From a virus: a stretch of DNA of 44,627 nucleotides. Below, one piece after another: positions 1-44,627 of this stretch (its first letter is position 1; each line of letters opens with the position of its first letter). The DNA lies in the IMG/VR virus record IMGVR_UViG_3300037153_000330, positions 1-44,627 of that record; one strand, written 5' to 3'. The notes below the pieces were generated by a model that saw only the letters and a list, made by a program, of their open reading frames with translations, did not search any database and was not told the DNA's origin. Both the position numbers and the translations under genes were made by a program.

Positions 1-144
1 GGGCTCGAAGTCGATGAGCTCCTGCGGCTCAAGCACATCACCGGATTCGCGCGCCTATTCAAGGACGCCGAGTACGGCCAGGCCTGGGAAACGAGGCGGA
101 TGATTCAGCTACGGAAGGAGTACGAGGCGCGTGACGGAAACTGA
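1..144 (+). CDS. ParB/IbrB-like protein, C-terminal part (second copy of the right-end gene)
   Basis: Reading from base 1 gives the last 47 residues of the protein encoded in full at 44019-44609. The single mismatch changes Thr to Ala four residues before the end. This is not a separate gene: it is the same gene seen again because of the terminal overlap. Its TGA overlaps the first codons of terS by 14 bases. Confidence 0.85.
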   Translation, partial: GLEVDELLRLKHITGFARLFKDAEYGQAWETRRMIQLRKEYEARDGN

Positions 145-162
145 GCCCGACCGCTGCGTATC
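1..162. repeat. Terminal direct repeat, left copy (circular overlap)
   Basis: These bases match 44466-44627 at every position except 127 (G here, A at 44592). The repeat carries the end of the ParB-like gene and the start of terS, so joining the ends gives an uninterrupted gene order. The simplest reading is a circular or circularly permuted genome whose assembly overlaps itself. A true short terminal repeat is less likely, because the repeat boundaries fall inside genes. Confidence 0.9.
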
Positions 163-937
163 GCTGACGGCCTACGGGACGCGCTGCAAGAAGCGGGCGA
201 GCGAGGGCTCGGAGTTCTGCGCCCTGCACCGCAAGGCCGACTACTCACTGCTGACCGACGAGGTCGCGGCGCAGATCATCGCCATGCTGCGCGCCGGCAA
301 CCACGTGCGCACGGCGGTCAAGGCGGTCGGTATCTCGCGCCCGACCTTCGGCGTCTGGATGCGCCGCGGCGCGCGCGGCGAGCAGCCCTACTCCGACTTC
401 CGCGACCGCGTCGACCAGGCACGGGCCGAGGCCGAAGCGCGACACGTCACGCAGGTCGCGGCCGCGGCCTCGCAGGACTGGCGGGCGGCGACCTGGATGC
501 TCGATCGCCAGTTGGAGGGCTCGCCCGACGAGCGCCCGGACACCGATGAGCTTGCGGCCAGGGTCGAGGCCGAGGCGATCGCCGAAGCGCGCGCGACGCT
601 CGATGCGATCGGCGAGGACCCCGAGCTCTCTGCCGGCGCGATCGGCCGCTACGCCGCCGCGATGGTCGTCTGGAAGCTGCTCGAAGCCGACTGGGAACGG
701 CTCGGCAGGCCGGGCACCGCGCTCGGCGGCGCGACCGGCTTCGGCACCGTCGTCCATCCGCTGATCCCGCAGATCGCCTCGGCCCGGCGCGACGTCTCGC
801 AACTGGGCGCGGCACTCGGGCTTGACCCGAACGGACGGCAGCGCCTCTCCCGCCAGGTCGGTGCCGGGCGACCTCCGGGTGCGGCATCGGCTCCCGACCG
901 GGCAGCACCGCCTAGGCGGCGTCTCAGGGCGGTCTAA
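131..937 (+). CDS. terS: Terminase small subunit
   Basis: This 268-residue protein probably recognises phage DNA and loads it on the large subunit for packaging. After a Cys-rich N-terminus (C9, C19, C30, H33; possible zinc knuckle) comes a helix-turn-helix-like stretch, VKAVGISRPTFGVWMRRG, near residues 63-80. A charged helical region follows, then a Pro/Arg-rich tail. The product is supported mainly by the HTH and by its position directly before the large subunit, two bases apart. The GTG start overlaps the ParB-like gene. An identical start is repeated at 44596. Confidence 0.8.
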   Translation: MTETEPDRCVSLTAYGTRCKKRASEGSEFCALHRKADYSLLTDEVAAQIIAMLRAGNHVRTAVKAVGISRPTFGVWMRRGARGEQPYSDFRDRVDQARAEAEARHVTQVAAAASQDWRAATWMLDRQLEGSPDERPDTDELAARVEAEAIAEARATLDAIGEDPELSAGAIGRYAAAMVVWKLLEADWERLGRPGTALGGATGFGTVVHPLIPQIASARRDVSQLGAALGLDPNGRQRLSRQVGAGRPPGAASAPDRAAPPRRRLRAV

Positions 938-939
938 CC

Positions 940-2460
940 GTGACCACATCGGTCGCCGTCGAACGCTGGGCGGCGTATGCGGAAGCGACCCGCTCCGAGC
1001 ACTTCGCCTGGTGGGCGGGCGAGCACTGCATCCAGGCGATCGACCAGTTCGCCGGTCTGCCGCTTGAGCTCGAGCCGTGGCAGATCGAAATGATGGGCGA
1101 GGCACTGGCCGAGGCCGACGAGGATGAGGCCTACTGGCTGACGGTCGTGCTCGTCATCCCGAAGAAGAACGGTAAGACGAGCCTGCTCGCCGCCTACGGG
1201 CTCTACCACCTGCTTGAGGACGAGGGCGCTCCCGAGATTCTGCTCGCGGCGGCGACCGACAAGCAGGCCGGGCGCCTGTTCGACACCGCCGTCCGCTTCG
1301 TACGCTCGAACCCCTGGCTCGCCAACCGGCTGGTCGTGCGCGAGCACGAGGGGATGATCGTGAGGGCGGACGGCTTCGGGGCGCTGCATCGCTTCTCGGC
1401 CGACGGCGGCGCGGCCTCGGGCTACGGGCCGTCGCTGATCGTGGCCGACGAGCTCAAGGACTGGGTCACGCCGCGGCGGAAGCGAGCCTGGTCGGATATC
1501 GCCACCGCCGGCCAGATGGTCCGGCATCAGGTGCACGTGTTCGTGATCTCGACCGCCGGCGAGCCGTCCGAGCGCGTCGACGGAATCCTCGGGCAGCTGA
1601 TCGACCGCAACGAGCTCGAAGGCGAGGTCGAGCGCGTGCACCGGGCGCTGACGGTCAGCCGCAACCACGGCGGGCGGGTGCTGGTCTACAACTACGACGC
1701 TCGCACGCACGACCCGCACGACATCGACGCGATCGAGGCGGCGAACCCGGCCTCCTGGGTCACCCGCGAGAAGCTGATCGCGCTGGCGTCGAACCCGTCG
1801 CTGACGCCCGGGCACTTCCTGCAACTGCACGGCGGCGTGTGGGCGAGCTCGGAAGCGGCCTACCTGGAGCTCGAATCGTGGCGCGAGTTGACTGTCGCCG
1901 ACGAGCTCGCCGCCGGCGACGAGCTCACGCTCGGCTTCCGCGGCGGCGACACCTGCGCGCTAGTCGCCTGCCGGCGAGCCGACCAGGTGCTGTTCGTGCT
2001 CGACGTGTGGGAGAACCTGGGCGCGCAGATCGAGCTCGTGGACGCCGAGAACGTGGACGACGCGGTGCAGGCGATCGTGAGCGAGTACGCCGTCACCGCG
2101 ATCTACGCCTCGGCGACCTCCGAGTGGCAGACGACCGTGCAGGGCTGGCGCAACGAGCTCGGCCGGCGGCGCGTGGTCGACGTCGATGTGGCCCGGCCGT
2201 CGCCGAAGACGGCGGCGATCACGCAACGCTTCAAGGCCGACGTGCTCGCCGGGCGCGTGCATCACGACGGCGATGGTCGGCTCGCCCGCCACGCGATGAA
2301 CGCGCAGGTGGCCCGAGCCCGCAACCTGCCCTACCTGATCGGCGACACGCGCGGCGGACCGATCAGCGCGATCCAGGCGGCGATCCTCGCCTGGGAGGCC
2401 CACGTCCTGAGCGAGCCCGGCGCCGATGATTCCGATCGAGAGGAGTTCTCGTTCCTGTGA
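940..2460 (+). CDS. terL: Terminase large subunit (packaging ATPase/nuclease)
   Basis: This 506-residue motor pumps DNA into the prohead and cuts it. The Walker A motif PKKNGKT is at residues 74-80 and the Walker B motif LIVADE at about 166-171. The C-terminal RNase H-like nuclease region begins near residue 330. One oddity is visible. Related terminases usually read GFDGS at the first catalytic Asp, but here the text is GFRGGDT (R334, D337), so the usual Asp is absent or shifted. The gene overlaps the portal gene by four bases (GTGA). Confidence 0.93.
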   Translation: MTTSVAVERWAAYAEATRSEHFAWWAGEHCIQAIDQFAGLPLELEPWQIEMMGEALAEADEDEAYWLTVVLVIPKKNGKTSLLAAYGLYHLLEDEGAPEILLAAATDKQAGRLFDTAVRFVRSNPWLANRLVVREHEGMIVRADGFGALHRFSADGGAASGYGPSLIVADELKDWVTPRRKRAWSDIATAGQMVRHQVHVFVISTAGEPSERVDGILGQLIDRNELEGEVERVHRALTVSRNHGGRVLVYNYDARTHDPHDIDAIEAANPASWVTREKLIALASNPSLTPGHFLQLHGGVWASSEAAYLELESWRELTVADELAAGDELTLGFRGGDTCALVACRRADQVLFVLDVWENLGAQIELVDAENVDDAVQAIVSEYAVTAIYASATSEWQTTVQGWRNELGRRRVVDVDVARPSPKTAAITQRFKADVLAGRVHHDGDGRLARHAMNAQVARARNLPYLIGDTRGGPISAIQAAILAWEAHVLSEPGADDSDREEFSFL

Positions 2461-3890
2461 GCATCCTCCCCGTAGAGCCCTTCCCCCCGCGGCTCGCGCA
2501 GCGCACGCCGCTCGACTGGCGCGACCTGCTGATCGGGCGGCTGAACGAGCAGGCGGTGATGACCGCCCTGTACGAGGACTACTACGACGGGCGGCACCCG
2601 TTGCAGTTCGCGACCTCGAAGTACCGGGAGGCGTTCGGCGCCCTGTTCGGCGCCTTCGCCGACAACTGGTGCCAGATCGTCGTGGACGCCGCGGTCGAAC
2701 GCCTGCGCGTGATCGGCTTCCAGGTCGGCGGCGAGGACAGCGAGCAGGCCTGGGCGATCTGGCAGGGCAACGGGCTCGACGTCGAGAGCGTGATCGCTCA
2801 CACCGAGGCGGGCAAGAGCGGGCGCGCCTTCCTGCTGGTCGACCCGAACGACGGCGAGCCGCGGATCACGGTCGAGCACTCCTCGCAGGTCGTCGTGCTG
2901 ACCGATCCGGCCGACCGGCGTACGCGCGTCGCCGCGCTCAAACGGTGGCTGGGCGACGACGGCTTCGGCTACGTGACGCTCTACCTGCCCGAGGTCGTGC
3001 TCAAGTTCGAGTCGAAGACGACGCTGGTCGAGCACACCGGGATCGCGCCGATCGAGTGGGTCCCGCGCGGACCGGAGCCGGAGGTCGTCAACCCGCTCGG
3101 GGTCGTGCCGGTGATCCCGATCGAGAACAAGCCGGGGCTGATCCACGGCGGGCACTCCGACCTCGAGCCGGCGGTGCCGTTGCAGAACGCCGTCAACAAG
3201 CTCTGCACCGACCTGATCGTCGCCTCCGAGTACGCCGGCTTCCCGCAGCGCGTGCTGACAGGGGTCGAGATCCCGAAGGACCCGAACACGAACCAGCCGC
3301 TCGCGGCGGTCGAGCTCAAGGCGGCGCTCTCGCGGGTCTGGTCGTTCAAGGCACCGGACGCGAAGGTCTGGAACCTGCCGGCCGCCGACCTGTCCAACTT
3401 CGTCTCGGCGATCGCACTGTTCACGCAGCACCTGGCGGCGCAGACCCGGACGCCTCCGCACTACCTGCTCGGCCAGGTCGTGAATGCCTCCGGCGATGCG
3501 CTGATCGCAGCCGAGGCCGGGCTCGTCTCGAAGTGTCGCTCGAAGATTCTGTTCTTCTCCGACCCGTGGGAGGAAGCCCTCGCGCTGGCGTTGCAGGCAA
3601 CCGGCGCGACCGTGACCGCGGCCGACTGCGAGGCGGTCTGGTCCAACCCCGAGCGCGTCTCTGAGGCGATGAAGGTCGACGCCGCGGTCAAGAAGAAGAC
3701 GCTCGGCATCCCCCTGCCGGTGATCTGGCTAGAGCTCGGCTACACGCCCGAGCAGATCGCCGAAATGGAGGCCCTTGAGGCCTCGGCGCAGGAGCAGGAG
3801 CTCGAAGCAGCGGCGACGGCCGAGGCAGCGGCCGGGACGGCTCCGCAGACCGCCCCGGGAGCGCCTGAGACGCCGCCTGAGCAGTCCTAA
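2457..3890 (+). CDS. Portal protein (SPP1 gp6-like)
   Basis: This 477-residue protein forms the ring at the capsid vertex through which DNA enters and leaves. Its length, its place between terL and the scaffold, and the pattern of the first 130 residues fit the SPP1 Gp6-like portal family: an YEDYYDGRHPL segment followed by W/F-rich helices and a FLLVDPNDGEPRI strand. The last 50 residues are Ala/Glu/Pro-rich low complexity. The GTG start overlaps the terL stop. Confidence 0.9.
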   Translation: MSILPVEPFPPRLAQRTPLDWRDLLIGRLNEQAVMTALYEDYYDGRHPLQFATSKYREAFGALFGAFADNWCQIVVDAAVERLRVIGFQVGGEDSEQAWAIWQGNGLDVESVIAHTEAGKSGRAFLLVDPNDGEPRITVEHSSQVVVLTDPADRRTRVAALKRWLGDDGFGYVTLYLPEVVLKFESKTTLVEHTGIAPIEWVPRGPEPEVVNPLGVVPVIPIENKPGLIHGGHSDLEPAVPLQNAVNKLCTDLIVASEYAGFPQRVLTGVEIPKDPNTNQPLAAVELKAALSRVWSFKAPDAKVWNLPAADLSNFVSAIALFTQHLAAQTRTPPHYLLGQVVNASGDALIAAEAGLVSKCRSKILFFSDPWEEALALALQATGATVTAADCEAVWSNPERVSEAMKVDAAVKKKTLGIPLPVIWLELGYTPEQIAEMEALEASAQEQELEAAATAEAAAGTAPQTAPGAPETPPEQS

Positions 3891-3915
3891 CCGAACCACC
3901 GACCAGGAGGGCAGG

Positions 3916-4458
3916 ATGGTAGACCCATCGCCCGACGACGTCGCCGACGGCCAGGAGCCCGAGGACGACGAGGGCCAGGAGCCCGCAGGAGACGAGCAGG
4001 TTGACGACGACTCGCAGGACGAGCCGAAGACCCGCACGTACTCCGAGGCCTACGTCAAGCAGCTACGCCGCGAGGCCGCGGCGAGCCGCACCCGCCTGAC
4101 CGAGCTCGAGGAACGGCTCAAGGAGATCGAGGACCGTGACAAGAGCGAGGCCGATCGGGCGAGCGAGCGGCTGGCCGAAGCCGAGACCCGGGCGGCCGAA
4201 GCCGAGACGCGACTCCTTCGTCTCGACGTCGCCGCCGAGCACGGGCTCGACGCGCAGGCGGCGGCGTTCCTGACCGGCACGACCCGCGAGGAGATCGAGC
4301 TCCGTGCCGAGGAGCTCGTGAAGCTGCTCAAGGACAAGGCTAAGCCGACCGCCGGCTTCGACGGCGGTGCGCGGCAACCGGCGAAGGAGAAGAAGCCGCC
4401 CGAGCAGGAGCACAACGAGCTCCTACTGCGGGCGATGGGCCGCAGCCGCGATTCCTGA
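3916..4458 (+). CDS. Capsid scaffolding protein
   Basis: The ATG at 3916 has a good ribosome site (AGGAGGGC) and gives 180 residues; the longer open frame upstream overlaps the portal gene and is not needed. The first 45 residues are strongly acidic. Residues 50-100 form a charged coiled coil (EERLKEIEDRDKSEADRA), followed by a short globular part and a basic tail. Acidic, coiled-coil composition between portal and capsid genes is typical of scaffolds that guide prohead assembly. No protease domain is visible. Confidence 0.8.
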   Translation: MVDPSPDDVADGQEPEDDEGQEPAGDEQVDDDSQDEPKTRTYSEAYVKQLRREAAASRTRLTELEERLKEIEDRDKSEADRASERLAEAETRAAEAETRLLRLDVAAEHGLDAQAAAFLTGTTREEIELRAEELVKLLKDKAKPTAGFDGGARQPAKEKKPPEQEHNELLLRAMGRSRDS

Positions 4459-4502
4459 CCCGTCCCTGGGCCTTCCGGCTCAGGGCCACCTGAGAGGAAG
4501 GA

Positions 4503-5432
4503 ATGGCGAACCAGATCCCCCTGCGGGAAAGCCCGCTGTCGGCCGGCGGTTATCTGCTGCCGGTCGAGCAGGGCGACATCCTCACGAACGGCATCTTGCA
4601 GGAGGCCGGGGCGATCGCCCTCGCGGGCGACGCGCGCGCGACCACTGCGACGAAGACCCAGTTCACGATCTGGCTGGGCACGCCGACGGCCGGGCCGGTC
4701 GGTGAGGGCGCAGCGAAGCCCGTCACCGGCGCCGAGTTCGGACAGACGGCGATGAACGTGAAGAAGTTCGCCTCGATCGTCCTGTTCACGGACGAGATGA
4801 TCGAGGACGTCCAGGCGGGCGACCTGAACGTGCTGGTCGACTCCGGCGTGCGCTCGGCGATCAACGACGTGATCGACGCGCACGCGATCGGGCTCGACTC
4901 CGGCGTCTCGATCACGGGCGTATTCGACTCGATGCTCAAGTCGACCACGCAGACCGTCGAGTACGACCAGGCGAAGGCGGACGGGCTGCAGCTCGCGATC
5001 TCGAAGGCGATGGGCCTGCTGGAGGCGAACGGCTACGGCAACCAGGGCGAGATGGGCGTGCTGCTCGGCTTCGGCTTCGCGCAGGCGATCCGCGATGCTC
5101 GCTCGACGGTCGACCCGGCGATCGAGGTCTACGGCCCGGGCCGCGATCCGCTCTACGGCCTCAACTCGTTCTCGTCCACGAACCTGAACGCGGTCTCAGA
5201 GGCTGCGGGCGCGGGCAAGATCCTCGGCTTCGTCGTGCACCGGCCGAACCTGCACGTGCGGGTGCGGAAGGACGTCACGCTCAGCACGTCGAGCGAGGCG
5301 ACCGTCAACGACGGCGTCGCCGACCGCAAGCTGTTCCAGGAGGACCTGACCGCGATCCGCTACGAGACGCGGCTCGCGTTCATGGTGCACGACATCAACC
5401 GCGCGGTCGTGGCGATCGTCAACGCCGCCTGA
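4503..5432 (+). CDS. Major capsid protein (HK97-like fold)
   Basis: This 309-residue protein builds the icosahedral shell. It sits after the scaffold with a ribosome site (GAGAGGAAGG) ahead of ATG 4503. Features typical of HK97-fold capsids include the GPVGEGAAKP segment near residues 65-75, followed by KKFASIVLFTDEMIED, which corresponds to the E-loop and spine-helix region. A C-terminal DLTAIRYETRLAFMVHD segment matches the usual last P-domain strand. No separate decoration gene is obvious. Confidence 0.92.
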   Translation: MANQIPLRESPLSAGGYLLPVEQGDILTNGILQEAGAIALAGDARATTATKTQFTIWLGTPTAGPVGEGAAKPVTGAEFGQTAMNVKKFASIVLFTDEMIEDVQAGDLNVLVDSGVRSAINDVIDAHAIGLDSGVSITGVFDSMLKSTTQTVEYDQAKADGLQLAISKAMGLLEANGYGNQGEMGVLLGFGFAQAIRDARSTVDPAIEVYGPGRDPLYGLNSFSSTNLNAVSEAAGAGKILGFVVHRPNLHVRVRKDVTLSTSSEATVNDGVADRKLFQEDLTAIRYETRLAFMVHDINRAVVAIVNAA

Positions 5433-5452
5433 TCCGAACAGGAGGAACCCTC

Positions 5453-5632
5453 GTGACCGAGGACTACCCCGAGGTCGATCCGACCCTGTCGCGTGACGCG
5501 ACCTACTCGAGCTATGCCGCCGCGGCCGTGGACACGGAGCAGAACCCGCCTCCCGGCCCGGCCGTCGAACAGACGCTCGGCAAGCCGACCGAGGCGAAGG
5601 CGAGCACGAAGGCGAAGGCGAGCTCGGAATGA
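5453..5632 (+). CDS. Small acidic head-region protein, unknown function
   Basis: A GTG start nine bases after GGAGGAA gives 59 residues, with an acidic N-terminus and an Ala/Lys/Ser-rich tail (AKASTKAKASSE). It lies between the capsid and connector genes and overlaps the next gene by four bases (ATGA). Position suggests a minor capsid or connector accessory protein, but nothing in the sequence proves it. Confidence 0.6.
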   Translation: MTEDYPEVDPTLSRDATYSSYAAAAVDTEQNPPPGPAVEQTLGKPTEAKASTKAKASSE

Positions 5633-5832
5633 GCCTGCCCGACTCCCCGCCCACGCTGGTCCAGGCGCCCGCGTGGGCGGGCATCGGGCTCTGTTTCCGG
5701 CCACGCTTCGCCCTGCCTTCCTGGCCGGCGGATTGGTGGCAGCGCAACTACGACGACGACCTGCTCGATCCCGATGAGCCCGACCCGCTGCCGCTCAGCT
5801 ACCGCCAGATGCACGTCCCGGGGCTGACGTGA
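5629..5832 (+). CDS. Small Trp/Pro-rich protein in head operon, unknown function
   Basis: This 67-residue protein has clustered aromatic and acidic stretches (FALPSWPADWWQRNYDDD). It is translationally coupled on both sides: ATGA with the gene before and GTGA with the gene after. No family is recognised. Codon use matches its neighbours, so I judge it real. Confidence 0.6.
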   Translation: MSLPDSPPTLVQAPAWAGIGLCFRPRFALPSWPADWWQRNYDDDLLDPDEPDPLPLSYRQMHVPGLT

Positions 5833-6302
5833 GCAGCGTGCCCGGACGCCCGAGCATCGAAGACGTCGCCCTGCTCCTGCGTGCCCGCACGAAGGACTCC
5901 TACGGCAATGAGGTCGGCACCTTCGATGACGACACGCGCCCGACCGGGGATCAGGTCGAGGAGCAGATCGACGCCGCCCTGGCGCTCGTCTGCACGCGCC
6001 TGCCGGCACTGGACGAGCTTGACCCCGACCTGCTGCCGGCGGTCGCAAGCGTGGTCGCCTACCGGGCCGCGCTGCGAGTCGAGAAGTCCTACTTCCCGGA
6101 GCAGGTGCGCTCCGACCGCTCGGCCTACGAGCAGCTGTACCAGGAGTACCTGGACGACCTCGGCGCGCTGGTCGATGCCTCTACCGCCGGCGGCGAGGAC
6201 GGTGTCGCGGCTGCGGGGATCGGGGTGCTCCCGGTCGGTTCCTGGACCTCGATCCCGGGCTCGTTCATCTACCCGCCGAGCCCGGATGAGGACGCCGCCT
6301 GA
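5829..6302 (+). CDS. Head-tail connector protein (gp6/gp15-like adaptor)
   Basis: This 157-residue, mostly helical protein probably binds under the portal as the first connector ring. Its start, an N-terminal PSIEDVALLLRART helix and a DQVEEQIDAALALV helix, is characteristic of phage adaptor proteins following the capsid gene. The central AVASVVAYRAALRVEKSYFPEQ helix also fits. Assignment rests on this pattern and on gene order. Confidence 0.72.
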   Translation: MSSVPGRPSIEDVALLLRARTKDSYGNEVGTFDDDTRPTGDQVEEQIDAALALVCTRLPALDELDPDLLPAVASVVAYRAALRVEKSYFPEQVRSDRSAYEQLYQEYLDDLGALVDASTAGGEDGVAAAGIGVLPVGSWTSIPGSFIYPPSPDEDAA

Positions 6303-6754
6303 TGCCGCCGCGGATCGAGGTCAAGCAGAAGGGCGCCGCCCGCGCGGCACTCGACCTGCGAGCTCTCGGCGTGCGAGCCCGCGACGTGCGCAGCGTCAAG
6401 GGACAGGTGCAGCGCGTGTTCATCAAGTCGGAGGAACGGCGCTTCGCCGGCGGCGCGCACTGGCCGCCGCTGGCGGCCGCGACGAAGGAAGCGAAGGCGG
6501 CTCAAGGCCTCGACCCGCGCATCCTGCGCGCGACCAACGACCTCTACCACTCACTGACCTCGACCGGCGCAGGCTCGGTCGCCGAGGAGAAGCCGGATGA
6601 GCTCATCCTCGGAACCTCGGTCCCCTACGCGCGCTACGCCGACAAGGGCACGAGCAACGAGCCGAAGCGCGACCTGATCGAGCTTCGACCGAGCGAGGTC
6701 GAGGAGGCCGCGAAACTGATCGGTGACCACATCACGAAGGGCGCTCGCCGGTGA
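6302..6754 (+). CDS. Tail completion / virion morphogenesis protein (Mu gpG-like)
   Basis: This 150-residue protein probably joins head and tail. The segment SVPYARYADKGTSNEPKRDLIEL (residues about 102-124) matches the family pattern of a YAR..H/K-G-T core followed by P-R-D-hydrophobic. In Mu-like and HK97 gp10-like proteins this forms the conserved core. Its neighbours are a connector gene and a putative tail terminator gene. Confidence 0.75.
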   Translation: MPPRIEVKQKGAARAALDLRALGVRARDVRSVKGQVQRVFIKSEERRFAGGAHWPPLAAATKEAKAAQGLDPRILRATNDLYHSLTSTGAGSVAEEKPDELILGTSVPYARYADKGTSNEPKRDLIELRPSEVEEAAKLIGDHITKGARR

Positions 6755-7389
6755 GCGTCGCCGGGATCTACACGGCCGAGTCGATCTTCGGCCGGATCAT
6801 CAGCGGCGAGGACGTCGAGCAGTGGTGCCTCGACCTGCTCAAGAAGTGGAGCGGCACCTACCTGGCCGAGGTCGAGCGGCAACACGGGATCGAGCCCGGC
6901 CTGATCCCGCGTGTGCGTGCCTGGGTGACGAGCCCGTCCTTCGACAAGTGGCCGGAGGATCAGATCCCGGCCGTCGTGCTGCAATCGGTCGGCACCGGAG
7001 AGGCACCGCTCCGCGACGGCGACGGGCGCCACCGCGCGCGCTGGGTGATGCAGTGCGACTCGATCGTCTCGGCCCGCACGCAGGCCGAGTCGCACACGCT
7101 CTCGATGCTGTACGCCGCGGCACATCGCGCGGTGCTCCTGCAACGACCGTCGCTCGAAGGACACGCCGCCGGGCTGCGCTGGCTCGGCGACGACTACACG
7201 CAACTGCCCTACGACGACATTCGCTCGCTCGCGGCGGCGCAGTTCACCTTCGAGGTCGAGGTCGATGACGTGGTCACGAGCGTGGCCGGGCCGACCACTC
7301 CCGGCGATCCGCAGGACCCCGAGACGGACCCGTGGGCTCCCTGGCCCGAGGCAGACACCGTCGTCGTGGCGGTGCAGAAGGAGGAGTAG
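6751..7389 (+). CDS. Probable tail terminator / neck protein
   Basis: This 212-residue protein lies directly before the sheath gene, the usual place of the tail terminator that caps the tube. It has an N-terminal helix and central alternating strands (RARWVMQCDSIV), then a C-terminal acidic Pro-rich tail (PGDPQDPETDPWAPWP). No catalytic motif is visible. The function is inferred from order and size, not from a decisive motif. Confidence 0.6.
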   Translation: MSVAGIYTAESIFGRIISGEDVEQWCLDLLKKWSGTYLAEVERQHGIEPGLIPRVRAWVTSPSFDKWPEDQIPAVVLQSVGTGEAPLRDGDGRHRARWVMQCDSIVSARTQAESHTLSMLYAAAHRAVLLQRPSLEGHAAGLRWLGDDYTQLPYDDIRSLAAAQFTFEVEVDDVVTSVAGPTTPGDPQDPETDPWAPWPEADTVVVAVQKEE

Positions 7390-8673
7390 ATGCGACCTGG
7401 CGTAGACATCATTTCGAGCGAGCTCCCGCCGCCTCGCTCGGCACCGACCGACACGTCGGTCTGGTTCGTGGTCGGCGAGACCGGGATCGGTCCGGTCGTT
7501 CCGACCCTCGTGCGTTCGATGGGCGAGTACGAGTCGACCTACGGCGAGCGGGATGACGGACTCGCTCTGTACGACGCGGCCGATGCCTTCTTCCGCGAGG
7601 GCGGGGCGAAGCTGTACGTCTCGGCGATCCCGACCACGCCGAGCGTGGCGCTCGCCGAAAGTGAGGTCGAGCTTGACTCGCTGACCCGGGCCGAGCTCGA
7701 TGCGATCGCCGAGCAGAACGCACTCGTGCCGGCGGACTACTCCACGAAGGCCGACCTGATCGAGGCGATCGAGGCCTCGAACGGGCAGATCGCAGCACCG
7801 CAGGCGGCAACGCCGAGCGACTTCACCGACGCACTCGACAAGTTCACCCGGCAACTCGGCCCGGGCCAGGTCTCGATCCCGGGCCAGAGCGACACCGCCA
7901 CGAACACGGCGCTGCTCGAACACGCCGAGGCTTGCAACCGGATCGCGCTGCTGGAAACTCCCGACTCCTCCGACCCGGCGCAGCTGATCACCGCGGTCGA
8001 CCCGCTGCGCGACCTGGCGCAGGCCCGCTACGGCGCGATGTGGGCACCGCACGCGGTCATCCCGGGAGTCGCCGCCGGCACGACCCGGACCGTCCCCTAC
8101 ACGGCGATCGAGGCGGCGCTCATGGCCGAGCTCGACCGCGCCTTCAACCCCAACATCCCCGCCGCCGGCGTCAACGGCCAGTCGAGTTATGCGACCGACC
8201 TGACTCAGCGGTACACCGACCAGCAGTACCACGACCTCAACGAGGGCGGCGTCGACATGGCACGGCTGATCTACGAGGGCGTCCGCTCCTACGGCTACCG
8301 CACGCTCGTTGATCCGGTCGACCCGACCTGGCTCGACCTCGGCAACGCGCGGCTGAACATGGCGATCGTGGCGCAGGCCGAGGGCATCGCCGAGCGGTTC
8401 GTGTTCTCGCAGTTGGACGGCCGCGGTCGCACGATCGCGCAGTTCGGGGCTGAGCTCCGGGCGATGCTGATCCCGTTCTACGAGGCCGACGCGCTCTACG
8501 GCGCGACCGCCGACGAGGCCTTCCAGGTGGACGTCGGCAACCAGGTCAACACGCCCGAGACGATCGCCAACGGCGAGCTCCACGCGGTGATCAAGCTGCG
8601 CATGAGCCCGTTCGCGGAGTGGGTCGTGATCGAGATCGTGAAGGTCGCGACGACGCAGGCGCTCGCCGCCTGA
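7390..8673 (+). CDS. Contractile tail sheath protein with HeH/LEM-like insertion
   Basis: At 427 residues this is the outer sheath that contracts at infection and shows that the phage is a myovirus. The N-terminus (RPGVDIISSELPPPRSAPTD) and C-terminus (ANGELHAVIKLRMSPFAEWV) match phage sheath proteins. Residues about 92-130 differ: DSLTRAELDAIAEQNALVPA then YSTKADLIEAIEAS resembles a HeH/LEM or SAP helix-extended-helix domain. Such a small domain could be displayed on the sheath surface. The insertion interrupts the first sheath domain. Confidence 0.92.
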   Translation: MRPGVDIISSELPPPRSAPTDTSVWFVVGETGIGPVVPTLVRSMGEYESTYGERDDGLALYDAADAFFREGGAKLYVSAIPTTPSVALAESEVELDSLTRAELDAIAEQNALVPADYSTKADLIEAIEASNGQIAAPQAATPSDFTDALDKFTRQLGPGQVSIPGQSDTATNTALLEHAEACNRIALLETPDSSDPAQLITAVDPLRDLAQARYGAMWAPHAVIPGVAAGTTRTVPYTAIEAALMAELDRAFNPNIPAAGVNGQSSYATDLTQRYTDQQYHDLNEGGVDMARLIYEGVRSYGYRTLVDPVDPTWLDLGNARLNMAIVAQAEGIAERFVFSQLDGRGRTIAQFGAELRAMLIPFYEADALYGATADEAFQVDVGNQVNTPETIANGELHAVIKLRMSPFAEWVVIEIVKVATTQALAA

Positions 8674-8692
8674 GAGAAGGAGGTAGGAACCC

Positions 8693-9100
8693 GTGAGGAA
8701 GGACCAGTTCGACGTCAAGGTGTCCGTCGACGGCACCGACCTCGGAACGTTCGACAAGCTCACCGGCGGCGAGATCGACTCCGAGGAAACGACCTACAAG
8801 CCCGGCGCGATGGGCGCGCGGATCAGCCTCGGCGGCTCGGTCAACGTCAACGCCCTGACCGTCTCGCGGCTATTCGATATCGACCGCGACGGCGCGATCG
8901 TGCACTGGCTGATCGGCCGGGTCGGCAAGGGCGAGGTCGTCTGCTCGAAGCAGATGCTCGACGTGGACGGCAACGCCTCCGGCCGCGGTGTCACCTACCG
9001 CGGCAAGCTCAAGCAGGTGATCCACCCGGAGGTCGACTCGGAAAGCTCAGACGCGGCACTGCTTGAGCTCGAAGTCACGCCCGCTGGCACGGTCGTCTGA
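8693..9100 (+). CDS. Tail tube protein
   Basis: This 135-residue protein should form the inner tube inside the sheath. It follows the sheath gene, has a strong ribosome site (GAAGGAGG) and a GTG start. The fold suggested by the alternating strands (FDVKVSVDGTDLGTFDKLTGGEID, ending in LELEVTPAGTVV) is that of gp19/FII-like tube proteins. Its last base is shared with the next ATG. Confidence 0.85.
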   Translation: MRKDQFDVKVSVDGTDLGTFDKLTGGEIDSEETTYKPGAMGARISLGGSVNVNALTVSRLFDIDRDGAIVHWLIGRVGKGEVVCSKQMLDVDGNASGRGVTYRGKLKQVIHPEVDSESSDAALLELEVTPAGTVV

Positions 9101-9651
9101 TGGAACGCGACAAGACGCAGGAGCTCCCGGCCGCGGCCGAGGACTCCTGGGAGTCGAACGGGCACGAGCCCGATCGCTCGCGCAGCGTGCTCGACTCGCT
9201 GCGTGCTCAGCGCCGTGAGCACGTCGCGAAGCGAACGATCGAGCTCGAGGTTCCGGGTTGGCAGGGACACCTGGCACTGCGACTCGGGCCGGTGCCCGGT
9301 CGGCACCTCGACCGGATCGTGGAACGGCAGACGACCTCGAAGTCACCGGAGCGGACGTTCAACACGAACGCCGACCTGCTGATCGCCGCCTGCGTCGAAG
9401 TGCTCGGCCGCGAGCAGGCCGATCAGGAGTGGGTCCTGCTCACCGACGAGGAGGGCGAGCCGCTGCGACTCGACCTGCGCCTGGCCGCGGCGATGAAGCT
9501 CGAAGCCGATCGAGCCCGGGCCGTCGTGCGTGAGCTCTACGCGAACGCGAATGCTCCCGAAATGGCGGTCAACCAGGCCTGCATCGAATACATCGCCTGG
9601 GCGACCTCGGCCAACGAGGAGCTAGACGAGGAGCTACTGGGGGAATCGTAG
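9100..9651 (+). CDS. Tail assembly chaperone, upstream (G-type) product
   Basis: This 183-residue protein is probably a chaperone coating the tape measure during tail assembly. It is placed between tube and tape measure genes and has an acidic start, a strand-rich middle and a helical end. It ends at TAG 9649-9651 just after a GGGGGAA run. The -1 frame stays open through this point and continues into the downstream reading frame, so a minority of ribosomes probably make a longer fusion protein. Confidence 0.75.
   Translation: MERDKTQELPAAAEDSWESNGHEPDRSRSVLDSLRAQRREHVAKRTIELEVPGWQGHLALRLGPVPGRHLDRIVERQTTSKSPERTFNTNADLLIAACVEVLGREQADQEWVLLTDEEGEPLRLDLRLAAAMKLEADRARAVVRELYANANAPEMAVNQACIEYIAWATSANEELDEELLGES
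9639..9645 (+). other. Probable -1 ribosomal frameshift site
   Basis: The zero-frame codons are CTG GGG GAA TCG TAG. The heptamer GGGGGAA lets a GGG-decoding tRNA re-pair one base back. In that frame the sequence is open from 9639 to 9851. The A-site codon would re-pair imperfectly (GAA to GGA), so this is a plausible but not canonical slippery site. Frameshifting at this place in tail genes is well established (lambda G/GT, P2 E/E'). Confidence 0.6.
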
Positions 9652-9662
9652 GCGGCGCCGCG

Positions 9663-9851
9663 GTGACGGCCGCGGCCGTGCTCGCGATGCACGGCCTCCC
9701 GGCGCTGCGATTCCTGAGAACCGAAGACCCCGAGGAGCGGCTGATCTACATGGCTCTCGCCAAACGAGCCACGCAACTGCGCGAGCTCGAACAGCGCAGC
9801 CTGGCGGCTCACATCGTCAACGCGCTCGGGAAGGCGATGCGCCGTGGCTGA
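9663..9851 (+). CDS. Tail assembly chaperone, downstream (T-type) frame
   Basis: The 62-residue helical frame contains FLRTEDPEERLIYMALAKRA. It is in the -1 frame relative to the upstream gene and open back to the slippery run at 9639. The GTG at 9663 has no ribosome site close by, which favours expression as a C-terminal extension of the upstream product over independent translation. It overlaps the tape measure start by eight bases. Confidence 0.65.
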   Translation: MTAAAVLAMHGLPALRFLRTEDPEERLIYMALAKRATQLRELEQRSLAAHIVNALGKAMRRG

Positions 9852-11508
9852 TTACAGCCAGACGGTCGCCGTCCTGCTCAAGCTGGAACAGGTGCGCCAG
9901 TTCGTCACGGGCGCAACCGATGCCTCGAAGGCGATCGAAGGCGTCGGCACCGCGACCGAGAAGACGGGCAAGAAGGCCTCGCTCAACTGGAAGTCGATCG
10001 CGAAGTGGGGCGGTGCCGCGACCGCCGTCTACGGGGCACAGAAGTTCATCCGCGGCGCGGTCAGCGAGACCGAGACGCTGGGCGCTTCGACGCTCGCCCT
10101 CAACCGCTCGACCGGGCTCGGGATTCAGACCTCATCGAAGTGGGCGGCGGTCTTGCAGTCGCGCGGCCAGAACGTGAAGCAGTTTCAGATGGGGCTCGTG
10201 AAGTTGAGCCGCGAGATGGAGAAGTCGCGGCAGGGTTACATCAACCAGCAGAAGCAGATGCATCAGCTGCGAGCGGCCTACGCCGCCACCGCCGCGGCCG
10301 GCGGCAAGGACGCGCCGAAGCAGTTGGAGAAGCTGCGCGGGCAGATGAACCGGGTGATGACGGCGGGCGAGAAGTCGCGAGCCCTCTGGACACAACTGGG
10401 CGTCTCCTTCGACGCCGTGCGCAAGGGGAACATCGAGGTCGTGATGAACCAGGTCGCCGACGCCCTGCACCGGATGAAGAACCCGGCCGAAAAGGCGGCG
10501 ATCGCGCAGCAGCTGTTCGCTCGCCAGGGCCAGGCGCTCGCGCCGATCTTCTACAAGGGCGCGGCGGCGATCAAGGAGAACCTCGACACCGCCGGCCGCT
10601 ACGTCAAGTTCGGGCCGAAGAACGCGAAGCAGGTGAAGCAGCTGATCGCGGACGAACGCGAGATGCGGCTCGCCTACATGGGCATGCAGGTCAGCCTCGG
10701 GACGGCACTGCTGCCGGTGATGAACCAGGTGAGCCAGGTGATCATCCAGATCACGCGCGCGATCGCTCCGCTGACCCACAACGCGACCGCGCTCAAGGTC
10801 GTGATCATCGCCCTGACCGCTGCCTTCATCGCCTACAAGATCGCGATGATCGCGTCGGCGATCGCGACCGGCGTATTCGAGACGGCCGCGCTGCCGATCG
10901 TCGGGATCGTGCTCGCGATCGTCGCCGGGCTCGCGCTGCTCGCGATCGGCATCTACCTGGTGATCAAGCACTGGGGCTGGCTCAAGGCGAAGGCGGTCGA
11001 CGTCTGGACCTGGATCAAGCACAACTGGCCGCTGCTGCTCGGCATCCTGCTCGGCCCGTTCGCGACCGCGACCGTGCTCGTCATCAAGCACTGGGACGCG
11101 ATCAAGAAGGGCGTCAAGGCGATGGTCGACTTCGTGATCGCGCAGTTCCAGCGCGCGATCGACTTCATCAAGAGCATCCCCTCGAAGATCGGGCACCCGT
11201 TCAAGTCGGCGCTACACGGCGTCACCGGGGTCGCCGGTAAGGGCTTCGGCAAGGTGAAGGGACTGTTCGGCGGGCAGTACGGCGGCACGATCACGTCCGC
11301 CGGCGCGCTGATGGTCGGCGAGCGCGGCCCGGAGGTCGTGCACCTGCCGGGCGGGGCGAACATCACGCCGCTGACCGGAGCACCGAGCCCGCTCCCGGCC
11401 GGGGGCGGCTTCGGTGAGGCCCGGATCACAACCGAAGTCATCCTCGATCGCCGCGTGCTCGCGCAGGCGGTCGGGCACTACACGGCCGACAAGCTCGCGA
11501 GGCGCTGA
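9844..11508 (+). CDS. Tail tape measure protein
   Basis: This 554-residue protein sets tail length and is later released through the tube. Residues 1-300 are helical, with coiled-coil segments (SREMEKSRQGYINQQKQMHQ). Residues about 320-430 hold several hydrophobic helices (IVGIVLAIVAGLALLAIGIY) interspersed with W-rich repeats such as VIKHWGWLKAKAVDVW and VIKHWDAIKKGVKAMV. The C-terminus has a short GGTITSAGALMVGERGPEVV segment common to tape measures. The modest length suggests a rather short tail. GTG start overlaps the chaperone frame. Confidence 0.92.
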   Translation: MADYSQTVAVLLKLEQVRQFVTGATDASKAIEGVGTATEKTGKKASLNWKSIAKWGGAATAVYGAQKFIRGAVSETETLGASTLALNRSTGLGIQTSSKWAAVLQSRGQNVKQFQMGLVKLSREMEKSRQGYINQQKQMHQLRAAYAATAAAGGKDAPKQLEKLRGQMNRVMTAGEKSRALWTQLGVSFDAVRKGNIEVVMNQVADALHRMKNPAEKAAIAQQLFARQGQALAPIFYKGAAAIKENLDTAGRYVKFGPKNAKQVKQLIADEREMRLAYMGMQVSLGTALLPVMNQVSQVIIQITRAIAPLTHNATALKVVIIALTAAFIAYKIAMIASAIATGVFETAALPIVGIVLAIVAGLALLAIGIYLVIKHWGWLKAKAVDVWTWIKHNWPLLLGILLGPFATATVLVIKHWDAIKKGVKAMVDFVIAQFQRAIDFIKSIPSKIGHPFKSALHGVTGVAGKGFGKVKGLFGGQYGGTITSAGALMVGERGPEVVHLPGGANITPLTGAPSPLPAGGGFGEARITTEVILDRRVLAQAVGHYTADKLARR

Positions 11509-11510
11509 CC

Positions 11511-12278
11511 GTGGCGCCCGCGCCGCCTGTCGGCTTCGTTCGTATCTGGACGAAGGACCCGCCGCTTGAGTTCACCGCCCGGCTCTCCGACGAGCGCCCC
11601 AACCTCGACTCCGGCTTCGGCGGCTGGGACGTGGTCGAACGCCCACGGCGCAAGCCGCTCACGTCCTGGAAGTCGGCGCCGGCGGTGCAGCTGACCCTGC
11701 CGCTGCTGTTCGACGCCTGGCTGCTGGCCGACCAGGTCGACGCCGGCAAGCAGATCGAGACCGCGATCGCGGTGGTGCAGAAGATGGGCCGTCCGGTCGC
11801 CTCGGACGGCGAGCCGCCGCAGGTGAGGCTGACCGTGCGCGGTGACGCGATCCCCTACAACGGGCTCATCTACGTCGTCTCGGCGATCGAGTGGGGCGAC
11901 GCGCTGATGAACGAGGCAGGCGATCGGGTGCGCCAGTTCTTCACGCTCTCGCTAACCGAGTACGTCGAGGACGTCTACCTGACCGAAAAGTCGGCTGCCA
12001 ACCGCCGGCGCAACCTCTCGAAGTCGAAGAAGAAGAAGGGCGGCGCGAAGGCGAAGCGGGTGGTCGCGAAGCGATCGAGCAAGGCGCGCAAGAAGACGAC
12101 CGCGCACGTCGCGCGGCTCGCCGCATCGCCGGCAGACGACTTCGGCCAGGGCGAGGACCTGCTCACGATCGCGGCGCGCGAGCTCGGCGATGCCGACCGC
12201 TGGACCGAGATCGCCGAGCTCAACGGCCTCCGTGACCCTCGCGCGATCGCCCCGGGGCAGGTCCTGCGGCTGCCGTGA
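11511..12278 (+). CDS. LysM-containing baseplate/tail protein (XkdP-like)
   Basis: This 255-residue protein has an N-terminal strand-rich domain. It is followed by a very basic linker (residues about 165-200, [20 protein letters not shown]) and then a LysM-like domain at the end ([20 protein letters not shown] ... APGQVLRLP). LysM modules bind peptidoglycan or act as baseplate adaptors. In PBSX-like contractile tails a LysM protein occurs between the tape measure and the hub, as here. The basic linker is unusually long and may contact DNA or cell wall polymers. Confidence 0.8.
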
Positions 12279-12433
12279 TCGACTGGAACGCGCTCGGCTC
12301 GTTCCTCTCCGGTGCGGGCTCGGTACTCGGCGCAGTGTGGGTCGTGCGCCGCGTGCGCCGGGTCGACCTCGAGGAGTGTGAGCGGCGCCTGGACGCATTC
12401 AAGGAAGGGCTCAAGCTCGGGAAGGAGGAGTAG
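12275..12433 (+). CDS. Small single-pass membrane protein
   Basis: A GTG overlapping the previous stop gives 52 residues. A hydrophobic segment ([18 protein letters not shown], residues about 7-24) is followed by Arg-rich residues and a charged helix. The size fits an accessory holin or baseplate membrane anchor. It overlaps nothing downstream but abuts the next ATG exactly, so the two small membrane proteins are probably co-translated. Confidence 0.6.
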
Positions 12434-12778
12434 ATGAGCAAGGCGATCGTGGCCGGGCTGACCGGCTCGCTGCTGCTGGCCGGTTCCTCCGGCTTCCTTG
12501 CCTCGCAGGCTCTGAGCAGCGCGCCCGAGGCGACCCGCACGGTCACGATCGACGTCAGCACCGGGCCGACCGGCCCGCAGGGACCCGCCGGCCCGAAAGG
12601 CGAGCCGGGTGCTCCCGGCCCGAAAGGCGATCCGGGCACTCCCGGCCCGAAGGGCGAGCGCGGCCCGACTGGACCCGGCGGTGAGGCATCGTGCCCGGCC
12701 GGGTTCGAGTTCGGTGATCTCGTGATCAAGCACGGGCACGGACAGGTGACCGTGTTCACCTGCCTGCGGGTGCCGTGA
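12434..12778 (+). CDS. Membrane-anchored or secreted collagen-like protein
   Basis: This 114-residue protein begins with a signal-anchor-like hydrophobic segment (residues 4-27). Residues about 44-83 are 13 Gly-X-Y triplets ([20 protein letters not shown] and on), then comes a small domain with two Cys residues (C87, C110) ending in VFTCLRVP. Triplet repeats form trimeric collagen helices. The position between baseplate genes suggests a trimeric tail appendage or a spanin- or anchor-like accessory. No named family is recognised. Confidence 0.7.
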
Positions 12779-14172
12779 GCGCGCTTCCGCTGGCGAGCTC
12801 CCCGCCCTCGCACGAGATCGACCTCGACCTGACGGCGGTCGTGCTCGACGTCGTGAACAAGAAGCTGCGCGGGCTCGACACGAGGATCGAGGGCTCGATC
12901 GTAGACGGCTCGCTGGAACGGACGATCGACGGCGCCTCGACTCTTGACCTGACCGTGCACGACCCGAAGCGCGCGCTCTTGCAGAGCGGCATGTTCGGCT
13001 ACGCGATCCAGGTCCGCCTCGACCGGCTCTACTGGCGACTGGTCAAGGTCGGCAAGCAGGGCGATGAGCTCAACCTGACCTTCGAGGATCGCGAGGTCTA
13101 CCTGCTCCGGCAACACACCCGCCCGCGGCACACGAAGCGCGGCAAGGTGACGCGCGCGCAGTTCGCGCTCTCGCTCGTGCGCGAGGTCAAGCCGCCGATC
13201 CCGTTCATCTGCCCCGAGCTGAGGACGCGACAGCCGATCGCGGGCGAGTCCGACCGGCGCAAGCTGCGCAAGGCGCTGCCCTACCAGTTCCGCCGCGGCG
13301 GCACCGACGGCTCGCGCGAGGACACCTGGACCTGCCTGCAACGACTGGCGAGCGAGGTCAACTGGCGCTGCTTCTGCACCGCCGGCCAGGTCTGGTTCAT
13401 CAGCGAGGACCGGCTGTTGCAGGCGGCGCGCAAGACGCTGATCAGCGAGACGACGCTCGGGGTCACGAACATCGACTTCGAGATCGACAGCGGCAAGGTC
13501 CGTGACGAGGCGACGGTCACCTGCCATGCGCGCCGCTGGGCAACCCCGCCGGGCTCGCTGGTCGAGCTCAGCGGCTGCGGCCCGGGCAACGGACTCTGGC
13601 TGGTGAGTGACATTCGCCGCGGGCTGTTCGACGCCGAGGCGACGATCACGCTCAAGCGGCCGACGCACAAGCTCGCCGAGCCCGCGCCCGAGACCGAGGC
13701 GATCCCGGCTGCGAGCGGCCGGCACAAGAACCTGACCACGAAGGCAGCGGCGTCGATCGTCGGCAACACGGTCGCGAAGGCCTATGCCGCCGCGCAGCGG
13801 ATCGACTCGAAGCACCTTCCTTACGTCTGGGGCGGCGGGCACGCACGCGCAGGAGTCCCCTCTGGCTCCCCGCCCGGGTACGACTGCTCGGGCTCAACCG
13901 TCGCCGTGCTCGCCGCCGCCGGTCTCGGCTTCCGGCCGGGAGGCCCGACCGCGACCTCGGGAACGATCGCCCGTTCCTGGGGAGCGCCCGGCTACGGCAC
14001 CTACATGACCGTGTTCGCGAACGACGTCCACGTCTTCATCGTCTTCCACACGACGAAGGGCGACCAGCACTTCGGCACCGGCCGCTGGGGCAAGTCCTGG
14101 GGCGGCGCGGGCTTCAACCCGCAGATGCACCCGACCTCCGGCTTCCAGCCGCGCCACTGGCCGGGCACCTGA
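12775..14172 (+). CDS. Baseplate hub fused to NlpC/P60-type peptidase
   Basis: In this 465-residue protein, residues 1-320 resemble XkdQ/gp27-type hub proteins, with strands such as [20 protein letters not shown]. Residues about 335-465 look like an NlpC/P60-type cell wall peptidase: YVWGGGHA, then YDCSGS with Cys 371, then NDVHVF with His 419. The enzyme would act at the tail tip, opening a local hole in peptidoglycan during entry. It overlaps the collagen-like gene by four bases. Confidence 0.85.
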
Positions 14173-14185
14173 GAGGAGTCACGAC

Positions 14186-14377
14186 TTGCAGATCACGACC
14201 AACATCCAGCTCGAGGTCGATGAGACGCTGGGGCACACCCCCGAGGAGGCGGCGAGCGCGATCCTGACCGCTCTCGGTGGCGACCCCGGTAGTGACTACT
14301 CGGTCGTCTACGTCCAAATGTCGGCCGCGCCCGGCACGGCCGGCACTCCCCCGGAGCCTCCGTCGCCAGATGCCTGA
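14186..14377 (+). CDS. Small baseplate-operon protein, unknown
   Basis: A TTG start ten bases after GAGAGGAG gives 63 residues: a compact alpha/beta-looking N-terminus (MQITTNIQLEVDETLGHTPE) and a Pro-rich tail. It overlaps the next gene by eight bases. No family is recognised. The unusual start codon is chosen because the ribosome site and reading frame support it. Confidence 0.55.
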   Translation: MQITTNIQLEVDETLGHTPEEAASAILTALGGDPGSDYSVVYVQMSAAPGTAGTPPEPPSPDA

Positions 14378-15737
14378 GCTCGCCGATCTGCTCACCGCCG
14401 ACCAGCCGCTGACGCGCAACGTCGTCGCCGGAACGATCGCTGCTCCCGCGCCGACGAGCCCGAGCGATCCGCTCTACGTCACGATCCTGACCTTCGACGG
14501 TCAGCGGCAGTTGTGGGGACCGTGCCCGTGGTCGCCGTCGACGGCGCTACCGGGAGTCGATGACGAGTGCCTGGTGATCTTCGATGAGCGCGAGACGCCC
14601 TGGGTGCTCGTGCTCGCGCCGGTGACCGGCACGGGCGAGCCCGGACCGCCCGGCCCGGAGGGACCTCCGGGTCCGCCGGGCGGCTCTACGAGCGTGGCGG
14701 AATTCATGTTCGACACGCACACGACCGAGCCGCCGTCAGGGAGCGAAGTACGGCTGAACAACGCCACGCAGAGCTCCGCGACGAAGATGTGGGTCAAGTA
14801 CACGACCGTCGACGGCTCCGATGTGACGACCGCCCTGCTGCTGGTCGACTCGTCGGCCAGGGTCTACCTCCAGGACAAGGACGACGCGAGCCGCTGGCAG
14901 GAGTACCAGGTCACCGGCAACGCGATCGACAAGGGCGGCTACGCCGAGCTCCCGGTCAGCTGGCTCGCCGGCGGCGCGCCGCTTCCCGCACAACGCTGTC
15001 TGCTCGGGATCATCCGGCAAGGTGTCCCCGGCCCGGCTGGACCCGCCGGCCCGGCCGGGCCGCAGGGTCCGAAGGGCGACACCGGCGCGACCGGCGCGCA
15101 GGGTCCGCAGGGCGACCCCGGACCGGCCGTCACTCCCGGGGCGAACGGGCAGTTCTACCGCACGGCCGGCGGCGCCGCGGTCTGGCAAACCGGAGTCGAG
15201 GGACGCGATGTGCAGTGGCACACGGGCTCGGCTCCACCCGCCTCACCGCAGGCCGGTGACCTCTGGCTATTGCCGGTGACGAACGCCTACTGGCTGTTCT
15301 GCTACGACCCGAGCGAGCCGAGCTTCAAGTGGAAGTTCATCGGCGGCGGGCCGCTGCGCGGCGGCGTGGCGACCGACGAGACGTTCACGCAGAGCGCGAG
15401 CTACGTCAACGCTGCCACTGTGGCGGCGGTCACCTTGCCGCGATCGGGCGACTACTTCGCGCAGCACGTCTGCGACTTCTACATCTCCGGCCAGACCGCG
15501 GCCGGGACGATGCAGGCGAAGCTGACGATCTCGAACGGCTCGCTGGAGATCAACGACTCCACGATCGCGCAGGCGATGACTCAGACCGGGTTCGCCGTAA
15601 CCGCGAAGGGCCAGGGCGTGAACACCGGCACGGTCGCAGGCGGGACGCTTACGCAGCAGTACCAGGCGGTCGGGCTAGGCGGCACCGCCCACGTCCGCTG
15701 GCGCCAGATCAGCGTCTGGCCGATTCGAGTCGCATGA
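14370..15737 (+). CDS. Collagen-like baseplate spike / tail protein
   Basis: The ATG at 14370 gives 455 residues. The N-terminal 85 residues resemble a small OB-type strand domain (YVTILTFDGQRQLWGPCPW), as in spike proteins. Two Gly-X-Y collagen blocks lie at residues about 89-105 and 218-253, separated by a jelly-roll-like region. The C-terminal 170 residues look strand-rich and receptor-binding. The layout (hub, then spike, then gp25) fits a baseplate spike or a trimeric fibre. The specific role is inferred. Confidence 0.7.
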   Translation: MPELADLLTADQPLTRNVVAGTIAAPAPTSPSDPLYVTILTFDGQRQLWGPCPWSPSTALPGVDDECLVIFDERETPWVLVLAPVTGTGEPGPPGPEGPPGPPGGSTSVAEFMFDTHTTEPPSGSEVRLNNATQSSATKMWVKYTTVDGSDVTTALLLVDSSARVYLQDKDDASRWQEYQVTGNAIDKGGYAELPVSWLAGGAPLPAQRCLLGIIRQGVPGPAGPAGPAGPQGPKGDTGATGAQGPQGDPGPAVTPGANGQFYRTAGGAAVWQTGVEGRDVQWHTGSAPPASPQAGDLWLLPVTNAYWLFCYDPSEPSFKWKFIGGGPLRGGVATDETFTQSASYVNAATVAAVTLPRSGDYFAQHVCDFYISGQTAAGTMQAKLTISNGSLEINDSTIAQAMTQTGFAVTAKGQGVNTGTVAGGTLTQQYQAVGLGGTAHVRWRQISVWPIRVA

Positions 15738-16054
15738 CCGACCTGCCGCATTTCGACCTCCCCTTCCGCTTCGGCGGGCCGCAGGCGGCGGTCGTGGAGC
15801 AGGACTCGGTCGAGGAGATCGCCGAGTGCTGTCTGGCGATCCTGCTCTGCCCGCTCGGCTACCGCGTCGAGCTCCCTGAGTTCGGGATCGAGGACCCGGC
15901 CTTCTCGTCGCCGGCGGTAGACGTGGGCGCGATCCGGCGAGCGGTCGAGACCTGGGAGCCGCGTGCCGAGCTCCTGCTGAGCGAGTACCCCGATGCCCTG
16001 GACGAGTTGATCGCTCACGTCCAGGTGCAGGTGACGGTCCGAACCGAGGAGTGA
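15734..16054 (+). CDS. Baseplate wedge protein (gp25/gpW-like)
   Basis: This 106-residue protein contains the motif pattern of the GPW/gp25 family: a hydrophobic helix (EEIAECCLAILLCPLGYR), then VELPEFGIEDPAF, then an AIRRAVETWEPR helix and a terminal strand. It is one of the most conserved parts of contractile injection baseplates. It lies directly before the J homologue, as in P2-type clusters. Confidence 0.9.
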   Translation: MTDLPHFDLPFRFGGPQAAVVEQDSVEEIAECCLAILLCPLGYRVELPEFGIEDPAFSSPAVDVGAIRRAVETWEPRAELLLSEYPDALDELIAHVQVQVTVRTEE

Positions 16055-16058
16055 GCCC

Positions 16059-17237
16059 GTGACCTACATCCCCGTCCCGATCGACACCGATCCGACCGAC
16101 CTCGCCGACGAGGCCTTCACCTACCTGGAGGAGCAGGTCGACGGCTGGCTCCCCTCGCCGGGGAACCTTGAGGCCTGGCTGATCGAGTCCCTGGCGCAGA
16201 TCGCCGGAGAGCTTCGCGAGCTCGCCGCGCTCGTGCCCGACTCGATCTTCGAGTTCTACGGCTCATCCATCCTCGGCCTGCCGCCCTACGAGGCGACGCA
16301 GGCGACGGGCACGACCACCTGGACGGCGATCGACGCCGCCGGCTACACCGTCTACGCCGGGATGCTGGTCGGGGTCGCTCCCCCGAGCTCGACCGACACG
16401 TTCGCATTCGAGGTCGTGAGCGACTTCACGATCCCGCCCGGCGAGACGGTCGCCGCGGGGATCACGATCCGGGCGATCGAGGCCGGGGCGGCGGCGAGCA
16501 ACCTGACCGGCGAAGTCGAAATGCTCGACCCGCTCGACTTCATCGACACGGTCGTGCTCGACGGGCCGACCAGCGGCGGCGTCGACGCCGAGACGACCGA
16601 TGCCTACCTCGATCGCCTCAGCGACCTGCTCACGCTGCTGACGCCGCGGCCGATCCTGCCGCAGGACTTCGCGACGCTCGCGCAGCGGTCGATCGAGGGC
16701 GTCGCGCGCGCGACCGCGATCGACCTCTACGATCCCGGCCCGCCGGTCGATGCCAACGCGCCGCGCTGCGTGACCGTCGCAGTCGTGGACGCGAACGGGA
16801 ACCCGTGCTCGACCGAGGTCAAGCAGGAGGTCGATGACCTCCTGCAGTCGATGCGCGAGGTCAATTTCCTCGTGTTCGTGGTCGACCCGACCTACACGAC
16901 GATCGACGTCACCGTCGACGTGGTCGCCTATCCCGGCTACCAGGCCGACGAAGTGACCAGCCGGATCGAGGCGGCGCTGAGCGACTACCTCAACCCGGCC
17001 ACCTGGGGCGTGCCGCCCTACGGCGACACGAGCGGGCGCTCCTGGATCAACACGCCGACCGTACGCTGGCTCGAAGTCTCGCAGGCGGTCAACGAGGTCG
17101 AGGGCGTGCACTACATCTCCTCGTTGGAGATCCGCGCGGCCGGAGGCTCCTTCGGCACGAGCGACGTCGTCATGCCCGGGGTCGCGCCGTTGCCCGAGGC
17201 GGGCACTTTCACGGTCACTGCCGAGGAGGAGTCGTGA
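16059..17237 (+). CDS. Baseplate J-like protein (gp6-type wedge)
   Basis: This 392-residue protein forms the baseplate wedge arms. It shows the usual J-family features: a helical N-terminus, an ATGTTTWTAIDAAGYTVYAG strand region near residue 85, an ETTDAYLDRLSDLLTLLTPR segment, and a repeated DVTVDVVAYPGYQADEVTSR unit in the C-terminal half. It sits between gp25 and the I homologue. A GTG start follows GAGGAG. Confidence 0.9.
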   Translation: MTYIPVPIDTDPTDLADEAFTYLEEQVDGWLPSPGNLEAWLIESLAQIAGELRELAALVPDSIFEFYGSSILGLPPYEATQATGTTTWTAIDAAGYTVYAGMLVGVAPPSSTDTFAFEVVSDFTIPPGETVAAGITIRAIEAGAAASNLTGEVEMLDPLDFIDTVVLDGPTSGGVDAETTDAYLDRLSDLLTLLTPRPILPQDFATLAQRSIEGVARATAIDLYDPGPPVDANAPRCVTVAVVDANGNPCSTEVKQEVDDLLQSMREVNFLVFVVDPTYTTIDVTVDVVAYPGYQADEVTSRIEAALSDYLNPATWGVPPYGDTSGRSWINTPTVRWLEVSQAVNEVEGVHYISSLEIRAAGGSFGTSDVVMPGVAPLPEAGTFTVTAEEES

Positions 17238-17914
17238 GGGCAGGGCTCACCCTTCCGATCGAAGCGGGCGAGCGCGACCTCGGCGATGAGCCGCCGGCCG
17301 AGCTCGACCCCGAGTCGTTCGCCGATCGGCTCTACGTCTCGCTCGCGCCGCTCGCTCGACTCGACTCGGTCAACGGCTGGGCGCTGCTGATCCTCTGCAA
17401 CGCGATCGGGACGATGTACCAGGAGCTCGACCAGATCGAGCGCGACTCGCCCGACGGGCCAGGCTGGTCATCGCTGCTCGACCTCAACCGCTGCCCCGAC
17501 GAAGCCCTGCCCTGGCTCGCGCAGTTCGTCGGCGTGCGCCTGCTCCCTGACTCAACGCCGGCCGCGCAACGCGCTCGCATCCTCGCCACCGACGGCTGGA
17601 AGCGAGGCACGCCGGCCGCGCTTGCAGCCGCGGCCGCGGCGACCCTGACCGGCTCGCAGACCGTCACCCTGCGCGAGCGCGATGCCGGCGATCCCTACGC
17701 GCTGCGAGTGCAGACGCTGACGGCCGAGACGCCCGACCCGAGCGCGACCGTGAACGCGATCCTGTCGCAGAAGCCCGCCGGCCTGACGCTCACCTTCCAG
17801 ACTCTCGTGGGGCAGGACTACCTCTCGCTCGAGGCCGACCACGCGAGCTATGCCGCCCTCGCGAGCGACTACCAGACCTACAACGGCGCGCTGACCGACC
17901 AGCCCGGCCACTAG
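17234..17914 (+). CDS. Tail protein I-like (P2 gpI family)
   Basis: This 226-residue protein matches the P2 gpI pattern: DSVNGWALLILCNAIG near the start and WLAQFVGVRLLPDSTPAAQR (residues about 95-114) with a following RGTPAALAAAAAATLTG segment. It sits directly after J and before the fibre gene, as in P2, and probably connects the fibres to the baseplate. Confidence 0.85.
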   Translation: MRAGLTLPIEAGERDLGDEPPAELDPESFADRLYVSLAPLARLDSVNGWALLILCNAIGTMYQELDQIERDSPDGPGWSSLLDLNRCPDEALPWLAQFVGVRLLPDSTPAAQRARILATDGWKRGTPAALAAAAAATLTGSQTVTLRERDAGDPYALRVQTLTAETPDPSATVNAILSQKPAGLTLTFQTLVGQDYLSLEADHASYAALASDYQTYNGALTDQPGH

Positions 17915-17948
17915 CAGCCGACCAGCGATCGAGAGGAGGACGCCCCGG

Positions 17949-18749
17949 ATGGGCGCGACCACGCCTACCTTCCTACTGCCCTACCCGGCCGAGACTGACC
18001 CGGCCGATGTTCCGGTCGACGTGAAGAAGCTCGCCGACCGGCTTGAGGTCGTGCTCGCGCAATTGCAGGCGGCGACGCCGGCACAACCGCTGCCCGGCGA
18101 TCTCAAGTGGGTCGGCTACGCGGTCGCCGCGGGCTCGGAGGACACGCAGTGCCCCGGCTGGCTCCTGTGCGACGGCCGGGCCGTCTCACGCACGACCTAT
18201 GCCGCCCTCTACGCGAAGATCGGGACCCAGCACGGCGCAGGCGACGGCTCGACCACCTTCAACCTGCCCGACTCGCGCGGGCGCTCACCGATGGGCGCGG
18301 GCGCCGGTCCCGGCCTGAGCGCACGCACGCTGGGCGCGAAGGTCGGCGAAGAGTCGCACGTGATCAGCGTCGGCGAGATGCCGAAGCATCAACACGGCGG
18401 CAAGACGAGCGCGGGCACGCTGGCCGCGCACTCGACCAACGCCGGCACGACCGGCAGCGGCAACGCCAACCATTCGCATACGTCGACCGCGAACGTCGGC
18501 TTCCTGATGGACGCGCGCGGCGGCGCATCCTACGGCTCCGCACCCGACCCAGCGGCCTACCCGAATCGGATCAACATGGCCGCCAACTGGACCGACCAGC
18601 CGAACGGCGCCGCTCATCAGCATGCCGTGCCCGCGCTGGTCGTCCCCGCGCAGCCGATCCCCGCGCTTGACATCTCCCTCGACGGCGGCGACGGCGCGCA
18701 CAACAACGTGCAGCCGTGTTTCGTCGCGAATTGCCTGATCAAGGCTTGA
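17949..18749 (+). CDS. Tail fibre with phage tail-collar domain
   Basis: This 266-residue protein has a collar-type domain at about residues 55-140: CPGWLLCDGRAVSRTTYAAL, then NLPDSRGRSPMGAGAG. Then comes a histidine-rich stretch (EMPKHQHGGKT, and NHSHT further on) like the metal-binding tip region of gp12/microcystin-dependent-protein-like fibres. It is likely the adhesin that contacts the host. The ribosome site GAGAGGAGG precedes ATG by nine bases. Confidence 0.85.
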   Translation: MGATTPTFLLPYPAETDPADVPVDVKKLADRLEVVLAQLQAATPAQPLPGDLKWVGYAVAAGSEDTQCPGWLLCDGRAVSRTTYAALYAKIGTQHGAGDGSTTFNLPDSRGRSPMGAGAGPGLSARTLGAKVGEESHVISVGEMPKHQHGGKTSAGTLAAHSTNAGTTGSGNANHSHTSTANVGFLMDARGGASYGSAPDPAAYPNRINMAANWTDQPNGAAHQHAVPALVVPAQPIPALDISLDGGDGAHNNVQPCFVANCLIKA

Positions 18750-18862
18750 TTCGAGCGAAATCGAGGCGCTGAGCGGCCGCCTCCCGCGTCGCGACGACCT
18801 GCCGCGACTACTGACCCTCACCTTCAACCGGGCTCGCTAGACGGGCTCTCAGGAGGTCGCGA

Positions 18863-19993
18863 ATGAGCTCACACGAGGCGATCCACCCGCCCGAGGTCGG
18901 CGACCGATTCTCAGCGATCCGCGAGCCGCCGCACTGGGACCCCGAGATCCTTGAGGCGTTTTGGGAATTGCTCGATGCGCGCGCGCGGCTGCGCGGCGTG
19001 CCGCGGATCTGGACTCCCGAGCCCGTCCAGCTCGACGTCGAACCGCTGGCCGCGACGCCGTTGCAGTGGGTGATCGGACCCGGCCCGCGCCCGCACAACA
19101 ACTCGCGCTTGACGCGCACCCTCTACGCGCCCGACAACCCGAAGCAGGGTCCGCAGTCGGACGGCAAGGACGTCAAGGCGATCAAGCGGATGGTCAGCCG
19201 CTCGGGCTTCTGGAAGTGGCAGGAGTTTTCGACCGACTACACCGATGCCTTCGCCCACGGCGCGACCGGCCCGACCGGGAGCGGCCCGGGCGTCGACGGC
19301 TTGCGCGATGCGCTCGGGACCGGCGACGGCTCGGGCACCTTCAACGAGCGCAGCTACCACGCACTCCTGTACGGCAAGGTGCCGGAGGGCTCGCCGCACG
19401 CCGGCGAGTGGATCTGCGACGCGACCAGTGAGAACCTGCTTGAGGACTACCAGCAGGCCTGGGACGAGGACCACAAGCCACCGCCACCGCCGAAGCCGGT
19501 CGTCCCGGCGGGCGACACGGCCGACCAGAAGAAGCAGAAGATCAGGAACGCGATGAGCGACTACTGCCGGCGCTCGATCGCGAGCGAGCCGCAGATTCAC
19601 TACCAGCAGTACCGCCCGATGCGGGCGCTCGGGAAGGCACCCGAGCCGGGCTTCACCGCCGACTGCTCAGAGCACGCCACCTGCGTCTACTACTGGGCGC
19701 GCAAGCAGACCGGGATCGCCGTCCCCGATCCGAACGACTCGGGCTACAACGGCTACGGCTACACGGGCACGCTGATCGACAACCCGCGCTGCTCGCCCAA
19801 CTACCTGGTCGGCGACCTCGCGATCTACGGCAACTCGCCGAGCGACACCGAGCACGTCGTCACCTGCTACCAGGGCGGCGATGCCGACTCCTCGCGCTGG
19901 TGCTCGCACGGCTCGGAAGCTGCGCCCTACTCGGTCGAGCTCTACTACCGCACCGACCTGGTCGCGGTCGTCCGTCCGCCGCTTCTGCCATAG
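18863..19993 (+). CDS. Endolysin with NlpC/P60- or CHAP-like peptidase
   Basis: This 376-residue protein probably cuts peptidoglycan at lysis. The N-terminal half contains a peptidoglycan-binding-like helical segment (KDVKAIKRMVSRSGFWKW). The C-terminal half has FTADCSEHATC with candidate catalytic Cys 268 and a later TEHVVTC with His 331. Position after the fibre, with its own ribosome site (CAGGAGG) and a strong terminator downstream, suits a lysis gene. No clear signal peptide is seen. The exact peptidase family is uncertain. Confidence 0.78.
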   Translation: MSSHEAIHPPEVGDRFSAIREPPHWDPEILEAFWELLDARARLRGVPRIWTPEPVQLDVEPLAATPLQWVIGPGPRPHNNSRLTRTLYAPDNPKQGPQSDGKDVKAIKRMVSRSGFWKWQEFSTDYTDAFAHGATGPTGSGPGVDGLRDALGTGDGSGTFNERSYHALLYGKVPEGSPHAGEWICDATSENLLEDYQQAWDEDHKPPPPPKPVVPAGDTADQKKQKIRNAMSDYCRRSIASEPQIHYQQYRPMRALGKAPEPGFTADCSEHATCVYYWARKQTGIAVPDPNDSGYNGYGYTGTLIDNPRCSPNYLVGDLAIYGNSPSDTEHVVTCYQGGDADSSRWCSHGSEAAPYSVELYYRTDLVAVVRPPLLP

Positions 19994-20022
19994 TCGTCGG
20001 CAGGCACTTAGCCGGTGTTCAC

Positions 20023-20046
20023 GAAGGGCCGCGAAAGCGGCCCTTC
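20023..20046 (+). terminator. Transcription terminator after late genes
   Basis: A perfect 10-bp stem (GAAGGGCCGC with GCGGCCCTTC) closes a GAAA tetraloop, followed by a short T-rich run (ATTT). It lies 30 bases after the endolysin stop and probably ends the long late transcript. The 236 bases between this hairpin and the PAS gene hold a G/C-rich leader and one weak promoter candidate, with no other gene that I can support. Confidence 0.85.
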
Positions 20047-20168
20047 GGCATTTCTCGGAGAGGCGTACCCTGGACGGGGGCGCGCTGCCCCGCCGTGCCG
20101 CCGGCGCCACGGCGCGCCCCCGTCGCCCTCCCCTCTTTAGACCGCGCCCCGTTGACTCGGATCACCCG

Positions 20169-20197
20169 TTGGAGGGAACGTTACGAAGTGGTACGCT
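20169..20197 (+). promoter_or_regulatory. Possible promoter for the PAS gene
   Basis: TTGGAG and TACGCT are separated by 17 bases. The same TACGCT -10-like box appears at 39784 and 40237. The predicted transcript would start about 80 bases before the PAS gene. The -35 box is weak. Confidence 0.4.
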
Positions 20198-20282
20198 CGC
20201 CCGGCCGTCGTGGGGAGCGCGGCAGGGAGCGCGAAGGGCAGTCTGCGGCCGGAGCGAAAGGCTGTCGAAGGTGGGGGAAGCG

Positions 20283-20846
20283 GTGAAGACTGGCGATCGC
20301 AAGGAGGCTGACCTTGCGCGCCTGGTTTCGAGCTCACCGGGCTCCCTCTGGCTGATCGACCGTGAGCATCGGACGGTCGCGATCAGCCCGGCCGCGGCAC
20401 ACCTGATCGAGTACGAGCCGCACGAGTTGATCGGGCTCTCGATCGACCCGCTGCACCCCGAGCGCGAGCGCGCGACGATCCTGCATGCGCGCAGCGTGGT
20501 CGCGATCGAGGGCAAGCTCGAAGGCACGACGCTGCTGCTGACGAAGGCCGGCAGTGAGCGTGAGCTCACCTACCGCTCGGTCGTCGTACGACTGAACGGC
20601 GAGCCCTACGTGCTCGGGACGGTGGCGTCGACGGCCAGGTCGGACGGCACGACGATGCCGACGCTCGCGGTCGGCGCCGATCTGCAAGCCGACCTGCGCG
20701 CGCGGGGTGAGCGCAACCGGATGCACCTGGCCGAGACCGTCATGCACTTGCAGAGCGATCGCGAGATCGTGCACAGGGCGACCCGGGCGGCGCGGCGTGC
20801 GAGCCGGGCGATCGAGTCGGCACTGCGTTTCCTGAGCGTCACCTGA
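20283..20846 (+). CDS. PAS-domain protein
   Basis: This 187-residue protein starts with GTG after GGGGGAAG. An alternative GTG lies in frame at 20271. Residues about 10-120 follow the PAS pattern: SSPGSLWLIDREHRTVAIS, then AAHLIEYEPHELIGLSIDPL, then a strand pair ending in PYVLGTVAST. The C-terminal 60 residues form a helical region (MHLAETVMHLQSDREIVHRA). PAS domains sense small molecules, redox state or light, and help proteins dimerise. No kinase or DNA-binding output domain is visible. It converges on the XRE regulator, so it may inform the lysogeny decision (inference). Confidence 0.75.
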   Translation: MKTGDRKEADLARLVSSSPGSLWLIDREHRTVAISPAAAHLIEYEPHELIGLSIDPLHPERERATILHARSVVAIEGKLEGTTLLLTKAGSERELTYRSVVVRLNGEPYVLGTVASTARSDGTTMPTLAVGADLQADLRARGERNRMHLAETVMHLQSDREIVHRATRAARRASRAIESALRFLSVT

Positions 20847-20855
20847 TACTCGCCG

Positions 20856-20907
20856 GGTGAGCCTAGCCTCCGGGCTAGTGGGGCTAGCGATCGAGGCTAG
20901 GCTCACC
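20856..20907. terminator. Bidirectional terminator between convergent genes
   Basis: A perfect 15-bp inverted repeat (GGTGAGCCTAGCCTC and GAGGCTAGGCTCACC) flanks a 22-base loop that contains further GGCTAG copies. It separates the PAS gene (plus) from the XRE regulator gene (minus). Convergent placement suits a two-way terminator. A protein-binding dyad is an alternative. Confidence 0.75.
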
Positions 20908-20917
20908 GAGCGAGCCC

Positions 20918-21397
20918 TCATCCACGGTCGGCGATCCGCTTGCGTCGCTTCTTGCCGTCGGCCGCGTTCGGCCCGAGCCCCTCGGCCTTGAAGCGATCCT
21001 CCAACGACTCGAACCAGTCGGCCAGGCTCGAGACGTCGGCACGCAGCCCGAGCACTTCTCCGCGCAGGACTTCGAGTTCGCGGTCGGTAATCACCCCGCT
21101 CTGGCGAATCGCGAGCTCAAGTCCTTCGAGCTTCGCCAGGACCTCGCCAAACTCCCCGAGCCGGTACTCGCCCGTGAGCAGCCAGTGCGGGTCGACGTCG
21201 AGCTCAAGGCAGAGCGCCGGCAGGGCGGTGCGCGGGCGACGTATCCCGGACTCATACCGCTCGATCGAGCGAACGGCGATCCCGGTGCGGCGGGCGAGCT
21301 CCTTGACGGTCAGGCCGCGCGCGATCCGAATCGAGCGCAGCCGCTCCGCGAATGCGGCATGCGGTGCCCCCTCCTCAGAAATCTTTTTGCGTGTCAC
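20918..21397 (-). CDS. XRE-family regulator, probable phage repressor
   Basis: A GTG start at 21397 follows GGGGGAGGG and gives 159 residues; a longer frame extends upstream without a ribosome site. Residues about 16-75 are a Cro/C1-type helix-turn-helix (LTVKELARRTGIAVRSIERY). The rest is a helical, coiled-coil-like C-terminus with a basic tail. It has no S24 protease domain, so RecA-driven self-cleavage is unlikely. It is divergent from the second XRE gene across a 146-bp operator region, which is the classical immunity arrangement. Confidence 0.85.
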   Translation of the reverse strand: MTRKKISEEGAPHAAFAERLRSIRIARGLTVKELARRTGIAVRSIERYESGIRRPRTALPALCLELDVDPHWLLTGEYRLGEFGEVLAKLEGLELAIRQSGVITDRELEVLRGEVLGLRADVSSLADWFESLEDRFKAEGLGPNAADGKKRRKRIADRG

Positions 21398-21464
21398 GAG
21401 CGCCCTCCCCCGGTCGCTGACGAGCTCAGGGCGGCAGAGGGATTCAAGCACAAACCCGACCGTT

Positions 21465-21480
21465 TGACCCCTTCGGGTCA
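21465..21480. promoter_or_regulatory. Operator-like palindrome in the immunity switch
   Basis: TGACCC and GGGTCA flank CTTC. A direct repeat CTTCGGGT occurs at 21471-21478 and 21483-21490, and AAACCCG at 21452 is mirrored by CGGGTTT at 21513. Such clustered dyads between two divergent regulator genes are likely binding sites for one or both regulators. Confidence 0.5.
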
Positions 21481-21504
21481 CGCTTCGGGTGGGTATCCGG
21501 GCAC

Positions 21505-21534
21505 TTTACAGGCGGGTTTCGGTCGTGCTAAGAC
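21505..21534 (+). promoter_or_regulatory. Rightward promoter of the second regulator (leaderless)
   Basis: TTTACA (21505) and TAAGAC (21529) are separated by 18 bases. Transcription would begin at about 21541, only a few bases before the GTG start at 21544, and there is no ribosome site. That fits a leaderless message, which is common in actinobacteria. Confidence 0.6.
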
Positions 21535-21543
21535 ACCGTCCTC

Positions 21544-21822
21544 GTGGCACGTCGGACGCCACTCAGCGACCGCCTTCGAGACGCCCGGATCGAGCGCCGC
21601 AAGAAGCAGCATCAGCTCGCGTCCCTGATCGGCGTCGCGACCAGGTCAATCGAGCACTACGAGTCTGGCAACGTCGTCCCGAGCGACGAGATGCTGGTCC
21701 GGCTCGCCGGCGTACTCGACGTTCCCTACCAGGAGCTCCACGAGCTCGCCGAGGACGTGCGCTGGACGCGAAAGGCGAGGCGTCGACGTCGCCCTCCTCG
21801 ATCGAAGGCGAGCACGGCGTGA
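21544..21822 (+). CDS. XRE-family regulator (Cro-like)
   Basis: This 92-residue protein has an HTH_3 helix-turn-helix at about residues 8-65 (QHQLASLIGVATRSIEHYES) and a very basic C-terminus (KARRRRRPPRSKAS). It is divergent from the minus-strand regulator and first in a run of small plus-strand genes, so it is probably the Cro-type early regulator or a second repressor. The GTG start lacks a ribosome site and lies nine bases after a -10 box. Confidence 0.8.
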   Translation: MARRTPLSDRLRDARIERRKKQHQLASLIGVATRSIEHYESGNVVPSDEMLVRLAGVLDVPYQELHELAEDVRWTRKARRRRRPPRSKASTA

Positions 21823-21929
21823 ACGACGTCCGCTGGAAGCGACTCGTCCGACTCCTGGCCGCCTGCGACGGCGACGATGCTCAGGCCCGTGCCGTCGAGA
21901 GGATGCTCGACGCGAGGGTGAAGCGATGA
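21819..21929 (+). CDS. Small hypothetical protein
   Basis: A GTG overlapping the regulator's stop gives 36 residues of charged helix (WKRLVRLLAACDGDDAQARA). It is coupled to both neighbours by four-base overlaps. No function can be assigned. Confidence 0.45.
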   Translation: MNDVRWKRLVRLLAACDGDDAQARAVERMLDARVKR

Positions 21930-22159
21930 GCCTGTTCACGATCGTGACCCTGCTCGTCGCGGTGTGGGCGCTGCTGATGCTGATCGGCTTCCTGATCCTG
22001 CAAGCCGCCGACGACCCGCGCGATCACCCGGCCTACCACGAACCGCTCTGCGGGCACGAGGCCTGGACGCCGGGCTGCCCGATCTGCGAGGCCGAGGCCG
22101 ACTACGTCGACACGCTGCTGCGCGAGTCGGAGAGACCTGACCTGCGGCGCGTGAAGTGA
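21926..22159 (+). CDS. Small membrane protein with Cys motif
   Basis: In this 77-residue protein, residues about 3-27 form one transmembrane helix (IVTLLVAVWALLMLIGFLIL). The soluble tail contains a possible zinc knuckle (CGHEAWTPGCPIC). It is coupled to both neighbouring genes. Superinfection exclusion is a possible role in this position, but that is inference. Confidence 0.6.
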   Translation: MSLFTIVTLLVAVWALLMLIGFLILQAADDPRDHPAYHEPLCGHEAWTPGCPICEAEADYVDTLLRESERPDLRRVK

Positions 22160-22392
22160 TCGTTCGCTGCTACCTCGTGCTCAAGAAGGCCTCGAACGGC
22201 AACGTCACGGCACGTCGTGTCGCGCGCCACCGGCCGAGGCTCGACTACGACGAGGCGGTGATCCGCCTGCGGCTCGACTTGCCCGACGATGCTTTCGAGG
22301 CTCCCCTGATCACGGTCCAGGTGATGCAGCGTGAGGTCGCGGTCGCGGTCGAGGCCGAGGACCCGTTGGTCGAGGAGGGAGCGCCGGCGTGA
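22156..22392 (+). CDS. Hypothetical protein in lysogeny operon
   Basis: The GTG start overlaps the preceding stop and gives 78 residues with strands and one amphipathic helix (LDYDEAVIRLRLDLPDDAFE), plus an acidic end. No recognised family. Four-base overlaps on both sides support translation. Confidence 0.5.
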   Translation: MIVRCYLVLKKASNGNVTARRVARHRPRLDYDEAVIRLRLDLPDDAFEAPLITVQVMQREVAVAVEAEDPLVEEGAPA

Positions 22393-22649
22393 GGTCACGA
22401 GGGCAGATCGACCCCGGGCTCGCACTGGCGATCGCCGGACAGGTCTCGATCGGACTCACCCCGGGCGACAAGCGCGCCGAGCGCGCGCACATGGCGCTGG
22501 TCGTGATCGGCCTGATGGTGAAGCAGGCGAGCCCCGGCGACGAGATCGTGGCCGACGTGCTCACGCTGGCCGAGCGCACCCGGATCGAGGCGAGCGGTGA
22601 GGGCTACACGATCCGCGTGCCCGACGAACGCGCCGGAGGCTCGCAGTGA
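22389..22649 (+). CDS. Hypothetical protein in lysogeny operon
   Basis: This 86-residue protein is largely helical (PGLALAIAGQVSIGLTPGDK, AHMALVVIGLMVKQA) and has two moderately hydrophobic stretches that are too polar for certain membrane insertion. Coupled to both neighbours. No family is recognised. Confidence 0.5.
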   Translation: MRSRGQIDPGLALAIAGQVSIGLTPGDKRAERAHMALVVIGLMVKQASPGDEIVADVLTLAERTRIEASGEGYTIRVPDERAGGSQ

Positions 22650-22891
22650 AGACCTCGAAGAAGCGACGCCTGAGCGCGGCCGGTAAGGAGCTACAGGCCG
22701 TGCTCGACCACGAGGCGGCGCTACGGCTCGAACAGCGGCTTCGGCGTGACCGTGATCCGGCCCGGCCCGCGGCCGGGCGCGACGCTCGCCCGCTCGATCG
22801 TGGCGGCGATGACACCGCGCCGCCCGTCGAAGGTGAGCTCGTTCCAGTCGTCCAGGGTCGTAGCCGTCGCGTCGGCCGACGTCAGGGTTAG
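22646..22891 (+). CDS. Small ORF running into the integrase gene; possibly truncated
   Basis: A GTG coupled to the previous gene opens a basic frame (MKTSKKRRLSAAGKELQAVL). From 22721 on it lies antisense to the integrase gene, and the composition becomes Arg/Pro/Gly-rich like a shadow frame. The first 25-40 codons look real. I suspect that an older gene lost its end when the integrase segment joined here. Confidence 0.35.
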   Translation: MKTSKKRRLSAAGKELQAVLDHEAALRLEQRLRRDRDPARPAAGRDARPLDRGGDDTAPPVEGELVPVVQGRSRRVGRRQG

Positions 22892-24121
22892 GAGCCGTTC
22901 GTGCTCGGCGACCTTCGCGTCCCGTTCGGCTTGAAGTCCATCGAGGACCTCGCGGGTCACGTCCTCGTGCCCGAGCCCGGCCAGTTTGCGGACGGCGAGC
23001 TTGAGCCGGTCGTTGGCATCGACGGCCGAGACGCGGGCTCGCTCGAGCTCGGCGTCGGACGAGGCTCGCCCGGTGAAGCCCGCCGAGAACGCGATCGCCT
23101 TGTCACGCAGGAAGTCCTCGGCGGCGTCGGCAGCGATGATCGCCTGCCGCTCGCAGAGCTTGTCGCCGCAGATGTAGTAGAAGTAGCGCCGCCCGTGCGA
23201 GCTCGTCGTGTGCACGGTCATCCGTGCCCCGCAGGTTTCGCAGGTGAGGACACCGAGCCGGGCGAGCAGGCGATCGGACTTCGCGTAGCGCCCGCGCGGG
23301 GCTCGCATGGCGGCGAGCCGGCGGAAGGTGACGTGGTCGAGCAACGGTTCCTCGATCGCGTGCAGGTTCGGCGTGAAGCCGCCGAAGTGAATCTCGCCGA
23401 CCAGGAGCTTCGAGGCGAACCAGCCCTGGACCGTTCCCGGCCCGATCGTGTTCCCGACCTCGGTCACGATGCCGTGCTCGTTGAACCAGCGGGCGAGCGT
23501 CGTGTAGGAGGCCGGCGGGCTCGCGAGCCTCATCGCGACCGCCTCGCGCAGGAGCGGGGCGTTGACCGGGTGCGGTTCGAGCCTGCCGTCTGCGCGGCGC
23601 TGGTAGAAGGGCGTGATGCGCGGGAAGGGCGGGATGCCCTTGTCGATGTTGCGCTGTTTGGTCACGGCGGTCTTCTCCCCTGCTTGTTCGGCGATCAGCT
23701 CGGCAGCGGCGGCGAGCACCGTGCCCGTGAACTTCGACACCGGCGTCGCGTTCGACGTCACGCCGAAGTCCATCGTCATCACCGTCCCGCCCTTGCCCTC
23801 GACGCGGACGAGCACGTCGGCCCGGGTCTGGACGGAGCGGACGAAGCGGTCGAAGTAGGCGGTGAGGACCATCTGCGACCGGCCCGCCTCGACGTCCTCG
23901 ACCGCGTGCTTGAGCCCCTTCCGCTTGTCGAGAGGCTTGCGCCCGGACGTGTCGGGCTCCTCGTAGATCGCGCCGACCTGGATGGGCGGGTTCTGCCGGC
24001 CGCACCACTCGCGCATCGCCGCGACCTGATCCTCGACGCTCATCGAGCCGTCGTCGGTGCGCGACTGACGCGCGACCAGCGAGGCGGTGATCGTGTCGAG
24101 CGCGGTCAGCGTGGTCGACAC
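22721..24121 (-). CDS. int: Large serine integrase
   Basis: This 466-residue protein integrates and probably excises the prophage at attP/attB. An N-terminal resolvase domain has the nucleophile in ARQSRTDDG (Ser 20), then SVEDQVAAMREWC and a DTSGRKPLDKRKGLKHAVED helix. A recombinase domain (FPRITPFYQRRADGRLEPHP ... TTLARWFNEHGIVTE) follows. A zinc ribbon (LTCETC ... YICGDKLC, about residues 290-325) and a long coiled coil come next. GTG start abuts the TAG of the upstream gene. Tyrosine integrase is excluded by these domains. Confidence 0.93.
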   Translation of the reverse strand: MSTTLTALDTITASLVARQSRTDDGSMSVEDQVAAMREWCGRQNPPIQVGAIYEEPDTSGRKPLDKRKGLKHAVEDVEAGRSQMVLTAYFDRFVRSVQTRADVLVRVEGKGGTVMTMDFGVTSNATPVSKFTGTVLAAAAELIAEQAGEKTAVTKQRNIDKGIPPFPRITPFYQRRADGRLEPHPVNAPLLREAVAMRLASPPASYTTLARWFNEHGIVTEVGNTIGPGTVQGWFASKLLVGEIHFGGFTPNLHAIEEPLLDHVTFRRLAAMRAPRGRYAKSDRLLARLGVLTCETCGARMTVHTTSSHGRRYFYYICGDKLCERQAIIAADAAEDFLRDKAIAFSAGFTGRASSDAELERARVSAVDANDRLKLAVRKLAGLGHEDVTREVLDGLQAERDAKVAEHERLLTLTSADATATTLDDWNELTFDGRRGVIAATIERASVAPGRGPGRITVTPKPLFEP

Positions 24122-24364
24122 CTAGCTCACCGCCTCGTGGTCGGTGCCGTCCTGCTCCTGGCAGGTCGGGCACCACTCGCGGGGCACCGGCGCGAAGTCG
24201 GTAGCGATCCGGCGGGTCTCGTGGGAGCAGACGCCCCCGTGGTCAACGCAGACGGTGAACCAGCCGTTCGGGTCACCGGCGTCGAACGAGCCGTCGCGGT
24301 TGTCGATCACCTGGACGGTCGTGCCGGTCTGCCGGCTCACCGTCTCGTACGCAACTCTGCTCAT
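24122..24364 (-). CDS. Small zinc-knuckle-like protein upstream of integrase
   Basis: This 80-residue protein has the ribosome site AAAGGAG. It contains CVDHGGVCSHE and WCPTCQE, which could hold a zinc ion, and an acidic tail. Its stop abuts the integrase start, so the two are surely co-transcribed. A regulator or recombination directionality factor is conceivable from position only. No recognised family. Confidence 0.6.
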   Translation of the reverse strand: MSRVAYETVSRQTGTTVQVIDNRDGSFDAGDPNGWFTVCVDHGGVCSHETRRIATDFAPVPREWCPTCQEQDGTDHEAVS

Positions 24365-24416
24365 CGTGCTCCTTTCGCGGGTTCGTTTGGTAATACAAGA
24401 GTAGCGACCTCTCGAT

Positions 24417-24450
24417 CACCCGGTATACCCAAAATGGGGGATATCGGGTG
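24417..24450. other. Imperfect dyad upstream of integrase operon: candidate attP or operator
   Basis: CACCCGGTATACCC (24417-24430) and GGGGATATCGGGTG (24437-24450) are inverted copies matching at 12 of 14 positions around a six-base centre. This is the most A/T-rich spot of the region and lies 53 bases upstream of the integrase operon. Serine integrase attP sites are about 50 bp, with imperfect dyad symmetry and a small core, often next to int. A regulator binding site is the alternative. Confidence 0.45.
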
Positions 24451-24742
24451 GTGCGCCACTCGGCAGCGTAGAGCTCTACCACATCGGCAGGGAGCCCGGC
24501 CCGACCGACCTTCGGCAGTAGCGGGACTGGGCGATACGTGTGCCCGCTACCTCCCTGCCCCGTTCTTCATCGAGCGCGTCGACCTGAGCCGCGGTAACGC
24601 CGCGGCCGTCGGCGCGCTCGAACGCTGGAAGGCACTTCAACGAGTGGGCTGGGACGTGACCGCGCTCGTCCACGTCGACGGCTCGCACCTGATCGGGCTC
24701 GGGCATCGCGGCCCGCGCCCGTTCACCGGGAGGCGCGCGTAA
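24434..24742 (+). CDS. Hypothetical protein, start uncertain
   Basis: The frame is open and well coded from about 24540 (YLPAPFFIERVDLSRGNAAA). The only in-frame ATG is at 24434, inside the dyad, and without a ribosome site. The 102-residue reading would have a poorly biased Arg-rich N-terminus, so the gene may start nearer 24530 at a rare codon, or may be a remnant. The last part contains a VGWDVTALVHVDGSHLIGLG strand region. The stop abuts the start of the next frame. Confidence 0.45.
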   Translation: MGDIGWCATRQRRALPHRQGARPDRPSAVAGLGDTCARYLPAPFFIERVDLSRGNAAAVGALERWKALQRVGWDVTALVHVDGSHLIGLGHRGPRPFTGRRA

Positions 24743-24862
24743 GTGCCCCGGCGCTGGAAGCGAGGCGTCGGTCCGGGGACGAGGGGTCGTCATCGGAAGC
24801 GCAGGTCGCGCGAAACGCGCAGGTGGGAGCGCCTATTCGACCCGCGCAAGGGAGGTACGCCC

Positions 24863-25375
24863 GTGAACGAGGACGCTCGCAAGGCCGTCGCTGCCGGCAC
24901 CGCTGCCGCCGTGCTCGCGCTGCCCGTGTTCGCCGCCACGACCGAGGCCGACTCAGACGTGTCGCCCCTGGGCGACACCGGCACGACGACCGAGACGACA
25001 CCGCCCGATCCGCAGGTGGCCCAACTGGAGGCCGAGCTCGAGCTCGCGCGCGCCCGCGAGAAGCGGATGAGGAAGCGCGCCTACCGGCTGCGGCTGGAAC
25101 GAAACCGGCTGCGGCGTCGCTGGACACCGACAGTCGAGTACGCGCTCCGGCTCGCGTCGGCCGTGACGGGAGTGCCCTACGGCGAGATGAAGGTCGTAGC
25201 TCGTTGCGAGTCGACGTTGAGCCCGGGCGCGGTGAACGGCCGCTATCGCGGGTTGTTCCAGCTCGGCTGGTCGCCGTTCGGCTTCTCGCCCTTCGATCCG
25301 GTCGCGAACGCGATCAGCGCCGGCATGACGGTCGCGCACGACGGCGGCTGGCGGCAGTGGCAGTGCAAGCCGTGA
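24863..25375 (+). CDS. Secreted lytic transglycosylase-like protein
   Basis: The GTG at 24863 with GGGAGG gives 170 residues: an N-terminal hydrophobic signal (VAAGTAAAVLALPVFAATTE), a coiled coil (about residues 55-85) and a lysozyme-like end with RCESTLSP (Glu 116 as candidate acid), LFQLG and GWRQWQCKP. This pattern resembles Rpf/transglycosylase domains of actinobacteria. An in-frame GTG at 24743, also with GGGAGG, would add 40 very basic residues, so two forms are possible. It may act in wall remodelling or lysis. Confidence 0.75.
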   Translation: MNEDARKAVAAGTAAAVLALPVFAATTEADSDVSPLGDTGTTTETTPPDPQVAQLEAELELARAREKRMRKRAYRLRLERNRLRRRWTPTVEYALRLASAVTGVPYGEMKVVARCESTLSPGAVNGRYRGLFQLGWSPFGFSPFDPVANAISAGMTVAHDGGWRQWQCKP

Positions 25376-25650
25376 GCAGCAGGACGCGTGAAGCCGAGAA
25401 GTTCGCTGCTGAGATAGAGGCGGCAGGTCTGATCGTTCGCCGGAAGGGTGACAAGTTCGTCGTCGCGTCACCGACCGGACAACTGCTCGGCTCGTTCGGG
25501 ACGATCCTCGATCGAGGGCGTACGAGAGCGAATGTGGTCGCGCAGATCAAGCGAGCGACCGGGATCGTGATCGAGGACGCCAGGACCGGCTCCCGCAGGC
25601 ACTCGACCAGGAAGGGCAAGCCCTACAAGAATCACGGAGGCACGTCGTGA
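25372..25650 (+). CDS. Small HicA-like fold protein (tentative)
   Basis: This 92-residue protein starts with GTG overlapping the transglycosylase stop. The pattern of helix (AEKFAAEIEAAGLIV), RRKGDKFVVASPTG hairpin and second helix (NVVAQIKRATGIVIED) resembles the dsRBD-like fold of HicA toxins, but the usual catalytic His is not in the expected place. The C-terminus is basic. No adjacent HicB-like partner is seen, so this is a structural guess. Confidence 0.5.
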   Translation: MSSRTREAEKFAAEIEAAGLIVRRKGDKFVVASPTGQLLGSFGTILDRGRTRANVVAQIKRATGIVIEDARTGSRRHSTRKGKPYKNHGGTS

Positions 25651-25934
25651 CCGAGGTCACGCCGGTCCCCGAGGGCTTCCGTGAGGAGTGGGTCCCGAGC
25701 TCGGGCTGGAAGCTCGTGGACGAGGTCGAGGGAGATCGCTACCGCTGCCGCTGGGGAGGCGGCGGCGGTAGCCGGGCCTGCGGTCGGCCGTCGGTAGCAG
25801 CACTGAACCGTGGGCGGCATACGTGGATGGGGCGCGTCGACCAGTGGTGGCACTACTGCGCTGAGCACCTGTACGGCCGGCGGATCGAGAACGGGGTCGT
25901 GCTGCACCGGCGACTCGTGGAGGACGAGCGTTGA
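25647..25934 (+). CDS. Hypothetical Cys/Trp-rich protein
   Basis: This 95-residue protein has RCRWGGGGGSRACGRPS and DQWWHYCAEHLYGRRI, which may form a small metal-bound unit (three Cys, two His). Four-base overlaps on both sides. No family is recognised. Confidence 0.6.
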   Translation: MTEVTPVPEGFREEWVPSSGWKLVDEVEGDRYRCRWGGGGGSRACGRPSVAALNRGRHTWMGRVDQWWHYCAEHLYGRRIENGVVLHRRLVEDER

Positions 25935-26401
25935 GCGACCCGGTCGTGACGATCGAGCCGTGGGATGAGCTTCGCGCCGCCTACGTGGGCTTCGCCCGAC
26001 AGGTGAATGCAGTCCGTCGAGGTCTACGGCCGCGGCATCAGGGCGCGTCGCTGTGGGGCGGGCACATCGAGGGCGCGCTCGCCGAGCTCGCCTTCTGCAA
26101 GCTCACGGGGATCAGGTGGACGTCCGAGCATGCGCTCGGCCTCCCTCCCTACCCTCCCGACTGCGGCGAGCGCACCGAGATTCGCTGGGTGCAGCCGGGT
26201 CGCGTCCACTACCTCTACTTCGATCCTCGCCGCGACAACGACGAGCGCGTCTACGTGCTCGTCACCGGCTGGTCGCCGACCTACACCGTGCTCGGCTCGA
26301 TCCGCGGGGTGAATGCCCGCCGCCAGGAATGGCTGTTCCGCTACCCCGAGCGCGTCGTCTATCGGGTCCCGGCAAGTGCGCTGCGGCGACTGGAGGCCTG
26401 A
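25931..26401 (+). CDS. Hypothetical protein, possible nuclease-like fold
   Basis: This 156-residue protein contains a helix GHIEGALAELAFCKLTGIRW, a following TEIRW strand near residue 77, and DNDERVYVLVTG, then VYRVPASALRRLE at the end. The order helix-E, then E-hydrophobic, then strand resembles phage-encoded restriction-like proteins, but the expected K/Q residue is not clear. First of a run of early genes ending at the VRR-NUC gene. Confidence 0.5.
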   Translation: MSDPVVTIEPWDELRAAYVGFARQVNAVRRGLRPRHQGASLWGGHIEGALAELAFCKLTGIRWTSEHALGLPPYPPDCGERTEIRWVQPGRVHYLYFDPRRDNDERVYVLVTGWSPTYTVLGSIRGVNARRQEWLFRYPERVVYRVPASALRRLEA

Positions 26402-26658
26402 TGCAGCGCGTCCTCGAGGAGGCCGTGATCGCCGTTCGCCTGCGCGACTCATCGAGCGCCTGGTTCGAGCACCTGGACGAGACAGTCACGCTGGTCGTGC
26501 ACCGGCGCATTCCGGGCTCGGAGGGCGGCTGGGCTCACTTGCAGTTTCACGCCGAAACGGAGGTCGCCGCCGAGGCCGCCTACGACCACTACTGCCGGCA
26601 GAGCTACGAGCGCGCACGCCGGCAGGCACAACGACGGCTGCGCTGGGGTCCGACGTGA
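26401..26658 (+). CDS. Hypothetical early protein
   Basis: This 85-residue protein has alternating strands (VTLVVHRRIPG ... AHLQFHAETEV) and a basic C-terminal helix (SYERARRQAQRRLRW). Overlaps the flanking genes by one and four bases. No family is recognised. Confidence 0.55.
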   Translation: MQRVLEEAVIAVRLRDSSSAWFEHLDETVTLVVHRRIPGSEGGWAHLQFHAETEVAAEAAYDHYCRQSYERARRQAQRRLRWGPT

Positions 26659-26981
26659 TCCCGATGAGCGAGCGCCAGTTGCAGGAGGCCGTGCTTGAGC
26701 TCGCGGGCGCGCTCGGCTACCGCGCCTACCACACCTACGACTCGCGGCGATCGCAGCCGGGCTTCCCCGACCTCGTGCTCGTGCGCCCGCCCGACCGGAT
26801 CGTGTTCGCCGAGCTCAAGGGCGAGCGCGGGCGAATCAGCCGCGAGCAGGCGTCCTGGCTGAGCGACCTGCATCTGGTCGAGCTCTCGATCAATGCCCGC
26901 TGCGCCGAGGAGCCGTTCCGCGTCCAGGTCTGGAAGCCCGAGCAGTGGCGCGACGGCTCGATCGTGAGGAAGCTGCGGTGA
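26655..26981 (+). CDS. VRR-NUC nuclease
   Basis: A GTG at 26655 (alternative ATG 26664) gives 108 residues. The core GFPDLVLVRPPDRIVFAELK has the VRR-NUC signature PD..hh...h.h.E.K, and GRISREQASWLSDL follows as expected. Members of this PD-(D/E)XK family act as structure-specific nucleases, for example Holliday junction cleavage. In phage early operons they are thought to process recombination or replication forks. No helicase is fused. Confidence 0.88.
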   Translation: MIPMSERQLQEAVLELAGALGYRAYHTYDSRRSQPGFPDLVLVRPPDRIVFAELKGERGRISREQASWLSDLHLVELSINARCAEEPFRVQVWKPEQWRDGSIVRKLR

Positions 26982-27142
26982 AGCCGGGCGAGCGGATCGT
27001 GATGCGCGACGGGCGCCGCGGGCGGGTCGTGCGGCGCAAGTGGATGCGCTCGCGCTTCGTGCTCGTGATCGAGCTCGAAGGCGGCGGGATCATCAACTAC
27101 GACCCGCAGTGGCTACGCGAGCGCGAGCGGGTGCGCACGTGA
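26978..27142 (+). CDS. Small basic protein with KOW-like strand pattern
   Basis: A GTG overlapping the nuclease stop gives 54 residues. PGERIVMRDGRRGRVVRRKW and FVLVIELEGGGIINYD look like a small SH3/KOW-type barrel that could bind nucleic acid. The length and motif match other short phage proteins of this type. Confidence 0.5.
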   Translation: MKPGERIVMRDGRRGRVVRRKWMRSRFVLVIELEGGGIINYDPQWLRERERVRT

Positions 27143-27312
27143 GCTGGGTGCCGGGCCAGAGGCAGTGCATGCTCTGCGGCCGCGTCGGCACGCGCCGCTT
27201 CCTGCCGATCGCCGGCGGCTCGTCCTGGCAGTGCTCGGTGCAGCGAGCCTGCGAGCTCCGGCGACGGCGCTTCCTGGCGCCGCTGCTGCGCGCCGGCAGG
27301 AAGGCCTCATGA
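27139..27312 (+). CDS. Small zinc-binding-like protein
   Basis: This 57-residue protein has CMLCGRVGTRRF near residue 10 and a later CSVQRAC, together a possible treble-clef knuckle, then an Arg-rich helix. GTG start coupled to the previous stop. Unknown role. Confidence 0.5.
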   Translation: MSWVPGQRQCMLCGRVGTRRFLPIAGGSSWQCSVQRACELRRRRFLAPLLRAGRKAS

Positions 27313-27524
27313 GGTTGCAGACGCACGTGATCGCCGTGCGCCGCTACGACGGCACGGCGGTGGTCGTCGGCCTGGCGAAGGGACCGGTGACGCTGCACGA
27401 GGACGAGTTCCTGATCGAGATCGAGGTCGAGCTCGCGGCCGACCTTCTGACGGTCCTGGCCGAGCTCCCGCGCGAGCGTCGCCGGATCAGGCTGGCGGGC
27501 TCGCTGGGACCGGAGGCGATGTGA
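27309..27524 (+). CDS. Hypothetical early protein
   Basis: The ATG at 27309 overlaps the upstream stop and gives 71 residues with an alternating strand/helix pattern (AVVVGLAKGPVTLHEDEFLI, ELAADLLTVLAELPRERRR). No family is recognised. Confidence 0.5.
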   Translation: MRLQTHVIAVRRYDGTAVVVGLAKGPVTLHEDEFLIEIEVELAADLLTVLAELPRERRRIRLAGSLGPEAM

Positions 27525-27760
27525 TCCGGGTCGGCGACCGCGTGCGCACGCCCGAGGGCTGGACCGGGACGGTGCGCAGCCTGCGCCGGCAGGTCGAGCC
27601 GCACGGCGGCTGGCGAGTCGATGCCGGGCTCGGGCCGAAGCGGGCTCGCCCGGGTGAGCTCGAAGCCGCGGCCGAGCAGGCGCGGCTCTACGCCTGCGTC
27701 GACTTCGGGCCGGGCCGCTTCCGCAACTACAACGCTGACGTGCTGAGCGTGCTCGGATGA
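27521..27760 (+). CDS. Hypothetical early protein, SH3-like
   Basis: This 79-residue protein begins IRVGDRVRTPEGWTGTVRSL, a pattern of small SH3/KOW-type barrels. It resembles the protein at 26978 in design and could be a distant duplicate. GTG start is coupled to the gene before. Confidence 0.5.
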   Translation: MIRVGDRVRTPEGWTGTVRSLRRQVEPHGGWRVDAGLGPKRARPGELEAAAEQARLYACVDFGPGRFRNYNADVLSVLG

Positions 27761-27885
27761 CCCTCTACTTCGAGCACGTCCCGACGAAGCGCGTCGTCCC
27801 GATCGAGACGCGAGCGGGCCTGCGCCACTGCCTCGCCTCGCCCTACTGGAAGGAGGTACGCCGCGATGCCGTGGGTTCGCATTGA
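27757..27885 (+). CDS. Very short ORF before the initiator gene
   Basis: ATG 27757 gives 42 residues (MTLYFEHVPTKRVVPIETRA and on), ending 19 bases inside the next gene. Its end contains the GGAGG ribosome site used by that gene, so it may serve mainly for translational coupling. Confidence 0.45.
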   Translation: MTLYFEHVPTKRVVPIETRAGLRHCLASPYWKEVRRDAVGSH

Positions 27886-28630
27886 CGAGGAGATGACCGA
27901 GCACCCGAAGGTCGCGTCCGCCGGCCCGGTCGCGCTCGCCCATCACATCGCCGGTCTCTGCTACTGCAACCGCAACCTGACCGACGGATTCATCCCCGAG
28001 CGCGTTGCCCGGCATCTGCTCGACTGGTCCGGGGTCGGCGTGTTCGGCGTGCCAACGAACGGCGAGAAGCCGCTCGCCGGTCCGGGCTGGGACGTCGACG
28101 GCGAGCTCGCCGTGGGCCTGCTCGTGGACTCCGGCATGTGGCACCGGGTCGGCGGCGGCTACCGGATTCACGACTACCTCGACTACCAGCCGTCGAAGGC
28201 GCAGGTTGAAGCAGACCGCAAGCAGAAGGCCGAAGCAGGACGGCTCGGAGGCAAGCAGACGCAGCGTCGGCGAAGGGCTGAGACAAGCCCTTCCGAAGCG
28301 ACTGCTTCAGCGGCCGCTCAAGCACCTGCCGAAGCGTTTGCTGAAGCGGGTGCTCAAGCAGAATTGAAGCCCGATCCCGTACCCGAACCCCTAGGTTCGG
28401 GTTCGGGATCGGAACTAGCTACCCCGGCGTCGCCGTCGCCGCCGCCGCAGCAGGAGGGCGCGTCGGCGCCGACGCCGCCGGGCGCGGTCAGGTTCGCCTG
28501 CGAGTACGTCTACGAGGGCGGCATCGCCTGCGGCCAGTCGTTCGCGACGATCGACGGGCTGCGCGCGCATCAGGACGCGCTCGATCACGGGCCGCTGGTC
28601 GAGACCCGCAGTGAGGGGGCGACGTTCTGA
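27866..28630 (+). CDS. Replication initiator-like protein with C-terminal zinc finger
   Basis: In this 254-residue protein, residues 1-110 start MPWVRIDEEMTEHPKVASAG and have CYCNRNLTDGFIPER and a winged-helix-like YRIHDYLDYQPSKAQVEADR end. This is the usual beginning of actinophage replication initiators. A low-complexity Ala/Glu linker (about 130-170) carries the repeats. The end has a C2H2-like finger (FACEYVYEGGIACGQ ... LRAHQDALDH). GGAGG precedes the ATG. As in lambda O, the origin may lie within the gene. Confidence 0.75.
   Translation: MPWVRIDEEMTEHPKVASAGPVALAHHIAGLCYCNRNLTDGFIPERVARHLLDWSGVGVFGVPTNGEKPLAGPGWDVDGELAVGLLVDSGMWHRVGGGYRIHDYLDYQPSKAQVEADRKQKAEAGRLGGKQTQRRRRAETSPSEATASAAAQAPAEAFAEAGAQAELKPDPVPEPLGSGSGSELATPASPSPPPQQEGASAPTPPGAVRFACEYVYEGGIACGQSFATIDGLRAHQDALDHGPLVETRSEGATF
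28293..28360 (+). repeat. Iteron-like direct repeats inside the initiator gene
   Basis: Two 32-bp copies (28293-28324, 28329-28360) share CCGAAGCG at the left and GCTCAAGCA at the right, spaced 36 bases apart. They encode a 12-residue Ala/Glu repeat. A weaker CCGAAGC...AAGCA copy lies at 28230. Repeats within an initiator gene are a feature of lambda-type origins. Confidence 0.55.
28373..28410. repeat. Long inverted repeat next to the iterons
   Basis: A 17-bp stem (GATCCCGTACCCGAACC against GGTTCGGGTTCGGGATC, one mismatch) surrounds CCTA. It lies 13 bases after the second repeat and is coding (a Pro/Gly/Ser-rich linker). Together with the iterons it is a candidate replication origin element. 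Confidence 0.55.
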
Positions 28631-28848
28631 TGGGCGGCGATCAGTGCCGCCTCTGCGGATGGGTCGCGGGCTCGAACCCGAGCAACTGCAACGAGTGCGC
28701 CGAGACGCACGACCGCGATCTGCTGACCGCCGCCTTCGACCGGCTCGACTGGCTGCGGGCCGAGTACGGGCCGGACGACCTCGACCTGCTCACCTTCGGG
28801 CCGATCGTGGAGCTCTACGACGCGCTGCTGCGAATCGAGGCGGCGTGA
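28630..28848 (+). CDS. Small zinc-ribbon-like protein
   Basis: This 72-residue protein has CRLCGW and CNECAE in the first 25 residues, and then an acidic helical tail. ATG shares a base with the initiator stop. A metal-binding accessory of replication is possible. Confidence 0.6.
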   Translation: MGGDQCRLCGWVAGSNPSNCNECAETHDRDLLTAAFDRLDWLRAEYGPDDLDLLTFGPIVELYDALLRIEAA

Positions 28849-29127
28849 GTGAAGTCCGAGGAGCAACGGTTCGGGCTCGCCTGGTCGCGCTACCTGCTCG
28901 ACCGGCTACACCGCAACGGCGGCGACCCGCTGGGCGAGCCCGACGCTGGGCACGGCGACTGCGACGACTGCTCGCGGGCGGTGCTCGCCCGCTGGCAGGT
29001 CGGTCGCTTCCTGACCTGCCGGGCCTGCACCGCCTCGCGGCGCCGTGCGGGCGAGGCGCTACAACGAGAGGAGGATGACCGTGAACGAGACCGAGGCACC
29101 GGCACGTCTACCGGCGGCACGTTCTGA
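28849..29127 (+). CDS. Small zinc-ribbon-like protein overlapping recT
   Basis: The GTG abuts the previous stop and gives 92 residues, with a CDDC and CRAC pair (residues about 38-63) and a charged tail. The last 47 bases overlap the RecT start; that tail is less gene-like. Unknown role. Confidence 0.5.
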   Translation: MKSEEQRFGLAWSRYLLDRLHRNGGDPLGEPDAGHGDCDDCSRAVLARWQVGRFLTCRACTASRRRAGEALQREEDDRERDRGTGTSTGGTF

Positions 29128-30025
29128 GTTGACCGATATCGCCCGGATGGGGATGTGGCTGGCCGCGGCCGAAAGCGAGGCGCAGAACCCGGAGGCACTG
29201 GGCGCCTCGGCGGCGCTGCGGCTCGCCTTCGCCCGCGAGCTCGGCCTGCCGCTGACGGCCGCGGCCGAGTTGCACGTGATCAAGGGGCGGCTGACCCTGG
29301 GCGCGCTGCTGCTGCGGGCGCTGGCCGAGCGGCGCGGCTACCGGATCGAGAAGGTCGATGCCGGTGACGAGGCCTGCACGGCGGTCGTTTACAACGGCGA
29401 CGATCGTGAGCTCGGGCGAGCGACCTACACGATCGAGCGCGCGAAGCGGGCGGGCCTGGTCAAGGACCGCGGCGGCTGGGTCAAGAACCCCGACCGGATG
29501 CTGTGGGCGCGGGCGGCGACCGAGGCGATCCGCGACTTCGCGCCCGAGGTCGCGGTCGGCCTGCTCGTGACCGAGGAGTTGGACGAGGTCGAGGGCGCCG
29601 TGGGCGAGTACGAGCCGCCGGCCGTCTACGAGCCGACGACCGACTTCACCGAGCGAGCGCAGGACGAGCAGGACTGGCAGGAGGCACAAGCCGCCGGCGA
29701 GCCCGAGACCGAACCCGCCGGGCCGGGTCCCTGGACGGACAAGCAGCGGCGCACGATCTTCGCGATCGTCGGCGAGCTCGACCGCTCCTTCCCGCCGCCC
29801 GTGGTCGAGGGCGAGCAGACGCCCGACTGGCGCGACGTGGTCGATCGCTCGGCGCGGCATCACTACAACAAGGAGCTTCGCCAGTTGACCCGGCCGGAGG
29901 CCGACGACCTGATCGTGAAGATGCGGGCACGGCTCAAGACCCTCCAGGCCGAGCGCCCCGAACCCGAACCGGAGCCCGAAACCGACCAAAACCCGACCAA
30001 CAGTGACGATGACATCCCCTTTTAG
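29081..30025 (+). CDS. recT: RecT-family single-strand annealing protein with SSB-like tail
   Basis: GTG 29081 has AGGAGG six bases ahead and gives 314 residues. ATG 29075 is an alternative. Residues about 15-180 match RecT: AALRLAFARELGLPLTAAAE, HVIKGRLTLGALLLRALAER, then a WVKNPDRMLWARAATEAIRD segment. A Pro/Glu linker and a second small domain (PWTDKQRRTIFAIVGEL) follow. The last residues are NSDDDIPF, identical in the final six to the E. coli SSB tail tip. No SSB gene or exonuclease gene is seen nearby. The protein should anneal single strands during replication or recombination. Confidence 0.85.
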   Translation: MNETEAPARLPAARSELTDIARMGMWLAAAESEAQNPEALGASAALRLAFARELGLPLTAAAELHVIKGRLTLGALLLRALAERRGYRIEKVDAGDEACTAVVYNGDDRELGRATYTIERAKRAGLVKDRGGWVKNPDRMLWARAATEAIRDFAPEVAVGLLVTEELDEVEGAVGEYEPPAVYEPTTDFTERAQDEQDWQEAQAAGEPETEPAGPGPWTDKQRRTIFAIVGELDRSFPPPVVEGEQTPDWRDVVDRSARHHYNKELRQLTRPEADDLIVKMRARLKTLQAERPEPEPEPETDQNPTNSDDDIPF

Positions 30026-30080
30026 GGGTTAGACTCAGGGACGTTTCGTGACACGGCAACGTTCTTTAGGAGGTTGACCC

Positions 30081-31535
30081 ATGACCGAGGTCGTAGGGAC
30101 CGGCCGCACGCCGCGTCCCGCGCACAAGGACCTACGTGCGCTCACTCGTCACTTCAAGTACGGCTATCGCTGGAAGCCGACCGGCGCCGGGCACTGGCGC
30201 TTGACCGATCGGCACGGCAACTACGTCGAGGACTCCGAGGGCAAGGTGATCACCGCCCCGGACAAGCCGAGCCCCGGCGTGGTGCGCTCCTTGCGCTCGC
30301 AGTTGCAGGAGGCGCGGGTGCTCAAGGGCACCGAGCAGCGGGAGGTGCCCGAGGAGATGCGCGAGGCCCGTACCGAGGCCTACCGGGCACTGGCGGCGCA
30401 GCGCGACGAGCGCCGGCAGCAGATCGCGAGCGAGCGCCACAAGCGACTCGCGCAGGTGCTCGCACCGATCGGGCTCGAGACTCCGGGGCTTGCCTCCGAC
30501 CTGGGCTCGGTCGGCGGCGTGGTCGCCCGTGAGCAATTCAAGCGCGAGCTCTCACATGACCTGCTGACGGCGAACGCGCGCCGCGTCTTGAATGCGGCCT
30601 GGACCGAGGATCGCTACGGCGAGGTTTGGGACGCGATGCTCGATCGGCTGGAACGAGCCCCTGACGTGGTCGGCGAGTGGTTCGCGCTCGTGCGCGAGGC
30701 GAAGGGTCTGCCGGCCGACACGGTCGAGGTTCGCCTGCCGAAGGGCGCGCAGGACGACTGGCCGTTCGACGTCAAGCTGCTGCCGCTGGGGGCGCTGTTC
30801 GCCGACGAGGCCTACCAGCGCCCGATCAACTGGATCTTCGTGCGCAAGGAGTCGGCACGCTTCGATCCCTCGCTGGTCGGGACGATCGACGTCGCGCAGC
30901 GAGGGCCGTCGCAGTTCGCGATCCTCGACGGGCAGCAGCGCCGGGAGATCGTTCGCCTGGCGGGCAAGACCTCGATCTTCGCCTCGGTCTACGTCGGGCT
31001 TGACCTGGCGAGCGAGGCTCGCTTCTTCCTGCACAAGAACCGCGACCGCAAGGCCGTGCACCCGTACTACACCTACGTCGCCCGCCTGACCGCGCGCGAC
31101 CCGGAGGCTCTGGCGATCGAGGCGATCGTGAAGAAGTTCGGCTACCGCATGGCGATCGGCGCCCCGCGCGAAGGCCTACCGGACAACATCGCCGCGATCG
31201 CGGCCGTCGAAGCGGCCTACCGGCGCAAGCTCCCGGACGGCTCGGAGGCGCTGACCCCGACCCTGCAAACGCTGCGCGAGGGTGCCTACGGGCGAGCCCT
31301 GGGCACGAGCGCGGCGCTGATCCACGGGCTCTCGATCCTCTACTCCGAGAACGAGAACGGGGCGATCAGCACCGAGCGAATGGTCGACGTGCTGCTCGCG
31401 ATCGGACCCGAGCTCGCGGTCGGCCGTGGCCGTGACCTCGTGCGCCACTCGGGCGGGCAGTTGCAGAGGCGCATGGCCGACGTGCTCGCGGCCGAGGCCC
31501 GCAGCAGTACGAGGCGGAAGAAGACGGCGGCATGA
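30081..31535 (+). CDS. ParB-superfamily nuclease-like protein (DUF6551-type)
   Basis: This 484-residue protein has ALFADEAYQRPINWIFVRKE, then FDPSLVGTIDVAQRG, then FAILDGQQRREIV (residues about 235-300), which is the ParB/sulfiredoxin-like pattern. The rest is helical. Such proteins are common in actinophages. The exact action is unsettled, and DNA-binding or nuclease activity is assumed. The strong ribosome site TTAGGAGG and a TAGACT box at 30030 suggest its own transcript start. Confidence 0.8.
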   Translation: MTEVVGTGRTPRPAHKDLRALTRHFKYGYRWKPTGAGHWRLTDRHGNYVEDSEGKVITAPDKPSPGVVRSLRSQLQEARVLKGTEQREVPEEMREARTEAYRALAAQRDERRQQIASERHKRLAQVLAPIGLETPGLASDLGSVGGVVAREQFKRELSHDLLTANARRVLNAAWTEDRYGEVWDAMLDRLERAPDVVGEWFALVREAKGLPADTVEVRLPKGAQDDWPFDVKLLPLGALFADEAYQRPINWIFVRKESARFDPSLVGTIDVAQRGPSQFAILDGQQRREIVRLAGKTSIFASVYVGLDLASEARFFLHKNRDRKAVHPYYTYVARLTARDPEALAIEAIVKKFGYRMAIGAPREGLPDNIAAIAAVEAAYRRKLPDGSEALTPTLQTLREGAYGRALGTSAALIHGLSILYSENENGAISTERMVDVLLAIGPELAVGRGRDLVRHSGGQLQRRMADVLAAEARSSTRRKKTAA

Positions 31536-31822
31536 GCAAGCCCGAGGTCGAGATCACCTGGGAAGTGCCACGCCCACATCGGATGCCCTCGATGTACGAC
31601 GAGGCGCTGGGCGAGGTCAAGAAGCGGCCCGGCCAGTGGGCACGGCTGCGCTCGTTCGAGCACTCCTCCGCGGCCTACTCGGCGAGCGGCGGGCTCAAGA
31701 AGCGGCTCGATGACGATCGCTGGCAGGCGGCGGTGCGACCGCTGCCGGACGGGAGCGCGGGCTACGGCCTCTACGTTCGCTACCGCACCGACGCGCAGCT
31801 ACGCGAGGAGAACGGGCGATGA
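31532..31822 (+). CDS. Hypothetical protein
   Basis: This 96-residue protein has an aromatic helix near the middle (RLRSFEHSSAAYSASGGLKK) and a strand pair at the end (YGLYVRYRTDAQ). It overlaps both neighbours by four bases. No family is recognised, though the short beta-rich end resembles early phage proteins of unknown fold. Confidence 0.55.
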   Translation: MSKPEVEITWEVPRPHRMPSMYDEALGEVKKRPGQWARLRSFEHSSAAYSASGGLKKRLDDDRWQAAVRPLPDGSAGYGLYVRYRTDAQLREENGR

Positions 31823-32022
31823 TCCGGCTCGAGGTCGAGAACGACGGCAGCGGTGACGTCACTCGTGGCAACTACGACGTGCACGTGACCTTGCCGTCGA
31901 CTTCCGACCCGACCACGGGGATCGTCTACCGGGCTCGGGTCGAGGGCTTCGAGCGCGGCCGTGGCTGGGCGGCGCTCGTGCGCGCAGCGGTCGAGGCACT
32001 TGAGGACGTCGGGGTGAGATGA
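31819..32022 (+). CDS. Hypothetical protein
   Basis: This 67-residue protein has strands (YDVHVTLPSTSDPTTGIVYR) and a terminal amphipathic helix (WAALVRAAVEALEDVGV). ATGA coupling on both sides. Unknown. Confidence 0.5.
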   Translation: MIRLEVENDGSGDVTRGNYDVHVTLPSTSDPTTGIVYRARVEGFERGRGWAALVRAAVEALEDVGVR

Positions 32023-32276
32023 CGGCCTGGCGCGTGATCGCGGCGCTGGCGGTCACGCTGCTCGTGCTGAGCGGGGTGCTCGCGGCGCTCGATGGACGTG
32101 TCCTGCTGGCCGCGATCGGACTGGGTGCAGCGGCCGGGCTCGGCTGGGCCTGGGTCGTCGCGTACCGCCGCTATCGCGAGGCCGTCGACGCGCTCGCCCG
32201 CGCACACGCGGCGCTCGATCTCGACCACGGGCACACGAGCGAGACCTGGGCCGACCGGCAGGCACGGCATGGCTGA
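32019..32276 (+). CDS. Small two-helix membrane protein
   Basis: In this 85-residue protein, residues about 5-24 and 29-49 are hydrophobic helices (VIAALAVTLLVLSGVLAA; LLAAIGLGAAAGLGWAWVV) followed by a charged cytoplasmic tail. Size and topology fit a class II holin, but it lies far from the endolysin gene. A membrane regulator is equally possible. Confidence 0.55.
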   Translation: MTAWRVIAALAVTLLVLSGVLAALDGRVLLAAIGLGAAAGLGWAWVVAYRRYREAVDALARAHAALDLDHGHTSETWADRQARHG

Positions 32277-32499
32277 GCTCAGTCGAGCCGAGGCCCGGCA
32301 CCTGGCCGCACTGCATCGCGAGCACTTGAGCCTGGCGCTGGTGAATGAGCGGATCGTGCTCGCCGGCGGGCAAATGATCGCGCTCGCCGACGGCACACCG
32401 GCACCGCCGCCGCGCAGGACGGCGAGCGCGCGCCAGTCGTACTGCCCGCACGGCCACGGCCGGGCGATCGACTGCCCGCATTGCTCGGGCACGCGGTGA
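32269..32499 (+). CDS. Small zinc-binding-like protein
   Basis: ATG 32269 overlaps the previous gene by eight bases and gives 76 residues: a helix (RHLAALHREHLSLALVNERI) and a C-terminal YCPHGHGRAIDCPHCSG, a likely zinc-binding end. Unknown role. Confidence 0.5.
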   Translation: MAELSRAEARHLAALHREHLSLALVNERIVLAGGQMIALADGTPAPPPRRTASARQSYCPHGHGRAIDCPHCSGTR

Positions 32500-32774
32500 C
32501 ATGCGCTCGCTGCGGGCAAGAGCACAAGCGCGGCGGCTCGCTCTGCCCGCGCTGCTACATGGCCGACTACCGGGCGAGCGGGCGCGGCCGTGAGCGAGCC
32601 CGCGAAGCGAACCGGCGCTACGCGCAGAGCGAGCTCGGCAAGGAAACGCGGCGGCACTGGCTCCCGGGCTACCGGGTCCGGCGAGGAGAGTACGTCCACC
32701 CGGACGTCACGGCGCTCCGGCAAGCCTGCAAGCGACTCGAACGAGCACTGGCGCGAGCCGAGGACCGTGCGTGA
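32496..32774 (+). CDS. Small zinc-ribbon-like basic protein
   Basis: GTG 32496 gives 92 residues. CARCGQ and CPRCYMADY near the start form a zinc-ribbon pattern, followed by a very basic helix (GRGRERAREANRRYAQSE), and later a coiled helix (TALRQACKRLERALARAEDR). The fold suggests nucleic acid binding. Coupled to its neighbours. Confidence 0.6.
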   Translation: MTCARCGQEHKRGGSLCPRCYMADYRASGRGRERAREANRRYAQSELGKETRRHWLPGYRVRRGEYVHPDVTALRQACKRLERALARAEDRA

Positions 32775-32958
32775 GTTCGCCGGGCAGGTCAACCGCGTCG
32801 CCTCGATGCTGCTCAACGGTCGGATCGAGACCGACGTCGCGCGCACCTACGCCGCCCTGGCGCGGACGGTGGCGCAGACCGTCTCGGTCGAGGTCACCCG
32901 CTCCCGCTTCTTGAAGCGCGAGCCGATGCTTGAGTTCGAGTACCCCGACGATGAGTAG
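32767..32958 (+). CDS. Small hypothetical protein
   Basis: GTG 32767 gives 63 residues, mostly one helix (QVNRVASMLLNGRIETDVAR) and an acidic end (EFEYPDDE). It overlaps the gene before by eight bases. Unknown. Confidence 0.45.
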   Translation: MREFAGQVNRVASMLLNGRIETDVARTYAALARTVAQTVSVEVTRSRFLKREPMLEFEYPDDE

Positions 32959-33214
32959 AGACGAGACGATCGTCGCCTGCGTGCTGGTCGCGAGCTCGGG
33001 CTCGGTCTACCCGGGTAGCGCCGCGAAGCTCTGTCACGACTGCCGCCGGCCGGTGTGGGTCTCGCCCGCCTCGCTGCGCGCGCTCGACCGGCTGACCGCC
33101 GTCGCCGTCTGCCTCGACTGCGCGAGCTCACGGATCGACGGCAACCCCGAGTCGAAGTTCGGGGTGCTGCCCGGCACGGCGCAGGAGTTCGATGCCTGGC
33201 TCAGGCGCCACTGA
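32951..33214 (+). CDS. Small zinc-binding-like protein
   Basis: ATG 32951 gives 87 residues. CHDCRRPVWV (near residue 28) and VCLDCASS (near residue 53) make a zinc ribbon, with a helix after it (TAQEFDAWLRRH). The last gene before a 159-base gap. Unknown role. Confidence 0.55.
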   Translation: MSRDETIVACVLVASSGSVYPGSAAKLCHDCRRPVWVSPASLRALDRLTAVAVCLDCASSRIDGNPESKFGVLPGTAQEFDAWLRRH

Positions 33215-33318
33215 GCCGATCGGGGGTCAAGCAGGATTTACATCTGCGTAACCAGGCGGGGCTCGCGCGAAAAGTCCCTGCACCACCGGCGGAATCTGTA
33301 AAGACGCCGAGGCCGGTT

Positions 33319-33327
33319 TGATAAAAT
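33319..33327 (+). promoter_or_regulatory. Extended -10 promoter of the accessory block
   Basis: TGATAAAAT is a near-perfect extended -10 element. Transcription would start near 33334, before a GCCC-GAAA-GGGC hairpin and the conserved CCCGCGAAAGGAAGGA leader of the next gene. The remaining 100 bases of the gap back to 33215 hold no gene that I can support. Confidence 0.65.
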
Positions 33328-33373
33328 GGTGGTGCACCGCCCGAAAGGGCAACCCGCGAAAGGAAGGAGCAGC

Positions 33374-33589
33374 ATGGCGCTGCTGGACAACCCGCAAGGC
33401 TGCAAGGTCGGCTGGGCGATCTACGACAACGAGGCCGAGGCGAACGCCCGCGCCGAGCTCGAGGTAGAGGCGCGCGAGCGCAAGTTCGCGCAGGGCTACG
33501 ACTTCGGCTACCAGTGGCCGGGCTCGGTCAAGCACATCGCCGAGCACCCGGACCACGGATGCGACGTCTGGATCGTGGTGACGACGTGA
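33374..33589 (+). CDS. Hypothetical protein, first of accessory block
   Basis: ATG 33374 follows the GGAAGGAG site and gives 71 residues with an acidic helix (DNEAEANARAELEVEARERK) and aromatic end (YDFGYQWPGSV). Unknown function. A promoter lies 50 bases ahead. Confidence 0.6.
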   Translation: MALLDNPQGCKVGWAIYDNEAEANARAELEVEARERKFAQGYDFGYQWPGSVKHIAEHPDHGCDVWIVVTT

Positions 33590-33820
33590 AGGCGGCGATC
33601 GCGAAGGGCGCGCGCGTGCGCTTCACGGTCGCCAACCTCGGCCTCCTGGATCATCCGGGAGGCCGAGGGTTCGAGCCGGAGGTCGCCGGGCTCGAGGACG
33701 AGGGCGACTACCTCGGCCCGCACCCGGAGCTGGACGAGGTGGCACCTGGTCGAGGTCGAGGTCGAGGGGCGCATGCTGTACGCGCCGGTGCACGAGACGA
33801 TGTTCGAGCTCGTGAGCTAG
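33586..33820 (+). pseudogene. Frameshifted gene (hypothetical protein)
   Basis: From GTG 33586 the frame is coding up to HPELDE (about 33738). There the sense shifts by one base: from TGG 33740 another frame reads WHLVEVEVEGRMLYAPVHET and stops at TAG 33818. The two halves together would make one normal protein of about 77 residues. One extra base at about 33739, or two missing bases, explains it. A sequencing error, a true mutation or programmed shifting is possible. Confidence 0.65.
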
Positions 33821-33829
33821 AACCGATGC

Positions 33830-34108
33830 GTGAAGGCCGTCCTGGTCGCCTACGAGCTCCTGAGTTTCGCCCTCGTGCCTCTCGCCCTGGCCGCGTGGGT
33901 CAGGAGTCGCGTCCTTCGCCGCCGGCGACGGCAGGCGCTACCGTCCTGGGCGCACCCGATCAGGGAGGTCGTGATGCACGAGGAGCAGGGACCGGCCGAG
34001 CCGGTCGAGCCCGCCGAGCCGGCAGAGCCTGCCGAGCCGGCAGAGCCCGAGGAGGATGAGCCCGAGGAGGGCGACTCGCAGGGCACGGGCGAGGCGCAGC
34101 CCGCCTGA
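33830..34108 (+). CDS. Membrane protein with acidic AEP-repeat tail
   Basis: A GTG start gives 92 residues: one transmembrane segment (VLVAYELLSFALVPLALAAW) with Arg-rich flank, then a linker and a repeated EPAEPAEPAEP tail (DNA repeats of GAGCCGGCAGAGCC near 33990-34050), then an acidic end. The DNA repeat can vary in length by slippage. Possible anchor or exclusion protein; unknown. Confidence 0.55.
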   Translation: MKAVLVAYELLSFALVPLALAAWVRSRVLRRRRRQALPSWAHPIREVVMHEEQGPAEPVEPAEPAEPAEPAEPEEDEPEEGDSQGTGEAQPA

Positions 34109-34122
34109 GCATCACCGCCGCG

Positions 34123-34144
34123 GCCGGGCTCACCCGAGCCCGGC
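34123..34144 (+). terminator. Hairpin terminator before the next promoter cassette
   Basis: A 9-bp perfect stem GCCGGGCTC/GAGCCCGGC with an ACCC loop follows the end of the membrane protein gene. It lacks a T tract, so termination may be weak. The following 140 bases to the cassette contain no gene that I can support. Confidence 0.55.
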
Positions 34145-34284
34145 ACGGCGACCGACTAGACTCGCTGCGACCGACGGGCGGCGACGGGCCGCGTGACGGC
34201 GCGCCGTGTCACGAGCGACGACCTCTGGAACGCGGGGGCTGAACCGCGCCGCCCAGGTCATCTGGCCCGATCGGGTTATCCTCC

Positions 34285-34323
34285 GACTTTCGGGTTGACG
34301 CCTGCCCGAAAGCCAGGCAGAGT
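34285..34323 (+). promoter_or_regulatory. Promoter/operator cassette A
   Basis: TTGACG (34295) and CAGAGT (34318) are 17 bases apart. The -35 is flanked by an inverted repeat GACTTTCGGG/CCCGAAAGCC. The same layout occurs at 35690. A start codon follows eight bases after the -10. This looks like a repressible promoter. Confidence 0.6.
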
Positions 34324-34364
34324 AGACCGCGATGAGCACTACCACCCGCGAAAGGAAGGACACG

Positions 34365-34538
34365 ATGTACGAGTTCACGTTCCGCCTCGACTTCGAGGAC
34401 GGCACGCACGCGATCGAGACGGTCGCTGCCGACACGATCGGCACCGCCGCCGCGATCGTCGCCTCTCGCCCGGGCATCGAGCACGTCACCTGCCTGGGCT
34501 TCTTCGACCACGCGCCGCAGGTCGCGTTGAGCTTCTGA
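34365..34538 (+). CDS. Hypothetical protein downstream of cassette A
   Basis: ATG 34365 after GAAAGGAAGGA gives 57 residues (MYEFTFRLDFEDGTHAIETV). An in-frame ATG at 34332, eight bases after the -10, would add MSTTTRERKDT, so a leaderless form may exist too. The same double-start layout occurs in the gene at 35772. The product is a small strand-helix domain with no recognised family. Confidence 0.65.
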   Translation: MYEFTFRLDFEDGTHAIETVAADTIGTAAAIVASRPGIEHVTCLGFFDHAPQVALSF

Positions 34539-34894
34539 TGAGCTACCGCGACCTGATGACCCGCGACGCCTACGGCGTCACCGAGTCGAATCCGATCAGC
34601 GCCGAGTTCGAGCGCGTCCGCGAGGAGGCCGATGAGACGGTCGACCTGACCGATCGCCGCCTGGCGAAGATCACGCGCCTGCGCCTGGTCGGTGATCGCG
34701 GCTTCCCGCTGCTCGACTTGAGCTACTGCTACGGCGAGCTCAAGGACGGCACGCCTGTGCGGGTGAGCCTGCCCGAGTTCCAGTTCCCGAAGCGGGGGCT
34801 CGAACGCGCCCTGGTCGGGATGTGCAAGTCGGCCGGCGTGTACGGCAAGGGGCTCGGCATCCTCGACCCCGACGTGATCTCGGTGCTGGTCTGA
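34538..34894 (+). CDS. Hypothetical protein
   Basis: This 118-residue protein has a helix with acidic residues (FERVREEADETVDLTDRRLA), then strands (ITRLRLVGDRGFPLLDLSYC) and a long C-terminal region. ATG shares a base with the previous stop. Probably made together with the next genes. No family is recognised. Confidence 0.55.
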   Translation: MSYRDLMTRDAYGVTESNPISAEFERVREEADETVDLTDRRLAKITRLRLVGDRGFPLLDLSYCYGELKDGTPVRVSLPEFQFPKRGLERALVGMCKSAGVYGKGLGILDPDVISVLV

Positions 34895-35127
34895 TGCGAT
34901 TCGAGGAGTTCAGCGATCGCGAGCTTCGCGCCGAGCGCGCGCGTCGCTGCCGCCTGCTCGACCTGGGCATGAACGGCTCGACCGCCGAGATCGAGCGCCA
35001 GGTGAAGCGGATCGCTGACGAGCTCGACCGGCGAGCCCTGCTGCGGCGCCCGGCGATCGTGGCCGCGCTCAAGGCCGAGATCGAGGCCGTCAGATCGCCG
35101 CAGCGGGCTCGCGAGGGCACGCCGTGA
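34894..35127 (+). CDS. Small helical protein
   Basis: This 77-residue, mostly helical protein has the segment EFSDRELRAERARRCRLLDL and a charged end. Coupled by ATGA-type overlaps on both sides. Unknown. Confidence 0.5.
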   Translation: MRFEEFSDRELRAERARRCRLLDLGMNGSTAEIERQVKRIADELDRRALLRRPAIVAALKAEIEAVRSPQRAREGTP

Positions 35128-35372
35128 CCCTTGAGCCCGGGCAGGTGCGCGTGAAGATCGAGAATGCCTACTCGGACGGGCACGAGTCGACGCGCCAGGT
35201 CGACCTGCCGGCACCCGCCGGCGACCTGACCGACTGGTTCGAGCTCGTCGTGCACCCCGAGACGGGTGACGGGCACGGACTCGATCGCGAGCTCGGCTCG
35301 GTCTACATCGCGACGATCATCGAGGCCGAGGACGCGAGCCTGATCGGGGAGGTCTGCGAATGGATGGACTGA
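35124..35372 (+). CDS. Hypothetical acidic protein
   Basis: The GTG-start protein has 82 residues, is acidic and contains a DLTDWFELVVHPETGDGHGL stretch. It overlaps the next gene by 13 bases. Unknown. Confidence 0.5.
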   Translation: MTLEPGQVRVKIENAYSDGHESTRQVDLPAPAGDLTDWFELVVHPETGDGHGLDRELGSVYIATIIEAEDASLIGEVCEWMD

Positions 35373-35647
35373 CCTGGGGCAAGCCGAGCGGCGAGTCGTG
35401 GATCGCCCGCGAGCGCAACGTGCGCCGTGCCGACTCGGCCGAGCGCGCCGTGCGCGCCTTCCGCGAGGCCGAGCGCGGCGAGCTCGATGAGTCGGCGCTC
35501 TACGACCTCGTCTGCAACCTCGGCCACCTGGCCGACCGGCTCAGCGCCGAGGTCGAGGAGTTCGAGCTCTCCTTCGAGCAGATGATCGAGCTCGCGGCGA
35601 TGCACTACGAGGCCGAGCGCGGGCTCGGCGACGATCTCGAAGCCTGA
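35360..35647 (+). CDS. Hypothetical helical protein
   Basis: This 95-residue protein contains helices ADSAERAVRAFREAERGEL and LVCNLGHLADRLSAEVEEFE and an acidic tail. It ends 42 bases before cassette B. Unknown. Confidence 0.5.
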   Translation: MDGLTWGKPSGESWIARERNVRRADSAERAVRAFREAERGELDESALYDLVCNLGHLADRLSAEVEEFELSFEQMIELAAMHYEAERGLGDDLEA

Positions 35648-35689
35648 GATGAGCGCACTCTGGCGTCTAACCCATTCGTGTTATCCGGT

Positions 35690-35728
35690 GACTTTCGGGT
35701 TGCGGTCGGCCCGAAAGTCAGGCAGAGT
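35690..35728 (+). promoter_or_regulatory. Promoter/operator cassette B
   Basis: The perfect inverted repeat GACTTTCGGG (35690) and CCCGAAAGTC (35710) flanks TTGCGG, which is 17 bases from CAGAGT (35723). A GTG follows seven bases after the -10. The layout repeats cassette A nearly base for base. The upstream TTATCC is shared as well. Confidence 0.65.
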
Positions 35729-35771
35729 AGAGGACGTGAGCAAGACCACCCGCGAAAGGAAGGAACGCACG

Positions 35772-36356
35772 ATGAAGGTCAGGATTTTCGGCCCGAACCT
35801 GAACGATCAGAGCAAGGGCACATTCCACGTTCACGCCGAGCACTGCGGCGACTGCGCCCACTACGGGCCGTCCGGGAAGTACGGAGGCGAGGACCCCGCC
35901 GGTTGGCGGATCGAAGCCGCGAGCGAGTTCGACGTGGTGATGGACATCTACCCGCCCGAGCAGTTCGACTACGACTCCGAGGACGAGAACGCCCGCGAGT
36001 CGTTCGTGAACGACGTGTGGTTCGCGCCCTGCGTCAACCTCCCCGAGCGCCCCGACGTCTACGCGCAGGTCGCGGCCGAGCTCGCGGCTGAGCGCCCAGA
36101 GCCGCATGACGAGGACGGCAACGAGGTCGTGCCGCACACCTACATCGCTCCCGCGACGCAGACCTACGAGTCGACGGTCGAGTACGAGGTCGACGGCGAG
36201 GAGCGCAAGCTGACGATCCTGTTCCAGGGCTCGCCGACCGACTACTACTGGAACAGCAACATCGCCCGCGACTTCTACGCCGATCGGGTCGAGCGCGAAG
36301 GCGGCAAGGTCATCCGCTACGGGACGCACGGCCCGGCGAGCGGGGTGAGCCTCTGA
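35772..36356 (+). CDS. Hypothetical protein downstream of cassette B
   Basis: ATG 35772 after GAAAGGAAGGA gives 194 residues. An in-frame GTG at 35736, seven bases after the -10, would add MSKTTRERKERT. The protein has a possible metal site (HVHAEHCGDCAHYG), an acidic middle and a strand-rich C-terminus (ESTVEYEVDGEERKLTILFQ). No known family. It is the largest gene of this cluster. Confidence 0.6.
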   Translation: MKVRIFGPNLNDQSKGTFHVHAEHCGDCAHYGPSGKYGGEDPAGWRIEAASEFDVVMDIYPPEQFDYDSEDENARESFVNDVWFAPCVNLPERPDVYAQVAAELAAERPEPHDEDGNEVVPHTYIAPATQTYESTVEYEVDGEERKLTILFQGSPTDYYWNSNIARDFYADRVEREGGKVIRYGTHGPASGVSL

Positions 36357-36388
36357 GCGAACCCGGCGGGCCGCGCGAGCGGCCGTCG

Positions 36389-36426
36389 CCTGAGCCCGAT
36401 CGCCCTGCGGCGCGACCGGGCTCAGG
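36389..36426 (+). terminator. Hairpin terminator in the accessory block
   Basis: CCTGAGCCC (36389-36397) pairs with GGGCTCAGG (36418-36426), and the inner loop can form a second short CGCC/GGCG stem. It follows the stop at 36356 and precedes the leader of the gene at 36466. No T tract is evident. Confidence 0.6.
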
Positions 36427-36465
36427 GGACGCGAATACCCGCGCCCACACCGAAAGGAAGGAACG

Positions 36466-36747
36466 ATGAGCACGACTGCAACGACGAAGCGCGCGCCGCT
36501 GGCGCTCGCGAAGGGCGTGAAGAACACGCTCGACGGCAGCACGATCGTCCAGGCGAAGGGAAGCGTGCAGCGCCACGTGCTCGCCGCCGGAAGCGAGACG
36601 ACCCTCTGCCGGATCAACACCGCGAAGTGGTCGGCGAAGGCCGAGGTCGCCGATGACGCGACCGTCTCGTGCCCGCTCTGCGCCGATGCCCTCAAGGCCG
36701 AGGCGAAGAAGGCGAAGGACGCGGCGAAGGCCGAGGCCGAGTCGTGA
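36466..36747 (+). CDS. Small basic protein with Cys pair
   Basis: This 93-residue protein has the shared leader CCGAAAGGAAGGA. It has TTKRAPLALAKGVKNTLDG, a central TLCRINTAKW and a SCPLCADAL motif, then an Ala/Lys-rich helix (KAEAKKAKDAAKAEAES). A zinc-binding, nucleic-acid-associated small protein is plausible. Confidence 0.6.
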   Translation: MSTTATTKRAPLALAKGVKNTLDGSTIVQAKGSVQRHVLAAGSETTLCRINTAKWSAKAEVADDATVSCPLCADALKAEAKKAKDAAKAEAES

Positions 36748-37130
36748 GGCAGGCCGCTGGGATCATCACGGTCGCGATCGCCCTGGCGGTCGCGACCGGG
36801 GCGGCGGTAGCCCCGACGGCGCAAGCCGCTCCCCGCTGCACGCTCTACGTGCAGACGATCGACGGCCCGTACAAGGGCTGGCTCGATCGGACCTCGCGGA
36901 CCTCGTGCCCGTTCGCCCGCAACGTCTTTCGCAAGGTCGTGAACGCGGTCGTACGTGCGGGCGGCTCGGGCAACGGGCCTCTGACGATCCGCGCTTACAG
37001 CCCGGTCACGCATCGCAGCTACCGGATGCGCTGCCAGGTGAACGGCGACCTCTACCGGCCGCGTGGGATCAAGGCGATCTGCCGCGGCGGGATCGGCGCC
37101 GGCGTGGCTTTCCGGGCGGTCTCGGCATGA
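36744..37130 (+). CDS. Secreted Cys-rich protein
   Basis: A GTG coupled to the previous gene gives 128 residues. The N-terminus is a signal peptide (GIITVAIALAVATGAAVAPT) with a likely cut near ...AQAA. The mature part has four Cys (CTLYVQ, SCPFARNVFRK, MRCQV, ICRGG). SCPFARNV-type motifs occur in small secreted proteins of actinobacteria. It may act outside the host or at the envelope during lysogeny or lysis; unproven. Confidence 0.65.
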   Translation: MRQAAGIITVAIALAVATGAAVAPTAQAAPRCTLYVQTIDGPYKGWLDRTSRTSCPFARNVFRKVVNAVVRAGGSGNGPLTIRAYSPVTHRSYRMRCQVNGDLYRPRGIKAICRGGIGAGVAFRAVSA

Positions 37131-37816
37131 GTCACAAGGTCGAGGTCTGGCTCAACCGCCAGGAGGACGGCGACGGCCACCTGGCGATCTTCACCCGCCG
37201 GCCGAGCGAGGATGCCTACCGGGTCGGTGACGAGCTCGAGCTCGTGCTGAGCACGACGGTCGAGGCGGGCTCGCCCGATGAAGCCCTTGAGCTCGTGTTC
37301 GCGATGACCAACCGCGGCTCGGGCATCTTCATCGGCGACGAGCAGTACCCGCAGCGATCGCTCAGCGTCGGCGACCTGGTCGTACTCGACGGGCAGCGGT
37401 TCTCGGTCGAGCGGGTCGGCTTCAAGGCCCGCCCGCTGACCGCCCTGCTGATCCCCGTCGAGGGACCCGTCGAGGAGATCGAGCTCGTGCCCGAGGACGG
37501 CTCGACGCTCAAGCAGTTGCAGGAGCTCGTCGGCGGCATGATCGAGGCCGTCCCGCTGCCGGGGTTCATCCCGAACGCGCGCGCGGCCACGAGCTACGTC
37601 AACGAGGAGGGCAAGTTCGGCCAGGAGGTCAACTGGCGGGCGACCGACTTCATGGTGCCCGGCGTCGGCCTGTTCTACGGCGACTGGATCGCCGGGCCAT
37701 TCGTGCTCTGCGGCTTCGACCCCGAGCGCGGCGAGCACGACGTGCTGCCGGCCTCGGTGATCAAGCGAGCCCGGTTGATCGAGGGTGAGGCCAGGACGAG
37801 GGAGGAAACGCGATGA
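37127..37816 (+). CDS. DUF3846-like protein with N-terminal strand domain
   Basis: In this 229-residue protein, residues about 125-210 match DUF3846 (LQELVGGMIEAVPLPGFIPN, then VNEEGKFGQEVNWRATDFM, then DWIAGPFVLCGF). The N-terminal 100 residues are a strand-rich unit. DUF3846 proteins are frequent in actinophages and conjugative elements, with unknown function. Confidence 0.65.
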   Translation: MSHKVEVWLNRQEDGDGHLAIFTRRPSEDAYRVGDELELVLSTTVEAGSPDEALELVFAMTNRGSGIFIGDEQYPQRSLSVGDLVVLDGQRFSVERVGFKARPLTALLIPVEGPVEEIELVPEDGSTLKQLQELVGGMIEAVPLPGFIPNARAATSYVNEEGKFGQEVNWRATDFMVPGVGLFYGDWIAGPFVLCGFDPERGEHDVLPASVIKRARLIEGEARTREETR

Positions 37817-38082
37817 GCGAGCGAAGCGAGCCTCTGGACACCTGGCTCCTCGGGCCAAATCGAGAACGAGTGACCCGTGACCTTCCGCCGCACGCGATCG
37901 CGGAAGGGCTCCGGGTGCTCGTCGGCCGTGCTCCGGCCGGCGGGCTATTCGACAAGGCCGTGACCGAGCGCACGCGCTCGCACGTCGATGCTGAGACGCA
38001 GGAGCCGGTCGAGGGGACCTTCCCGCTGTTCCTGAGCCCCGGGATGGAGTACGAGGTCATCGTCAGGAGGCGACGGCCATGA
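37813..38082 (+). CDS. Hypothetical protein
   Basis: The 89-residue protein has TWLLGPNRERVTRDLPPHAI near the start and strands at the end (YEVIVRRRR). Coupled on both sides (ATGA). Unknown. Confidence 0.5.
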   Translation: MSERSEPLDTWLLGPNRERVTRDLPPHAIAEGLRVLVGRAPAGGLFDKAVTERTRSHVDAETQEPVEGTFPLFLSPGMEYEVIVRRRRP

Positions 38083-38285
38083 TCAAGTTCAAGGCCGAGG
38101 TCGAGCTCGGCAACGAGGCGATGCTCACTGCCGGCGACGTCGCCGAGGTCATGGAGAAGATCGCGGCCGACCTGCGTGACGGCGACCCCGGGCGATCGCT
38201 CGATCGCCCCGACTTCCTGACCGTCAACGTGCGCGACCGGAACGGCAACACGGTCGGCTACTGGGAGGTGCATGGACGTGAGTGA
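38079..38285 (+). CDS. Small hypothetical protein
   Basis: The 68-residue protein has strand-helix-strand arrangement (MIKFKAEVELGNEAMLTAGD; VAEVMEKIAADLRDGDPGR; FLTVNVRDRNGNTVGYWEV). It may be an independent alpha/beta unit. It overlaps the next gene by 14 bases. Unknown. Confidence 0.55.
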   Translation: MIKFKAEVELGNEAMLTAGDVAEVMEKIAADLRDGDPGRSLDRPDFLTVNVRDRNGNTVGYWEVHGRE

Positions 38286-38775
38286 GCTCAAGCCACCGCC
38301 GGACGCCCTGGTCGACCGTGCCTTCGCAACCGGCGAGCACATCGGCGAGCCCTGGTGCGGGACGGCCTACTGCCCGGTCTGCCTGACGGGGTTGGCGGAC
38401 GAGATCGCACTCGACACCGACGCCGCCGAGCAGGGTCACGACCATCCGAAGACCGACGCGATCACGGCGAGTGACATTCGACGTGCGGGCTCGATGCAGG
38501 CGCAAACGTTCCTGAGCTCGGCCGCGCTCGCGCTGCGGGCGATCCAGCGATACGACGAGGTCGCGGGCAACTCACCGCCCGACCTGCTGCATCGCTACCT
38601 GCTGATCGAGGCCGAGACGGCATTGGGCGAATTGCTCGGCCTGACCTGCACCGGCGAGCCGTCGATGTGGTCGCTGGACGATCCGAGCAAGGTCACCGGC
38701 TACGACCACAACGGTGACACCTGCCCGATCCACGAGTGGCTGGTCGAGTCCGACCAGAAGGAGGTCAGTGGATGA
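38272..38775 (+). CDS. Hypothetical protein with Cys pair
   Basis: The ATG at 38272 (GTG 38278 alternative) gives 167 residues. CGTAYCPVC near residue 29 may bind zinc. The rest is helical (AGSMQAQTFLSSAALALRAI) with a GYDHNGDTCPIHEW end. Unknown. Confidence 0.5.
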   Translation: MDVSELKPPPDALVDRAFATGEHIGEPWCGTAYCPVCLTGLADEIALDTDAAEQGHDHPKTDAITASDIRRAGSMQAQTFLSSAALALRAIQRYDEVAGNSPPDLLHRYLLIEAETALGELLGLTCTGEPSMWSLDDPSKVTGYDHNGDTCPIHEWLVESDQKEVSG

Positions 38776-38927
38776 AGATCCTGGGACCTAAGGAGCCGAC
38801 CGCAACCGAGTTCGCGGAGGTCGCTCGACGGATGAAGGCGGCGCTCGACAAGTTCTGGCCGCTCCCGCCGGGGCACCGTTGGATCATGCGTCGAGAGCGG
38901 AAGGATCGTGATGACCGCCCGGCCTGA
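38772..38927 (+). CDS. Small hypothetical protein
   Basis: ATG 38772 (AGAAGGAGG at the ribosome site) gives 51 residues: a helix EFAEVARRMKAALDKFWPLP and a basic end. Unknown. Confidence 0.5.
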   Translation: MKILGPKEPTATEFAEVARRMKAALDKFWPLPPGHRWIMRRERKDRDDRPA

Positions 38928-39222
38928 GCCTCGAGTGAACGTGATTTGCCGGCACTGCGGGGAGGGCGACGCGGTCGCCTCGCTCGACAACTACCACGGG
39001 ACCTGCGCGGGCAGGATCGAGGTCTCGCCCTCGGGTGAGCTCGGCTTCGAGCCGGGCGGCTACACGCGGATCGCCTGGGACACCTGCGAGCAACTGGGCT
39101 GGCTCTGCCTCGACTGCGGGGCGACCGAGTTGATCGTTGACGAGCAGGGGCTCAGGCGATCACTCGATGAAGCCCTGGCCGAGCTCGTGCAGGTCGAGGA
39201 CGGGGAGGGCGATGATGAGTGA
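38911..39222 (+). CDS. Zinc-ribbon-like protein
   Basis: ATG 38911 after GGAAGGA gives 103 residues. CRHCGEGDAV near the start and CLDCGATEL at about residue 70 form a zinc-ribbon pattern, with an acidic tail. GTG 38908 is an alternative start. Unknown role, perhaps interacting with nucleic acid. Confidence 0.55.
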   Translation: MTARPEPRVNVICRHCGEGDAVASLDNYHGTCAGRIEVSPSGELGFEPGGYTRIAWDTCEQLGWLCLDCGATELIVDEQGLRRSLDEALAELVQVEDGEGDDE

Positions 39223-39481
39223 CTCGATCGAGCCCGCCCAGGTGATCATCCGTCACCCGGACTTCGCCGACGACATCTACGTCTACGGCACGAGCCTGCG
39301 CACGATCTACATCGACCTCGGCTCCTCATTCGACGTGACGAAGCTCGGGGTCGAGGATCGCGAGCAGGTCGAGGAGTGGGCCGAGAGCCTGCGCCACGAG
39401 GTCGCCGACCTGCCGGCCGAGCACCCCGCCAGGCTCAAGGTCGAGGAAGTCATCAGCGAGACGATGGAGGAAGTCAGATGA
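39215..39481 (+). CDS. Hypothetical acidic protein
   Basis: ATG 39215 (39212 is an alternative) follows GGGAGG and gives 88 residues. YGTSLRTIYIDLGSSFDVTK is followed by an acidic helix. Unknown. The end is coupled to the next gene by ATGA. Confidence 0.5.
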   Translation: MSDSIEPAQVIIRHPDFADDIYVYGTSLRTIYIDLGSSFDVTKLGVEDREQVEEWAESLRHEVADLPAEHPARLKVEEVISETMEEVR

Positions 39482-39717
39482 GCGAGACACCGACGATCGG
39501 TCGCCCGCGGGCTGAGCTCACGAAGGACGAGTTCACCGAGCTCGCTCGCCTGGCCGAGCTCCTGGCCGGGTACGAGGCCGAGGCACAACGGGTGCGCACC
39601 GAGCTCGTGGCGAAGGCCCGGGCAGCGGAGAAGCGCGGGGCATCGCGACGCGCGATCGGCGAGGCGGTCGGCCTGACGAAGGAAGGGGCGCGTCACCTGC
39701 TGGGTTCGGGCAAGTAG
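39478..39717 (+). CDS. Small helix-turn-helix-like protein
   Basis: This 79-residue protein has a long helix (FTELARLAELLAGYEAEAQR) and a C-terminal helix-turn-helix-like stretch GASRRAIGEAVGLTKEGARH. A DNA-binding or antirepressor-like role is possible. It ends 36 bases before a terminator-like hairpin. Confidence 0.6.
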   Translation: MSETPTIGRPRAELTKDEFTELARLAELLAGYEAEAQRVRTELVAKARAAEKRGASRRAIGEAVGLTKEGARHLLGSGK

Positions 39718-39753
39718 ACTGCGAGCCGCACCTTTCGCGGGTGCAACGCAGAG

Positions 39754-39780
39754 CGCCGCCGCAAGGCGGCGTTCGCGTTT
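39754..39780 (+). terminator. Terminator after the accessory block
   Basis: A 7-bp stem CGCCGCC/GGCGGCG closes a GCAA tetraloop and is followed by TTCGCGTTT. It sits between the HTH-like gene and the next start and likely ends the accessory transcripts. Confidence 0.7.
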
Positions 39781-39783
39781 GTC

Positions 39784-39789
39784 TACGCT
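39784..39789 (+). promoter_or_regulatory. TACGCT -10-like box, leaderless start
   Basis: TACGCT ends seven bases before the GTG at 39797, with no ribosome site in between. The same box occurs at 40237 and 20192. No clear -35 is seen. Confidence 0.45.
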
Positions 39790-39796
39790 TCCGGTC

Positions 39797-40144
39797 GTGG
39801 AGCCCGCTCGCCTGCTCGCCGTCCGATCCGAGCTCGGCTACACGGACGTGCCGGCGCTCGCGATGCGCGATGAGCCCGAGGCCGTCTCAGCCGAGGCCCA
39901 ACACGAGCTCACCGAGCAGGCCCATCGCCGGGCCGATGCTCGCCGTCGACGGGAGTGGGAACGACTCGGTCCCCGGCTCTGGTCGGTGCTGCTCGACCTC
40001 GAGGCCGCGCTCGGCCGTGACTACGCCGGCGAGCTCCGTGCGCTCGCCCGCGATGCCGAACGTCTCGACCGACGGGTGGCGGGTCGCAGCGAGAAGGCAG
40101 CCAGGAGCTCACCCCTTCGCCGCTCCGGGCTCGCGATCCCCTGA
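39797..40144 (+). CDS. Small helical basic protein, leaderless
   Basis: GTG 39797 gives 115 residues: a helical protein with EQAHRRADARRRREWERLG and VLLDLEAALGRDYAGELRAL segments. The start is assigned by its place seven bases after the TACGCT box. No recognised family. Confidence 0.55.
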   Translation: MEPARLLAVRSELGYTDVPALAMRDEPEAVSAEAQHELTEQAHRRADARRRREWERLGPRLWSVLLDLEAALGRDYAGELRALARDAERLDRRVAGRSEKAARSSPLRRSGLAIP

Positions 40145-40213
40145 CGAGGGTAGGAGGTCGGCTCAAACCGCAAAACGCCGCTCAGGCCGTCCAGCACCCG
40201 ACCGATCCCCGCC

Positions 40214-40242
40214 TTGTCTGTGACCGTTTCGGGCGCTACGCT
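40214..40242 (+). promoter_or_regulatory. Probable promoter ahead of the small basic protein and HNH block
   Basis: TTGTCT (40214) and TACGCT (40237) are 17 bases apart. The transcript would start near 40249 and carry a leader of about 90 bases to the TTG start at 40342. The region 40145-40341 otherwise contains no gene that I can support; a 19-codon ATG frame at 40249 lacks a ribosome site. Confidence 0.5.
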
Positions 40243-40341
40243 CCCCGATGCAGCCCGGGCGAGCGATCCGGCCACATAGACGCCGGGGACCGCGAAGTTT
40301 GCTGTAGCCCGAGTGCGCCCTCATTTCGGGAGGTCGAGACG

Positions 40342-40476
40342 TTGCCAGTACGGAAGACGAAGGGCGGCGGCTATCGCTACGGCCGCACGGGGAAGGTCTA
40401 CTACGGCAAGGGTGCGAAGGCGAAGGCGGCGCGCCAGGGCCGGGCGATCGAGGCCCGCCGGCACCGTGGACGCTGA
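40342..40476 (+). CDS. Short conserved-type basic phage protein
   Basis: TTG 40342 follows GGGAGG and gives 44 residues beginning MPVRKTKGGGYRYGRTGKVY. Short proteins with an MPV-K-GG-Y-G-SGK pattern are widespread in phages but have no assigned role. The high basic content suggests DNA or RNA binding. Confidence 0.65.
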   Translation: MPVRKTKGGGYRYGRTGKVYYGKGAKAKAARQGRAIEARRHRGR

Positions 40477-40720
40477 CGAGCAGGTCCAGCAGCAGCGCCT
40501 GCACGAGGCGATCGAGGATGCGCTCAACGAGGAGGGCGTGCTCGACGGGCTCGTGCTGGCAGGCTGGGTGATCGCCTACGAGACGGTCGCGCTCGATGAC
40601 GAGGTCACCGCCCACGCCGGCACGATCTACGGGCCGCACGAGATGACCACCTGGCGCGCGCTCGGCCTGATCGAGTGGGCACGGCGCTGGTCACTTGAAC
40701 CCGGGACGCGCGATGAGTAG
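40466..40720 (+). CDS. Hypothetical acidic protein
   Basis: A GTG overlapping the previous gene by 11 bases gives 84 residues: an acidic coiled N-terminus (EQVQQQRLHEAIEDALNEEG) and a strand-helix end (WVIAYETVALDDEV). Upstream of HNH. Unknown. Confidence 0.55.
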   Translation: MDADEQVQQQRLHEAIEDALNEEGVLDGLVLAGWVIAYETVALDDEVTAHAGTIYGPHEMTTWRALGLIEWARRWSLEPGTRDE

Positions 40721-41159
40721 GCGCACGCCACATCTCTGCGCCGAGCCTGGCTGCGGTGTCGTACTACTCGATGGGCCGGGGCGCTGCCCCGCTCATGGCA
40801 GTCGCTCGGGGACGCCTGGCTACGGCGGACGCTGGCGTCGACTGCGCGATCGCTACATCGCCGAGCATCCGACCTGCGAGGCCGAGGACGAGGAGGGCAG
40901 ACCATGCGAAGCGCGAGCCCGCGACGTGCATCACCTGGACGGCGCCAGTCCCGGCGACGCCACCTTCTACGACTGGGCGAACCTGAGCTCGCGTTGCCTG
41001 CCCTGTCACCGGCGCGACACCGTTCGCCTGGCGAGGCAACGGGGCGGGGGACAACCCCCTCGCCCAATGAGCAAAAGGGCTGCTCGTTTCGTCATCAAGC
41101 CGGAAATCGCACCGCGACCGCCTCGCCGCCGGGTGGCGGCTAACGTCCATGCCCGCTGA
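40713..41159 (+). CDS. HNH endonuclease
   Basis: ATG 40713 gives 148 residues. The sequence C-x-EDEEGRPCEARARDVHHLDG holds the HH of the HNH core, then DWANLSSRCLPCHRRD gives N, the zinc Cys pair and the final H. Its N-terminus has another Cys pair (CAEPGCGVVLL). HNH proteins next to terminase genes are needed for packaging in several phages, so a packaging role is likely. Confidence 0.88.
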   Translation: MSRRTPHLCAEPGCGVVLLDGPGRCPAHGSRSGTPGYGGRWRRLRDRYIAEHPTCEAEDEEGRPCEARARDVHHLDGASPGDATFYDWANLSSRCLPCHRRDTVRLARQRGGGQPPRPMSKRAARFVIKPEIAPRPPRRRVAANVHAR

Positions 41160-41751
41160 GCGCGTTGCCGCCGCTGGCGACAGTCGCTGGACGACGCGGA
41201 TCGTGGATCACGGCGAGGCGAGCCCGAGCGAGCTCGTCGGCAACCCGCGCAACTGGCGCCTGCACCCGCGGCACCAGTCGGACGCGCTCACCGCTGCGCT
41301 CGATCGAGTCGGCTGGGTCCAGCCGGTGATCGTCAACCGGCGCTCGGGGCACCTGATCGACGGTCACCTGCGGGTCGCGCTGGCGCTCAACCGGGACGAG
41401 CCGGTCGTGCCCGTCGACTACGTCGACCTGAGCGAGGAGGAGGAGCGGGTCGTGCTCGCGACGCTCGACCCGTTGGCCGCGCTCGCCGGCACGGACGAGG
41501 GCGCGCTCAAGGGACTGCTCGCCACGCTCGAAGGTGAGCTCGACGCCGCCCTGGCGAAGGTGATGGACGACCTGACCCGGGCCGACGGCTCGGCGGCATC
41601 GGCGCTGCCGAGCCAGGAGGAGATCGACCAGCGGGCGGCCGAGCTCGAAGCACGCTTCCAGGGTCGGCCGCACAACATGGCCGTGCTGATCTGTCCCGAG
41701 TGCGGGCACGAGTTCCAGGTCAACGTGGCCGAGCTCACCGGCAAGGGCTAA
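41149..41751 (+). CDS. ParB-like nuclease-domain protein with zinc end
   Basis: This 200-residue protein shows a ParB-type pattern: DHGEASPSELVGNPRNWRLH, GWVQPVIVNRRSGHLIDGHL, then VPVDYVDLSEEEERVVL. Similar N-termini occur fused to adenine methyltransferases, but no methylase motif is present here. The end, LICPECGHEFQ, is a half zinc-binding unit. It overlaps the HNH gene by 11 bases. Confidence 0.75.
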   Translation: MPAERVAAAGDSRWTTRIVDHGEASPSELVGNPRNWRLHPRHQSDALTAALDRVGWVQPVIVNRRSGHLIDGHLRVALALNRDEPVVPVDYVDLSEEEERVVLATLDPLAALAGTDEGALKGLLATLEGELDAALAKVMDDLTRADGSAASALPSQEEIDQRAAELEARFQGRPHNMAVLICPECGHEFQVNVAELTGKG

Positions 41752-41769
41752 CCGGTCCGGGCCGGCGGG

Positions 41770-41775
41770 TAGGGT
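41770..41775 (+). promoter_or_regulatory. TAGGGT -10-like box, leaderless start
   Basis: TAGGGT ends seven bases before the ATG at 41783. A short gap after the ParB-like gene and no ribosome site before the ATG support a separate leaderless transcript. Confidence 0.4.
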
Positions 41776-41782
41776 CGTAGCG

Positions 41783-42091
41783 ATGGGGCTCACTCACGAC
41801 CAGATCGCCGAGTTCGTCGCTTCCGCCGGCTGGAAGTTCGCCTCCTCGATGCCGCACCTGCCGCACGAGTACGTGCTGCGCGGCAAGCCGACCGCGGGCA
41901 GGCCTGCGCTTCCGGTTGAGCAGCATGACGCCTTCGCCGCCCACATCGCCGAGCATGGCTACGAGGGGCGATTCTTCGGCCGCAGCTACCGCTACTTCGA
42001 CCACGACGGCTGGAAATACTGGGTCGTGGACGACGTGATCAACCGTGAGCGCCTACCCGAGGAGGAACCGGATGCCGGTGATCAAGCCTGA
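41783..42091 (+). CDS. Hypothetical aromatic-rich protein
   Basis: This 102-residue protein has MPHLPHEYVLRGKPTAG and a dense aromatic stretch (FFGRSYRYFDHDGWKYWVVD). It ends with an acidic tail and overlaps the dioxygenase-like gene by 20 bases. Proteins of this general look occur in many phages; the function is unknown. Confidence 0.55.
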   Translation: MGLTHDQIAEFVASAGWKFASSMPHLPHEYVLRGKPTAGRPALPVEQHDAFAAHIAEHGYEGRFFGRSYRYFDHDGWKYWVVDDVINRERLPEEEPDAGDQA

Positions 42092-42641
42092 CGAGTACGA
42101 GCTCTCCGGTGACCAGCGAGCGTTTCCGCTCGTGTGGGTGGAGCAGTTCAGCGAGGTCGTTCCGTCGATCGACGTCTCGGACGCGATGCTCGAACGGGCC
42201 TTCGGGCCGGGCACATCGCGCAAGCTCAAGTCGTGGGGGCACTCCGGCCCGGTCGGGGTGCACTGGCTCGCGACGCGCTCGGGGACGCCGATGCACACCG
42301 ACCCCGCCTACTCGCGCTACACGCACCACCTGATCCTCCGCAACGACGGCTTCCGCCTGCGCGGGCTCGAGGATCGGCCGGACTCGATCATCCTGCGACC
42401 GGGCGCGTTCTACTGTCTCGATGCCCACTCGCCGCATCAGGTCGTGGAGGACAAGCGGCTGAGCTCGCTGCGACTCGATAAGCCGGTCTACAAGCTGCAG
42501 GTCGCGTTCGACACCGACGAGCCCTGGTCGCCGGGTGATGCGATCGCGATCCTGTTCGACAAGCTCCACGACGACCCCAACGAGGGCGCCGAGGCGGCGG
42601 CGAAGACGGCACCGGCTCCGCGCTCCGGGGCGCGGCCGTGA
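42072..42641 (+). CDS. Putative Fe(II)/2-oxoglutarate dioxygenase-like protein
   Basis: ATG 42072 follows GAGGAGGAA and gives 189 residues. MHTDPAYSRYTHHLILRNDG gives an HxD pair (H75, D77), and LRPGAFYCLDAHSPHQV gives a distal His (H122; H118 also near), the metal triad pattern of 2OG oxygenases. A basic residue to hold 2OG is probable but not certain. It could hydroxylate a protein, base or small molecule. It lies between small genes and the PAPS-reductase-like gene. Confidence 0.65.
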   Translation: MPVIKPDEYELSGDQRAFPLVWVEQFSEVVPSIDVSDAMLERAFGPGTSRKLKSWGHSGPVGVHWLATRSGTPMHTDPAYSRYTHHLILRNDGFRLRGLEDRPDSIILRPGAFYCLDAHSPHQVVEDKRLSSLRLDKPVYKLQVAFDTDEPWSPGDAIAILFDKLHDDPNEGAEAAAKTAPAPRSGARP

Positions 42642-42690
42642 TCGAGAACCGCAGCCAGTGGACGCATTTCCTCATCTACTGGCGTCGGCC

Positions 42691-42834
42691 GTGAGGGACG
42701 GCCTCTACCGGGTCGTGACCCCGCACTTCGTCGCAGGCTTCGTGATCAAGGGCGGCAAGGTCAAGGCCTGTGCACCGATCCTGCGCCGGATGCTCCCCTA
42801 CTGGGCGCAACGGGCTCGCTGGATCGCCGACTAA
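42691..42834 (+). CDS. Short actinophage-type conserved protein
   Basis: A GTG start gives 47 residues: LYRVVTPHFVAGFVIKGGKV and then RRMLPYWAQRARWIA. Short proteins with this pattern are common in actinophages and have no known role. GTG 42658 is an alternative start. Confidence 0.6.
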   Translation: MRDGLYRVVTPHFVAGFVIKGGKVKACAPILRRMLPYWAQRARWIAD

Positions 42835-42843
42835 GGAGCGACC

Positions 42844-44022
42844 ATGCCGGCCAGACCGAAGCGCCCGATCACGGGCGCGGGCCTTCGCATCTACTCGGCG
42901 CAGTCGGTCGTGGACGCGGCCTACGAGCGGATCGAGTGGATCATGCGCGAGTTCGGCCGGCAGGTGGTCGTGCGCGTCTCGGGCGGGAAGGACTCGACCG
43001 TCATCCTGGCGATCGCGCTCGCCGTCGCGCGCGAGCTCGACCTCCTGCCGCTCAAGGTCTACTGGCTCGACCAGGAGGCCGAGTGGGACTCGACGGTCGA
43101 GATCGTGCGCGAGTGGATGTACCGCGACGAGGTCGAACCGCTCTGGCTGCAAGTCCCGTTCCGCATCTTCAACGCGAGCTCGCAGTACGACCACTGGCTC
43201 AAGGCCTGGGACCCGGATGCGGCCGATCGCTGGATTCACGAGCGTGATCCGATCGCGCTGACCGAGAACGTCTACGGCACCGATCGCTTCGTCAAGTTGT
43301 TCGGCGCTTCGCTCGCCTACCACCTGGGCGAGCGGCCGGCGGCGTCGATCGCCGGCGTGCGCTGCGAGGAGTCACCGAACCGGAGGAAGGGGCTCACTCA
43401 TCACACCTCCTACAAGTGGGTGACCTGGGGGAACGTCGAGGACAAGAAGCTCGGCCACTACACCTTCTACCCGATCTTCGACTGGCACTACCGCGACGTC
43501 TGGAAGTTCATCTTCGAGCGCGGGCTGCGCTACTCGACGCACTACGACACGCTCTACCGCGCGGGCATCGACGTGAGGCATATGCGCGTCTCGAACCTGC
43601 ACCACGAAACGGCCGTCAATTCGCTGTTCCAGTTGCAGGAGTTCGAGCCCGACACCTACGACCGGCTCGTGGCACGCATCGGCGGGATCGACATGGCCGG
43701 GAAGCTGGGCGCGGCCGACTACTTCCCGAGCGAGCTCCCGTTCATGTTCGAGGACTGGCGCGACTACCGCGACTACCTGCTGGCCGAGCTCGTGGACGCC
43801 GAGTACCGCCCCTTCCTGGCGAAGCTGTTCAACGAGACCGATCGCAAGCTGCCGGCAAGCGTGCTCGCTGAGTCGTATCGGATCGGGGTGCGCTCGATCC
43901 TGACCTGCGACTGGGAAGGCGTGAAGTACGGCAACTGGCGCCAGAGCCCGCACATCTACCACCTGCTGCGCGACAACCGGCCGCACTGGAAGACGGTCGA
44001 GGAGGTTCCGATCCAGGCATGA
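42844..44022 (+). CDS. PAPS-reductase-family protein (IbrA/DUF3440-like)
   Basis: This 392-residue protein belongs to the PP-loop ATPase family. The signature SGGKDST is at residues 46-52, followed by PLKVYWLDQEAEWDSTVEIV. A second part has GVRCEESPNRR and YPIFDWHYRDVWKF (residues about 170-225), matching the IbrA/DUF3440 group. It lacks the typical PAPS reductase C-terminal ECG[I/L]H, so sulfonucleotide reduction is uncertain. It overlaps the IbrB-like gene by four bases. Confidence 0.85.
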   Translation: MPARPKRPITGAGLRIYSAQSVVDAAYERIEWIMREFGRQVVVRVSGGKDSTVILAIALAVARELDLLPLKVYWLDQEAEWDSTVEIVREWMYRDEVEPLWLQVPFRIFNASSQYDHWLKAWDPDAADRWIHERDPIALTENVYGTDRFVKLFGASLAYHLGERPAASIAGVRCEESPNRRKGLTHHTSYKWVTWGNVEDKKLGHYTFYPIFDWHYRDVWKFIFERGLRYSTHYDTLYRAGIDVRHMRVSNLHHETAVNSLFQLQEFEPDTYDRLVARIGGIDMAGKLGAADYFPSELPFMFEDWRDYRDYLLAELVDAEYRPFLAKLFNETDRKLPASVLAESYRIGVRSILTCDWEGVKYGNWRQSPHIYHLLRDNRPHWKTVEEVPIQA

Positions 44023-44609
44023 GCGCACACGAGCTCGTGATCGAGAAGTTCGACCTCTCCGGCGAGCCGGTCGCGAACGTGCTCTGGGTCCCGATCGAGC
44101 AGGTCGAGGCGAACGACTACAACCCGAACCGGGTCGCCGCCAACGAGCTCCGGCTCCTCTACCACTCGATCCGCCACGACGGCTACACGCAGCCGGTCGT
44201 GACGATCTACGACGAGCCGCGCGACCTGTACGTGATCGTGGACGGCTTCCACCGCTGGCTGGTGATGAAGCGTCACTCGGACATTCGCGAGCGCACCGGC
44301 GGGCGACTGCCGATCGTGGTGATCGACAAGCCGATCGCCGAGCGCATGGCGTCGACCATCCGCCACAACCGGGCGCGCGGGAAGCACTCGGTCGCCGGGA
44401 TGAGCCAGGTCGTATTCGCGATGCTTGACGAGGGCGTCAGTGACGAGCGGATTTGCGCCGAGCTGGGGCTCGAAGTCGATGAGCTCCTGCGGCTCAAGCA
44501 CATCACCGGATTCGCGCGCCTATTCAAGGACGCCGAGTACGGCCAGGCCTGGGAAACGAGGCGGATGATTCAGCTACGGAAGGAGTACGAGACGCGTGAC
44601 GGAAACTGA
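44019..44609 (+). CDS. IbrB-like ParB-domain protein
   Basis: The 196-residue protein has a ParB-type nuclease/DNA-binding core: VPIEQVEANDYNPNRVAANE, then SIRHDGYTQPVVTIYD, then YVIVDGFHRWLVMKR and TIRHNRARGKHSVA. A C-terminal HTH-like end (VSDERICAELGLEVDELLRL) follows. With the PAPS-reductase-like gene it forms the IbrA/IbrB pair known in E. coli. Its end repeats at the start of the window and overlaps terS by 14 bases. Confidence 0.85.
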   Translation: MSAHELVIEKFDLSGEPVANVLWVPIEQVEANDYNPNRVAANELRLLYHSIRHDGYTQPVVTIYDEPRDLYVIVDGFHRWLVMKRHSDIRERTGGRLPIVVIDKPIAERMASTIRHNRARGKHSVAGMSQVVFAMLDEGVSDERICAELGLEVDELLRLKHITGFARLFKDAEYGQAWETRRMIQLRKEYETRDGN

Positions 44610-44627
44610 GCCCGACCGCTGCGTATC
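44466..44627. repeat. Terminal direct repeat, right copy (circular overlap)
   Basis: Identical to bases 1-162 except A44592 versus G127. See the left copy. The presence of a mismatch shows that the two ends come from slightly different reads or molecules. Confidence 0.9.
44596..44627 (+). CDS. terS: Terminase small subunit, N-terminal fragment (repeat of terS start)
   Basis: The first ten codons of the small terminase gene appear again before the window ends. The complete gene is at 131-937. The fragment shows that the circle closes here. Confidence 0.8.
   Translation, partial: MTETEPDRCV

Follow-up and report, generated by a model that had tools for sequence, protein, structure and literature searches.

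A recurrent phage cassette of IbrA, IbrB and a predicted oxygenase that may modify phage DNA

The virus record analysed here (the window, 44,627 bases in its full length) carries terminase, portal, major head, tail-sheath and baseplate genes, which were found by PHROG profile search. End-to-end sequence comparison showed that positions 1-162 repeat positions 44466-44627 with one mismatch; therefore, the record closes as a circle and the genome is approximately 44,465 bases long. A strict end-repeat test would overlook this 162-base redundancy with its single mismatch. Upon closure, IbrB directly precedes the terminase small subunit gene and overlaps its start. The same junction is uninterrupted in contig L002. 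The initial annotation, which had placed the module beside the terminase, thus holds for the circular genome but not for the linear record, where the terminase lies at the opposite end.

The right end of the window encodes, all in the plus direction, an HNH endonuclease-like protein, ParB1, orf102, a predicted oxygenase (OXY), a short ORF, IbrA and IbrB (ORF list; Table 1). The oxygenase-like, PP-loop and IbrB-like genes of the initial annotation are therefore real and share one direction, and the HNH gene and second ParB-like gene reported upstream of them are also present, while orf102, a small conserved gene, had been overlooked. The tight overlaps noted at that time apply to IbrA and IbrB, which share 4 bases, but not to OXY and IbrA, which are 202 bases apart with the short ORF in between. 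The HNH gene occupies the same position in the near relatives L002, L003 and L005. One of the two PHROG families matched by ParB1, phrog_498, carries the name DNA methyltransferase. The structure model of orf102 is confident (pLDDT 92.9), and a fold search with it against the PDB gave no significant match. Glycosyltransferase and methylase profiles run on the window also gave no match, and this phage lacks the GT25-like glycosyltransferase gene of its relatives; as the genome is closed, this absence is probably genuine. Elsewhere, the window encodes a 484-residue protein with a ParB/DUF6551-like region at its C-terminus (30081-31535) and a 387-residue protein with DUF3846 (36653-37816).

Table 1. 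Cassette and terminase genes, in positions of the window
Feature	Position	Strand	Evidence or remark
HNH endonuclease-like gene	40713..41159	+	phrog_144 2e-18; upstream border of cassette
ParB1: ParB-like, C-terminal zinc ribbon (CxxC)	41149..41751	+	phrog_620 2e-18; phrog_498 2e-18
orf102: small conserved protein	41783..42091	+	motif FAxxMPxxPHxY...KYW...INR
OXY: predicted non-haem iron oxygenase	42072..42641	+	HxD...H, predicted double-stranded beta-helix
Short ORF between OXY and IbrA (HFVAGFVIKGGKVKACAPILRRM)	42691..42834	+	sequence only
IbrA: PP-loop ATP-pyrophosphatase, PAPS-reductase/DUF3440 family	42844..44022	+	PF01507, PF11922, phrog_2302 1.5e-71
IbrB: ParB/sulfiredoxin-fold protein	44019..44609	+	phrog_2159 4.7e-74
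Terminase small subunit gene start	44596..44627	+	overlaps IbrB; repeated at 131; terminal redundancy; continuous in L002
Terminase small subunit, full gene	131-937		phrog_4102 / phrog_9 evidence for terminase pair
Terminase large subunit	940-2460		directly after small subunit; phrog_4102 / phrog_9 evidence for pair

IbrA matches PF01507 (6e-14, 52.9 bits against a cut-off of 22.5) and PF11922/DUF3440 (6e-7, 29.8 bits against a cut-off of 25), both above the curated Pfam cut-offs, and its SGGKDST PP-loop spans residues 46-52, in agreement with its initial identification as a PP-loop IbrA/DUF3440 protein. Its identity to E. coli YbdN is 27%. An alignment of 106 distinct IbrA sequences shows conservation of the PP-loop and further polar positions but of no cysteine, the highest cysteine column reaching at most 54%. 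IbrB is 45% identical to E. coli YbdM over 166 residues, and this homology and its position directly after IbrA place it in the IbrB/YbdM family, as first assigned. Its match to ParB_N lies only at the cut-off. The IbrB motifs NxYNPN, DGxHR and RHNRARG are nearly invariant in 139 sequences, as would be expected of a nucleotide-using ParB/sulfiredoxin-type protein. A search for domain fusions between the cassette families found a single case, one IbrB-IbrB ORF. Among 50,697 GenBank phages, IbrA occurs in 206 records and IbrB in 218.

The family name of IbrA, together with the treatment of phage PAPS reductases and cysH as metabolic genes in virome papers (PMC8879888, PMC10914622), would make it a sulfate-assimilation enzyme of the cysH-like auxiliary type. 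Alternatively, it could belong to a Dnd-like phosphorothioation system, in which a PAPS-reductase-fold enzyme (DndC) is likewise paired with a ParB-superfamily protein (DndB), and weak IbrA profile matches to CysH and DndC point the same way. Sulfur transfer and phosphorothioates had also been proposed in the initial annotation. However, the lack of a conserved cysteine in 106 IbrA sequences argues against sulfur transfer, sulfate assimilation, and CysH- or DndC-type chemistry alike. An assimilatory PAPS reductase of the CysH type was rejected because it needs a catalytic cysteine and no IbrA cysteine column exceeds 54% (n=106). A cysteine dyad is characteristic of DndC (PMC10853773), and Dnd phosphorothioation was rejected because IbrA shows no conserved cysteine pair. 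Profile search found no DndA-type gene in this record, and DndD gave no match above the cut-off in 15 records; the DndE search gave no match in the record, nor in the control genomes. Moreover, the partners of IbrA are ParB, oxygenase and, in relatives, glycosyltransferase genes, not sulfur genes. These results make either sulfur role very improbable, and the initial proposal did not survive in this respect.

The start ATG of OXY is preceded by AGGAGG. With residues numbered from the one after the start methionine, H74, D76, R81, D116, S119, P120, H121 and D146 are invariant in 42 relatives. These include the HxD...H metal triad of Fe(II)/2-oxoglutarate oxygenases (H74, D76 and H121; 42/42 sequences), which confirms the motif initially read in this gene, and an invariant basic residue, R81, which is only a candidate for 2-oxoglutarate binding. 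The structure model (pLDDT 76) best matched AspH-type oxygenases and cupins in Foldseek (E 1.6e-4, TM only about 0.3), the top match, again with a low TM-score, being the protein hydroxylase AspH. A beta barrel of the cupin/2OG-oxygenase type is thus predicted. Searches against Pfam, PHROGs, NCBIfam, PADLOC and PDB sequences assigned OXY to no family. It had no match among the 50,697 GenBank phages and one in 84,980 prokaryotic genomes, on a 5.5-kb metagenome-assembled contig. Within the sensitivity of these scans, the OXY-bearing cassette therefore appears to belong largely to uncultured viruses.

The cassette genes were found together whichever family was used for recruitment. Recruitment with IbrA only gave 69 viral loci, nearly all with IbrB just downstream. 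The 67 viral loci recruited with OXY only contained IbrA in 64, a ParB-type gene in 64, a GT25-like glycosyltransferase in 54 and orf102 in 39. Recruitment with a closer subset of the glycosyltransferase family only gave 80 loci, which have some contigs in common with the OXY set, and IbrA was present in 75, a ParB-type gene in 77, orf102 in 60 and OXY in 40. Two of the three OXY loci without an adjoining IbrA (L077 and L120) lie on contigs that carry IbrA elsewhere (L006 and L042). On the contig of the nearest relative (L077 and L006), OXY and an IbrB-like gene stand together, IbrA lies about 18 kb away, and GT25 is on the opposite strand. When all IbrA loci were pooled (n=198), 183 had IbrB, and a further ParB-like gene was present in 172.

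The commonest order in the OXY and glycosyltransferase sets is ParB1-orf102-GT25-OXY-IbrA-IbrB, with neighbouring genes that touch or overlap (median gaps near -4 bases, between -8 and 0). The OXY loci form 39 clusters at 70% identity and belong to 19 backbone groups; of 2211 pairs of OXY loci, 1595 have no flanking ORF in common. As the flanks mostly differ, the cassette is a conserved unit, and common descent of whole genomes alone does not explain the linkage across varied backbones. The co-occurrence on which the initial annotation had staked its proposal was thus found, and its compact module describes the near-fixed, tightly spaced gene order well.

Loci without OXY often have a second, methyltransferase-like family between GT25 and IbrA. 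In L144, L146, L164, L190 and L194, a family of this kind that starts with YHSAL takes the place of OXY. Other IbrA/IbrB loci instead carry DNA-methylase-like, acetyltransferase, arginine-decarboxylase or radical-SAM genes. The DNA-methylase-like proteins near IbrA match PF01555, and 10 of 40 members of the GT25 family match PF01755 (best 1.2e-6); all glycosyltransferase and methylase-like ORFs counted lie within 5 kb of IbrA, in loci that reach only 10 kb per side. A pyruvoyl-dependent arginine decarboxylase (PF01862), which is a possible amine supplier, stands beside IbrA/IbrB in 9 loci (e.g., L024:2345-2842 and L055:12365-12844), and a radical SAM gene (PF04055) was found nearby in 11 loci (e.g., L031:5715-6431). 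An SNF2-type helicase adjoins IbrA/IbrB in Streptococcus phages, Flavobacterium phages and one Listeria record. In a Listeria record (L214:3800-7568), the SNF2-type helicase, IbrA, ParB and a methyltransferase are consecutive, a possible cellular relative. In the cultured Microbacterium phages Leaf and Rasputia, IbrA lies at one genome end and is preceded by two or three genes annotated as glycosyltransferases, together with an acetyltransferase and a methyltransferase gene. In Microbacterium phage Hendrix, the only GenBank phage in which the GT25 family was found, the corresponding stretch contains a GT25-like gene and genes for a glucosyltransferase, a methyltransferase and an N-acyltransferase, and at the opposite genome end three ParB-like genes are followed by the terminase.

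Modification chemistry is the best reading of the module. The proposal that IbrA and IbrB are the core of a type of phage cassette, of which this is one form, and that they modify phage DNA during infection has about an even chance of being correct. It is favoured by the reciprocal linkage, the conserved order, the varied backbones, the company of decorating enzymes, the near absence of OXY from cellular genomes and a PP-loop protein without conserved cysteines. The methylase-like and ParB company, together with the position next to the terminase, makes DNA the favoured target. IbrA would use ATP to activate (adenylate) a substrate, and IbrB, as a nucleotide-dependent partner of the ParB/sulfiredoxin type, may bring it to DNA, so that the two would modify phage DNA bases before packaging. 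OXY would act next, placing a hydroxyl on the modified base or on its side group. In relatives, a GT25-like glycosyltransferase or methylase-like, acetyltransferase or amine-supplying enzymes may add further decoration; without the glycosyltransferase, the product in this phage would be the hydroxylated form. The likely purpose would be escape from host nucleases. Of the modification chemistries first suggested, hydroxylation fits this scheme, as does glycosylation in relatives, but sulfur transfer does not. In a more specific, speculative and itself unlikely version, adenylation of a base carbonyl by IbrA would let an amine or amino acid side group be joined to the DNA base; this group would be hydroxylated by OXY and the hydroxyl glycosylated by a GT25 enzyme, yielding undescribed bulky bases.

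Several observations weigh against DNA modification. IbrA/IbrB are present on plasmids and the E. coli chromosome without decorating genes, and ParB-like proteins are common in phages. The oxygenase step has against it the weak fold match of OXY (TM about 0.3) and a 2-oxoglutarate-binding residue that is only a candidate. IbrA and IbrB might instead mainly regulate phage gene expression, the other genes being incidental. Annotation and literature name the pair as co-activators, E. coli IbrAB being described as a co-activator of prophage genes, and IbrB is ParB-like. This explanation is nevertheless unlikely, given the near-fixed order with enzymes across unrelated backbones and the catalytic-type motifs in both proteins, and regulation could itself result from DNA modification.

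The oxygenase and glycosyltransferase could also act on a phage protein, such as a collagen-like tail protein. Collagen hydroxylases and GT25 enzymes modify collagen in animals and giant viruses, the top Foldseek match of OXY is a protein hydroxylase, and this phage encodes two collagen-like proteins with GXY repeats (window 12434-12778 and 14277-15737). The former protein has a hydrophobic N-terminal stretch. In small samples uncorrected for relatedness and completeness, collagen-like genes were found in 10 of 25 OXY records and 3 of 22 IbrA records without OXY (p 0.056), and likewise in 6 of 7 OXY records without GT25 and 4 of 18 with it (p 0.007). However, they are absent from 15 of the 25 OXY records, and the low count in those with GT25 (4/18) is the reverse of what collagen glycosylation would predict. 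A protein target, which would leave the linkage with IbrA and ParB unexplained, is therefore improbable. About equally improbable is a tRNA or rRNA target, for which ATP activation by the PP-loop protein, as in lysidine and thiolation pathways, would be followed by base hydroxylation and glycosylation. PP-loop ATPases are classic tRNA-modifying enzymes, and an amine, comparable to agmatine in archaeal tRNA, could come from the arginine decarboxylase encoded next to IbrA in some loci. In contrast, the methylase-like neighbours match DNA methylases, DNA-modification loci repeatedly feature ParB-type partners (PMC12839542, PMC12783734), and the cassette sits by HNH and terminase genes.

DNA modification by the cassette can be compared with known systems. 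E. coli IbrA/IbrB and K-12 YbdN/YbdM belong to the same two families, and YbdN/YbdM show the same order and overlapping genes; in contrast, ybdNM lack an adjoining oxygenase, orf102 or glycosyltransferase. Dnd differs in the absence here of a conserved IbrA cysteine, of DndA in the record and of DndD above the cut-off, in place of which stand the oxygenase and, in relatives, a glycosyltransferase. In TET/JBP oxygenase and glucosyltransferase pathways, a base is hydroxylated and then glycosylated. The relatives of this cassette would work by a similar two-step logic, but OXY belongs to no assigned family and this phage has no GT25-like gene. Phage loci for carboxymethylcytosine (CmoX) also cluster a core base change with decorating enzymes, and ParB-domain genes often lie near that base-modification pathway (PMC12783734), whereas the core enzymes here are IbrA and IbrB, and CmoX was not among the matches of the genes scanned.

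The literature searched contained no description of the cassette, in line with the initial view of an undescribed system, although most subscription journals were outside its coverage and a prior account could be missed. Some of the phage PAPS-reductase or cysH genes that virome studies assign to sulfur metabolism may be of the IbrA type. Both the gene company of IbrA and the absence of a conserved cysteine point to a role of this class outside sulfur metabolism, though virome studies widely count PAPS-reductase genes that way. If IbrA does adenylate a base carbonyl, many phage "cysH" genes would be DNA-modification genes, and bulky bases would occur in widespread uncultured phages. DNA modification can be tested directly in the cultured Microbacterium phages, which carry a related gene set. 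If the cassette modifies DNA, its chemistry would be common among phages and would involve undescribed bases, which bears on escape from restriction and on new DNA-modifying enzymes.
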